A DNA stretch of 64,000 nucleotides. Origin: Apostichopus japonicus (lineage: Eukaryota; Echinodermata; Holothuroidea; Aspidochirotida; Stichopodidae). Below, in pieces: positions 1 through 64,000 of the stretch. Within the stretch, counting starts at the first letter, position 1. Every line of letters starts with the position of its first letter. The stretch lies in NCBI RefSeq assembly GCF_037975245.1, contig NC_092563.1, positions 10,753,001 through 10,817,000 on the forward strand. Direction: 5' to 3'. A program made the position numbers and the translations under genes. The notes beneath the pieces were generated by a model, which saw only the letters and a list, made by a program, of their open reading frames with translations, was not told the origin of the DNA and ran no database searches.

Positions 1-160
1 TTCCTCGCAAGGCGCCTGTCTAACCGTGTCACAATTTATTACTATATATGACCGAAAGTAGTTTTTACTTTTTTTTCGAAATGAATAGCTAGACGGACCG
101 CATCCGTAACGAAATTTGGTTTGCCGATAAAAAAGGAAAATAGGGCTGTAGCAACCATAA
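1..160. repeat. Dispersed repeat copy, cut by the window edge
   Basis: The first 160 bases match 40565-40725 closely, including the shared words TCTAACCGTGTCACAATT and GGACCGCA. The segment is therefore one copy of a dispersed transposon-like repeat. Its left part lies outside the window. No coding potential is visible. Confidence 0.7.
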
Positions 161-164
161 TTAT

Positions 165-270
165 ATAAACATATATATATATATAAATATATCTATATAT
201 AAATATAAATATATCTATATATATATATATAAATATATCTATATATAAATATATCTATATATATATATAT
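165..270. repeat. AT-rich microsatellite
   Basis: A run of TATATA and ATATCTATATAAA units, followed directly by a poly-C tract. It is simple-sequence DNA. Confidence 0.9.
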
Positions 271-2225
271 GTCCCCCCCCAATATTTTAGGTGGGGATAC
301 ACGGTAGTATCTAATATCCCCCCCCCCCCCAACATTTGGTTGCATAATTTTTGTGTGTGGCCATAAATAGAAAATAATGCGTGAGATTAGTTATCCAAAT
401 CATAGTTGGCGGTGGCTAAAACTTCATCCATCACATTCTGCATGAGGTAAATGACTCTCCGTGGTCGTTTCTGTGACCTGTGACCGTATAGCATGTTGTC
501 ACTCGTGATTATTAGGCCTATCATAATGTCTGTACATCTCTTGTATATGAGTGTAAGTATACGTACAATCATATATATGATCCACATCGATATGGGTTCA
601 CTGGGTTTCCATTTTGGCCTGTTTCCTACAAGATTTCTAACCGCAGGCGCGTAGCCAAGGGGGGGGGAGGCGAAGGGTGGAGACCGTCCCCCCCCCCTCG
701 AGCATATTTTTTTTTTATATCGAAGTTTTATAGTACCCCGTTATAAGAGGTTTTAATATTTGTACACCAATAAATTAACTATGTCTGAATTTTCGAAAAT
801 TCCTTGACCAACGTATTCTTCATCATACTTCCCTCTACTCGTGCAACTTTGACCGGTCTGTCAGGGGTTCAAGTTTTTTTTTCTGTATTGGTTGTCCATA
901 GATGGAATTTTGTGCAACATTATGGGTATGTTTTGAAGTGAATTTATTATTCAAATTCTGAACAAATAACGGGCTTTAAACCTTGAAAAGTGGGGCTGAC
1001 GGGTATTGTGGGTGGTTACGTAGAAGAATTACATACAAAAGCAATGATCCACAGGAGATGAGATGAGGTCGAACATGATGTGTGACTGGTGACAATCTTG
1101 AAAAGGTTATGAATGAAAAAAAAAAAACTATTGGTTCTCAGGCAAAAGTGTACATCTGGTTGGTCATTTTCAAGCCCGGGAAGTGCCATTTCCGGTGATC
1201 TGGGGGCTATCAAAACCAGAAATTTTCTTGTACGCTGCGCGCCAACCAATGGTGGCGCTCCGTTTTGATAGTAATTATCCTGCATTCCAAGCAAATGTCC
1301 CCCCCCCCCCAATATTTGAAACAAATCGCCGCCCCTGTCTGCATGGACAATGGAATGGCTGAAGAAGTGGTTGAATAAAGGAACCTTTGACACTCTGTTT
1401 TCGACCCTCATTCTGGTTGTTGCTATTATTTTCTTTGGTTTAATACGTAGGCCTAGACTTAGAGGAAGTAAGATATAAATTCGGTGTAAACCAAAGCGGA
1501 ATAGAATACTGCAACGGATTTACATTTGTCTTGTGCGCTACAGATTGGGCCTACATCAAATAGTCCCGCTTGTCAGTTCGTGAAAAGCCTTGATACTGAT
1601 TTCATTGCAATATGTTACAAAACTATCCGTAATTTTAGGATACCGTCCGATAATCCTGGTACGTTCGAACAAACACTAATACTTATAGTAATTTATGTTG
1701 GCCGGTAAAATTAAGTTTTGGACCGTTAGATAGGATAACATCTTCATTAGCCTATCTAAATATGTTTTTATGTCGCATGTTATTCTCATGGGCGGCGATC
1801 CGTACTTCCGAGTGGGGGGGATATGACCTTGTTGACTATCTAAGCGTAGCGCCACCATGAGTTGGCGCGAAGCGTACAAGAAAATTTTGGGATTTACAAA
1901 CCCTCTAGATGGCCGGAAACGGCACTTGCCGAGGTTTCCAAGCGGCATATACCCAACTTTAAAATAGGGATATCATGTCCGAAATATCTCATAATCAGGA
2001 TCCAAAATACTTTTTTTTAAATTTCGGGTGTTATTTTGGGAAAATTGCCCCTGTCAATCTTGTTTCAGGCGCTACGTTAGAATGTTCGAGAGCTCTTTTA
2101 TATTATTCGATGAAGAAAATGGCCTCATGCAGGCTATTATAGGCCTATACACATGCAATACACAATTACACATAGTTACATTCCTAGGTACCGATTGCTG
2201 GGGCATCCAGGTGAAACGTACGTGT
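271..2225. repeat. Decayed repeat DNA with poly-C tracts and inverted GC-rich arms
   Basis: I see no gene here. Several C or G runs of 8-12 bases occur (near 271, 320, 660, 690, 1300). Two fragments, near 1195-1260 and 1835-1935, share a palindromic core of the type GCGCCAACCAATGGTGGCGC next to a word like GGAAATGGCACTTCCCG. The same core recurs near 2330-2416 and 26215-26345, so these are pieces of one TIR-type non-autonomous transposon family. The end word CGCCGCCCCTG at about 1328-1338 is shared with 40846-40856. Confidence 0.5.
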
Positions 2226-2230
2226 ATTAA

Positions 2231-2587
2231 CAGGGGCGTCGGAAGCTATTTGGGATTGGTACGGCAGATCATAGTGTGGCCATCTACCATAATTATCGGG
2301 GGGACGTTGGGAAGGTCAAACTACGCTACGCGCCACCATTGGTTGGCGCGTAGCGTAATGGAGAAAATTTTGAAAAAATGCCTCCCAGATTGCAGGAAAT
2401 GGCACTTCCCGAGCTTTTCTTCTGTGCATTCTCCCTTGTCTGTTTTAATCTTCTGAAACACATTTTGAAGTATGCTTCATTTTGGTTCTTTATTTTTTGC
2501 CTTTTTTTCTTCTTAGTGCTACTTTTTTTTCCCTTTTTTCTTTTTGCGCCGTGAATATTGGTCCGGCGAACCGCTCCGACGCCCCTG
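2231..2587. mobile_element. Non-autonomous TIR element (MITE), 357 bp, TSD ATTAA
   Basis: The left end reads CAGGGGCGTCGGAAGC and the right end, reversed, reads CAGGGGCGTCGGAGC. Both sides are flanked by ATTAA (2226-2230 and 2588-2592), a 5-bp target-site duplication. The interior holds the palindromic core near 2330-2350 shared with other repeats in the window. There is no transposase, so it must depend on an enzyme encoded elsewhere. The CAGGGGCG end resembles hAT ends, but 5 bp is short for hAT, so the superfamily is left open. Confidence 0.75.
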
Positions 2588-2592
2588 ATTAA

Positions 2593-3215
2593 GCATTACC
2601 CTGGTAACATGAGATTCTCAGCTGTTCGAGGGAACATGTACGTGTGTAGGCCTACTATATAGGGCCTATATGAATACTATGAGGGTGCATATACTTTATC
2701 AATACCGTGGGCGCAATAATACATTTTGTTGTTATAGGGCCAATGAAGCCTACAGTCAACTATTCTCGCTTTATAAAGACGGTTTATTTGAAAAGATCGC
2801 ACTGCGTTTATGGTATAGGCGAGAAATGAAGCTAAAAAAGAGCCGTACATTCACGATGATGCATAAATGAAGGCATGAAAATATTCTTATCCCTGGCATT
2901 TGGTGGGGGGGATATGGTGTATTACATCCCCTCCACCCATTTTCATGGGGGGGATATATCCCCCCATCCCCCCCAGGATCGCCGCCCATGGTTATTCTAT
3001 TTGGATAATAACGTTCTGAGTTAGGAAAATGCACGCCCGCTGCTTCAAATTTATTGAAAATGGTTTGAGGTTATTGAAATACACATCCGGGAAATTTGAA
3101 AATCACATGTCGTTTTTAACGTGGGATATGTTGTTGTAAATAGGTTAACTTCGAAATGTTCACGTTTATGACAAAATTCAGACGTTTATGTCGAAATGTG
3201 GGTTTTATCTCGTTA
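2593..3215. other. No gene seen
   Basis: Unique-looking AT-rich sequence with a G/C-run patch near 2905-2980. Short open frames here show no domain, codon bias or splice context. Confidence 0.5.
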
Positions 3216-4335
3216 TTTTTAATCTATAGGCTACATTCCAACCTGAAAGTTTGACGTTTTGTCAGGAAATCGTGACGTTTCATCTCATAATATAAACAAA
3301 GACAAGTGCTGACCATTAAGAAGGTAATCAACCAAGGTTTACCTTTGCGGTTATGTCTACAAGCATGAACTTCAAACAAGATTAACCCTTTTGAGTTATC
3401 GGATGAATGCTTACAAAATACTATGACTGAGCTCTGTTGACCTTCATTGAAAGGAATAGGGTTCTTGTACTCAATAAAGTGGATCACACGTACCAAGTAT
3501 GACGTTAATCCAATCATTTAGGATTATCGTTATCACATAATGGTTGACCGGAAGCGACCTTTGACATCTACCAGTGTCAGTAGGACCATTGCACTCAGCC
3601 AAGTGGAACCGTAACTAAGTAGCCCTTTTTGAGTTATCATATTTGAGTTTTCATACTTTGATCTCTATTGACCTCAAATTACCTTTGACTTTCACTGAAG
3701 AGTAGTATGTTGTACTCAATAAGACTGATCAACATACCACGCATGAAGTTAATCCACTATGAACTTTTTGAGTTTACCGTATTTACAAGCAGGTGTAACA
3801 TATACACACATACCATAAACAGATTCCTTTTACCTCCGGCAAGACTTTTGAAATCAAAAAGAAATCAAAACTTTTCATTGTTCAATGTACCACATATGGT
3901 ATACAACGAAGCTTTGCAGTTGTAGGTGTCTACAAAGTTTTCAGATTGTGATCACTTCAGACCCTCAATGACATTTGACCTATACAAGATACAATGACAT
4001 AATTAGTCTCACTAAGGTGGATCCACATACCGACTCTGACATTCATCCAAGCTTTGCTTTCATGTAATTGTGTTAACAAAGTTTTCATACTTTGACCACT
4101 ATTTACCTTCGACCAGTGCAGATGTAAAATAGGGTTCTGCTACCGGCTCAGATGCATCCAAAAACCAAGTATAAAGTCCATCCAAGCTTTGCCATTGAAG
4201 CTGGTTGTACAGACTTTAAATATCTCATGACCTAAAAATGACCTAAAATGACCTTTGTCCCCTACAAGAAACTACAAGATTGGTTACTCACTAGGTGGAT
4301 GGACCCACATTTTGACTAGAAAGGTTATCCAAGGG
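3216..4335. repeat. Degenerate AGGTCA/TGACCT-rich tandem repeat block
   Basis: About seven diverged units of roughly 140-160 bp carry the recurring phrases 'actcaataag', 'gaagttaatcca', 'gagttatcgt' and 'tttgacctctattgacct'. The same phrases recur at 7390-7740 and 13230-13560. The family is related to the AGGTCA-bearing repeats further right. No coding potential is seen. Confidence 0.65.
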
Positions 4336-4637
4336 CATCACACACACCTCATGAAATGAATCAAAAAGGAAATCATGTTGCACCAATGAGGGCTACAGTA
4401 GGTAACTTTTTTTTAATATACACTGTGTACCACATGAGCATTGTGTTCGAGTGTGACAAGTCCGCCCTGGAAAAAGCAAGCAGAAGATGCTCAATTAGCA
4501 AACTACCAGTGATGGCTCACTCTGATGGCAGTCATAAAGTTTATACAATTAAGATTTACCATCACACATGGTCAAAACACTAATGATTTTGCAAAATCCT
4601 CCGTCACGGTATATGTACTAGACTGTACCAATTCCGA

Positions 4638-4838
4638 CTAGAGGGCTACCATAATTCTACCCAACAGCTTCGGTGGATCACTTTCAGATGAATTTTTTTT
4701 AGTTTCAAACAACTGTTTCCCCAAAATATCAGGATTTTCCTTGACAAATCCACAACATTTCTGTGACAAATTGTCAGTTTGACCCAACAGCAAATTATTT
4801 CTTTGGAGCGCTACAGCTACATAGTGGCAAATACATAT
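4638..4838 (-). CDS. Possible terminal coding exon on the minus strand (unidentified)
   Basis: On the minus strand a frame stays open from about 4838 to a TAG at 4638-4640 and reads like ordinary protein, with about 60 residues ending in an RIMVAL C-terminus. An AG preceded by a moderate pyrimidine stretch lies near the upstream edge and could be a splice acceptor. No start codon, domain or partner exon was recognised. It may be the last exon of a gene whose other exons were not found, or a chance open frame. Confidence is low. Confidence 0.2.
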   Translation of the reverse strand: MCICHYVAVALQRNNLLLGQTDNLSQKCCGFVKENPDILGKQLFETKKNSSESDPPKLLGRIMVAL

Positions 4839-5845
4839 TCAAGTGTATTCAGTATCAGACCAGTGCAGTATATGTAAAATCAGAGTTAAATAATTAACAA
4901 TTGTTGAACGTCCATGGTTTAGTCTTGCTTCAAATCTTTTATTAGAAATGCTGGATACACGTGTCCAGCATGAGGTCATGCCAGATGGAGAATAGTGGAT
5001 GAATTTCCGGAATGTCCAGCAACATCGGGCTACAGTTAACTCTGCTGTTGCAAAAGATATTCACACTACAAATTAGTATCTTTCTTGTAAAACACATGAT
5101 ATCAGGATGTGTCTTTTAACTTAGTACGAAAGTCAATTATGTCAAATGACTATCACTTTCTTCACACACACTGGTAAAAATCTCCAAACTTCCAAAAAAT
5201 TAACTGTCAGAAGTATTGAAAACAATTTCCGATACAAAGGTTGACAAATGACGTAATTCAATGGCTCAATATGTTGCTGTATTAATGTACTATAAAATCA
5301 ACAGATGTGATAACATGAAAGCTTTCAGAATAATGATTAACTTGAAAAAGAATGAGAAAAAAAAAATTAAAAATGATGACAATCTAAAAATACAAAGCAA
5401 AGGTACATGAAATATGAATACAAGTTATATACACTTCCTGAGAACAATTACAATGCTTACCTTGCATAATATCTTAAAACAAGAAAGCCTAGTATCAATA
5501 TGTGTTGCCAACCTCTCCCATGAAAAACAATTAACCTGTCCTAGGCAAACAGATGTACATAAAATTAACACGGCTATATCTTCTCCAAAGGCTGATAGTC
5601 TGGCAGGAATCACTTACTCATCAACATGATAATAAGTATGTTTTCTGACAAGCAAAACTTTGGCTAATAAATTGCTAAATACTTTTCAAATTACTGACAA
5701 ATGCAACTTCGAATTCATAGTAAAAATCTTTTCAAAATTGACTGAAGAACAAAAGGGATAGCTACAACTGAGAGGTTTCACCAGTCTCCTGTATGTCTCT
5801 AATATTGATCTTTATTCTGTTTCTCAAATATCAAAGAGGACATGT
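4839..5845. other. No gene seen
   Basis: AT-rich unique sequence. Several short frames stay open on both strands (for example near 4840-5040 minus and 5414-5629 plus), but none has a recognisable domain or a clear pair of splice signals. Confidence 0.4.
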
Positions 5846-5847
5846 TC

Positions 5848-5922
5848 AGGTAGAACATGATTCAAACCAGTGTGTACCCTCATGACTACAAGTCCTGCAC
5901 TCTATCAACTGAGCTATCCATC
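5848..5922 (-). repeat. tRNA-derived SINE head (minus strand)
   Basis: Read on the minus strand, TAGCTCAGTTGATAGAG (5900-5916) is a near-perfect tRNA A box. GGTTTGAATC (5859-5868) is a slightly degenerate B box. The spacing is right for the two internal RNA polymerase III promoter elements. The acceptor stem is not well paired and no clean 3' end is present, so this is a SINE or tRNA pseudogene rather than a working tRNA. Confidence 0.6.
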
Positions 5923-6639
5923 TCTTTGTTGACTGCAATCTCGATATAGCCATTTCTTTGTTGGAGGTGCTACTTAGCAGCCAAAGATATTCTTTATCTC
6001 GGAAGCTAATTTTGCAAGACTTTGACACAATGCTCAAGACGACCACTTTCCCAGTCATATCAGCAAGCTTGTTCACGTTGTTGAAAAAGTTATTTTGAGA
6101 AAGTTACAACAGTATCTAAATACTTTATATTGTTACCCAAACAGAGAAAACTTTCTAAAGTCTATTTTTACGTTAATATGTTTATAGAATGATAGCATCT
6201 TTTTATGGCAATGAATTAAATAGCAACATCTTAAAACTAATACCTTAATAGAGAAGGGGTTTTCTTACAGGCTAAGACACAGTAGGTACTTCATGGTTGT
6301 ACTTTGAATTTTCAAGCCCATCTTCACATAGACTAGAGTGTTATTCCTTCTAACACAACAAGGAAGATGACTCATACAATTTAAACATCACCTGCTTTTA
6401 AGGCCTTCATTCTTTCCTGAAGAAATATAGCATCCAATCAAAGCATGAAATAGTTTGGTATTGAAGCCAACAACCCCAAGTTACTGTTTCACATCCAAAC
6501 CTTACTCTTTCAATAACAACAATCTTATAGGATTACTTATCATTACAACAATTTGTACCCATTCTAGAAATTATTTTATAAAGAGAATGAAATCAAAAGC
6601 AAATATGGTAAAGAAATGGCTGTATAGGAATGACCAGCA

Positions 6640-6740
6640 ACATAGGAGAGCTCACTTGGTACAGGGTTTGTAACACAGATCAAACTTGGTACAGCACAGG
6701 GTTTGTAACACTTATCTCACTATTTTTAAATTGGGTTCTA
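6640..6740 (+). repeat. Possible second tRNA-like SINE fragment
   Basis: GAGCTCACTTGGTACAGG resembles an A box and GGGTTCTAGCC resembles a B box, but a duplicated phrase (CAGGGTTTGTAACAC, twice) separates them. It may be a decayed SINE that suffered a short internal duplication. Confidence 0.3.
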
Positions 6741-8281
6741 GCCAAGTTTAGTATAGCAAGTGGGTCAACTTTGTCCCAGAATGAAGTGAGAACCAGATAA
6801 GATCAGAGCTTTCTAGCTCTTATTTGAAGTTCTCCCTCGTGGGCATCAACAATTTCATTTAATGGTAAGAATTTTTATTATAAGATGTTTCATCATCCAG
6901 AAAGAACAGTGTTCCAATGTGTAATATATAGACACATACTGTACATGTATGAATAAAAGGACATTTTCTTTTACCAATTTTGAGCTAGCAAATCCATTTA
7001 ATAATTGTTATTAATGAATGAGAGTTATATGACTTTGTTTATTCACTGAAATATTTTCAAAACCTACTGCCAAAGCAAAAGTCATCTAGTATTTAAATCA
7101 CAGAGAAAATGGCCAGTTTGGGACCATTTGAGATAACCTGTTGACCCCTTCAGCCAATTTTTGCACCACTAGAGAAAACCTGTTGACCCTTTGAAGCTCA
7201 GTGTGTGAAAACTGATAAGAACGTTTAAGTGCAGTCTAAAGCAAGAATATGAACACTCTGAAGCAAATTTCATTTCCTGGATGACTGAATGTTTTGTTGA
7301 AGACCTGTAGAACCCTTCAGAAAACTAACCTGAATTAAATTTGACTAAAATATGTTCACCAAAAGAAAATTGTAGCACTGGAAAATTCACAAATTAATGG
7401 TATATTAGAGTTATCATATTTACAAGATTTTCATACTTTGACGACATGTTGAACACAAATGACCTTTGAACTCCAGCAATTTTAATAGCATTCTTGTACT
7501 CACCAAGCTGGGTATGCATACCATGTATGAAGTCAACTGAAGTTAACTTTTTGAGTTATCGTGTTTGCAATGTTTTCAGACTTTGACCTCTGCTGACCCC
7601 AAATAACCATTATACTTCACAGGAAACATTAGGTTTCTTGTACTCAATAAGACAGATGCACATACCAAGTATGAAGTTAATTCACCATTAACTTTTCGAG
7701 TTATCGTGTTTACAAGCAAATGTCACATACACACACACACACCATCACCACCGCATAGATTCAATCTGCCTTCTTGTGACAAGATGCAATGAACCTCTGT
7801 AAACTAAAAGCTCTTACATAAGCTTTAGCATTGTGACATAAAGACATCTTTGCTGCATGTGTTCATTAAAGTCATGTGACTTAATAGGTAACATCTTACT
7901 CACTTAAAACCTAGTTTTGCAGTCCCACTGCATATCAGAATAAAGTTTAATGCAAGTGAAGTAACCAGTCAAGAGAAAATGAATTGAGTTTCCATTAACT
8001 CAATTTCCATAAAATGGAAATTTCCATCTATAAGACTTGAGTTAATATTTTCCAATGATGCTACGAAAGATTTGCGGTCCAGCATACGTTTTTTTATCTC
8101 AATTCAATTCACTGTAATGACATTCTAAAGGGAGAATATAGTGGCAGATATGCTAAGATGGTCACACAGCTTCAAAGAGAAACAACATACTTTTGAATAT
8201 TCATTTGCATGATAAGCATAATTGTGTGACAATCTTTGTGTTAAGTTTCGTTAGTGATAATAATAAACAAATAGACAGGCA
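6741..8281. repeat. Gene-free stretch with AGGTCA-type repeat at about 7390-7740
   Basis: This region lies downstream of the long minus-strand gene. 7390-7740 carries two to three diverged units of the same repeat as 3216-4335. A (CA)n run and A-rich patches are present. No other gene was recognised. Confidence 0.5.
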
Positions 8282-8287
8282 TTTATT
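8282..8287 (-). terminator. Candidate poly(A) signal of the minus-strand gene
   Basis: TTTATT on the plus strand reads AATAAA on the minus strand, about 180 bp beyond the stop codon of the 1423-residue reading frame. Position and motif fit, but other AATAAA words occur in this AT-rich DNA. Confidence 0.4.
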
Positions 8288-8466
8288 AACTGCAATACTA
8301 CAAAGCAATGTTACTTTCTGCAGTATCTTCCAATCTGTGCAAGTCACTGTTGTAGAAAGTCAACTCACTTGATTATCTGGTACTACTTCCCCTGGACTTT
8401 GCACTGTATAGCTGGAGTCCCCACCCCCCCCCCCTCCCAGCCAAATAAGGGCATTCTTTTAAGTTT

Positions 8467-11400
8467 TTAAACATTGACAGATCTGAAAGGGTCATCCTTA
8501 TCCATATGCACTTCTTTATAGTGCTGGTTTACCTTACATCTTGTATCTGCTTTAAAATCACACAGTTGGCATTTCTGAAGTTGATTTTCTTTCTTCTGGT
8601 GTCGATGCATCTTACGTGGCTCTGCTGTATGGTAGTCACAACTCCAACAGCAGAGAACTGTTCGGCCAGATTCCCGTAGGATCTGTCGACTGCACTTCAG
8701 GACAGCTTCACCATATTTAATTACTTGGTCCATGTGCTGGCGCCCATTTTCTGGAGTTTGGATTGGGGCACTGCTGCATGCTGGAGACGGTGGAATAGCC
8801 TCCACTGGAAGATATTTGTCGCTGTTATTACCAGGCAAACCTCGTGAGGTGCCCTGAGATGGAGTAGGGGGTGAAGACATAGGTAGAGCTATAGTTTCTG
8901 AGGTTGATAATGTGGAGTTATGCTGCTGATTTGATTTCGGGGCAGGGGAGTTTTGATGACTACTTGAAGTGGACAAAGGCATGGCTGGTGAAGGTGATAA
9001 TGAACACAAGTTAGGTGGTGCAGCATGGGATTGCACTACAGGGATATTCCTGGGAGGACTTTTAGAGGACGATACCTTTTCTGTGACAACAGCTGACCTG
9101 GAAGCAGACGAAAAACTTGGCATTGTCTCACAATGGTTCTGAGTTGGCATTGCAGTAGCTGTTGTACAAGTGACACTTACTGACGAAACCACATTCCTTG
9201 GACTACTATTAGTAGATGGGTTACTGTGGACACTAACTGTTACTGTTGATCTTGTTGGAGTTGGCTGTGAAACTGCTGTTGTTACAACAGCTGCTTGGGA
9301 TGGTAAGATACCAATACCTGGGCTCTTATTGTGATCAGAATTGGCAGTACGCTCTAAATGAGAGAAAGCACCAGGTCTTCTATGGAGAATATTCGTCAGA
9401 AGAGTGGGAATACTTCTGTCTTCACGGGAAGGAGAGTGACCAATCCTTCCAGAGCAGCACGTATCTAATCTGTCTTCAAGTGCTGGATATGGGTATGATG
9501 CTGCATGAAGCCCACTGGAAAATCCGGGTGGCCGCTGAAAGCTATGTACAGATGAAGACATCTGTGGACTGTGCAACATGTTACCATGGATATGTAAATG
9601 AGCACATGACCTTGGAGAGAGCAATGATAAGTCACTGTGAGAGGGAGCAGGGCTAGTAGCCATACTCAGAGGCTGGTGAAGTCCTCCATAGTGTGGGTAG
9701 TACATGTGACTGTGTTGACCATGATATGAACCTCCAGGCTGAAATGGATGTGTTGAGTGATTATGACGTGGTGAAATACCAGATGACATTGAGCCATGCA
9801 TACTAATTCCTGTACCAGACAAAGGAGGTTGAGGAAATCCATGTAATGGATGTGATGATGAGTCATGCATTGGTATTGGAGGAACATTGTTGCGGCAAGC
9901 AATGGAAGGAACAAGTGGCATTGGATACCCTGTAGAAGAGCTGCCAACATTTCTACTGAAACTTTGGGTACTGTGAAGATGAGGCCTTGATGATATATTA
10001 ACAGGTTCCCTTCTTTGCTGGTCAGGGCTAGATGTACTCTGTAAAGGTAATTCTGAATTTCTACCACCACTAGAACCTGTTAATGTTCCAGTTCTATGCC
10101 CTACTGTCACCCCAAATGTAGGTTCTGATGACACTCCCCTAGATGGTAACAGACTATTTGTTGCATCCTTCCTTAATGGCCTATGTACAGGTACTTCCCC
10201 TCTTATGTGTGATGCTACATTACTTTGAAGACGTACTGACTGAATGCGAGTCCCAAATCTCTCCCTTTCATGAGACTCACTATTCTCCTTATCATTAGAA
10301 TTAGGAGGGCTTTTCTTAGATCGTTCTTCTCTTGTTCTGCTATTGAGATGGTCTGATACCTGGCCATTTTCCTTGCTTCCACTTGAATGAGAACTGCTAT
10401 GATTAACGACAGGTCGTCGAGCAACTTGTACTTCTGAAACCAAAGGGTCTGTTGTTCTTGATGCTGGAAAATATGTACTCTCTCTGGAAGCTCCTGATAT
10501 AGTAAATGATTGTCCTGGCAGAGCAACAGACGTTGATGGGTATGCATGATGCTCTGTGGTATAATTGCCCATTGGTTGTTGCACACATGTCTGTGGTTCT
10601 CTTGAAAGTGGATTACATGCAACATAAATAGAACTTGAGCTTGGCAATGCATGTGGATAAGGACAAACAGAATTCAAAGAAGTATATGTATTTCTATGTC
10701 CACCAAGTGTAGAAGTGTTTCCTTCAGAAACAGAATACCCAACAGATGTTCCACTGGTTGTAGTTGCATAAAAATTACTATGAAATTGGTTGTCATTGCC
10801 TTGCATGGACTGTGACAGTGGAGAGGACCATTTGTTGGATGTACTGACTTGAGTGTTGGTGGCACTAGGAGGTATGGGAAGGTTGGATGCACGAATTGAA
10901 TTAACAGATAAGATTCTATCGGTTCGTGCAAGAGAGGGTGAAGATGCATGTATCGCTTCACTATCTTGTCTATTTTGTGGTTGCCTGAAAAAACCTGCTG
11001 CTGGCTGCATTTGTCTGCTGAAAATGTCTTCACTGTCACTTTCTGAGATGACAGGAGAGAGGACAAACCTATCCATGTCCTCTGAATCATGGGCATCTGA
11101 GGGGCTGGGAGCAGCTCTCAGTGGTACAATGACATCAGTTTCATAATTTCTCTGCTGCAAAGCCTCTGATGATGTGGAAACTTCTGGCTCTGAGGAGAAA
11201 ATCGTTCTTTGCATTCTCCTTGCTGGACTTCCCTTATAGGAATTTTCATTGCTTTCTTGCCTTGTGTCAGGATGAGGTCTGACAGAGATAGTGGGTAAAG
11301 AAGACAAGCTACGATCCTGATGACCACTTGAAGGCACTAATGTAGCAGAGCTTGGCATTACAGTGTGTTCTTTATTACGGGTGGTTGATCCATAGCCTGT

Positions 11401-12738
11401 AATTAAAGCAGATGTGTTGGATGGAGATGTAAAGGCACTTGATGAGGACAACTCAGCTGAACCTTGTGCACTGTTTTTAAGTCTGAGGTCAGCACTTTTG
11501 GCTCCTCCAGTGATACTGGTAGAACCAGATGCATCTGCAGTTGAACTACCACCACATGTGACAGAAGCTTTGGTGTGGCATGCAGTTCTTGCTATCAAAG
11601 ATGTTGGCAAAGAGGCCAAAGTACACTGAACATTGCTCGAATTAGTTTGTTTGCCAGTTGCATCATTTAGCATTCCCTGAGTAACATCTTTAGTTGCTTC
11701 GATTTCTTGATTATCAGTTTGTACAGCTGCATCTACACCTATCACTTTATTAGGAGGAGGTTCCCTTTGTTGCTCTGCACTTACATGTGCAGAGTGGCCA
11801 ACACAGCCTTGCATTGATGTTTGAAACATAGTGTCACACTTTGAAGGTACTGTACATGATACGGAGCAGGGACTGTCACAGCATGGTTTCCTCCTATCAT
11901 TATCTGTCTCTGCTTGACTTGCTGATTCAGTATGAAGTTTCTCAGTCAAGTACTGATCTTTTTGACTGGTGTAAGGTATACAATCACCTGGAGACTGGCT
12001 ACAATTTATAGACTGATTCCAATCGCTGTAACTTGGAAAACTACTGGCCATTCCTTTGTAAATGTCTCCGTTTTTCAGCATGCTGTATTTGTACCTATTG
12101 TATTTTGGTTTTGCAGACCATTCACCCTTGTTTACCATACTACTTCCTGAGCTCATGTACATTGGCATAAAAGAAGACTGAACATTAGGTAAAGGTGAGT
12201 TTATATATGTTGGTTGACTAGAGTGAAAGCTGTAATGTACAGGACAAGACTGTTGAGGGTCCCCTTCCAGTTTAGCTTCAACAACCTCAGATTGACCAGA
12301 CTTGTTCAGTGATTCTTTGGATGCATGACAAGTACATTTCTGTTGTTGATTTCCATTAACATTGAACATTGCAGGAACAAGGACAGGAAAGGGAAACCGC
12401 ACTGGAATGAATACTGGTCCACCATACATGACAGGCATTGGAGGCAAGTCACCTCCATATTTGCCTGAGCTACTGCTACTGGAGATTGGTACACTGCTGG
12501 CATGAGTATCTGTAAGTGAACGAGCAATAGCATCTTTGGTATCAGGTTGAGGTTGTTTGACTGGCAATACAGTTGTCAGCATTGATTGATGGCTATCTTT
12601 CTGCAGGAAGGGTTTAGGTGCAATGGGTTTGAACTTCTTCCTGCACAAGTCTTCCACTGTAGCATCAGAACCATTATCTGAGCTTTGCATGCACGATTTT
12701 GGTCGCTTCTTTGGAGTAAATTTAGGTGTTTCAGCCAT
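8467..12738 (-). CDS. 1423-residue Ser/Pro/His-rich protein with C-terminal C2H2-like zinc fingers
   Basis: One uninterrupted frame of 4.27 kb. The N-terminus is basic (KPKSCMQ- and KKFKP-type patches that could act in nuclear import). It is followed by a short hydrophobic Pro/Phe/Val segment near residues 100-130 and a very long low-complexity region rich in Ser, Thr, Pro, His, Gln and Asn. Folded sequence appears only at the end. C1364-x2-C1367 with H1380 forms a degenerate first finger whose second His is missing. C1390-x2-C1393-x12-H1406-x4-H1411 forms a canonical C2H2 finger. The chosen ATG has G at -3 and G at +4 and lies 25 bases inside an exon that begins at a good splice acceptor. 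An out-of-frame ATG lies 11 bases upstream. The likely role is a nuclear DNA- or chromatin-binding regulator; this is inference from composition and fingers. I do not recognise the family. Confidence 0.88.
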   Translation of the reverse strand: MAETPKFTPKKRPKSCMQSSDNGSDATVEDLCRKKFKPIAPKPFLQKDSHQSMLTTVLPVKQPQPDTKDAIARSLTDTHASSVPISSSSSSGKYGGDLPPMPVMYGGPVFIPVRFPFPVLVPAMFNVNGNQQQKCTCHASKESLNKSGQSEVVEAKLEGDPQQSCPVHYSFHSSQPTYINSPLPNVQSSFMPMYMSSGSSMVNKGEWSAKPKYNRYKYSMLKNGDIYKGMASSFPSYSDWNQSINCSQSPGDCIPYTSQKDQYLTEKLHTESASQAETDNDRRKPCCDSPCSVSCTVPSKCDTMFQTSMQGCVGHSAHVSAEQQREPPPNKVIGVDAAVQTDNQEIEATKDVTQGMLNDATGKQTNSSNVQCTLASLPTSLIARTACHTKASVTCGGSSTADASGSTSITGGAKSADLRLKNSAQGSAELSSSSAFTSPSNTSALITGYGSTTRNKEHTVMPSSATLVPSSGHQDRSLSSLPTISVRPHPDTRQESNENSYKGSPARRMQRTIFSSEPEVSTSSEALQQRNYETDVIVPLRAAPSPSDAHDSEDMDRFVLSPVISESDSEDIFSRQMQPAAGFFRQPQNRQDSEAIHASSPSLARTDRILSVNSIRASNLPIPPSATNTQVSTSNKWSSPLSQSMQGNDNQFHSNFYATTTSGTSVGYSVSEGNTSTLGGHRNTYTSLNSVCPYPHALPSSSSIYVACNPLSREPQTCVQQPMGNYTTEHHAYPSTSVALPGQSFTISGASRESTYFPASRTTDPLVSEVQVARRPVVNHSSSHSSGSKENGQVSDHLNSRTREERSKKSPPNSNDKENSESHERERFGTRIQSVRLQSNVASHIRGEVPVHRPLRKDATNSLLPSRGVSSEPTFGVTVGHRTGTLTGSSGGRNSELPLQSTSSPDQQRREPVNISSRPHLHSTQSFSRNVGSSSTGYPMPLVPSIACRNNVPPIPMHDSSSHPLHGFPQPPLSGTGISMHGSMSSGISPRHNHSTHPFQPGGSYHGQHSHMYYPHYGGLHQPLSMATSPAPSHSDLSLLSPRSCAHLHIHGNMLHSPQMSSSVHSFQRPPGFSSGLHAASYPYPALEDRLDTCCSGRIGHSPSREDRSIPTLLTNILHRRPGAFSHLERTANSDHNKSPGIGILPSQAAVVTTAVSQPTPTRSTVTVSVHSNPSTNSSPRNVVSSVSVTCTTATAMPTQNHCETMPSFSSASRSAVVTEKVSSSKSPPRNIPVVQSHAAPPNLCSLSPSPAMPLSTSSSHQNSPAPKSNQQHNSTLSTSETIALPMSSPPTPSQGTSRGLPGNNSDKYLPVEAIPPSPACSSAPIQTPENGRQHMDQVIKYGEAVLKCSRQILRESGRTVLCCWSCDYHTAEPRKMHRHQKKENQLQKCQLCDFKADTRCKVNQHYKEVHMDKDDPFRSVNV

Positions 12739-12790
12739 GACTCTGTCATTGTGTGCTTCCTCTCTGAAAACGAGGGAGAAAAGAAAAGAA
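12739..12790 (-). other. Splice acceptor and start of the exon carrying the 1423-residue frame
   Basis: On the minus strand a long pyrimidine tract (TTCTTTTCTTTTCTCCCTCG) ends in TTTTCAG, with AG at 12764-12765. The exon therefore starts at 12763, leaving a 25-base 5' leader in this exon. Non-coding first exon(s) should lie further right, but none could be placed. Confidence 0.7.
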
Positions 12791-15517
12791 TAATATAATG
12801 CTCATTTTCTACGTCTTAAAACTTATCACTACCAAACAATGCAGATATCAACACTATGACCGCAGAAGTAACAATTCCATTACTTTGCTGAATTACAGCT
12901 GGTTTTGCACAACTTATGCTTGGATTGTGTGATAAAACGAATCCATATGTTGTCATATGCAAACTTACATTTGACCCGAAAGAAGCTGAAAGTATTTGCA
13001 CATAAAGTTAATATTATACACTAGGGTTCCATTTCTTCACAACTACTGTATGTAAAATTTTCATTGAAGGATCTCATGTGTATCATTCTTATAAGCAATG
13101 TCGGGGCATGTATTGATAACAAACCTAAGTCATTTTTCAAGAGTTATAATAAGAGAATTGTTTGCTAGCAACTATCATATACGGCGATATTAAATTTGGG
13201 AAAAACTGTTGCCTCAAGTGACATTTGATCTCCACAGAAAAGGAAAAATTAAAGTACTCAATAAATTGAATCCACAAACGCAGTAGGACACTCATCCAAG
13301 CTTTGCTTTTGGAGTTATTGTTTACAAATATTAAATAGATTGACCACTATTGGCCTTGAATGACCTATGACGTCTCTAGACAAAACAAAATTCCTCTACT
13401 CAATAAGGCAAATCCATTTACCAGGGAAAAGCTCATCAAAACTTCACCTTTGGAGTCAACACATTCTCAAAGGTTGCATTGAACTCTGTTGGCCTTGAAT
13501 GATATTTCAACTACTGTACACAATCCAGAAAACAATGTTTAGTGGTTACAATACCTAAACATATTCATGGTATGGCAAGTCGTTCATGTTAATATACATG
13601 AACTTGTGCGAACCAAAATGAAGAGGATTGTCTATTTACCCATGCAACAACATATAAAGAAAGGTAACAGGAATCAGTTATCATATTGGCAAAGCATCAA
13701 CCGTTTAATTCATGGTAAGGATTTTTACAGCATAGAATTTGGAATTCCTATGTGAAATATACTGTAGAAAAATAGATTGTATGAATAAAAGCAAATTTTT
13801 TTGTTACGAGCTTTGAGCTTGTAAAACCCTTGAAGATTTGTTATTATTTACTGAGAGCTCTACATGACATTGTTTAAATGCACTGTGAAATATTTTGCCA
13901 ACCTTCAAGTCATCTGGTGTAAATCCCAAACAATTGAGATATCCTTTCAACCCATTGAGCCAAGTTAACACCAGTTTGACCCCTTGAAGCTCAGAGGGTA
14001 AAACTGGTAAACCGCCACTTGAGCGTGTTTAAAGCAATACTGTATGTATATCAACTTTTCTAGAATTCCTGGATGAGTGTATGTTCTGTTGAAGACTAAT
14101 AGTGCCCCCTTCACATAAGATTTAACTGAACTGAATATGACCAAACTATGTTAACCAAAAGAAAATAATGCCATATGAGATTTGATGGATTTTGCTCTTT
14201 AAGTTGGAGTTCTCATGTTTGAAAGGTTTTTTACAAAGTTACTTTCCCCTGTGTAGAGATAACAAAGTTTGTGGTATAAGGCTATCATATATGTGCACTC
14301 AAATATCATAACGTTAGACCTTGTTGTCTCGTACTTGTTTACATACATTTTGACAACAATCACTGGTGGTACGAAGATGCACTTGAATTGTTTCTGAGAG
14401 TATCATGTAATATTTTAATCATTGTTTTGATCAGAAAATGGGGTACCATTATTTTCCGCACACGTTACTTTCTGCTGAAACAAAACGGTGTTTTCCGCAA
14501 ACAAATTTGTCAGCGGAAAACAATGTTTTTTTCAGCAGAGTACCATTTTTGTTTGGGAGGAACAGAATGACTTACTGAAATGATTAGTCACATGAAAGGA
14601 TTTAGGAAGATGGAGAAGATAGCATTTAACTGGCAGGATAAAATGTAGCTTCGAGACTAGATTATTATTAGGATAGCAAAGGTTGTAGCTTAGGCTGTAA
14701 ACACTAGCTTAGCAGCTGTAAGTACAAGTTTAATTTTAGTTAAACAGCGCCACCTTAATTGGTTGTAGTTTTCGATATGGCGTGAAGGTAAAAAATGATG
14801 AGCTGCCGTGACGATTTGGTCTCGCTAAGTTTCATCCTTTCAGGGGCGGGCAGAGGGGTAGGGGTGTCTTTTGTGATATATATATTTACATTAACAATAA
14901 AATAGTACAGAGTGAGAATATATAGGGCTATATAATATTATGCCTCATACTTCTTTAAGTTATCCCTAATTACAAACACCCCAAGCCTCCTGTAAATTAT
15001 AAGCAGCTTAACTGAACTGAACTCTAACATGAACTCAGTCTAACCATGCTTATCGACGTTCTTTGATACTTTCTCATGTTATTTTTATCATCCTGAATTT
15101 GGTATCCTAAAATTGAGGAAAAGTATAGTGTATAGGTAAGTGGAAAAAAAGGTGTTTTCCGCAGAACAATATTTTCAGCGGAAAGTATTCAGCGGAAAGT
15201 AACGTATGCGGAAAAGAACTGAAACCCAGAAAATGTTATGAGTTGAGAAAATCTATGAATTTTGTGGGAAGCTTTATACATCCCTGGTCCTGAAAAGGAT
15301 ATTTCATCTCACAGTATGTTTCTTCTCTCTGCATTTAGAGTTGCTAATTTAAAATGTACATTCATACCACAGTTGTTCTTGTTGCGAAATTTTTTGCGGT
15401 CCAATTGACCATGTGCTTCAGTAAATTTTATTTTGGTGCAACATTCGTGTGTAAACTTCTGTACTTTAGAACATTGATGTTTGATTTTTTAATAGACATT
15501 GCGTAAAAATGTTTGCA
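12791..15517. other. Probable intron or upstream region with degenerate repeats
   Basis: 13230-13560 holds two to three diverged units of the AGGTCA-type repeat. 14455-14545 and 15150-15215 hold short inverted words of the type TTTTCCGC/GCGGAAA (for example CAGCGGAAA), probably the two ends of one small TIR-like element of about 0.75 kb. The pair is suggestive but no target duplication was found. No coding exon is recognised. Confidence 0.4.
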
Positions 15518-15994
15518 CAGGTTATCCGGGTACCCGCCCGACGCAATACTACCTGGTTCCTAATTTATTACCCGAATCTTACGCAAAGTGTGATTAAAAA
15601 AATTTTTTTTTGTGCAAATCTACCGTTAGGCAGATTTCCCATTGACTTAGTGTGGTGTTAGGCTAAAATATGTGGCCTAAGATAACAGCAATAACGAAGG
15701 TACCCGCCTGACGCAATACTACCCAGTTCCTAATTTATTACTCGAATCCTACGCAAAGAGTGATTTGAAAAAAAAGAAATGCAAACTGATGGTTAGGTAA
15801 ATTTCCCATTGACTTAGTGTGGTGTTAGGCTACCATGTTGTTGAAGATAACAGCAATAACGGAAGTATTCCATGGATATCTTATAACTGCGTCACAATTT
15901 CAGCTAATAAACAAATGGCTATGCTAAATTACCCAATTGACTTAGTGTGGTGTTAGGCAGCCATGTGGTCGAACGTAACAGAAATAATGAATGT
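15518..15994. repeat. Imperfect tandem repeat (about 130-165 bp units), pre-insertion site of a hAT element
   Basis: The phrase ATTGACTTAGTGTGGTGTTA begins at 15641, 15808 and 15936, and again at 19205 beyond the inserted element. Two units also carry a GGTACCCGCC segment. The units preserve the uninterrupted version of the sequence that the next element disrupts (TATTCCATGGATATCT near 15865). Confidence 0.75.
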
Positions 15995-16002
15995 GTTCCA
16001 TG

Positions 16003-19000
16003 TACAGTAGGGATGCACCGGATATCCGGTCTGGCCAGACTATCCGGCCGGATAGTGAGAAATTATCCGGTTCCGGCCAGATATTTTTCAAAATCGCCGG
16101 ATCTTTTTCAAAATCTGCCTGGATCTTTTTCAAAATCTGGCCAGAATTTTTCCTTAAATAGTGTTGGTATTAACTTAAATCAATGTAACCTCAGCCCTTT
16201 TTAATTACGGTCGCCATGGTCGCATTGGCGACCACAATTCTCGGCTGGCGATGAGAATTTCTGGAAAAATTAATGCTAGTCGCCAGCCCTATAATATTGT
16301 GGCGATCAGTTTTTGCAACTGAAAATTTCACCAATGCTTTACAAAAAACTGAAATGTACTTACTGACTAAACGCACGTTGCTAAAAAATTAATATCCAAT
16401 GGATTTCCCTTACAAAACTGTCGATATTATGAAACAAACTATGTTCGGCAAAGCCACGTTTCTAGAATGCCTAACAATGAACAGCGTGCACGATACGTAC
16501 ATCAGTTTACGACTGCAGTGTTTAACCCTACTTAAATATCACGGTAGGCTGGCTTCATGTCTTTCGAATTTTCCCAGGTACCTTGCCAAACAACCCCCTG
16601 TCGAACACCTGTTTTTTAACATTTTTGGCACGTTTCCAAAAAAACTTTTCATGGAGTAATCTATTTTGTCTCCACTCTAGAATTAATTAGGTCAGTCAGT
16701 AAAGGATCGGTAAAGTTATGCGAAATATTATCTTAGACGTTCAAGAAAAGTAGGTAAATATCCCCGTAAGTAAAACACACCTCAGGTCAACCGACTCCTT
16801 CGCATGAACAAAACAATCTATTCCCCATGATACAAGAGGCACAGTCTATACCGTACAGACATAGCACGATATCAAGGCCTCAATAGCTACAGTATGGCCA
16901 TCTTTATGAAAGTTAAACTTGCAATCCCATGTTTTAGGCCACTTGGCATGATTAACTAAATGCTAAATATTGTTTCCATGTCCTTGTAGAGAACGTTAAC
17001 TTCGCAAAATACAATTTAAGTTGTGTTTTTGTTGTTACGTGAGATCCGTAACCGACGAAGTGGTTAGGCTATTTACTATACACTTAACTATGGTAGGATA
17101 TTAATTTTTCCTTTTTTTGTGTGGAAATTCTAGAAAATACTTTCTTTTTCCCCCGCTCAACACTAGATGTGGAATTATGGTTAATTCATAAATGGGTGTA
17201 CTAGAGCCTTGTTTACATGAAATTAGTTGCATTTAGCACGATATGCCAGTTTCGCGTGAATTTTTCGAAAGTATTTTGCTCGATCTTTCGTAAAATTTGA
17301 AAGGTGTACCAACTTACTTTTCGTACACAATTGGTAATTTCTCTACTGATTTTCAGAGTTTTGTTCTCTATACAGTTAATGTTGTACAGGACTGGTTTTT
17401 ACGAACTTCAAAAGTCATGAAGTTGATAAACTTGATTTCTTTTCAACTTTCTTAACCATGGAATGCTAGAATAACATTTACACATAAAACGGAGAAAGGA
17501 TAATCTCATTTTTTTCCACATTTTTTTCAAATTTCTTTCACAAGAAATTATCGTCATTTGTTCAAGCCCAAAAAATTATCGCGATAATAATAAGTTTAGA
17601 TATATCGCCCAACCCTATTAGCGCGGGAATTAATACTTTTTTATACTATAGTTCAACGTTAGTGTAGTCAGTACTGACAGTAGTTCTACTTGATGTTGAG
17701 CCTAGGCCTAGTGTTTTTTTGTACTAATATTTAGCATATCAAAGTGGCGATCACATTTTCATTCTGGGCGACCAGAATTTGAGAAAATCAAGATCTAGTC
17801 GCCACAGGATGTTCCTCCTGGCGACCTCATTCACTGGGGAATTAAAAAGGGTTGTGTAACCTATTTCCAAAAATTAATAAAAACATTCAAAGTAAGGAAA
17901 ATTTAGGTTTAACATGTTTAATTTAATTTTCTCAATGGTCTGACCCAATGTTTCTAAAGATCAACCAAAATAATACAACTACTGTAATAATATGAAGCTA
18001 CAACAAATACAGTTTGCAGTGAAATCATTTCTTGCAGTCTTCATCAGTTTAATATTGTGCAGTTAAAATAGACCTTTCATATACTTATCAGTCACAATAC
18101 TGTTCCATTGAATCTTTACTTTCCCATTATTGTTGGCATTCATGTTTTCTCTGAATTTTTATGTGTGAAACAATCTCTTATATGGTCAGAGAGAAACACT
18201 TGCATGAAATGAAATGTCCAAAATCCAAACATTGCAAACATTGTGCATTAGGACCTTAAGAAGTCAAAACATTGGATCTTTTTGTGGACCACTACAGTCC
18301 ATTTCCTGTCTAGAAAGCTGTCAATTGTTACTCATTGTTTGTGGTCATGGCAATGTGCAAATTGTAATCTTGGCACTTTTATAAATAGATGAAGCAATGG
18401 ACTAGAAGAGTTTCCACCAAATGGGGTGCCAGTCACAGAAAAAACAGTATCTAATTTTCTCACAGAAAGAGATATCTCTTGTCACCATGAAAGTTCCTAA
18501 AAGTTCATGAAAAACATAAATCATTTAGTGTTCTAATGAACATTTAATTCCATTTTAAAGGATAGATAAAAGATAGATAAGAATTTTCTTCCACTTCTGG
18601 AAAGATGCAATGCTTTTTTTTTACAGATAATATTGAAGTGTACAAATTTGTTACCAAATAATGAATAATAAAAGACAATTCTAAATCCTGATAGTAGTGT
18701 TACTACAACAATTAAATAATCTTTTTATTCAGTATAAAGTATGAGATTTGTGAAATGTAGCTTCCCGTTTAAAAACAAATTTCATAGGTAGTATGCAGTA
18801 TTTTTCCAGCAAACAAATTTACATACTGTATCAAGCTTGTCAACAATTATATTGTAGTTATTTATTTTATTAAAGAATGTAGATTACACCACTTCAAGTC
18901 ATATTTAATCTCATAAATGGGGTCTTAATTTCACCTTCTTTATAATATGCGTATACCTCACCTAAGATTTGCTCCTTGTTTCATACTTCTACTTCTTATT

Positions 19001-19127
19001 AATGATTTTCTTTTTGTGTAATGAAAAAATCCGGTTCCGGCCGGATAAAATCCGACCGGATTTCATGTACTATCCGGCAAAATCCGGTTCCGGCCGGATC
19101 CAAAAGTTTGGATCCGGTGCATCCCTA
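16003..19127. mobile_element. hAT-like non-autonomous element A, about 3.1 kb, TSD GTTCCATG
   Basis: The left end carries TAGGGATGCACCGG (from 16008) and the right end its reverse complement (to 19127). Both sides are flanked by the 8-bp word GTTCCATG (15995-16002 and 19128-19135), the target-duplication length of hAT elements. The neighbouring tandem repeat supplies the empty site. Subterminal regions on both sides are packed with TCCGG/CCGGA palindromic words (16014-16160 and 19029-19115). The left end has five extra bases (TACAG) before the shared inverted repeat. No transposase frame is visible. Confidence 0.85.
16192..17854. mobile_element. hAT-like element B nested in element A, 1663 bp, TSD TGTAACCT
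   Basis: The left end is CAGCCCTTTTTAATT and the right end, reversed, is CAACCCTTTTTAATT. The 8-bp duplication TGTAACCT lies at 16184-16191 and 17855-17862. Subterminal regions repeat the word TGGCGAC/GTCGCCA. The interior from about 16413 to 17377 is homologous to pieces of the element at 24398-27614, although the ends of the two elements differ. A 86-codon frame at 16399-16659 lies in this shared core and may be a remnant of a transposase exon. It has no recognised domain. Confidence 0.85.
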
Positions 19128-19135
19128 GTTCCATG

Positions 19136-20164
19136 GATATCTAATAACTGTGTCACAATTTCAGCGAATAAACAGATGGTTAGACTTTGCTAGATTTCTC
19201 ATGCATTGACTTAGTGTGGTGTTAGGCTACCATGTGGAAGAAATGATTATTTATTCATTCGTTTATTTCATAGAAGGAAAGGCTGACAAGGAATTTTACG
19301 ACATGTTTATGGATTATAGACGGGATAACTAAAAGATAATAATCGCAAGTGGCTTTTTACTAATCGTGTATTCCAAATGCGATCAAATTGTGCGAATCGC
19401 GTAATCTCGCGGCTAATGCGAACCCTGGGCCTGCATAATAGATAGTAGTAGTAACAACTGAGCTAAAGTAAAGGGATATTTTATGGTCTGATCCAAAAGA
19501 CGTGGAGAGCAAGCATAAGCAGTGGCGATGTTAACAACATTACTACTAATTAGTAGTAATGTTAATTATATTAAGTAATTAACAAGTTTATGACAGAAAA
19601 AAAAGCAAATAGAAATTATTGAGGAAGGTTTTTACCTTACCTTACATATACGTTTTTGAACATGAGAACATTTTCAGTAGAGAATATAATTCATTTATTA
19701 GCATTTAATATGTAATTTCTTGAAAATCGTGATACACGAGGGTAAACAATTTCTTCCCGGGTACACGAGGGTAAACAATTTTTTCCCAAAAATCGGGAAC
19801 CGGGTACCCAACGGGTAACGGCTCTCGGGTACCCGGTTCCCGATTTTTGGACCCGTGTAAACACTAGTAAAAAGCTATTCACATAGGCCTGTAATTTTCA
19901 TACAGATGATTGTTTGCAAAGAGCACAGGATAAATGTCGGATTAGGTTTTGATGATTTGCGTAGGTGAAATTAAAAATGAAGTTCGAACAGGCCTATGTA
20001 CATGCAGTGTAGTAGAGTGAACTGTGTGGAATTTAGCGAGAGATATGCACACTGTAGGTACATATATTCTGAGGAGTTGGTTGTTGGAAACGCTGCAAGG
20101 TCAAGGCATGGAAATAGTTCTGAGTTGGCTGGCGAGTAGGAAGAACAAGGGCGGATGAAGGAGG
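19136..20164. repeat. Tandem-repeat remnant, truncated hAT-like ends and a perfect palindrome
   Basis: 19136-19250 is the right half of the tandem unit split by element A. Near 19330-19428 an arm ends in GCGAACCCTG, a typical hAT-like end with no partner seen. 19536-19563 is a perfect 28-bp palindrome. 19730-19872 is a cluster of GGGTACCCGG-type palindromes whose right edge (TAGTGTTTACACGGGTCC, reversed) looks like a transposon end. No gene is seen. Confidence 0.55.
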
Positions 20165-20172
20165 GGGCTGGG

Positions 20173-21304
20173 CAGGGTTCGGTTTCTTCCGGAAGAAACC
20201 TATTTCTTCCGGGGACGTGGAAGAAACTGAAAGAAACCTGTTTCTTCCAGGTTTCTTCCAGTTTCTTCCGGAAGAAACTGGAAGAAACCGGAAGAAACCG
20301 GAAGAAACTGTGAAAATTGGCATATAGGCAGCACAGCCCACATACATAACAAAGAGACAAATAGCTTACCACCATCTGACTGAAATGCATGCCATTGAAA
20401 CCATCAAAATATGATATTTTTGTTTAGATTATAATTTTGGGTTTTTATCTACACCAATAGATGTTTGCTTATAAATCACAATATTGAAGGACTACTTATC
20501 ATCTCGTGATCCCCCCATCAACCAGAATTGCATAACTGGCCATACTTTATGAATGATTAACCTGGATTGGCCCATGCACTGAGGATTTAATACAATGAAC
20601 ACCAAGCAAATAGCCGAACAATATCTATTAGATTTAGGCAACAGTTTCATTTCTGCAACTCCCTAAATTACAACTTGTATTTAATAGGAGGACTTGTCAT
20701 CCCAACAGCAAAAGAACAAACATCCACAGTTTAACACAGCTGACCATGAGCCAGCCCTCATTTCACACTACAACTTCCAGTCGAATCTGTAACCCTCATG
20801 TCTTGAGTTCAATCTCCACAAAATATGGTCATAGTGGTCAATGTAATCGTAGTAATGAGTGTGCATTGTAGTAGGCCTACACTAGTTTCCAGGGAACACT
20901 TGTCCCTCCACTCAGAAACTAGTTTTTAACTAAGAACTGGGCTATAATCAGGACCATTCTGGTCTGCAAAATATTGCTTTCCCATAGTTGTTCCCTTAAT
21001 TGTCCGATGCTACAGTAGCCTAGTACTACAGTATATTGTGTACAGTATATGCTGGAGGCAGGTCATGTGCTCCAAACCTAGATATAGACTACCTAGATGA
21101 CACTATAGTGCTTCTTGTCCATTTATTACATAGTTAGAAATCATTGCAGGTTGTTATGAAACTTTATCAACAGTTTTTACCCAAAAAATGAGTTTCTTCC
21201 ATTTTGTCCGGAAGAAACTGGAAGAAACCTATTTCTTCCGAGTGGAAAAAACCGCGGTTTACTCCGCGGTTTTTTCCACCCCCGGAAGAAACCTGCGAAC
21301 CCTG
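20173..21304. mobile_element. hAT-like non-autonomous element C, 1132 bp, TSD GGGCTGGG
   Basis: The left end is CAGGGTTCGGTTTCTTCC and the right end, reversed, is CAGGGTTCGCAGGTTTCTTC. The 8-bp target duplication GGGCTGGG is perfect (20165-20172 and 21305-21312). Both subterminal regions are arrays of the 10-bp word GGAAGAAACC and its complement, probably the transposase-binding sites of this family. No enzyme is encoded. Confidence 0.88.
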
Positions 21305-21312
21305 GGGCTGGG

Positions 21313-22429
21313 GATAGAAAATTGTTTGAAATGGAAGGGTGGGCGAAAGGAGGAGTGGGCTGGACCGCCCCTGTCAAACAGCGAAGCTAAGGCACTGAGC
21401 CATCTGCCCTATACATTGTGCATAAAATTCTCAAATTATAGGCAGTGATACTACACTACCCTAGTAACAGAAGGTACTAATACAATGACACAAATGGTGT
21501 TTGATCGGACCATAAGCTTTTTTTATTTCCCTAACTTTTGAGCAAAAGTTACTTTTATCGCTAATGCCAATGGTATATATTTCATATTGGTGAAATGATT
21601 TGTCAAAATGCCTCTGTTTACTGACATGTATCAATTTAACATGTAGCCTAGGCCCTAGGCCTACTCCCTACATTACATTTACATTATTACAAGTGGACTT
21701 TCAAACAAGACACTACAGTAGTCTTAACCACTACAGCTACATAGCCTAACATGTGTATACCACAAAACGCGAAATAAAGGGTCATGCAAAGTTACCGTAA
21801 CCCAAGATACACCGTTGCCCAACGATTTTCTTTGATATCAGCGGGATACCAACTTAATAATACACGTATAGGCGCCTTCCAACCTAAGGAACGTTAGGCC
21901 TAGCTACCCTAGTTGTAGGCTAGGCGTAACGTCAGGCCTAGGCTAACTTATTGCAATACCAGCCGAAGCTTCGCAATGTGCAAATTCTAAATGTCACAAA
22001 AGTCTCGTGTGACGGGTGTGAGAGAATAGGCCTAAACCAAAATGACAGTGCCAATTTTCAAAAGCACACCTTGCGAATACAAGAATAACATTGTTACGAA
22101 ATTAAACTTACCAGAAAATAACATTTTTCATTGACTTAAATCCAGTCATTACATCAACATCACCAGTTCACCACTTTGCTACACATAGTTTATGAATCTC
22201 AATACACATTTTTCCCCGTTTTAACACGTTAAACGCCCTCTATTACAAAACACACTGCTGCTGCTGTTACCTGCATGAAGGTAGCGGACACTTAGAGCGG
22301 ATATTAAGAGCGGATAATAAGAGCATACAATAAGCAGAAAAGCGATGAGCGCCATCTATTTCTAGCTGACAATAAGCGAGGATGAAGATGCAGAGGTACT
22401 CGATAATTGTCTCTACATGAAACTATCGG
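21313..22429. other. No gene seen
   Basis: Unique-looking sequence with many AGGCCTA words and a short (CTG)n tract near 22255. Nothing codes convincingly. Confidence 0.5.
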
Positions 22430-23852
22430 TACTGCACATTCGATTGATCGGTACCGCACATTCGATTGATCGGTATAGCACGTTCGATTTATCGGTACCG
22501 CGCCTTCATTTTATCGGTACCGCACATTCGATTGATCAGTACCGCACATTCGATTGAAGGGTATCGCACAATCGATTTATCGGTACCGCACAATAGACTT
22601 ATCGGTACCGCACATTTGATTGTTCGGTACCGTACATTCGATCGTTCAATACCGCATATTTGATTTATCGGTACCGCACATCGGTACCGCATATTCGACT
22701 GTTCGGGACCGTACATTCGATTTATCGGTACCACACATTCGAATAATCGGTACCGCACATTCGACTGTTCGGTATCGCACATTCGATTTATCGGTACCAC
22801 ACATTCGAATCATCGGTACCGCACATTCGATTGATCGATACAGCATATTTTATATATCGGCACTGCACATTCGATTGATCGGTACCGAACATTCGATTGA
22901 TCGGTACCGCACATTCGATTTTATTGGTACCGAACATTCGATTTATCGGTACCGCACATTCATTTGATCGGTTACGCACATTCGATTTATCGGTACCGTA
23001 CATTCCATTTATCGGTACCGAACATTTTTTTGATCAGTACCGCACATTTGATTGATCGGTACCGCAAATTCGATCAATCGGTACCGCACATTTGATTGTT
23101 CAGTACTGCACAATCGATTGCTCGGTATCGCACATTCTTTTTATCGGTACCGCACATTTGATTGATCGATACCGCAAATTCGATTCTTCGGTACCGCACA
23201 TTCGATTTATCTTACCGTGTCATTCGATTTATCGGTACAGCACATTCAATTGATAGGTACCGCACATTCGATTGATCGGTATTGCACATTCCATTGATCG
23301 GTACCGCACATTCGATTGATCGGTGCCGAATATTCGATTGATCGGAACCGCACATTCGATTGATCGGTACCGCACATTCGATTGATCGGTATCGCACATT
23401 CGATTTTGTTGGTACCGAATATTCGATTTATAGGTACCGCACATTCAATTAATCGGTACCGCACATTCGATTGATCGGTATTGCACATTCGATTGATCGG
23501 TACCGACCAATCGATTGATCGGTCCTGAACATTCGATTTATCGGTACCGCACATTCGAATCATCGGTACCGCACATTCGATTGATCGATACCGCACATTC
23601 GATATATAGGCACCGCACATTCGATTTATCGGTACCGCACATTCGATTGTTCGGTACCGCACATTTGATTTATCGGTACCGCACATTCTATTGATCGGTA
23701 CCGCATATTCGATTGTTCGGTACCGTACATTCGATTGTTCAATACCGCATATTTGATTTATCGGTACCGCACATTCTATTGATCGGTACCACATATTCGA
23801 TTGTTCGGTACCGTACATTCGATTTATCGGTACCACACATTCGAATCATCGG
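22430..23852. repeat. 22-bp minisatellite (about 65 copies)
   Basis: The unit is GGTACCGCACATTCGATTGA plus TC, repeated head to tail with point changes for about 1.4 kb. Because 22 is not a multiple of 3, all six frames stay open for long runs and give false proteins with a 22-residue period. At its right edge the array runs straight into a unit of the 146-bp satellite within the satellite's GGTCCCC word. Confidence 0.95.
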
Positions 23853-23978
23853 TCCCCCTTCACACCAACTATGTTGTTGTTCCGACATCGCCTCCTCGAG
23901 ATATCGCGTTTACAAAGGTCTTTCACCATTTGGACCCTGGTGACCCCAGATGACCTTTGACCTCACCAAAAACAATGT
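23853..23978. repeat. Isolated unit of the 146-bp satellite
   Basis: From CACACCAACTATG to AACAATGTACTACAGG the sequence matches the satellite at 28208-31030, including GAGATATCGCGTTTACAAAG and a near DR1 motif. It is separated from the main array by the transposon block at 23979-28207. Confidence 0.8.
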
Positions 23979-24085
23979 ACTACAGGCAGGGTTGGTTTTT
24001 TCCCGGGAAAAACCTGTTTTTCCCACTAAGCGGTAAAAACCGGGAAAAACTGGTAAATACCGGTAAAACCGCCTCCGTCTCGAAA
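23979..24085. mobile_element. Left end of a further hAT-like element (GGTAAAAACC family)
   Basis: Starts CAGGGTTGG next to the satellite unit and continues as a palindromic array of GGTAAAAACC/GGGAAAAACC words. The matching word array sits at 28145-28207, just before the satellite resumes, but without the expected CCAACCCTG end. The right terminus is therefore missing or was recombined within the satellite. Confidence 0.5.
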
Positions 24086-24397
24086 ACTATTATTACTTGT
24101 CTGTAATATGCAGGGTGATCAGAAGGCACGATATTGTTTCATGACAGGCATATCTTATTGAATATGGGAGTTTCTTAGCTTCAGTTTGAGCTATTTTATC
24201 ACAACCTAATTCTACTTTTTGTGGAAAAAAGAGTATTTTTCATATTGCACATGTATAGTTATTCTGTCACGATCTCTTTAGCAGTATGCATTGCCTATTG
24301 CCCAAACCATTATAGGTCTTCACTGGGACACTCACCCCTCCTAAATTCTTCAGGCCTATTATGTGCTTAGACAGTTCATTCAATTAATACAGTAGGC

Positions 24398-27300
24398 CAG
24401 TGTTGGAAAACCTTGTTCAATTTCCCGCGAACACACTTCTGATTTCCCGTCGATGTTCGCGCAGCGAACACACCGAGCACGCGTAGCGTGCGAGCATAAA
24501 GGCGTGGGGTCCAGGGGCCCGCCCTAGGGCCCTGGTGGGGTCAAGGGGTGGAACCCCTTGTGGGGGTCCAGGGGGCGAAGACCCCGGAAAATTTTGGTAT
24601 TTTTGCGGGATTACTGAGTTAGTTGAAGGGAATCCCGCACTGTCTAAAATATTCGCAGTTGAGGATGCAAAATACTGACAACTTTTTGAATTCAAATTGT
24701 CACGAAGCTGATGAAAATTTTAAAATGACAAGTTAGAGTAGCTATATTATGTTATAAAATGAAAAGAGATTTAATCTGTCTTACAATCTTTAAAAAGTTT
24801 AACTTACAGAACTTCCGATATTATGAAACAACGTTCGGCAAAGCCCCGTTTATAGACTGCCTAACAATGAATAGCGCACACTATACGTACATCAGTTTAC
24901 AACTGCAGTACGGTTTACCCTACTTAAATACTACGTTAGGCTACTGTATACATGTGCTGCAAATTTCCCCAGGCAGGGGCGCCGTTTCCCGCGGGGACAC
25001 GGGGACGCGTCCCCACCAAAAATTTCAGAGGTGGTGACATGATATACCATGTCCCCACCATCAATTGAGTGAATTTTGGAAGTCCGACTATCCATGATAT
25101 CCTGCTATACCGCGTTAGTCGTAAAGATCTCAAGTACCCATTAGGCGTTATCAAAATAAGCAACAAAACTAATGAATGAGCGAATGCAAAAGATGGAAAC
25201 AAGTCTGATACGTTAATTGGCAGCCTTACAAGTTGCTTGTTTCATTGATGTATGCTACCCGGTGGTGCTAACTTCAACCATGTCTCCAGCAGCCAAAAAC
25301 AACACCAGCCTTTGTTGAAATTGCGTTGCTGACTTCAGCCCATTTACACAGTGTAGGAGAGATCGAACTCAAACGTCGCTGTCCTTACGTCGCTACGGAT
25401 TACTGATAGTCTTGGGTTGAATGGGTTCCCCGTATGTAGTCCATGAGCTAGCAAACATTTATTGCACGTCTCAAATACAAAAAGTTTGACTATATAAATG
25501 GATAGGGGTGGTTTGAGAACGCTGGAATTAACAGTTAAAAAAAATTGGAATAAAAAAGTTTCCAAAATGCTGCGTGTAGCCGCGTGGTCCCTCAGACGAG
25601 GACGTTAAATGGAAGTCCTGATGGTAGGATAGCCACCCCTACCTGGTCTCTAAACTTTTAGATAAGAGTAGCGTGTAAACACGATATTTATTCACTTTCG
25701 TACCGATTTTCCTAAGTTCACACTTGCCACTTCCTCCCCTTCCACTGGCTGATTTTGCACTCCAACGACTGATGCTGCTCATCTTACCTCTTGTTGACCG
25801 TCCCTGTTCGCCTTTCTACAGCACAATATTCTATTTCATCTGCTTTGTTTATATGTTGTTATCTGTTTGTCTGGGAGCTAATGCAGAACCCAGCGGTCGA
25901 ACCAGGAGGGCATGCAGGACTCCCTTTTCAGTCTTGTTTGTGTATTCCATTGTTGTTGTTGTTGTTGCTGTTGCGTCAACTTGCGTGTAGCTCCCAGCAC
26001 ATATTAATGGAACCCCACGCCCTACTGCCCAAAGGGCGGTGAAGGAAGGTGAAGATGGACTAATTTCTTGTTTTATATCGGCTTATTATGATGTTTGCAT
26101 TTGATAAATTTATCATCAGTAACTCTTATTCTTGTATTTTTTTAATTACTATTTTCCATGAAACATTTAAAACCGTGAAATATTAAAATGAATGACCCAT
26201 TTTTGATCATAATTGTGTCTGGGAAATGCAATTTCCGGCAATCTGGGGGTACTTGTGTCAAAAAAAAATCTGGTACGCTCCGCGCGAACCCATGGTCGCG
26301 CTCTGGTCGCGATAGTCACGTCCCCACCAATTTTCAAAACAAAACGGCGCCCTTGTCCCCAGAGCCTTATCTCTATATAAGGCTCTGCAGGTACCTTACC
26401 AAACAACTTCGCGCTCATCCCCTGTCTAACACCTGTTTGTTAACATTTTTGGCACGTTTCCAAGAAACGTTTCATGGAGTTTTCCCCATGATACACGAGG
26501 CACAGTACATACCATACACGCAGCACATCGAGGCCCCACTAGCTATGAACATCTTTATGAAAGTAAACCTTGTAATAAAATATGTTTTAGGCCACTTGGC
26601 ATGATTAACTAAATGCTTAATTTTATTTCCATGTTCTTGTAGAAACGTCAAGTTCGCAAAATACAATTAGTTGTGTATTTGTAGTTACGTGAGATCCGTA
26701 ACCGACGAGGTGGTTAGGCTATTTGCTATGCACTTAACTATGGTAGGATATTATTTTTTCCGTATTTTTGGAAATTATAGAAAATACTTTCTTTTACCCG
26801 CTTAACACCAGATGTGGTCTTACGGTTTATTCATAAATGGGTGTACTAGAGCCTTGTTTACATGACATTAGTTGCATTTAGCACAATATGCCAGTTTCGC
26901 GTAAATTTTTCGAAAGTGTTTTGCTGGATCTTTCGTAAAATTTGAAAGGTGTACCAACTTACTTTTCGTACACAATTGGTAATTTCTCTACTGATTTTCA
27001 GAGTTTTTTTTACAGTCAAGCGAATACGTTGTGCATTGAGTAAAAACTTATCGCGAATGCAAAAAACGATGCGGGGATTTCCAGCTGACAAATGTTTTCT
27101 TTGCGGGATTACTGAGTCAGTTGAAGGGAATCCCGCACCTTAGAGGGAACACTGAATTGAAGTCAAATTCATACGAAAGAAAACGTTTTCTAACTAACAT
27201 ACAATATAAGTATAAAAAAATGTGGAATGGCAATATTGTTCAAAACATCTCCGCCAGGCTGATATGTTACAGCAACCTTCCCGCGCTGTGCCGTGTGTGT

Positions 27301-27614
27301 CCGTGTGACATTGCCCTTGTAAGTGGGTTGGGGACACATCATTACTCGTTATAGGCTATTGTGACTAAAATTGCGAGCACGCTCTCTGGACATTTTTCTT
27401 TTGTTTCTGAAACTTTTTTTCTGAAATTTTCCTTATTGTTTTTACAGATGTATTTTTTTTGCTCCTTCGTGTTTTTTTTAAAATTTCGTCCCGTTTTTTT
27501 TTCCCGATATTTTTTCCCCCAATTTTTTTTCCCAGCCAGGCTGGATTGCCCGCTAGCATCGCGGATTTCCTGCAAACCTGGTTCGGAAGGTTCGCAAGGT
27601 TTTCCAGCCCTGTA
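24398..27614. mobile_element. hAT-like element D, about 3.2 kb, TSD AGTAGGC
   Basis: The left end is CAGTGTTGGAAAACCTTG and the right end, reversed, contains CAGGGCTGGAAAACCTTGCG. AGTAGGC flanks both sides (24391-24397 and 27615-27621), with an eighth base that differs. The interior shares about 1 kb of core with element B but is split by a nested insertion at 24974-26387. A hairpin-forming direct repeat (GCGGGATT...AATCCCGC) occurs at about 24603-24641 and 27102-27140. No intact transposase was found. Confidence 0.7.
24974..26387. mobile_element. TIR element E nested in element D, about 1.4 kb, TSD CAGG
   Basis: Comparison with the undisturbed homologue in element B (CCCAGGTACC near 16574) shows an insertion starting CAGGGGCGCCG and ending near GGCGCCC...GGCTCTG, with CAGG duplicated (24970-24973 and 26388-26391). 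Inverted GTCCCCACC/GGTGGGGAC words lie at both ends. The right tip carries a hairpin (AGAGCCTTAT...ATAAGGCTCT). It belongs with the GCGCCATGG-core repeats of the first 3 kb. Confidence 0.65.
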
Positions 27615-27621
27615 AGTAGGC

Positions 27622-28144
27622 AACAGTCTATTGAGGTGAACTTTAATCCTGGGGGCTCAATAGAAACTGCTTTGAAACTATGTAAGGCACATGAGCCCAA
27701 TTAAAGTATTAAACGCACAATGGCCCTATCGAGCTATTCACACAACCCAACTGTTTACCTTGATGCAAATATGGTCCAATTATTATACAACTTCATGCAT
27801 GAGTGATTTAACACTTTGAGGTGGACAGGTGAGGTGATACTGGGCACTTCCTGTGTATAGGCTAACTGAAGAGGTAAGAGTACCAACAACACAGGTTCCT
27901 GTTCCAGATGTTACTTATTCTCAAATTAGTTAATGTCACAACAGTCACATAGTACAGTGCCTATAAGCAATATAAGCATAGTACAGTGCCTAGTGCGGTA
28001 AACTCACAAAGTTATAGATCATGGCTGTTCTTTGGATGTAACCCAACCCCCTACCATAAGATGCTATTTTCTTGTAGTTTCTATGCTCCTCCACAAGTTC
28101 CACATGAATTTTTAGGAATTCCATATAATTTGAGGTTTTTCCCA
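27622..28144. other. No gene seen
   Basis: Unique-looking sequence between the hAT-like element D and the GGTAAAAACC word array. No coding or structural signal was recognised. Confidence 0.45.
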
Positions 28145-28207
28145 CTTATAGGTGAGAAAAACCTCCCGGTAAAAACCTGGTTTTTACCGGGCGGTAAAAA
28201 CCGCCCG

Positions 28208-31030
28208 GTAAAAACCTTTGACCTCCACCAAAAACAATGGGCTAGAGGTAACTCGTAGAGTCCCCTGCACATTAACTATGGAGTTGTTGCGACTTTGCCT
28301 CCTTGAGATATCGCGTTAACAAAGGTCACTCACTATTTCGACCCTGGTGACCCCAGATGACCTTTGACCTCCACCAAAAACAATAGGCTACAGGTTACTC
28401 GCAGGGCCCCCCTGCACATCAACTATGGAGTTGTTGCGACCTTGCCTCTTTAAGATATCACGTTTACAAAGGTCTCTCACCATTTCGACCCTGGTGATCC
28501 CAGATGACTTTGAACTCCACCTAAAACAATGGGCTACAGGTAAGTCCTAGGGCCCCCCTGCCTACCAACAATGGAGTTGTTGCGACTTCGCCTCCTTGAG
28601 ATATCGCGTTTACAAATGTCAGTCACCATTTCAGCCCTGGTGACCCCAGATGATCTTTGACCTCCACCAAAAACAATGGGCTACAGGTTACTCGCAGGGC
28701 CCCCTGCACATCAACTATGGAGTTGTTGCGACCTTGCCTCTTTAAGATATCACGTTTACAAAGGTCTCTCACCATTTCGACCCTGGTGATCCCAGATGAC
28801 TTTGAACTCCACCTAAAACAATGGGCTACAGGTAAGTCCTAGGGCCCCCTGCCTACCAACAATGGAGTTGTTGCGACTTCGCCTCCTTGAGATATCGCGT
28901 TTACAAATGTCAGTCACCATTTCGACCCTGGTGACCCCAGATGACCTTTGACCTCCACCAAAAACAATGAGCTACAGGTTACTCGTAGAGTCCCCTGCAC
29001 ATTAACTATGGAGTTGTTGCGACTTTGCCTCCTTGAGATATCGCGTTAACAAAGGTCACTCACTATTTCGACCCTGGGGACCCCAGATGACCTTTGACCT
29101 CCACCAAAAACAATAGGCTAGAGGTAACTCGTGGGGTCCCCTTGCACACCAACTATGGAGTTGTTCCGACTTTGCTTCCTTGGATATCGCGTTTACAATG
29201 GTCACTCACCATTTCGACCCTGGTGACCCAAGATGACCATTGACCTCCACCAAAACAATAAGCTCGTTTGCTAGCGATTACTTGTGTGGCCCCCCCCCCC
29301 CTGCACACCAATTATGGAGTTGTTCCGACCTTGCCTACTAGAGATATCGCGTTTACAAAGGTCACTCACCATTTCGACCCTGGTGACCCTAGATGACCTT
29401 TGACCTCCACCAAAAACAACAGGCTATAGGTAAGTCGTAAGGCCCCCTGCACATTAACTATGGAGTTGTTGCGACCTTGCCTCCTTGAGATATCGCGTTA
29501 ACAAAGGTCATTCACTATTTCGACCCTGGTGACTCCAGATGACCTTTGACCTCCACCAAAAGCAATAGGCTATAGGTAACTCGTGGGGTTCCCCTGCACA
29601 CCAACTATGGAGTTGTTCCGACCTCGCTTCCTTGAGATATCGCATTTACATAGGTCTCTCTTCATTTCGATCATTGTGATCCCAGATGACCTTTGACCCC
29701 CACCAAAACAATGGGCTACAGGTAACTCGAGGGGTTCCCCTGCACACCAACTATGGAGTTTTTGCGACCTTACCTACTTGAGATATCGCGTTTACAAAGG
29801 TCTCTCACCATTTTGACCCTGGTGACCCCAGATGACCTTTGACCTCCACCAAAAACATTGAGCTACAGTTACCCTGTGGGGTTCCCCTGCACACCAACTA
29901 TGGAGTTGTTGCGACCTTGCCTCCTTGAGATATCACGTTTACAAAAGTCACTCACCATTTCGACCCTGGTGATCCCAGATGACCTTTGACCTCCACCAAA
30001 AACATTGAGCTACAGTTATCCCGTTGGGTTCCCGTGCACACCAACTATGGAGTTGTTGCGACCTTGCCTCACTGAGATATCACGTTTACAAAAGTCACTC
30101 ACCATTTCAGCCCTGGTGACCCCAGATGACCTTTGACCTCCACCAAAAACATTGGGCTATAGGTTAGTCGCAGGGCCTTCCTGCACACCAACTATGGAGT
30201 TGTCACGACCTTGCCTCCTTGAGATATCGCGTTTACAAAGGTCTCTCACCATTTCAGCCCTGGTGACCCCAGATGACCTTTGACCCCCACCAAAAACATT
30301 GGGCTACAGTTACCCCGTGGGGTTCCCCTGCACATAAACTATGGAGTTGTTGCGACCTTGCCTCCTCGAGATATCGCGTTTACAAAGGTATCTCACCATT
30401 TCGACCCTAGTGACCCCAGATGACCTTTGAACTCCACCAAAAACAATGGGCTACAGGTAACTCGTATGGTCCCCCTGCACACCAACTATGGAGTTGTTGC
30501 GATCTTGCCTCCTAGAGATATCGCGTTTACAAAGGTTTCTCACCATTTCGTCCCTGGTGACCCCATATGACCTTTGACCTCCACCAAAAACAATGGGCTA
30601 CAGGTAACTCATGGGGTCCCCCTGCACACTATTTATGGAGTTGTTGCGACCCTGCCTCTTGAGATATTGTTTACAAAGGTCTCTCACCTATTCAACCCTG
30701 GTGACCCCAGATGACCTTTGACCTCCACCAAAAACAATTGGTTACAGGTACCTTGTAGGGTTTCCCTGCACACTAACTATGGAGTTGTTGCAACCTTGCC
30801 TACTTGAGATTTCGCGTTTACAAAAATCTCTCACCATTTTGACCCTTGTGACCGCAGATGACCTTTAACCTCCACCAAAAACAATGGGCTACAGGTAACT
30901 CGTGGGGTCCCCTTGCACACCAACTATGGAGTTGTTGCAACCTTGCCTACTTGAGATTTCGCGTTTGCAAAAATCTCTCACCATTTCGACCCTGGTGACG
31001 CCAGATGACCTTTGACCTCTACCATAAACA
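28208..31030. repeat. 146-bp satellite array (about 19 units) carrying DR1-type motifs
   Basis: The landmark GGAGTTGTTGC recurs at about 28280, 28427, 28573, 28719, 28864, 29010 and onward every 145-148 bp. Each unit contains GATGACCTTTGACCTCCACC. Its complement has AGGTCA-A-AGGTCA, the direct-repeat-1 site bound by RXR, HNF4 or COUP-TF-type receptors. Units also share GAGATATCGCGTTTACAAAG. Units near 28400-28980 are nearly identical two by two (period 292 bp), showing recent dimer duplication. Confidence 0.93.
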
Positions 31031-33215
31031 ATTCTTCAAATATTTTTAAAAGTACTCGCTATTTGGCGACCGTGTCTAAAAATCTACTCGCCAAATTTTC
31101 CTCGCCAGTAGGCCTATGATTGTTTTTCAAGTAAAGTACAGATCCGCAACATCAATACTCTCTATGAACAAAGGTTACGCAGTTAGGCAGACTACATGTT
31201 GCTACGGAATTGCACATTGGAAAGTCATGTTTCTTTTGCAGTATGAAATTTAAACTTGAAGCAATAAAAATTTGAGGTTGTAAGAGCACCTATCTTCCAA
31301 AAATTCTAGCAGCAACAACAGAAAACTTGTCTCAAAACGCCTAAAATTGTTCTATACTTGCGAACTATGACTGATAGCCAGTAGGAAAATGCCTTAAGAA
31401 ATAATTAAGGAGATTTTTTGCCATCTTAAGTGTATTGGTATTCTGACTGGTATTCTTCACTTTGTTGTGTTAACGTACCCTATTCTACCCAACCGTTAAA
31501 TTAATACCGGCATTAAATAGAATCAACACCGGCTTTAAATAGAATTAATACCGGCATTGAATAGAATTAATACCGGCATTAAAAAGACTAATCACATTAG
31601 CGAATTTTGAAGCTGTTATCATGCTCTGAGCTAGTGTTAATTCCTCTTGCTGTAGCGTGAAAGCAGCGCAGTTATTTCTGCTGTATAAAGCAAAGAACAA
31701 CGCAATGGTATGCATGATAGACAAAGTATATCTGCGTGATTTTCGTCGAGAAGCGAACGATATTTGTAGGTTATTGACAAATGTTGACTACCGATCCCAC
31801 ACAACCGATGTTTGTTTGCAATGCTTCCAACCGGTTTGTTAATCTTCGAAGAGCATTACGATATGCTGAGCTTGGAAGACTCCTGAATCCGGATATATGT
31901 GGTATACAAATACGATTTATGCGGTACATAAATACGATTAATGTACCGCATAAATAAGCATCGAGATGCGCTCACCAGATTGGTCGATTTATGTCCGACA
32001 TAATTCGTATTTATGTGGTACATAATTCGGATTTAGGTCGGACATAACTCAGCAATTATTTCCCATGCGGCCTACCATAGACGTGAAAGTCGAACGTTAC
32101 TTTTAAGGTCTAGCTATGCTGAAACTGGTGGGGGAGACAACACAAATTGAGATCACAGCCGATCCAGACAAATGCTCGTGAACTCACTGCCAAACTAAGA
32201 CCGTTTTACACAAATATTTCGCATTGAAATTGGTCATTGTAAAAAATCTAACTAAACGAACTGTTAATTTTCATAAGCACTGCCTGGTCACAACGAAACT
32301 ACATGCAACCTGAAATAAATACGACGGAAAAGGTCCAATAGATCCACTGTACTACAAAGTACACGTTTCTGCACGCAAAATAGGGCTTTCGAGCGGCGCG
32401 TTGAAACCCAATGCAGATGTTCGGTGTTTTCAGTTTTAGATTCTACGGATGCCCATAAGCTTATTTCCAATTGTCAACAGGCTCCTATTCGTATGAGGCG
32501 TACCGTGTAATCTGATAGGCTGGTCTGTGGGAGATACGGTAGCTTATAAAACAAAGTTACCACAATTTGGCGTCTTGTGACTCCAAGTGACCTTTGACCT
32601 CAAGAAATCTTGTACTTAACGTGTACCAACTATATATGTTCTGCCCTCACTTGCGTAGGATATGCTCGCTAGACAGCCAGCTAACCAAAAAATGAGGCAA
32701 AGACAGATGTAGCTTTCTGAATTTCCCCACTTGTATTTATGTGGTAAAACTCTGACACAAGATAAATGATTCAAAATAATACTACAGCTTTACAAGGTTA
32801 ATTACTAAGCTAAATATGATAATGAATGTACTCAGAACAGTGACGTGCTAACAATTTCGGTTATGATTAATATAGCATAACTATGACTGAGTATGAAAGA
32901 GACGAGGATAAAGTAGATTACCTCTAATAGCAATACTACAAAAATGTACCGTCAGATTAACTAACTGATTAACATAACGATCTATCCGATAACACCCTTG
33001 AACTTGAAAATAGAAACTACAAAGGCTGAAACGCATGAACGCATAGGTTACGATTATCATCGAAACCAAAAATGGGAGCGTTGCCGGCATCAGAGAAGAC
33101 AACAACGTAAAATAAAACAACAGCATCAAAGTAGATAACAACGTTGAAGGAGACAATATCATCAAAGGAGACAACAACAACAACAAAGGAGACAACGACA
33201 TTGAAGGAGACAACA
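31031..33215. repeat. Gene-free stretch with short tandem and palindromic clusters
   Basis: 31040-31110 carries GGCGA/TCGCC words like those of element B. 31490-31605 is a four-copy, 22-bp tandem repeat built on AATTAATACCGGCATTAAAT. 31895-32050 is a cluster of TACATAAATACG/CGTATTTATG palindromes around two inverted arms. 32565-32600 holds another TGACCTTTGACCTC word. 33130-33215 is a GGAGACAAC purine-rich tract. Short frames here look random. Confidence 0.55.
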
Positions 33216-33221
33216 CACGTC

Positions 33222-33796
33222 TATGGCAAGCCAAATGCTCAATAAATCGATAAACATGGATTTTCGGTCGAAAAACCATGATTTCTGAAGTACTTAGCGG
33301 ATTTAGCTTGTGTCGTGAGATCGGTGTCAGATCGATGACGGTGACGATTATTATTCCGCAATTGTCTATGTGCGGATTGTGCGGGACCGTAGCTATGTTT
33401 AAACGCGCTAAACATGGTTTATCGGCGATAAACATGGTTTATCGGCGATAAACCATGTTTTTCGACAGATAAACATGGTTTATCGGCGATAAACCATGTT
33501 GATCTCTTGAAAAAAAATGGATTATCACAGATAAACATGGATTGTCACAGATAAACCATGTTTATCGCTTGAAAACACATCGCCGAAAAACAATGTTTAT
33601 CAGCGACAATCCATGTTTTTCAAGCGATAAACATGGATTCTCGCAGATAAACTGTGTTTATCAACCGAAAATCCATGTTTATCGGTCGATTAACATGGTT
33701 TTTCGATCGAAAAAAACATGGTTTATCTGTCGATAAACATGGTTTTTCGACCGATAATCCATGTTTTTCGATTTATTGAGCAATTGGCTTGCCATA
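33222..33796. mobile_element. TIR element with internal palindrome array, 575 bp, TSD CACGTC
   Basis: The left end TATGGCAAGCCAAATGCTC and the right end, reversed, TATGGCAAGCCAATTGCTC are near-identical inverted repeats continuing to AATAAATCGA. The 6-bp word CACGTC flanks both sides (33216-33221 and 33797-33802). About 350 bp of the interior consists of alternating ATAAACATGG and CCATGTTTAT words. No enzyme is encoded. Confidence 0.8.
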
Positions 33797-33802
33797 CACG
33801 TC

Positions 33803-34194
33803 AGAGTATACAACAACATGATAACATACAGCATAGAAAATAACGCTCTTTCGGCGTTCCATATCATAAAGCTATACTTTCATAGTCCCTTTTCGAGGTA
33901 GATGATGTTTTAGTTTTCAGCCTGTTTGCCAGCTTAAGAACTGCCTAGTTACACTACGTTCAGTTACAATGATTACATACGTCAAAGACTTCTAAATTGC
34001 ACTTTAGTACAACATTCTTCTGTTAATATCACACAAATATTCTACATAGATATTTGATCCACGCAAAACAGGTGAGGGAGCAGCTCGTGGAGAGAAATTT
34101 TCGTAGGCCTAGGCTGTAGGGTGAGGAATAGTATTTACAGTTTTATGTAGACTAACTTAGTTATAAAGATGCATGCAATTGTATACAGTAGATG
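33803..34194. other. No gene seen
   Basis: Unique AT-rich sequence between two TIR elements, without coding signals. Confidence 0.45.
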
Positions 34195-34203
34195 TTATTG
34201 TTA

Positions 34204-34490
34204 CAAAGTGGCTATTCTTACGACTGTTCGTAAGAATAATTTCCGACTACGCATGCGCAGTTGCTATTTTTATGACAGGAGAACTATTTTTTTACGACTG
34301 GGAGTAACAATAATTTCCGGTTTGGGTTAGTGTTAGGGTTAGGATTGGGGTTTAGGGTTAAAGTTAGGGTTAGGGTTACCCCTACAACATGCGCAGTTGC
34401 TTTATTTACTTTACTGCGCTTGAATTCGTCTTTGTCGTAAGAATAGTTTATAAATAATTGTTACGACTAGTCGTAAGAATAGCCACGGCC
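34204..34490. mobile_element. MULE-like TIR element containing telomere-like repeats, TSD TTATTGTTA
   Basis: The inverted arms GTGGCTATTCTTACGAC (from 34208) and its complement (to about 34486) face each other. The 9-bp word TTATTGTTA flanks the whole at 34195-34203 and 34491-34499, the duplication length of Mutator-like elements. The outermost four bases of the arms do not match. The arms also share GCATGCGCAGTTGC. The centre is a TTAGGG tract. Confidence 0.65.
34326..34378. repeat. Interstitial telomere-like (TTAGGG)n tract
   Basis: About eight perfect or one-base-off copies of GGGTTA/TTAGGG in one strand. TTAGGG is the usual animal telomere repeat, including in echinoderms. Here it sits in the middle of a short TIR element. 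Confidence 0.85.
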
Positions 34491-34715
34491 TTATTGTTAA
34501 GCAATATTGTGACATGTACTATGTAGGCTAACTTGCAATTGCACTGCAGTGGTGATGAACAGAAACACTTAGAGCACATACCATCAAACTATGTACTTAT
34601 CTTGCTTATACGTAGTCGGCAGTGTGCGAACCTACGCGGTATAACCCCCTTACATTTCCATTCTTTACAAGGCCAGGCCTTCATAATCCAAGTAGGCCCT
34701 AGTAGCATGGTGGGC

Positions 34716-35291
34716 TCATAATTGACGCACTTACGGATTTGATCAACGATATCTATCAAGGAAAAATCCAAATCACTATACTGTATGTGTTTTTCATATG
34801 TGTAGTTACTCAGAAATGTTATGATCTCAAAATATTTAAGGTTCTGTGCTTATGCACCGTACAATTGAGCAGAATTTAACCACAAAATGTCTGCCGTGCC
34901 AAGTTCTTTCATACCCCTAAATTGACACATTCGTTGTAAAGCTAACTGTAGTGTAGGCCTTAGTATACATCCATTGACTTAAGATGCTGTTTGCTATACT
35001 CTGAGCCTCTAAGCTCAGACTGGTCAGGTTCCAGAAAGCAGTGTTATCATATTGAGGTAATGTTGGTTATTTTTAGGGTGTAAGATTTCCAAATGACGTA
35101 AAAATGTGCAAAACTGGTCGGAGGGTGTTAAAAGTTTTAAAAATACCACAATTTGGTCAGCAAATAGCTGAAATGGATTCAAAATCATAAAATATGTCAT
35201 TCTGCTTGACTGCAAAAAGTTTAGGTGGCCTGCTGTATCGTTGCTAGTAATAATTGAAGGTGCGTCAATTACGGGGGTGCGTCAATTATGA
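34716..35291. mobile_element. Candidate TIR element, 576 bp, no clear TSD
   Basis: The ends TCATAATTGACGCAC (34716-34730) and its exact complement (35277-35291) are inverted 15-bp repeats, and the right arm has a second copy of GTGCGTCAATTA just inside. I could not find a target duplication, so the boundaries are provisional. Confidence 0.45.
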
Positions 35292-35610
35292 AGCCTTTAC
35301 TATACTTGTAAGTTTTAGTCTACCTTCATATTCCAAGGGCATAGACTAGTCTTAACTGTAAGGCGTAAGATAGGCCCATGCAAAAGGACTTATATACTTA
35401 AAGTTTAACCTAGGTCTTTGTAAACAACATGCGAGTTCAGAGAATAGTTTATTTGCATTGCGCAATGGAGGTCAAGACGTCAAATGAGAATACTCGCGTT
35501 GAGACGAGAGTTGTCTGTCCGCATACCCACGCTAACTTAATGAGCACTTACAGTAAACATTAGAAATCGCATAATTTACGTCTAAATGTACTCTGTTTTT
35601 TCGCTTTGGG

Positions 35611-36191
35611 ATGGATATTCCTACAAGTTTGGAAGAGTTTAAACTTTGGAAAGTTGACAGACTGAAGGAATTTTTAAAGAAAAGAAAATTGAAGATGAGT
35701 GGCCGGAAAGAAGAGTTGGATGCTTTAGCTTATAAATGCTGCCGTACAGATGAACATTGCTGAAGTTAACATAGCAGATGTGCGAAATGAAAAGGCAGAA
35801 GACTACGCATCGGTGCTTCAGGTTGAAGGAGCTGACCCTGCCCGATCCATTCTCGGATTTGCCACTTGCATGGGAAGGCGAAGTTGCAATGGAAAAATGG
35901 CCGCCTTGCATGTTCATTGATATTGCGCATTATTTAACCAGTATTGATAACATTGAACTGAAGCAAAGACTGATGACGGACTATAAAGATGGTAAAGCCT
36001 TCAGCTATTTAGAGTCTGGGTGACTCTGGGAAATTTTTTACAATGCCATTTCTGCCGAGTCAAGGTTGTGCTTTCTAAAGGCAGAGTGTACACCATCACA
36101 GCGTATGAATAATATTCCTTGGAAAGCTTGGATTTGTTTGGAGAAATCTCCCGGAAAGATCATGCATGGATATTGTACTGAGTCTGTACTT
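35611..36191 (+). pseudogene. Broken SAP-domain gene of the SAP-SWIM transposon-associated type
   Basis: The ATG at 35611 opens a 50-residue frame with a clear SAP motif (FKLWKVDRLKEFLKKR, then SGRKEELDAL; a DNA-binding helix-extended-loop-helix), ending at TGA 35761-35763. The continuation lies in another frame from about 35778 and contains a Trp/Asp-rich segment (WPPCMFIDIAHYL). It is interrupted again by an in-frame TGA at 36021-36023. It then resumes with CFLKAECTPSQR- and KIMHGYC-type words, and a GTAAGT donor follows at 36202. The order resembles the large SAP-SWIM-YqaJ-nuclease proteins scattered in invertebrate genomes; this family link is from memory. The SWIM and nuclease parts are not seen. 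One frameshift and one stop make it a remnant. Confidence 0.6.
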
Positions 36192-36202
36192 GTTTTGCTG
36201 GG

Positions 36203-37100
36203 TAAGTTTCATAGTTTCAGATCAGCGGACAATATCTGAATGGGTTAAGTTTGCAAGCAATCATACAGTATGTCTTGAGATATTCAAACAGAGGTCAGAA
36301 ATAAAATATAAAGTACAAGCCTGGGCCCTAAGGTTTAAATGTTCCTTATCGGTAGAAAATGCATCAATTTTATGAATCTCAATTTCAATATCAAACCAAA
36401 AAAGTAAATAAAACCATACCAGAACTGCATGCTGAGTCATATGAAAAAGTGAAGGAATTTTTATTTTGGCCCTTCAATCCCCTTTTGTACAGTAGGGGTG
36501 CACTGGAACTCAGTTCAGTTCACTTTACAATGTTAGGTTATGTAGGCCTATTTAGATCTACAGTTCTGTCAGTGTCACTGTCAGTATTTTAGACTCGAGT
36601 TGCTTACGATATTCTCTAAAAAAAACAGTTCAGGCTCATAATGAAAAACAAAAGGGCAAAAAAGTTTGTTCCATGCTATATTTTAAATTCATTTCATTGA
36701 AGCTGTCATTGTTTACGTTTTCCGAGGATTCCATTCTCAGTTGACCTGACCCCAAGTGAGAATCGAGCATGCGCACTTGTAACTCTGAACTCGCTTATTA
36801 TTTGATCAGAGTGTTGTTATGCAAGTTGTGGAGGCAGGAATAGCTATAAAAGGAGAATAACATGTTGACAGGTGAAGTTTGAGTGTGGCGTTTCAGTGAC
36901 ATTTTGCAGTGATGCAAGGACTTTGTATCTTTTAAATTGCTTGGGAAGTTGGGAGTGAATTCCAGAGGATGACACCACGATTACCAATTGCAATTGGCTG
37001 AGGTTTGTCCTCGAGTAAACTACATGCATAGGGATTTTGGAGCGAGTATCGTAAATAAGAAAGTCCCAGTTATAAGTGAAAAACGAGTCAAAGCTTCTTG
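36203..37100. other. No gene seen
   Basis: AT-rich unique sequence. A frame at 36359-36592 has no domain. Nothing links it to the upstream pseudogene except proximity. Confidence 0.4.
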
Positions 37101-37106
37101 GTAAAT

Positions 37107-37201
37107 GACCGATGCTGTGGCCTAGTGGATAAAGGCAGTGGCAAGTGAAGCAATGAGGCTTAGCAATTGGGAGATTCCAGGTTCGATACCCGGCCGGGTC
37201 A
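37107..37201 (+). repeat. tRNA-derived SINE head
   Basis: TGGCCTAGTGGA (37118-37129) is an A box and GGTTCGATACC (37180-37190) a B box. CCGGGTC after the T-arm matches a tRNA acceptor 3' half, but the 5' half (GACCGAT) pairs only partly. The boxes are further apart than in most tRNAs. This is a SINE or tRNA pseudogene, not a working tRNA. Confidence 0.6.
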
Positions 37202-37895
37202 TAGTAATGTGGGTTTTTCATCCAAGAGCAATCTACGGTTTTCCCATCTGCAGTGACTTTCTAAATTGAAAAGATTCCAAATTTGAGTTTATATGTTGAA
37301 TTTAAAGCCACCCGATGTGTAATTTGTAATCCATGTGGTTCTCCCACAATTGTGGCAATAATTGTTGTAAATATAACTGAAAAAGGAAATGTCAATGAAA
37401 TTTGTACATAAAAATCCCAACTTGGTAGCTATAGAGATCGAAAACATTTAAAATGTTTGAGTCTTGAAACAGAAGAGTGCTATGAGAAAAGAAATGGACA
37501 TCGTGGATATTTCTAATAATCTTATTCTGTAAGAGATGCAGATTATTTAGAGAGTCTTTTGAGCATTCCCCCAAAGTAAAAAGCTGTAATTAAGATGAGG
37601 AAGAACTAATGCATTATAAATCGTTATGAGCACACTTTGTAGATAACATCATTAACACTGGATATTGTTTTTTAAATAGGTGAAATATGCTCTTTCCTAT
37701 TTAGTATGATTTCAGTTACAATTCTCAGAAATTTTGTGGCTGATGAGGGCTCAATTGACATGCCACACACACAGGCTTAGTGATACATTAAAGCCATCAT
37801 ATCGTTTGTTATCAAAATTAAGAACGTGTTTTTGATTCCTTGCAAAAAGGCTCAAGGAATCTATGCTATGGTGTGTGCATGTGTAAGTGTGCGTG
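37202..37895. other. No gene seen
   Basis: AT-rich sequence. From about 37845 a GT-rich tract begins that belongs to the dispersed AGGTCA repeat family. Confidence 0.4.
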
Positions 37896-38083
37896 CGTTT
37901 GTTTTTCTATCTGACCGAGGACTTGAACAAAAGAATTCCAGGTCCTCGGTTGTGATTTCTAAAGAATCACCACATCCTCGGAAGAATTCTATTGTATGGG
38001 GTATTGTTAAGGTTAGGGTACGTGGATATGAACAATGGAAAATACAATGGGATCCTCGGTTGTAATGTACTGTAATACAAACG
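37896..38083. mobile_element. 188-bp TIR element inserted in a GT microsatellite (copy 1)
   Basis: The left arm starts CGTTTGTTTTTCTATCTGA and the right arm ends near ...AATACAAACG. An inner inverted word is ACCGAGGAC/GTCCTCGG. Both outer edges are GT repeats. 48627-48799 is a second copy sharing AAAAGAATTCCAGGTCCTCG and GGTATTGTTAAGGTTAGGGT. Confidence 0.7.
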
Positions 38084-38089
38084 TGTGTG

Positions 38090-38705
38090 TGTGTGTGTAT
38101 AACTCAACAATGGCAAGCTGGATTGAAGTCATACTTAGTACATAAATGCTCCATACTGAGTAGAAGAACCCTATTGATTTTGGTGCTTATCTCATGAATA
38201 ATAATGAGGTCACAGGGTCCAACTTGAAAATCTCCAAATGCTAATAACTCTGCAATGGAAAGTCAGAATTTATTCATACTTGGTATTAATGTGTTGGTAC
38301 TTGGTAGATAATTGGTACATGGTAATATATGCTCAAGTCGATGTTATGCAAATTTATTAGGGGCGGGGCTTAAGTTTATTTTCACAAAAATATCTTGGTA
38401 ACTGAACAACGACAAGTTGGATTGAAGTCGTATTTTGGTACATGTATAGATGCCCCATAGTTAGTAGAAGAACCCCATTGAGTTTGGTGCTCATCTCAAG
38501 AATAATGAGGTCACTCGGTCAAACGTAAAAATCTTCAAATGCTTATAACTCTGCAACGAAAGTCAGAATTTATATGTACTTAATATTAATATGTTGGTAG
38601 ATAGCAGGTACATGGTGATATATGTTCAAGTTGATATTATGCATATTTATTAGGAGGTGGGGCTTAAGTTGACTTTTACTAAAATAGCTTGTAAACACGG
38701 TAACT
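38090..38705. repeat. Two-copy tandem repeat of about 300 bp
   Basis: Two consecutive units share 'agaagaaccc', 'attgagtttggtgct', 'ataatgaggtcac', 'taactctgcaa' and 'aagttg-attgaagtc'. Each has single AGGTCA half-sites. It belongs to the widespread family seen also at 40870-41330 and 44840-46310. Confidence 0.6.
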
Positions 38706-40380
38706 GAATAATAGAGTTCGACAAATAATCAGTTGGATAATCGGCATTGGGCCGATTATCAGACAATCGGTTAATAATCAGCATCAGCAAAATCCATTGC
38801 GCTACCCATTATGCTGAACCAATTATTACGTTCCACATAAAGGATTGTATTTTCCACGATTTTAATTCACCACAACCACAACGGGAAAAGCCGGGAAGGT
38901 TACAGTATTGCAAGTCCCTCTCACACAAGATTGTACTAATGCTCTTCGATATACTATCCGGTTTAAGACAGTTAACATCATACAGTATACCTGCCATAAG
39001 CTTAGGGGGACAACGTAATTATTGTTTTGTTTTTTTCGATGAATATTGTAACCTTTGCAATAATGATGGCGTGTGTGTGTGCTGTGTGTGTGCATTTGTG
39101 ACGCCCAGCTTGTAAACACGATATCTCAAGAAGGGAAAGTTGGACCAAGTTCATGTGTATTGTGTAGATGTACCACATTGAGTACAAGAAGCCTATTGTT
39201 TTTGGTCGAAGTCAAAGGTCATTTGGGGTCACCACGGGTCAAATAGTGAAAACCTTGTAAACACGATATCTCAGGATGTGAAGCATGGGCAGACTTCATA
39301 TTTAATGTGTAAATGAACCATATTGTGTAAAAGAAGCCTATTGTTTTTCATGGAGGGCAAAGGTCATTTGGGGGCACCAGGGGTCAAATTGTGAAGACCT
39401 TGTGAATATCTCAAGAAGGGAATCATGGGCCAACCTCTAATTTCATGTGTAGATGTACCACATTGAGTTAATGAAGCCTATTGTTTTTGGTGGAGGTCAA
39501 AGGCCATTGGAGGTAATTAGAGGTCAAATCTTGAAACCTTGTTAACATGTACACCCTCACTATACATTACGTCAGATTCATGAAGGCAACTGCTCATGTT
39601 ACATCATCAAAACCACAATGCATTTTGCATTCTGGTTCCTAGCGTACTGAAGTACATATTTCAAATCCTCCAACAAGTGCTGTATTCTGTACCTCCCCCC
39701 CCCCCCCCATCCGTAGCAGTGAGAATATAGCTATCCTTGAGTTGCATGTACTGTCTGGGTCGGTATTTGAATAAGGTATTTAATTTTTACTGGGTATTGA
39801 AGGTTGTTTTGGATGTATACCTGGTGTTTTCGGTATATTAGTTGATGACAGATTTCATTACCATCGGTATGAGTATGAAAGAAATTACTGGTATTATCGG
39901 TATACGATGCATCCTAGTCCAAGGGTAGATTCTTGAGGGACACCTACCTTACAGTTTAATTTGGAAGAGGATTTATCATTATAGTGTACAGTACGTACTC
40001 AGCATTGTAACAAACGCAGTATTCTGCTTCCCGTACGCAATGTTTTGGCCAGGGACGCAAAATCTTCAAATTGCTTTTTCCGGTGGACGTAAACTTTTTT
40101 TTTTGAGAAACAAACCCCAAATACACATTCACAACTAGGTCTTTCATTATTTCTTTTCAAAAAACCACAACTTCTTCAAGAACCAAAAGTTCTCCTACTT
40201 TTACAGATCATTGAATTTGTTTAAAAATGAATATATCATCACAATTAACCGCAAGGTACAGGGTTAACAACACTCCAGTACGGAGATTTTCATTCTATAA
40301 AAATAGACAATGCTTTTCCAAAATTCCTGTGATTTGATTGGTTAATAGTCCCCATCCATTGTCTGTGAACATTCTTCGCA
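38706..40380. repeat. Mixed repeats: palindrome cluster, AGGTCA repeats, hAT-like end
   Basis: 38712-38790 is a cluster of ATAATCGG/CCGATTAT palindromes starting TAGAGTTCGACAAATAATC. 39060-39560 is about three tandem units (near 135 bp) with CACGATATCTCAAGAAGGGA, CACATTGAGTACAAGAAGCC and TCAAAGGTCATTTGGGGTCA. 39770-39916 is a GGTATT-word array ending GATGCATCCTA, a hAT-like right end without a visible partner. No gene is seen. Confidence 0.55.
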
Positions 40381-40856
40381 TCGGGCGAAGGAGCGACCGC
40401 CTCCCTGGAGCATTTTTTAATTTTTTTTTTACGATATTGCTAGTAATTTAAAATAGGAAATGCTTAGATGCAACTCACAAGGCCTGGCGCTTCTTGCCAA
40501 CTCATGGTGGGGCTACGCTTACTGTAGATGGTTTGCCTACAAGCTTCGCCCTCCCTTGGCAAATTCCTCGCTATGCGCCTGTCTAACCGTGTCACAATTA
40601 ATATATCACCAATAAACGTCACAAACTTTTACTGAAAGTAGTTTTTACTTTTTTTTCGAAATGAATGGGCTAGACGGACCGCAACCATAATGAAATTTGG
40701 TTTGCTGATAAAAAAGGAAAATAGTTTATGTAAATGTATATATGTACAAAATATCACGAAGCGCACAAACAATTTTGGGGATGAAAGTTGCTACGGGCCT
40801 GTACCCAAGCAAATGTCCCCCCCAATATTTGAAACAAATTGCCGCCCCTGGCTGCT
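40381..40856. repeat. Second copy of the repeat found at the window start
   Basis: 40565-40725 repeats the first 160 bases of the window, and 40846-40856 repeats the end word CGCCCCTG near 1338. The left part (GGGCGAAGGAGCGACCGCC) resembles 665-700. It is a dispersed TIR-type transposon copy without an enzyme. Confidence 0.65.
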
Positions 40857-43800
40857 TGCCTTGGCTATTTGAAAACTCATGGACATTTAGATGTAGGTCA
40901 CACATTCTGTGTAGATGCATATTTGGTGAGCAGAAGAGCCTGTTGCATTTTGTGCTTATAGTGTGGGTATAAATGAGGTCATCGCTAAAAGGTGAAAATA
41001 TTCAAATTACATAACCATTAGTTGGATTGTATTCAAACTTAATATTTCATTGTATAGTGATGAAATGTACTTGGTGATGAGTGTTCAACTTGATTCATGC
41101 ATTATTATGGAGCTTAAAGATACTTTGCAGCAGCTAGCTGGGGTATGCGATAACTCAATAGAGAAATGTTAGGTGATAGTCAAACGGTCAAATGGTGTAA
41201 ATGAATTTTAGGGAATAAGGAACCCTTTTGTTTTGGTTGCTTCTGTAAATATTTTGAGGTGAATGTTCAATTTACACCAATTACTTTATAGAATTGTAAC
41301 CAATTTGGCATGACGTTGATTAGTATTAGCAGGTGTGGAATATGGTAACTATATTCATAAACTGTTGTATGCAAATGAGCTGACATCAGAGCTAAGAAAA
41401 ATATATATATACATGATTGAATACTTCCAAGTCAAATGTGTTATTGCTGATTGGTATTCAAATTTGTCGCTAGGACACCACACCAGGTGCAAGATGACAT
41501 GTATTAATTTGATATATATATATACAGTAGTAGTTTTTTAAAGTTCACAAAAAAGGTCAGCCACTTAATGCGACGCAAAGATAGAAAAAGAAGAAAAAAA
41601 ACATCGCTTATTTCAGCAAGCTGTTTGGAATAAATTCCTGGCAATCTGCGTTAATCAAATGGACGCAGTGTCTGCTGCAGCTACAGTAGTTGCAGATACT
41701 GAATTAAATTAATCATGATGACTTAAGTTACAGTACTGTATATCTTCGCATAAAATGGAGGCAAATTTTATCGCATTTTATTCCTTTCTACTTGATTTTC
41801 TAAACTGTAATGTTGCACTCCTGTTTACGTGTAGCTGACTTTTACTTTTTTATTGGGATAGCATATATTTAAAACTTTAAATCCCTCTGTATTTTCATTT
41901 TGACATTGCCGCCCCAACACAATGTTTCATCCATGTTTACCGCAACAGCTACTGTCAGTATCTGAACTATTTAGGCTAATATAACAACTTGCAATACTCT
42001 GTTTCATTATACAAGATAGACTTGTCGTTCCAACCCGACCCTAGAAACGATGCTTTGTAAATGGGGCGTGAAGTAACTAATCCAAAGTATTGGATAAGAG
42101 AAGTACAAATAAAACATTCACTACGGAGTAAACTTGACAATACATTACATGTACAGTATAGAGATATTGTAACAGTAAGTGGGACTCTCTCTTCTCTTAA
42201 AAAATTTTCAGTGTCTTCATACAAAGTTCTTTTTCACTGGAATTTCCAGAGCAAGCGTATATCACATAGGCCAACAAAAGTTACTATTTTTTATTCCAGA
42301 ATTGTATCTCATTCTATGACTTTTTCACCAATTTATATCAAAATTTGGCCAAATCGGGCTAAAACAAAGTTGTAGCAAGCCTTTTGTGCACATGCTCCAA
42401 AACTTGTTTGTAGGGAACTTTTGCCCACTTTCCCTGTTTTTGATGATTACTGTAAGCCCCGCCTCCAAGTCTGGTTTGTAGCAGATTGGCTATGACTCAT
42501 GGCAGCTACATGTAAGATATACGAAAATGGCTACCCTCGCGACCAATTTTCTGTACTGTTGTGAGGTACGCTGCTGGTAGTGTATTGCACACTAATCCCA
42601 TATACACATTGTTGTACTGCTGAACGCTACGTAGTGCATTTAATCTATATTAGGACTTCGTCTGTTTATAGCTCCATGGTTTTAGTAATATCCATTTAAG
42701 GATTGTACTGGTGTTCAGGTAGCTTTTCAGAGCAAGGGTCATGATAAGTTTGTTTGATTGCCCATCAGGTATTTTTGTATATGTATACACATTGTTGTAC
42801 TGCAGAAGGCTACTTAGGCCTAGTGCATCCTATATTAGGCCTTCATTTAGTAATAGCCACATTATCATAATATCATTGTACTTGTGTTCAGGCAGCTTTT
42901 GGGCCAGGGTAAGTTTGTTTGATTGCCTTACAGTGTGTTTTAATTAAGTTAAGTTTCCAACTTATATATTAACTGTGACTCCATAATTTTAACATAATGT
43001 TAATGGGATAATACAACAACTATTAGGAATAGAGTGTTTATTGTGCATTTCTAGAATGAAGCATCATTATGAATTAACAGCTTGTTTGGTATATTTCTAT
43101 AACCCCCCCCCCAAAAAAAAAGAAGAAGAAAGAATTAAAAACAAAAATAATAATCTATCACATTTTATTTTCACTTGAGTATGTGTAAAAGAGGAGCCAG
43201 CCATAGCATCTCAACTTTTATAAGACTAAAAATTGTATAAGGTTATGTTTTAATTATAAGGATATAAGATGTATAACTATAAGGTTATAAGAAGTTTGTT
43301 TTAAGCTTTCTATTGAACCTGTGATGTTTGACATCAAATATACAAATAATTAAAAGAAAATACTAAAATGGAGAGGAACTGGGGTGGCTATTAGTATTAG
43401 GGGAGGAGGAGGCCACCCATCACTTTCAATTAAAAACTTGTAATCTACTTGTATCTTATTTTTTCCAAGTCATGAAATCTTCATGTCAGAAAAATTGAGA
43501 TGGAAAAACGTGGGTTGTTTTGATACTTGGAAGTGGACACAGTTTTGATGGTAGTCACCACTACAGTCTACAGTAACATACAGTAGGTCGATAGGCCTAG
43601 CTTTCTCAAGGTGGGCATCAAGAAATATGGTCGAGTTGTTCGCCTCTTCTTATTTGGCCGTTGTCATTGACGTCAAACTAAATGACCAAAAAGTCCAACA
43701 GAGACTGACCCAAGATGAAGGATACCACATAAAAAACAAGTTCTTAAATTTTCTATAACATTACTAAACCTTGCAAGGACATACAAGCAATGAGCGCTAA

Positions 43801-44537
43801 AGGCAACACTCGCAGGATGAAGTGTAACCTGCAGAGACTATTCGTGGCAAAGTAGCGTAAATGCAAGTTTTATATTTGTTGTACCATGATTGATATTGAT
43901 AATTGTACAGACAGAGCAAAGATATGAAATTAGGAATCGAAATTAGAACTTCCAACTTATTGAGATACTGCGTCATTGATGCTCTTGTTTTTTATTTGTT
44001 ACTGAGTGTGCAAAAATTTCTTATAAAGTTTAATAAATTTGCATGTTGTAGAGCAACTTCTTTAACATTGATTTGATTATATTTCTATTTGTCATTCAAT
44101 TCTAAAATCTCATGATAACACACGGAGGGCCATAGCTTGACTGCAATCCAGTATGAAGGTTTCAGGGAGTCGACCTTGTCAAATTGTTGAAAATTATGCA
44201 AGCTGGTGATCCTTGCATTTGTGTTAACTTTACATCATGAATGAAGTTTCATGGAGCTCTACAGTACTATTAACCCTTTCAATGTGGTCACCTAAAGTGT
44301 TAGTGTTGAGTAGCACCCAAAGAATGGAAAATGAAGTAGTGAGTTTTGCATTTGTATAACCACATATAGTGTATTTGCTGACAGCAGTCAGTGATATGGA
44401 CCACAATGAAAATGAGTTATTTTTACCTACTTTGCATTAAGTACCAATACAAACAATGTAAAGTGTGTATACAATAGTTGATGTGTTCCTGGCATATAAG
44501 TCAATTCATTTTCTTAATATTTTTTTCTTCTATACAG
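40857..44537. other. Upstream region of the EF-hand gene; repeats, no exon assigned
   Basis: 40870-41330 is a diverged AGGTCA-family repeat. 41400-41530 has TATATA microsatellites. 42470-42560 is a little more GC-rich and holds ATTGGCT (inverted CCAAT type), TGACTCA and a GTAAGAT donor-like word. It could contain a first non-coding exon or promoter, but this is a guess. The rest shows nothing recognisable. Confidence 0.3.
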
Positions 44538-44580
44538 CAATTATGGATGTGGATATGTTTTCAAGGCATTCTGAGAATGG
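44538..44580 (+). CDS. EF-hand gene, exon with start codon
   Basis: A TTTTTTTCTTCTATACAG acceptor precedes the exon and GTAGGT follows it. The ATG at 44543 has A at -3. Thirteen residues (MDVDMFSRHSENG) lead into the first EF-hand-like loop, with the last codon split. Confidence 0.6.
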
Positions 44581-47500
44581 GTAGGTATTTTGTTTCTTCC
44601 AATATTATTCATGAGAGCCCCCCAGAATCGTTTGAAAAATTACTGGATTCTCCCAGTTCAATTCCCAGCTGAATTCTGCAAATAAAGATGCAATTTGCTA
44701 TGGCCAACTATAAGTTTCTTTGATTCCATACTCAAGGCAAAATGAATCTATGTGATATTGTGTGAATGCTATGTCTTTGTACATAAACATGATAACTTAC
44801 CAAAAGTACAGCTCAAACTTAATGGTATAGGCTAATTTGGTTGTAGGTGCCCCTCAATAAGCTCGACACTTTGAGCAGTTTTAGTAGTTGTCAAAGGTAA
44901 TTTGAGGTCAACAGGAGGCAAAATTTGAAAACCTAGCTATGATGAACCTCATGTTTGGTTACAGGGCAAGTAACCTACTGTACTGTATGCAGTCTATTGT
45001 GTGTACATGCATGTATGTGTGTTTGTGATGCCCTCCTAACACAATAGCTCAAGATAGGTAACCTCTGCAGTTCTCATATTTGGCATGTGACTTCCCTATA
45101 AGAACATGTTAAGGTTGGAGGTTAAAAGTTCATTTGGAAATGTGAAAATCTCAAAAATGCTGTGACCAGAACCTGAACATCAAAGGAGCTCATATATTCA
45201 TGGTAGGATAGCCTTACATAGTGTACAGTTTTTTCACAATTTGGTGTAGGACAGAGTCCATTTAAGGTCACTACAGTGAAGCTGCAGTGACCTCATACTC
45301 AGAATGAACATCCACCTCAGTGAGTCCAATAAATGTAATGTTTTTTGAAGAGGTCAAAGAATGATATAGGTCAAATGTCTGAAAATATTTTGAATATGAA
45401 TAAATAATATAAGTAAATCTTGGATGAACGTCGTAATTGGTATAAATAAAGGTGTCCCATTGTGATGTGGTTGTTTTACATAAGTTTGGCGAACATAGTT
45501 GGGCCTACTTCTGCTCAGTGAAGTGGCTGAATATACAATACACTCTACTTTTGAAAGAATCGTGAACAATCCATACAGTATGTCAGAAGATTCTGCTTTA
45601 GAGTTGATACTCTTTAGTTGGGTGACTTCACAGTAAACACACTGGACCCTTGTATTGACAACTTTTCCAAATTGAAGCTTGTCATATGTACTTGTAAGCT
45701 TGGAAGTCACTCTGGTTTCTTCATATATGTATTCCTTGATGAAAGTAAGGGAAATCTAGATGATGGTGATGGCACATGTGTGTTTGGGCAGGGTGGGGTG
45801 GGGGTTTGTTTGTGACACCTTGTCTTGTAAGTACGATAACTCATTGAAACATAGGAAGGTGCCATTTCATATGCACATGTCTCACAGACTATCAGAATGA
45901 AAGGTCAAAGGTAAAATGAAAGCAACAAGATGGAAATCCAGTTGCATATATTCCCAAACACCCTTCATGAACAATTGATTATGTGCTGTGCTACAGTACA
46001 TAAAATCATCTTTAAACTTAATACTGTTTTTTAAATTCTTGCCGGAGTCAAAAGGAATTTGTGCTATGGTAATGGTGTGTGTATGTATCTACCGCCCTTG
46101 CCTTGTAAACACCATAACGCAATAATGCATGTTGATAACTTCATACGTAGTATGTGGGTTCATCTTAGTGAGTGGAACATACCTATTGTTTCTCATGGAG
46201 ATTAAAGGTCATGCAATGTTATCAAGTTAAACTTTAAAACCTTATAAATATAGCTTTATCATTGAAGGTTGGTTGAATTTCATACTTGATATGTGGGTTG
46301 AAAAAGTGAAGGGGTGGGGGTAGGGTGAAGAATTTAGTGCAAGAACCTTGCTGCTCACCACTGTCAACCATGGTCAAATCTTCTTAATGTAGTGTTACAG
46401 TACTTTTACATGTTCTCATATGAAACCTGATGTAGCCGGCCAAAAACGCAGTGACCAGGCGTAAATATATTTTTAGGTTTGAAAAGATTCCAAGTGGCAC
46501 CTTCCCATGAGGGTAGGGCCAGTTTACTCTGAGATCGTGGGCACAACTTAAAAAGGCGGAATGCTCACACAAAAACAAACAAATAAAGGTAAAGTGGTTT
46601 GTTTACTATGCACATGGACGTTGTATTAATATCAATGGGGTTACTTAAACTTAATGTGAAATTATATAAATGGGTGTAACATACATATCTCGGAGCTCTT
46701 ACTTCTTTATAACAACTCCACTGAACTTAATGGAAAAAGAATACTTATCAGTCCCAACGAAAAAATAATAACAAAATCATGGCGCGGGTTGACCGAATGC
46801 ATTAGTACTCTCCCAGTCTGGGTATTTCTTTTGAGGTGTCTCCCCTCAGCACACTCTTGTTCGGCCAGATGTGTCAAGAAGATCTCCAAAGTTTCTCGCC
46901 TCTTGGTAGTTGTGCCGACGGCCCCCTTACATCATCGTCCATGAGCCCCTTCCAAAACACTATCCTAACGGTCCGGTCCACCTCTTCTGCAGAGATCCCT
47001 CCTCTGTCTTTGGCCTTCAAATCTTTTGGCTTTCTAATCTACACCCAAATGCTGCAGTAGTTTCCCCTTTCTGCTGGTGTGTATTATAGGCCTTTGCTAG
47101 CAAGTCTGTCCCTGATTCCACAGTTCCATAAATCCCCTCCAGCTTCTCCTCCATACTTGAGTTTGGGCCTTAATGTCTAACTACCCTAGCCCCTTGGCTC
47201 CTCAGGGAATTCCTAACTACATTCTCTATTACCTCCTTAGTGTGCATTTCTTTTTGCAGGAGACAAGAGATCTCATACTCCCACATTTGTCTCCGCTTTA
47301 TTTATTGTTAGTCTCCCCAGCAAAGATCAAAATTCTTCAGGGTTGGATGATGGTGGTCCCATGGGTTGGCGGGCTGGGGGAACTGATCCCTCTGAAGATA
47401 AGCTCAGGCTATCATCTTTTGCACTGTGTAACCTGCTAGCTTCAAGGCTTTGATCATGTCTTGTCGAGACATGTCGCTTAAGGGTCTTTGTATTGAAAGG

Positions 47501-50500
47501 CTGAGGGAAATTCCCTTGAAAAAGTCAACATTCAGATCTGTCACTGCCTTTTGAGCTGTCTCTGCAGACACATACTCACACTTGTAAACCAAGCTAGGGT
47601 CACCATTAAACCTGAAGGATTTTACTTCCCCTACTCTACCCATAAAATTCTTCAACTCTTCCAAGTCAATGTCCATGGGGATACCCTTAGCAGTTACAAC
47701 CTTACCTTCCATGGTTTCTATGGTTAAGCAAGGGAAGACTGGAGTAATATATATTAGTGTACACTCAGAAGGTCAAAAGTGTGAAGGCATGTGAAGGAAT
47801 AATGGATGTAAACTATTTAGGGTTATACTGTGAGGTAAGCTATTCTAGAAACCTCTCTGCAAAGACTGAAATGTATGCTACAGGCTCAGTTGTAACATTA
47901 GTATTACTCATACAAAAGCAAACTGGCCCAACCCTCATGGGAAGGTGTCACTTGTAATATATTTACGCCTGGTCACTGCATTTTTGGCCTGCTACACTGA
48001 CATGGAATCACTTACAGGTAGTCATTTGCTTTGTTGTTTGTATTAACATAACAGTGGTGCACATTAGGAAGCTACTGAAAGATTAATGGTTGAGGCCATT
48101 TCCTAAGAGAGTTTGATTTTGTAGGTGCCCAACATTGCAACAGGCAACTACATTTTCATCATTTATTTGCTTGGTACTCTTTTTGGTAATTTGAAGGAAC
48201 CAGGTAAATGATTCATCAAAGCTGTGGTAGTCAGAAATGTTGGTGAGGAGGGAGGAGTGGGCAGAATGATCCCCTTTCCACTCTATGCTCGTTTCCAGTT
48301 TGTATGACTATGCATAATGATCTTCATGGTACCTTTTTTCCTAGGAGTGATGGTTTTATTACAATGGAAAGTTTTGTTGACTTATGCAAAGCTTTGTTCC
48401 TTCCGGGTGACCTTCTGAAGCAGGAGCTGACAGAGACTGTATTTAAACAATACAACACAAAACAGGTAATGGTTGTATTATATCAACAAATCTGAGTTCT
48501 TGCATGTTATATCTGTATGAAGATGCTGGAATGTTCAAAGCTGCACCTGCGTTTGTGGTTTCGATGATAATTGTAACCTTTGCATTCATGATGGCGTATG
48601 TGTGTGTAAGTGTGTGCGCGAGCGTGCGTTTGATTTGTATTCTGACAGAGGACTTGACCAAAAGAATTCCAGGTCCTCGGATGTGATTTCTAAAGAATCA
48701 ATTAGAATTTTAATGTATGGGGTATTGTTAAGGTTAGGGTACGTGGATTTGAACAATGGAAAAATCAATGGGGTCCTCGGTCTGAATGAAAAACAAACGT
48801 GTGTGCGTGTGTGTGTGAGTGCTGTTGTGACGCTCAGCATGTAAACATGATATCTCAAAGACAATTTCATATTTGGTGTGTAGAAGTACCACATCAAGTA
48901 AAAGAAGCCTATTGTTTTTGGTGTAGGTCAAATGTCATTTGGGGTCACCAGGGGTCAAATTGTGAAAACCTTGTAAACACGATATCTCAAGACGGAAAGC
49001 TTGGGAGGACCTCATACAGTATTTAGTGTGTAGAAGTACCACATTGAGTACAAGAAACCAATTGTATTTGGTGGGGGCCAAAGGTCTTAGAACTGAGGTC
49101 ACCAGGGGTGAAATTGTGAAAACCTCATAAACATGATATCTCAAGAAGGGAATTATAGGCAGACCTTGTATTAAGTGTGTAGAAGTACCACATTGAGTTA
49201 AAGAAGCCTTTTGGTTTTGGTGAAGGTCAAAGGTTATTTTAATCAGAGGACAAATTATGAACCCTTATAAACATGTACACCCTCACACTATGCATTATGA
49301 CAGATTCATAAAGAAAACTGCTCATGTTACATCATCGAAACCACAATGCATTTTTGGTTCCTTGCTTTAGCAAAAGGAACCTATGCAGTCAGGTTGGCGT
49401 GTGTGTGTATGTATGTATGTATGTATGTGTGTACTTGTAAGACCTGTCAATCGGGGATAATCGTATGGATACACACCTTCCAACTGGGGATACACCCCCA
49501 AATGGGGATATCCCCATTTGTCAAATCCCCATTCTCAATGTGCGAAACCATCCACAACATCGCAGAAGTGCCTCCTTTAATTTTCTAAATGATTAAAAAA
49601 TTTCACCACTTTCATACTTCAAATCCGCATGTCTGGTGTGTTTGTTTAACAAAGATACAGTAGGTGTCTCAGCTCTGATTACTATAGCGCCCTCAGCTTT
49701 ATACACACGGATGACGCATGTCCCCAGTTAACAGGTTAAGAGAGATATACACGTTTTTCCCGGTTGACTACTACAGCAGCAAACACACTTCCCCAGTTGG
49801 ATACCAAAATGCCAAATACACATTAGTGTCTGCTTGTATATGCAGTGCTTACTACTATTTGACCATGTTGTCATCACTATACATGACATTGAACATGTGG
49901 GAACTGGGAACCTGAAACGTACAGTACCATTTGAAGATTACTGAATGGTAAGATATTATCTTTTTCTTGTTTTCAATCCATTTTGGTGATATTCCCTAGG
50001 TATATGTGGCTTTCATCCGTAGGTTCTTCCCCATTTTCATAGTAATACACCCGAAAGTAACTTGGAAAAGCTGTGCCAGGCCTAACAAGCTATATTCAGT
50101 GTAGGCTACTTGTTTTCTATTAGGATATAGTGTAAAGCATTACTATTAGCCTAATAGTATTACTATTAGCCTAACATCTCTAATATGCAACTAAACTCAG
50201 GCTTTATGTGATGTAGGATAGGTAGGCCTAGCCAATCAAACCAATTGTAAGATAAAATTGCCTAGCCCTAGAAAAGAGAAAGTATTTGGAGAGGTTTTTT
50301 TTTACATATATGCTAGGTTTCTTTGAACTTGAGGTGTCTATGCATTGTTCAAATACTAATAATTAAATAATTTTATCAAGTTTCATTGGTGCATGATGAT
50401 TACGGTAAGTTAAGAAGAAGTCATCTCTTAGGAATATGTATTTGAAACTACTATATAGGCATATTGTTGGAGTAACCATATTGTACATAATATTTAGCAC

Positions 50501-53500
50501 ATATGTTTTCATTGTTGATTTTCACAGATTTTCCACAGATTCTATGGACAAGTACGAGGCAACATTATTGTTAGCACTTTCTGCAGTGATATGTTGCATC
50601 CTTTTTGTTTTCCTAATTTTTGTGGTGGCGTATATTAAAGAATATCATATATAAATCGGCAGTGTAAGTATACATTGGTGACTTTATTATTTGACCCCAA
50701 AATTCACACAGACTGTTGCATTTCTACCTGTCAGTTCAAATATTAAAAGCAAACTGCAAAGGCTATACTACAAACCTTCCCTAAACAGACAGTTTGCTGT
50801 GCATCTACATCAATTAAATCACCATGTGGTAGTTATGTAGATTCTTAACGGTACCTTTTTACAATTTAGTCAGTTAAAAATCCCTTGATTGTCAAAGTCA
50901 CTGTTTACTGCAATGAACATTTTATCTTTCTGGTTTGACGTCTAAAGATAAATGACATTGTAATAATTATTTGTTTTATTTATTTCCTCTCTTTATAATT
51001 AGTGTTAAAGATGACATCTGGGCAAAAGATTAACAAACGAGTAAGTAAATTGATTGCTTTTTTTCTGTAATATACCTATGAATCTCTGTAGTCAACACAG
51101 TTATTAATTATTCTCTGTTACAGTTTAAGACTACTCTTGTAATGTATGCGTTCTATGTTTACTTCAATTCTAGGTAAGTTCACGCCTGCAGCTGCGAAAT
51201 GAGAAGTATCTACCTCTACATGCAGATCCTCCTGGGTTTATGGTGAAGTTACTACCAGAAAAAGGTATGTGAAGTGCTGCACATTGTTGGATCTATTCTG
51301 ACTATACATGTGTAAAAATCATTAAATAATTGCAGAGAGGTCATGTTTTTTTTATGGTTGGTCCCCCACGCTATCTCTTTTTCTCATTGGAAAACTTACC
51401 TTCATTTATGTAATTTGGATTGCAACATCCCCAACCCTTATTGAAATGCTTGTCTACATATCATCCACCAATTTTATCAACCTCAGGTGTAAAAGATTGA
51501 CTATAGAATTTCTCAGGCATTGTTGCATTGATTTATACTTTCTATTAATTTCTGAATAATACCAACTTCCTATTTGCTGATAGGTCGAGCAGTTTTTACA
51601 ACAAAAAATGTTTTACACGGGGAACCCTTACTTGCATATGGCGGAGAGCTTATTTCTGGGGAAGCTGGGGAAAGACGCGAGGCGAGAGAACAAAGTGGAT
51701 TCAGATATTTTTTTACCTGGAAAGGAAAACAACTGTGGTGAGTACTAAGAGTTCTCTGTATACATGCTACACATATATGTTAGTGCTTTAATACATAAAT
51801 ATCATGTATCTGTTTTGTCCTTGTCGCCCTGGAATTTTACTATATTTGCATAATATCAATTTCTTCTGAGTTTTATGAAACACAGCAAGTAATATAGGAG
51901 ATATACCTGCATCATGGGATAGTTTTTAATGTTATATCATGTAGTGAAATTTTTTGACAAGAAATTAATAAATTGTGAGACAAGTTTATATATTGCATGG
52001 ATTCTGGTACACGCTGTTATAAGTTTGTAATGCTGTATACTTTACAATAAAGCATATAGTACCAGAGGAGGAGATACACCTACAATTGTAATACATAATG
52101 TAATATCATATGGACTTTTGTATTGTTCCGTTTCATTCAATTGTATAGTATTCAATACTACATACAGTTTATACCATGTATCAGATACACCTTCAATTGG
52201 GGATACACCTGCATTTGGGATATCTTTCATGTTAATAGAAAGATATACACATAATATGTCCCCATATGATATAACATTAATGTAACACAAGTAAATGACT
52301 CATTTTAACAAATATGGATATATGTTCTCATGTGACATGAAAGATATCCCCAAATGCAGGTGTATCCCCAATTGAAGGTGTATCTGATACATGGTATAAA
52401 CTGTAGTATTGTATACTATACAACATGATTTAATGGAACAATACACAAATCCAAATGATATCACAAGTAAATGACTCATTTTAACAAATATGGATATGTT
52501 CTCATGTGACATGAAAGATATCCCCAAATGCAGGTGTATCCCCAATTGAAGGTGTATCTGATACATGGTATAAACTGTATGTAGTAAATTGTATACTATA
52601 CAACATGAATTAATGGAACAATACACAAATCCAAATGATATCACAAGTAAATGACTCATTTTAACAAATATGGATATGTTCTCATGTAACATGAAAGATA
52701 TCCCCAAATGCAGGTGTATCCCCAATTGAAGGTGTATCTGATACATGGTAAAAACTGTATGTAGTATTGTTTACTATACAACATGAATTAATGGAACAAT
52801 ACACAAATCCAAATGATATCACAAGTAAATGACTCATTTTAACAAATATGGATATGTTCTCATGTGACATGAAAGATATCCCCAAATGCAGGTGTATCCC
52901 CAATTGAAGGTGTATCTGATACATGGTAAAAACTGTATGTAGTATTGTATACTATACAACATGAATTAATGGCACAATACACAAATCCAAATGATATCAC
53001 AAGTAAATGACTCATTTTAACAAATATGGATATGTTCTCATGTAACATGAAAGATATCCCCAAATGCAGGTGTATCCCTAATTGAAGGTGTATCTGATAC
53101 ATGGTAAAAACTGTATGTAGTATTGCATACTATACAACATGATTTAATGGAACAATACACAAATCCAAATGATATCACAAGTAAATGACTCATTTTAACA
53201 AATATGGATATGTTCTCATGCGACATGAAAGATATCCCCAAATGCAGGTGTATCCCCAATTGAAGGTGTATCTGATACATGGTAAAAACTGTATGTAGTA
53301 TTGTATAATATACAACATGATTTAATGGAACAATACACAAATCCAAATGATATCACAAGTAAATGACTCATTTTAACAAATCTGGATATGTCCTCATGTA
53401 ACATGAAAGATATCCCCAAATGCAGGTGTATCCCCAATTGAAGGTGTATCTGATACATGGTATAAACTGTATGTAGTAATTTGTATACTATACAACATGA

Positions 53501-56500
53501 ATTAATGGAACAATACACAAATCCAAATGATATCACAAGTAAATGACTCATTTTAACAAATATGGAGATGTTCTCATGTGACATGAAAGATATCCCCAAA
53601 TGCAGGTGTATCCCCAATTGAAGGTGTATCTGATACATGGTATAAACTGTATGTAGTAAATTGTATACTATACAACATGAATTAATGGAACAATACACAA
53701 ATCCAAATGATATAACAAGTAAATGACTCATTTTAACAAATATGGATATGTTCTCATGTAAAATGAAAGATATCCCCAAATGCAGGTGTATACCCTATTG
53801 ATGGTATACATTGTATATTGTGTTGTAGATTATAGGCTTACAGCAATGTGAAATTAAAAATATGTAGAAACATGCATAAGATTGAATGTCACACTTAATG
53901 ACAATTGTGTTGCCGACGTTGGCCCAGTGGCTGCTGACCACAAGTTTGCCGCAAGCGACATGCCGCCCTCACACCACCAGCTGGCCGCTGCGGTGTAAGG
54001 AAGGCTCGCTGCTGCCGTCATGCTGCCTCTCTGCTGTCGGCGGCTTGCTTTCTGGGCTCTTGAAGCTTGTTCTTCACTTCATTTTATTTTGTTTCCTCTA
54101 TCTGTATACAGCCGAGATGCCTCTATTGAACCAAAAAGAAGCCCCAGGCTCGGAAGACTAGTGAATCATGGCTGGAAAACACAAGTCAATAGCAAAATGA
54201 AAATTGTTGAAGGACCTGACTCAAAGCCAAATCTTGTCTTATTTGCGTTGAAAGACATTCCAACTAACTCTGAGATCCTGTATGATTACGGCATTCCAGA
54301 TTCTTTCAAGTTCCCACAACCACCTGAATATGTTTTCCAACTAGAAAATGAAAAAGTGGCTGAAGGCCCCCCGACTGCTTCTCCAGACGATGTCATCGAT
54401 GACATGGAGGTCACAAAAGAAATGAGTGGTGAATCAGGCAGTGACTCAGAAGTTCCAGATTCTATCCCTGACAACGATAACACAAAAGATGACTTCTTAC
54501 CAGGATTGCCTGTGACAAGGTCTTCGAGAACCATTTCAGAAAGTATGAATTCTGAGAGAACACAGTCTAGCAAACAAAATGACGCAGCTTCATTAGACAC
54601 AGATGACATGGAGGTCACAGAAGAAATGAGTGGTAAATCAGGCAGTGACTCAGAAGTTCCAGATTCTACCCCTGACAATGATAACACAAAAGATGACTAC
54701 TTACCAGGATTGCCTGTGACAAGGTCGTCGAGAACCAGTTCAGAAAGTATGAATTCTGAGAGAACACAGTCTAACATACAAAATGATGCAGCTTCATCAG
54801 CAAAAGATGACATGGAGGTCACAAAAGAAATGAGTGGTGAATCAGGCAGTGACTCAGGCAGTGAATCCAGCAGTGACTCCGTCAGTGACTCAGAAGTCTC
54901 AGATTCTGATACTAACTATGATAACCCACAAGATCACTACTTGTTCGGATTGCCTGTGACAAGGTCTTCCAGAAGCATTGCAGATGCAGACAACAGAGAA
55001 CATAGAAGGAAACCGGTGAAAGAGGTGGGAGATGATGGCAGTTCTGACTCTGGAGATAATACCACTGGTAATGAAAGTAAGATCTATGTAATGAGAACCA
55101 ATAACGACGGAGAAAAAAGATGTTATGACAAGGTGGCATATTGTTTGTTCTGCTCAAAGCCACAGAAGAAATTGCAAGTTCACCTTGAACAACATGAAAC
55201 CGAGATGGAAGTTGGACAATACCAAGCAGAGAGATCAAAGCAACAGAGGCTCATGCTCCTGACAAAGCTACGGAACAGAGGGAATCATAAACATAACTAC
55301 GAAGTGATGGAAGAAGGAAAAGGAGGTCTTGTTGTTGTTTACAGGCCAAACTATGAGGCAAACCCCAATGACTACCAACCTTGCTGCCAGTGCTTAGGCT
55401 GGTATGCAAGAACAGAAATGTGGAAACATAGATGCCTCTTCAGTACCAAGGATAAAGATGGTATAACAACAAAGAAGAGAGTAAACAATGTGCAAGCTGG
55501 CAGGCTTTTGTTGCCACCAGCAGTCAATACACAAGTACCTGACTTACTTCATCGCATTTTGGCAGGCTTAAGACATGATTCTGTGGCATTATGCATCAAA
55601 AACGACAAGTTGATAGTGGATTTGGGAAAGAAGTTATCTTTCAAGCTGGCACACGATGAAGAAAACTTCAACAGCATTAGATGTAAATTGCGTGAAGTTG
55701 CTAGGTTGGTATTAGAGTATAGACTAACCACTGGCATAGATGATGCAGGCCTTGCAGCTCTCATTTCGCCAACTGCCTTTGATGATGTTTTGCATGCTGT
55801 GAGGCAAGTCTCTGGATTTAACAATGACACACATCTCTTCCAAACGCCCAGCTTAGCTTTAAAGCTTGGACATTCTTTGAAGAAAGCTGCAAACATATTG
55901 CTGAGCAGAGCAATAAAAGAATCAAGCTCTACAATTGAAAAGTCTAGCAGGGATTTCATCACCCTTTGTGAGAAAGAGTGGGACTTCCAAGTTTCTTCCC
56001 ATGCACTTCGAACCATGTACCAACAGAAGAGGAACAACCCAAAGATGCTTCCACTCACATCTGATGTCGTCTCATTATCCACCTACTTGCGCAAAGAAAC
56101 TGAAACCTACTTGGAAAGGTTGGATAGTGAATTGCCTGAAGTAGACAAGATGGATTTTTGGAAGAAGTTGAATAAAGTCATCTTGACTCATCTCATTGTA
56201 TTTAACCGCAGAAGACAGGGTGAAGTATCAAAGATGACTGTAGATGACTTCAATCAAGTCAAGAAAGGGGAATCACATCTGGTGGAAGGCCAGATGGAGA
56301 TGATGGCACAGTGGGAACAAGAGCTGGTGAAAGTTCTATGGAGAGTTGAGGTTGTAGGCAAGAGAGGAAGGACTGTCCCTGTTCTGATGACTGACTTTGT
56401 AAAGTCTAGCATCGACACTCTCATGAAATATCGCAATGGAGCTCAAGTCAGTGAAACAAACAAGTATTTATTTGCAGTAGCTAAGTTGGACACCAATTCA

Positions 56501-59500
56501 CATATCAGAGGGAGTGACTGCTTGCGTGAGCACTCAAATTTGTGTGGGGCAAAACAGCCAGCGTTACTGAGATCAACAAGATTACGGAAGCACATTGCAA
56601 CTATGTCACAACTAATGAATCTGCGAGACAATGAACTTGATGTTCTGTCAAACTACATGGGACACGATATCCATGTCCATCGCAACTTTTATCGATTACC
56701 AGATTGTGCACAGCAAGTTGCCAAGATTTCAAAGATTCTTTTTGCCATGGAAGGTAAAGGCGGGAACCCTGTCCAGTTGCTTGGAAAAGCAAAGAGCATT
56801 GATGAGTTACAGATTGATCCAAATGAAGGTAAATCGACACGAGGTTTGACCTAACACCTAAAGTAGATGTACAGTTTACTTTGTTATCTATGAGTTAGTC
56901 AAATTTGTATATAAGAGAGATTGGTTTTACATTCTTAATACAGTAGTTTTCATTCTTGGGCTAATAGCTATTTGTTCGTCTGTTACATCAAATCTGTGCC
57001 CTGTATTATTGGTACAGTATATTCGTTTATTAAGTAGCACGGGAAGAATAGTAAATGATGTGATTTTAAACATGAAGCTAATAAAGTGAAGTTGCTGTAA
57101 AATAGTCAAAGACTTATTTCGTTTATTGACAGAATTAGAAGTCAACCAGTCAATTGAGGAGTCCTCTGGTGAGGAGGATAGTGATGATGATTATCAGCCT
57201 GATCTGCCTGCTGGAAAAGGTAAGGTAGTAGCATATAATGAACAATTGCCATTACAACATATTATTATATTATTTAACTCGAGTATTTTTTAACAGAGGG
57301 AAATATGTAGTATATACTAGCCAAACAACATCTATCACAACAATCATTACATCTCATTTGTATCAAATATTTAATAATAACTGGCAAGCTTCGTTTCAAA
57401 TTTTAGACTTCATACAATGTTCATGCATGACCATCATATACAACTTTAATAGATGTGTTGTTTGGTGGTAAAAATAGATTGAATTGTTCAATACTACAAC
57501 AGGAAAGAATTCATGTGTTATCATGCAGTATCAAATGAACACAATTTCAGTTACAACATTTTAAAACTAGTAAGTTCCTGGATCATTCTAAAGTGGCTGA
57601 CAACATAGTTCATTTTCAGTGAGGCATCATTCATCTTGAAGTATGAATGTCATTGTAGTTAAAATCAATTGCATTGATATATCCTGGAGAAATATTTGAT
57701 TGACCCCATTTTAGGATATTAGTTTAGAGTGCTATAATTTGGCACTGACTAAAAGATGAATATTCTTCAATGCTGTAGGTATTGACACCTGCTGTCAGAA
57801 AGGGAAGAAATTCTTTGCTAATGTTAGTTAAATGTGTGTCTGTTTTGCAGTGCAAAAGAATGATGTTAACCAGATCTCATCAGCAGAATCAGAAGGATGT
57901 ATCAAAAGAGGTAAGTAAGATGGGAAGTTTAGAACAATGGCAGATATTTGTTGTGAAATATCCATCACTTCTACTTTTTCATATGACAAAGACTGTTTCT
58001 GAGCTGCATGGAATATGAAGAAAGAGCACAAGAAACTTGAAGGAATTAGAAACTTAAAACAGAATGTTATCAAGTAGACACAAAAGCATTCAGGGGTACT
58101 ATAACATGCTAAGAAACAAGTTTTTATCAAGATGCATTTAGCCTGACTTGAACTAGTATATTAATATTAGTTGGGGAATTTTTCAATTTGATGGAAAATC
58201 AATGTTTGCAATAGACATCAATACGTTTTATAACTAAATTGTATCATTTTTGCCTTATGAAGGTCAAAAGCGTAAAATGCTGGAAGGTTACGAGGAAAAG
58301 AGGAAGACACCTACAAGAAAGAAGTGGACAGAGCTGGAACGAACTGCCGTATTGAAACATCTTCATTCTTTTATTGAAAAGAGAAAGCTTCCCGGTAAGA
58401 GGGAAATTGACAAATGTCTTGCAGCTGAAAAATGCCTTCGAAACAGAAGTTGGAAGAATGTCAAGGACTTTGTTAGAAACCATATTAAAACCAGAGCGTC
58501 CACTTCTAAATCATTCAAGTACTGATTGTTCTTTTCTCTACCTTGACAGTCTCACTTTTATTCAAAACATTGTTTTCAAAGGTTATCATAGATTTAAATA
58601 AGTTTATGCATCGCTTTGACTACCTGTAGCTCTTGTTAAATTTTACTGTTTTGCTGTTTTGAGTGTTACTGCTAATTTAATAGTTAATACCATAGTACCA
58701 AAAGTTTAAGATAAGGACATCCTTATGGGAAACAAATAGTTATTTCATTATGAAATGAGACATCAGAGAAAAACAAGGAGTAAATAGAACACTAGAATGG
58801 AAGAAACCTTTCAAGTTTCAAGTATATAATATATTTACATGCAACAGATGGCATGGAGCTTTAAAATGCATATATACAAGTAAACAATGTGTTATGACAT
58901 ACAGATTGATCTGAACTAAAGAACTGACACATGAAAGATTTGAAACAACAACCAGAATACTGTTTCATTATTGTCTATACAATCAGGTTGATTCCATTGA
59001 GTTTAGTTCAAGCTGGTCTTGTTCTGTTCTACTGTTACATATAAAAGATAAGTGTTTTGTTATTGTTTGTTAGTTTTTATTTTCTTTTGTTGCACCTTTC
59101 CCGTAAACTGTTATTCGGAACTTAAGGATAAATGCTCCTTACCTTAAATACATAATGCTCCTCAACCTTGAAAAGTTCTGGAAAGTTTTTTTTCCCTCCA
59201 GTATGTCAAACTTGAAACTTTTCAACTACAAGTAATCATGCAGTTAGATCAATGATACCTACAGGTGCTTGGACCCAGAAAGATAATGCTCTCAAACATG
59301 TTAAAATATCATGTGAAATATTTAATGCATGAAGACTCATCACTCATGAAACATAGTTTCTCTAATAACTTGCCAAGAATTTTACTGGTTTTATCACAAC
59401 TATAACAAGAAAAGAAATATAATATGTGATGTTATCAGTGCATGATTGTGAATGATGATAGGATCATAGTTATGTCCTTGGAATCTCTTCAGATACAGAA

Positions 59501-62500
59501 AACCTAACATTTGTTACCCAGTATGACTGCAAACATCTTTTGCAACATTGTTTATGTAATAAAGGCATTAAGAAATGCATTTCATTGTATTGTTTTATTT
59601 CTTCATTTGTCTATTATTGATCATTAAGGGTATACTTAGTGCATGCTTTCAGTCACCCCAATGCCCCTCCCCCCTGTATTTGTTGTATTTTTTTTTTGGC
59701 TTTTAAGGAGCTAGATAAATTTATATGAGTATCTAGATGCTACTCCAAGATGAATCATTAGATTCACACTTCTGATACCATCATTCCAGACAAATGTTGT
59801 AATTATTCATATTTATTTGTGAAAGTTCTCACATCTTTAGTAAGTAATAGCAAGAGAAGGGCAGTTTCTCCAAGAGTTCATAGTATAAAAGTATTAGTGG
59901 GGATATCCCCCCTTTCATTGTAGTGGAACAAACTATGGAGTGTGTCTACATTTTCACTGTTTAGTGTCAATGTCCTGTGTATCCCCAATTTACTAGCTAT
60001 AACACATACAAATATGCTGGTAAAAACCTAAGGAAACTTAAACATTTCTGTATGCCATACACATGAGGGAACCTCAACAGCAATAAGTGTGACTTGTTTA
60101 GGCTGAAAGTTACTAAACGAAGAAGTCCCCCATTCCCTGGTTCCAAACCCATATCCCCAATTGACAGGTCTTACAAGTATGCGTGTATGTGTGTGTGTGT
60201 GTGTGTCTGTGACACTTGCTTGGGTACGCTCTATCTCAATAAGGGAATGTTGGATTGAGGCCAAACTTGGACTATAGATCCGCCATATGGAGAAGGTGTG
60301 CCCTATTGTTTCTGGTGCCCACAAAGGTCACCAAAGGTCAGTTATGGTCCAAAAACCGAAAATATTAAAACTGCAATAACTCCCAGTGCCAATGTGTGAC
60401 AAGATTGATATTTTGGGACAAGTTGTGAACTGGTTAGGGGAGCATTTTCAAACTTAACGGTCATGTGATCAAAGGTCACCAAAGGTCAATTAATGATAAA
60501 AAACTAGTATTTTTGCGATAACTTGAGAACGAAATGTCTGTTAGGGTTGGGAGTTGCTTCAATGTTATTCAATTGTCGACCCGCATCTGGGTGACCCTTG
60601 ACCTCAATTTGACCTCTGGTGACCTTTACGTGTTTTTGGGGATTTTTACAGTTTTGATGCTATTTTCAGATGTCAAAGGTACCTTCTGATCATAAATGTC
60701 AATAGGTTGACCCCGTGTGACCTTTATGTGCGAAGTTATATGAGGTCAAAGTTTTTCGGTCAGAGTTAGGATGGTTGTACAGACTTGTCGTTTTGTTTTT
60801 TGGAATCAGGAGATTAAACTATATCTGAAACCAAGGTCAAAAGGTCAAAGGTCACATTAGAAAAAATGTGCTTATTTTGGGAGGAAACGAGCAAAAAAGG
60901 AAATGTTTGGTTTTGATGCTAGATTTGGATATCAAAGGTACCTTCCGATCAAAAATGTCAATTGGTTGACACCCATGTGACCTTCGTGTGTGAAGTTATA
61001 CGAGGTCAAAGTTCATTTTCAGACATTTAATGCAACAACTCCCAGTTCCAAGGTGTGACATGGTTGATATTTTTGGACAAGTTGCAAATGGTATAGGGAA
61101 ATATTTTCAAACTTAACGGTCATGTGATCCGAGGTCACCAAAGGTCAATTAATGTTAAAAAACTAGTATTTTTGGGGCAGAAAATGGGCAAAGAAAAAAT
61201 GTTTGAATTTGTATAGTTTGATGCTCTAATTTAGGTCTCATCAATCAAAAATGTCAATAAGTTGACCCAAGGTGACCTTTGTATGTTAAGTTATATGAGG
61301 TCAAAGTTAATTTTCAGACATTTAGTGTAATAACTCCCAGTGCCAAGGTGTTACACAGTTGATATTTTGAGACAAGTTGCAAATGGTATAGGGGAATATT
61401 TTCAAACTTAAGGGTCATGTGATCCGAGGTCACCAAAGGTCAATTAATGATAAAAAAACTAGTATTTTTGCGATAACTTGAGAACAAATTGTCCGTTAGG
61501 GTTGGGAGTTGCTTCAGTGTAATCCAATTGTCGACCCGCATCTGGGTGACCCTTGACCTCAGTTTGACCTCTGGTGATCTTTTCGTGTTTTGTGGATTTT
61601 TACAGTTTCGATGCTATTTTCAGATGTTAAAGGTACCTTCTGATCATAAATGTCAATAGGTTGACCCCTGGATGAGCTTTGTGTGTGAAGTTATATGAGG
61701 TCAAAGTTAATTTTCACACATTTAATGCAATAACTCCCAGTGCCAAGGTGTGACAAGGTTTATTTTTTTGGACAAGTTGCAAATGGTATAGGGGAATATT
61801 TTCAAACTTAACGGTCATGTGGTCCAACGTCACCAAAGGTCAGCTAATGTTAAAAAAGTAGTATTTTGGGGGGAGAAAATGGGCAAGAAAAAATGTTTGA
61901 ATTTTTACAGTCATGCTCTATTTAGGTCTCACCTTTCAAAAATGTCAATTGGTTGACCTTCGGGTGACCTTTGTGTGTGAAGTTACATACAAGTTCAAAG
62001 TTAATTTTTTTTAATTTAATGCAATTAAATCTCAATGCCAAGGTGTGACATGGTTGATATTTTGGGACAAGTTGTGAACGGGGTGGTGGAACATTTTGAA
62101 ACTTAAAGGTCATGTCATCTGAGGTCACCAATGTTATCATATCTGTTGACACGCTTGTAGGTCTCTTATATTTCTTACATTTTCGACGCCATATTTAGAT
62201 CTCAAAAGTGCCTTTTGATCCAAAATCCGATCACATTTTGTGATCACAAAAGTGTTGGCTATAGTGTTGGTTACTTTATGGGAACATGTAGGACCACAAT
62301 TACTTGGACTATTTGAGCCCAATCTTGCTTGATAATATTATGTGTATTGTCATATACCCCAAGCAAGGAACCACAGTGCCCTTGGGCTCTTGTTGCATTT
62401 TGGTTTAACTTTCAAAGTTGGTACTTTTACAGATGGTTTTGTTTACTAGTTTTCCTTTTGATTAACCCATTGACTTAGTTGTTGTCTCCAGTTTGATATA

Positions 62501-63862
62501 ATCTGTTCTACACAATATGGGATGAAAATCTTCAGGTTTGTAATTTGTAACAGACAAATTGAGAATGTAGCATTACAATTCTGGTATCATAAGATAATAA
62601 AAGGTGGTATCGTAAGTTTAGGGAGTTAGATCAAAGTAACTTTTATAGAATAGTTCAGAGTTATTGATTCGTTGTCGAAGGCTAAAGGAATCAATGCGAT
62701 TAGTGGTGTCATGTGTGCGTGTATGCCTATGTGTAACCTTCCTTATAAACATATTTCAAGAACACTAATGATGATAGACCTTCTAAGGCTTCTATAATGG
62801 TTACAAGGTTGCTATTGCTTGCATGTGAGGTTAGCAGGCAAAATGTCAAATACCTTGTTGATATTTTGTTTGGCCTGGTTTGATTTGGCAAACAACAGAG
62901 TGAAAATGTCATCATGAAAGTATAAGTGGAAATGTTTTCATTTTCTATACTGTAATATGTTAATCATGTAACTACAGCGAAAAAATAGTATTTCTACACC
63001 AAGAGTTGATGAAATTCTAACTACATGAAACAGTGACAGCCAACAAAAGTTAGCAAACATTCCATATATATCACATATGATAATATGCAGCTGGTGAACA
63101 AAATGCATCCTGATGACATCACATACCACCTGTGATCCCCTTCCAGAAGTATCAGTGGGTTTAACCATATCTGAACTTGGAGAAGGGTTTCAAATAACAC
63201 ATGTAAAATATTTTCTCTGAAATAATTTTTACATTTTCTGCCACTGGAATATCCCTTTAATTGATAAGCAGTTTAAATACATTGTATGACTTGTATCCAA
63301 ATTTGCTACTGTATTAACATTGTTATGTCACAGATTCACTTCATTATGACATATATAAATTGAATATATCATATACCCTTAAGACCAATGTACAGATGTT
63401 GCATCCTAATATCATTTGTTGAGAGAAGCCTACTTAAAAGACTCCAAACGCTCTTTTACCATTCCAAATTCCTTATATAAATTATTTAACACTGGTATTG
63501 TTTTGGTTCACTTTTATTTTAAAACTAAGCTCATTCACTGACTATGAGTTAATCACTGGAGAAAGGCTAAAATTACTTACTACTGTAGCTCATGGCCGAG
63601 TCAAAAAGGCCTGGCAATAATACTGGCAGCCCTGATGAAGTGTATCTACTGTATGACAGCACAACCATGAATCAAGAATCCTCATGTGTTGGAGAGGTTA
63701 AATGTCATTCAAGGTCACCATGCATCAAGGTCTTTAACAGTTTGCTTTGCAATCTGTTGAGTAGTCAGTGAACTGAAAACTGTATTTGCTTCTCTTTTCA
63801 CCCAGGATGGAAGAATGACAGAAGATGAATTCAAAAGCTGTTGGAAAACATGGATTTATCCT
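44543..63862 (+). CDS. EF-hand N-terminus of a host gene, tentatively nicotinamidase (partial, runs off the window)
   Basis: Three coding exons join in frame: 44543-44580 (ATG at 44543, exon from 44538), 48345-48465 and 63806-63862. All have AG acceptors and GT donors, and the last donor is GTAAGT at 63863. The first 72 residues contain two EF-hand-like calcium-binding loops. The first is SENGSDGFITMESF, with a spacing that is not canonical. The second is NTKQDGRMTEDEF, a regular 12-residue loop. The second loop is split exactly by intron 2 in phase 0, and joining the exons restores its spacing. The following CWKTWIYP resembles the linker before the cysteine-hydrolase domain of animal nicotinamidases (Naam type), which turn nicotinamide into nicotinic acid for NAD salvage. 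That identity is from memory and needs the downstream exons. Introns of 3.8 and 15.3 kb each carry a mobile element. Confidence 0.6.
44581..46430. other. Intron 1 of the EF-hand gene, left part: AGGTCA-family repeats
   Basis: 44840-46310 contains diverged units with phrases such as 'catacttggtatgtg', 'ataactca' and 'aaaggtcat', plus GT-rich heads near 45000 and 46075. No exon or enzyme is seen. Confidence 0.5.
46431..47996. mobile_element. TGTAG-ended TIR element (Ginger-like) carrying a gag-type gene, 1566 bp, TSD CTGA
   Basis: The left arm starts TGTAGCCGGCCAAAAACGCA and the right arm, reversed, starts TGTAGCAGGCCAAAAATGCA. Both continue with GTGACCAGGCGTAAATATAT and, after a 19-base gap present only on the left, CACCTTCCCATGAGGGT. 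CTGA abuts both outer ends (46427-46430 and 47997-48000). TGTNR ends with 4-bp duplications are the published hallmark of Ginger DNA transposons, whose integrase is related to that of Ty3/gypsy elements. No integrase is present, so the copy is non-autonomous. It contains a gag-like gene instead. Confidence 0.75.
46820..47712 (-). pseudogene. PNMA/Ty3-type gag remnant with N-terminal RRM-like domain
   Basis: The ATG at 47712 opens a 102-residue frame. It has an RRM-like pattern: a beta strand before GIPMDIDLEELKNFMGRVG, then further alternating strands and helices. It ends at a stop at 47404. PNMA-family proteins have a comparable small domain before their capsid. Downstream on the same strand, in shifted frames, capsid-like words of Ty3/gypsy Gag can be recognised (the Trp/Leu-rich CLL-type helix near 47250, and near 47160-46940 the YGTVESG-type and FWKGL-type motifs). 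At least two frame changes and stops break it, so no full Gag can be made. Whether the RRM-like part is still expressed is unknown. No protease, reverse transcriptase or integrase was seen. Confidence 0.6.
48345..48465 (+). CDS. EF-hand gene, second coding exon
   Basis: The CTTTTTTCCTAG acceptor and GTAATG donor bound 121 bases that continue the EF-hand frame (SDGFITMESFVDLCKAL, then a helix). The exon ends in phase 0 inside the second loop. Confidence 0.7.
48627..48799. mobile_element. 173-bp TIR element inserted in a GT microsatellite (copy 2)
   Basis: Same family as 37896-38083: outer arms CGTTTG.../...CAAACG, inner AGAGGAC.../...GGTCCTCGGTCTGA, and shared GGTATTGTTAAGGTTAGGGT. GT-type repeats flank both sides again. 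Confidence 0.75.
48800..49431. repeat. AGGTCA-family tandem units and GT microsatellite left of the large element
   Basis: About three units with ACACGATATCTCAAG, CCACATTGAGTACAAGAA and AGGTCAAAGG-type words match 39060-39560. The segment ends in a GTGTGTATGTATG tract that the large TIR element interrupts. Confidence 0.7.
50531..50663 (+). other. Possible 5' leader exon with a 36-codon membrane micro-ORF
   Basis: An AG-ended pyrimidine stretch (TTTTCCACAG, to 50538) and a donor (GTAAGT at 50664) bracket an exon-like segment. It contains ATG 50544 to TAA 50652-50654, encoding 36 residues with one hydrophobic helix (LLLALSAVICCILFVFLIFV). A further donor-like GTAAGA at 49948 could end an earlier leader exon. 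It may be the 5' leader of the SET-recombinase transcript, or chance. Confidence 0.3.
51011..58525 (+). CDS. SET methyltransferase-tyrosine recombinase-Myb fusion protein (1133 aa, 7 exons)
   Basis: Exons 51011-51040, 51174-51264, 51584-51737, 54112-56828, 57133-57219, 57851-57910 and 58263-58525 (stop TGA) all have GT-AG borders and join without a frame break. Residues about 38-155 form a KMT5A/SETD8-like SET domain. It has GRAVFTTKNV, YGGELI, the CRDAS...RLGRLVNHG segment (N110-H111; the usual NHS is NHG) and the catalytic-type EILYDYG (Y149, Y151). Residues about 188-395 are acidic and contain three 68-residue repeats starting DDMEVT. C436/C439/H449/H453 and C516/C519/H531/C533 look like zinc-binding sites. 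Residues about 730-965 are a tyrosine recombinase domain: R793 (RQGE), R917 (TRLRKH, with Thr at the usual His), H943 (MGH) and Y952 (FYR). Residues 1064-1120 resemble a Myb/SANT fold (W1068, W1110). Expected activities are lysine methylation and DNA strand exchange; both are inferred. No stop or frameshift is seen. Confidence 0.82.
52050..53815. repeat. 178-bp tandem array in the main intron of the SET-recombinase gene
   Basis: About nine direct units (GATATCCCCAAATGCAGGTG near 52338, 52517, 52696, 52875, 53053, 53231, 53410, 53588, 53767) with a period of 178 bp. One unit at the left edge (about 52075-52235) lies in the opposite orientation. The phrase GGTGTATCCCCAATTG and its neighbours resemble the left end of the host element. 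Minus-strand open frames across it are artefacts of the repeat. Confidence 0.93.
54112..56828 (+). CDS. Main exon of the SET-recombinase gene
   Basis: This 2.7-kb exon holds the C-terminal half of the SET domain, the repeated acidic linker, both zinc-binding motifs and the whole recombinase domain. It starts after CTCTATCTGTATACAG. It ends GAAG|GTAAAT; without splicing there the frame would stop at 56852-56854. The upstream part of the open frame (54020-54111) is intron: the splice at 54112 is what restores the SET motif C-R-DAS. Confidence 0.85.
58526..60151. other. 3' untranslated and right flank of the large element
   Basis: No second gene is seen. GGGGATATCCCC-like words recur at 59899 and GTATCCCCAATT near 59979, as in the left subterminal region and the intron array. 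Confidence 0.5.
59558..59563 (+). terminator. Candidate poly(A) signal of the SET-recombinase gene
   Basis: AATAAA about 1.03 kb beyond the stop codon, still inside the element, followed by a T-rich stretch. It fits a 3' end, but no cleavage site can be proven. Confidence 0.4.
60180..62400. repeat. AGGTCA-dense repeat block with DR4-type motifs
   Basis: After a GT microsatellite come about five diverged copies of a unit with 'taactcccagtgccaa', 'gatattttgggacaagttg', 'cggtcatgtgatc' and 'gaagttatatgaggtcaaag'. AGGTCACCAAAGGTCA (half-sites separated by four bases, DR4) is found at 60325-60340, 60473-60488, 61132-61147 and 61427-61442. 60834-60854 has three half-sites in a row (spacers 2 and 1). 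It is the right half of the repeat interrupted by the large element. Confidence 0.8.
62401..63805. other. Right part of EF-hand intron 2, no gene seen
   Basis: AT-rich sequence with a faint AGGTCA-family fragment near 62680-62840 and another near 63690-63730. No exon other than 63806-63862 is recognised. Confidence 0.45.
63806..63862 (+). CDS. EF-hand gene, third coding exon
   Basis: TTCTCTTTTCACCCAG precedes and GTAAGT follows. The 19 residues DGRMTEDEFKSCWKTWIYP complete the second EF-hand loop begun 15.3 kb upstream. Confidence 0.7.
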
Positions 63863-64000
63863 GTAAGTTATATCTCCCCTTGAACACATACTTTGCTACA
63901 GTTGATAAAGTTGTGTTTGTGAGTAAAACGAGTAGACATAGTACTGTAGAATTGAACATTTGAAGCAAGTTGTTTGGAATTTCAATAATATAACAGCTTT

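Follow-up and report, generated by a model that had tools for sequence, protein, structure and literature searches.

A SET domain joined to a transposition enzyme is known from SETMAR, a single domesticated gene in which it is fused to a DDE transposase, and unnamed proteins of fish and marine invertebrates resemble the one described here in their order of zinc motif, tyrosine recombinase (YR) and tail. Among YR-bearing elements, animal Cryptons (CryptonA/CryptonI) have neither terminal repeats nor a C-terminal domain, according to the passages on them in Kojima and Jurka 2011 (PMC3212892). Endogenous nimaviruses, as portrayed in the main text of PMC10871703, possess telomere-specific YRs, typically with a C2H2 motif, and integrate in (TAACC)n, and some DIRS retrotransposons carry a DNA methyltransferase (DNMT) in the parts of PMC5890265 and PMC4157794 that deal with them. 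The terms “SET domain”, “methyltransferase” and “Myb” are absent from the main text of PMC3212892, the Crypton passages of PMC5753468 do not contain “SET domain”, and the main text of PMC10871703 mentions neither “SET domain” nor “methyltransferase” nor “KMT5A”. In the literature searched, mostly outside subscription papers, we found no SET-YR element of the kind reported here. In this study, we analyzed such an element in a 64,000-nucleotide stretch of the Apostichopus japonicus genome (hereafter the window; Table 1).

Table 1. Features of the element and of the repeat that it interrupts (window coordinates)
Feature	Position	Strand	Remarks
Left part of interrupted target	49351..49431	+	palindromic TTTTTGGTTCC segment, then (TG)n/(TGTA)n tract
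Whole element	49432-60179		10,748 bp, TIR to TIR
Left TIR	49432..49459	+	
Left terminus	49432..49800	+	four GGGGATA/TATCCCC motifs
Seven-exon gene	51011..58525	+	1133 aa; exon-edge contexts repeated in C16 copy; exons 51011-51040, 51174-51264, 51584-51737, 54112-56828, 57133-57219, 57851-57910, 58263-58525
Exon 3	51584..51737	+	SET first half
178-bp tandem array, intron 3	52279..53805	+	bears terminal GGGGATA/TATCCCC motif
Exon 4	54112..56828	+	SET second half, acidic 204-bp repeats, two Cys/His motifs, YR; single open frame
YR region aligned across families (alignment A1)	55499..56836	+	ends 8 bases beyond exon 4 donor
Exon 7	58263..58525	+	conserved C-terminal tail; low-confidence three-helix model
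Right terminus	59880..60179	+	four GGGGATA/TATCCCC motifs
Right TIR	60152..60179	-	
Right TG tract of target	60180..60205	+	
Rest of interrupted target repeat	60206..62373	+	end AAGCAAGGAACC read by eye

Gene model and encoded protein

The original prediction of seven in-frame exons proved exact: with GT/AG introns, they splice into 1133 residues and a stop, and the C16 copy repeats 14/14 exon-edge contexts of the window gene letter for letter. The protein comprises, in this order, a SET domain, acidic repeats, two Cys/His motifs, a YR and a conserved tail; the acidic linker and the Cys/His motifs, also part of the original prediction, lie in exon 4. Since the second half of the SET domain and the entire YR share the open frame of this exon, the SET-YR link is independent of splicing.

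Pfam analysis of the whole window protein returned the SET domain (E 9.3e-12) and, at E up to 1, no other family, and a PDB search matched the window SET to KMT5A (5w1y, 1zkk and others; E 3.5e-16). Together with the intron described below, these results bear out its earlier description as KMT5A-like. The window's own YR has no Phage_integrase match in Pfam; the predicted YR is so labelled on the basis of Phage_integrase matches in 3/17 family members (best 2.8e-5) and of conserved catalytic residues. R793, R917, H943 and Y952 are all present in the window, as had been proposed, and are retained in 20, 21, 20 and 20 of 21 aligned YRs, respectively, and two CxxC motifs are found in all 21 sequences. 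No match to the YR profile was detected in PDB (E up to 10), the 52 pattern stretches found in viral contigs included no confirmed relative, and PHROGs and NCBIfam gave weak, unrelated-looking names only. A single-sequence AlphaFold model of the YR region was set aside (pLDDT 36.7). A scan of nine proteins, that of the window and eight family ORFs but no intronic ORFs, gave neither reverse transcriptase nor RNase H.

The C-terminal tail is present in 7/7 other families tested. Although the tail is conserved, its reading as Myb/SANT-like could not be upheld: Pfam detected Myb in 0/5 unaltered tails and weakly (0.016) in a sixth, and the low-confidence AlphaFold model (pLDDT 60.9) found no match at E 0.001 in a PDB fold search.

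Copies and mobility

Searching the 671.6-Mb genome with the YR produced 103 matches, and the best candidates among them were scored. The closest of those scored is the C16 copy, located on another chromosome, with a 99% identical YR and both TIRs unchanged. It spans 15,337 bp compared to 10,748 bp in the window; part of the difference lies in the tandem arrays of the intron and of the acidic linker, which are longer in C16. Towards the end of exon 4, the C16 frame is shifted relative to that of the window by a one-base gap. Given this second copy with identical ends on another chromosome, the gene is not single-copy. The predicted 28-bp inverted repeats on each side of the gene pair at 27/28 positions. 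Allowing up to 3 mismatches, the TIR pattern occurs 11 times in the genome compared to 0 times for a reversed control, and 8/11 occurrences have a SET or YR match no more than about 5 kb away; as a class, they are thus not unrelated MITEs.

When the window flanks were joined without the element, the resulting sequence matched across the junction at all 40 scored places (95-98%; 39 over the full query, one over 1-232) out of 1899 candidates at first look. Therefore, the element interrupts a high-copy repeat; it sits inside the TG tract of this repeat, which extends from 49351 to about 62373 (end by eye). Judged from copies at different loci that share their ends and from the existence of the uninterrupted target, the window element is mobile and carries its own KMT5A-like domain, in agreement with the original prediction. 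Four close copy pairs (G1, G2, G4, G10) differ at 0-2% of synonymous YR sites, which indicates recent activity; their pooled dN/dS is about 0.6 in both domains, with changes too few for a selection test. On either side of the element, EF-hand-like coding stretches were read by eye at about 48344-48464 and 63806-63862. Their joined translation gave weak PDB matches (best 3.3e-4), and their position would agree with an element lying in an intron of a host gene.

Integration into TG repeats

Every tabulated end (13/13 right, 10/10 left; families G1, G2, G3, G4, G6 and G10) borders directly on a (TG)n or (TGTA)n tract in which the coding strand reads TG. The ends had been placed independently of TG in G1 (TIR), G2 and G6 (homology breaks) and on the right of G4 (TIR-like motif), and partly by seeking TG tracts in G3, G10 and on the left of G4. 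One of 24 located ends (C16:19660195) has no TG flank; hence, 23/24 adjoin TG/TGTA tracts, which cover 0.24% of the 157 kb examined. At every tabulated right end, the tract starts with TATG or TGTATG. The fetched G8 and G15 pairs, whose ends were not located, showed no TG tract in 3/4 pieces. In two copies of another family, on C5 and C17, the TG tract alone is common to the sequences left of the element, and the right flanks diverge past the TG tract.

Because the coding strand reads TG at either end, where inverted termini would give CA at the opposite end, the tract represents the target. Such a constant orientation is in line with a recombinase that uses a directional spacer, and TG-repeat integration would explain insertion targeting at least partly without the SET domain.

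Terminal motifs and the intron array

Besides the four copies in each terminus (369 bp left, 300 bp right), GGGGATA/TATCCCC is found 17 times in the intron array (counted over 52180-53805), is absent from the remaining 8.5 kb of the element and occurs nine times in the 53 kb of the window outside it. In family G3, 10/11 TGGGGAC motifs fall within the last ~370 bp of the 3.3 kb examined. Among the families counted (G1, G2, G3, G4 and G6, with right parts only for G3 and G6), a motif-bearing intron array was seen in G1 alone, the family of the window element. The terminal motifs are candidate binding sites for the protein.

Related families in the genome

Related YRs were divided into about 20 families; the grouping and the G labels are our own. 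Several of these families are multi-copy. A SET match on the same strand at most 45 kb upstream was found for 59 of 74 YR matches of at least 900 bp, while the control positions gave two (downstream, same strand), zero (upstream, opposite strand) and one (downstream, opposite strand). The SET-to-YR distance in linked cases has a median of 4.7 kb and reaches 31 kb at most. A search with SET proteins and a local check added four G5 copies and one G6 copy, raising the linked fraction to 64/74; the remaining ten comprise the second G6 copy (outside the local check), all three G16 copies and six others. Overall, SET sequence was found in 19/20 family labels, G16 excepted. The YRs of G16-G18 are distant (22-24% identity), and the tyrosine of G18 is missing in the alignment. 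Conversely, 44/110 SET matches have no YR link, among them host genes as well as first-half exons that belong to linked elements; for SET-only copies at C22:5202300-5212299, no YR was found within 10 kb.

Origin and state of the SET domain

In the host KMT5A gene (C15, near 21.104 Mb), the Cys codon preceding V-D-A is split by a phase-2 intron. The same intron is present in the window SET (C-R-D-A) and in eight more clearly read families (G2b, G3, G4, G5, G10, G12, G13, G19), and G17 is consistent with it, though its donor is less typical. In 13 transposon sequences, an acceptor immediately precedes GRGV; host KMT5A has none there. The simplest reading of the shared intron would be a DNA-level capture of a KMT5A-like gene, and for the window family both this intron and the PDB ranking identify the predicted SET domain as KMT5A-like. 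In comparison to three other host SET proteins, host KMT5A is nearer for 12/14 families; G8 ties and G10 is nearer another. In the SET tree, G7 and G8 are placed outside KMT5A, weakly (79/97).

The window-family SET retains NH and YDYG. In 10/18 families read, ND replaces NH, which may weaken catalysis. Two between-family comparisons gave SET dN values of 0.32 and 0.38 against a dS of 1.4 and saturation, and the conservation across families suggests that the domain is in use. SET and YR distances across 14 families showed a Mantel r of 0.16, with 1258 of 10000 permutations as high. For G19, the trees conflict, since its YR groups with G12/G13 and its SET with G2b/G4 (both starred). As the two trees agree poorly, one capture with strictly joint inheritance of SET and YR thereafter cannot be taken as established. 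Domain swapping might explain the conflict, but we make no claim to it because the G19 SET lies 16.5 kb away from the YR and could be part of a different element.

Proposed mechanism and alternative explanations

We consider it probable that the locus is a DNA transposon of a YR superfamily encoding one protein with a KMT5A-like SET domain, an acidic linker, two zinc-knuckle-like motifs, a YR and a conserved tail. This estimate covers the whole explanation, including mechanism and SET role, and builds on the anatomy, mobility, target, orientation and catalytic-residue conservation read in the sequence. The protein would bind the motif clusters at both element ends, and the YR would join the ends into a circle, at whose junction two inverted arms would flank a short spacer containing TG. 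Recombination between this spacer and a (TG)n/(TGTA)n repeat would then result in repeat-specific insertion in one orientation; circle, spacer and crossover site are what we infer from the ends. At the sites bound by the protein, the SET domain would methylate a lysine, probably of nucleosomes, for which the analogy to KMT5A suggests H4K20. Since the terminal motif is repeated in the element's own intron 3, the protein could feed back on its own expression. For the window family, we regard this feedback as the most likely SET role, with moderate to low confidence.

Alternatively, the SET domain could serve transposition itself, by marking target or donor chromatin or by tying recombination to a cell-cycle stage, instead of controlling expression. 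The fusion of SET and YR in one frame, their linkage in most families and the cell-cycle role of KMT5A would suit this role, but TG specificity needs no SET domain and 10/18 families carry ND for NH, so that we rate it as rather unlikely. The ND families, together with the G16 copies, would fit a structural or histone-binding remnant devoid of methyltransferase activity. Such a remnant is unlikely, though, given NH and YDYG in the window family, a SET dN well below dS in both between-family comparisons and the SET sequence in the other 19 of 20 family labels.

The elements could also be filed under Crypton or DIRS in the usual sense, and the YR catalytic residues and the Phage_integrase matches point in this direction. 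Against such a filing as Crypton stand the TIRs and the C-terminal domain, both absent in animal Cryptons as far as the cited passages describe them, and the lack of DUF3504 at these loci: this family was not among the Pfam families of 17 YR members (E up to 1), and of nine DUF3504 matches in the genome, none overlapped the YR loci among the best scored matches. As no reverse transcriptase was seen in the nine proteins scanned either, we find this assignment improbable. The copies might finally have been spread by duplication of a larger carrier repeat and not by their own recombinase, as one and the same host repeat flanks both the window and the C16 copy, with no difference in the first 49 bp on the left. 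However, their shared right flank is only ~93-97% identical compared to mostly 98-100% in the interior outside repeats, the C5 and C17 copies share nothing but the left TG tract outside their ends, and uninterrupted host repeats are abundant, which makes such a spread very hard to credit.

Significance and comparison with known systems

Transposons are usually viewed as targets of histone methylation. The present superfamily appears to carry a writer of this mark fused to its own recombinase, and the element may be a mobile chromatin editor using its own domain. This makes directly testable whether an element gains by setting its own chromatin state. TG specificity and fixed orientation would, moreover, provide a site-specific recombinase of natural eukaryotic origin whose target is very common. 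More tentatively, and with slightly less than even confidence, we propose an undescribed superfamily of YR DNA transposons with about 20 families in one animal genome, in which a KMT5A-derived SET domain would be a usual and long-conserved working part, integration into TG microsatellites would be directional through spacer homology, and a histone methyltransferase would be tethered to the element's own ends and, in the window family, to its own intron.

Like KMT5A/SET8, the element has a SET domain with one phase-2 intron in common; in contrast to it, KMT5A has no recombinase, and the host KMT5A lacks the acceptor immediately preceding GRGV. With SETMAR, the families share the combination of SET and a transposition enzyme, whereas here the SET domain is usual in mobile YR elements. 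Similar to CryptonA/CryptonI, a tyrosine recombinase is the mobility enzyme of a DNA transposon, but the 28-bp TIRs of the window and C16 copies and the conserved C-terminal tail differ from the elements described in the relevant passages of PMC3212892. YR-linked, microsatellite-specific integration is shared with endogenous nimaviruses, which are large viral genomes in (TAACC)n in the main text of PMC10871703; they show a precedent for microsatellite specialisation by YR-bearing elements. With DIRS, our elements share the YR and, with some DIRS in the corresponding parts of PMC5890265 and PMC4157794, also a methyltransferase domain and inverted repeats. DIRS elements encode a reverse transcriptase, in contrast to the nine proteins scanned here, and the captured domain in those of PMC5890265 is a DNA methyltransferase instead of SET. 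As far as these sources describe them, DIRS elements with DNA methyltransferases show a precedent for the uptake of modifying enzymes by YR elements.

Insertion site and linker expansion

The high-copy repeat that received the window element (window 49351-62373, right end set by eye) has ends of GGTTCCTTGC type and includes a TG tract together with tandem units of GGTCACC type. This repeat is a recurrent landing pad for elements carrying SET and tyrosine recombinase (YR) domains. A right end of the window family lacking the TG flank lies at C16:19660195 (L006). In the closest second copy, on C16, the coding repeat of the acidic linker is expanded relative to the window, and the open frame reaches 1429 aa vs 951 aa.

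Coordinates of linker repeat and G19 domains
Feature	Position	Remark
204-bp coding tandem repeat	window 54398-54857	in acidic linker
G19 YR	C19:16117896	
G19 SET	C19:16135586	

SET and recombinase distribution

The genome search placed KMT5A-like SET copies at C22:5202300-5212299 (L075), C12:27791321, C9:22105704 and C10:15257384, and three more in tandem at 40-kb spacing on C13 (9229171, 9269198 and 9309225); none of the seven has a YR match within 45 kb downstream. L075 contains an ORF with acidic repeats, and no YR was found in the 10 kb examined there.

For the G19 family, placement differs between the SET and YR trees with support, a conflict that may reflect either domain exchange or two adjacent elements.

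Among the YR matches listed, 27/103 fall on C17 (37.2 of 671.6 Mb), several being fragments of one copy. C17 is possibly a low-recombination or sex-linked chromosome.
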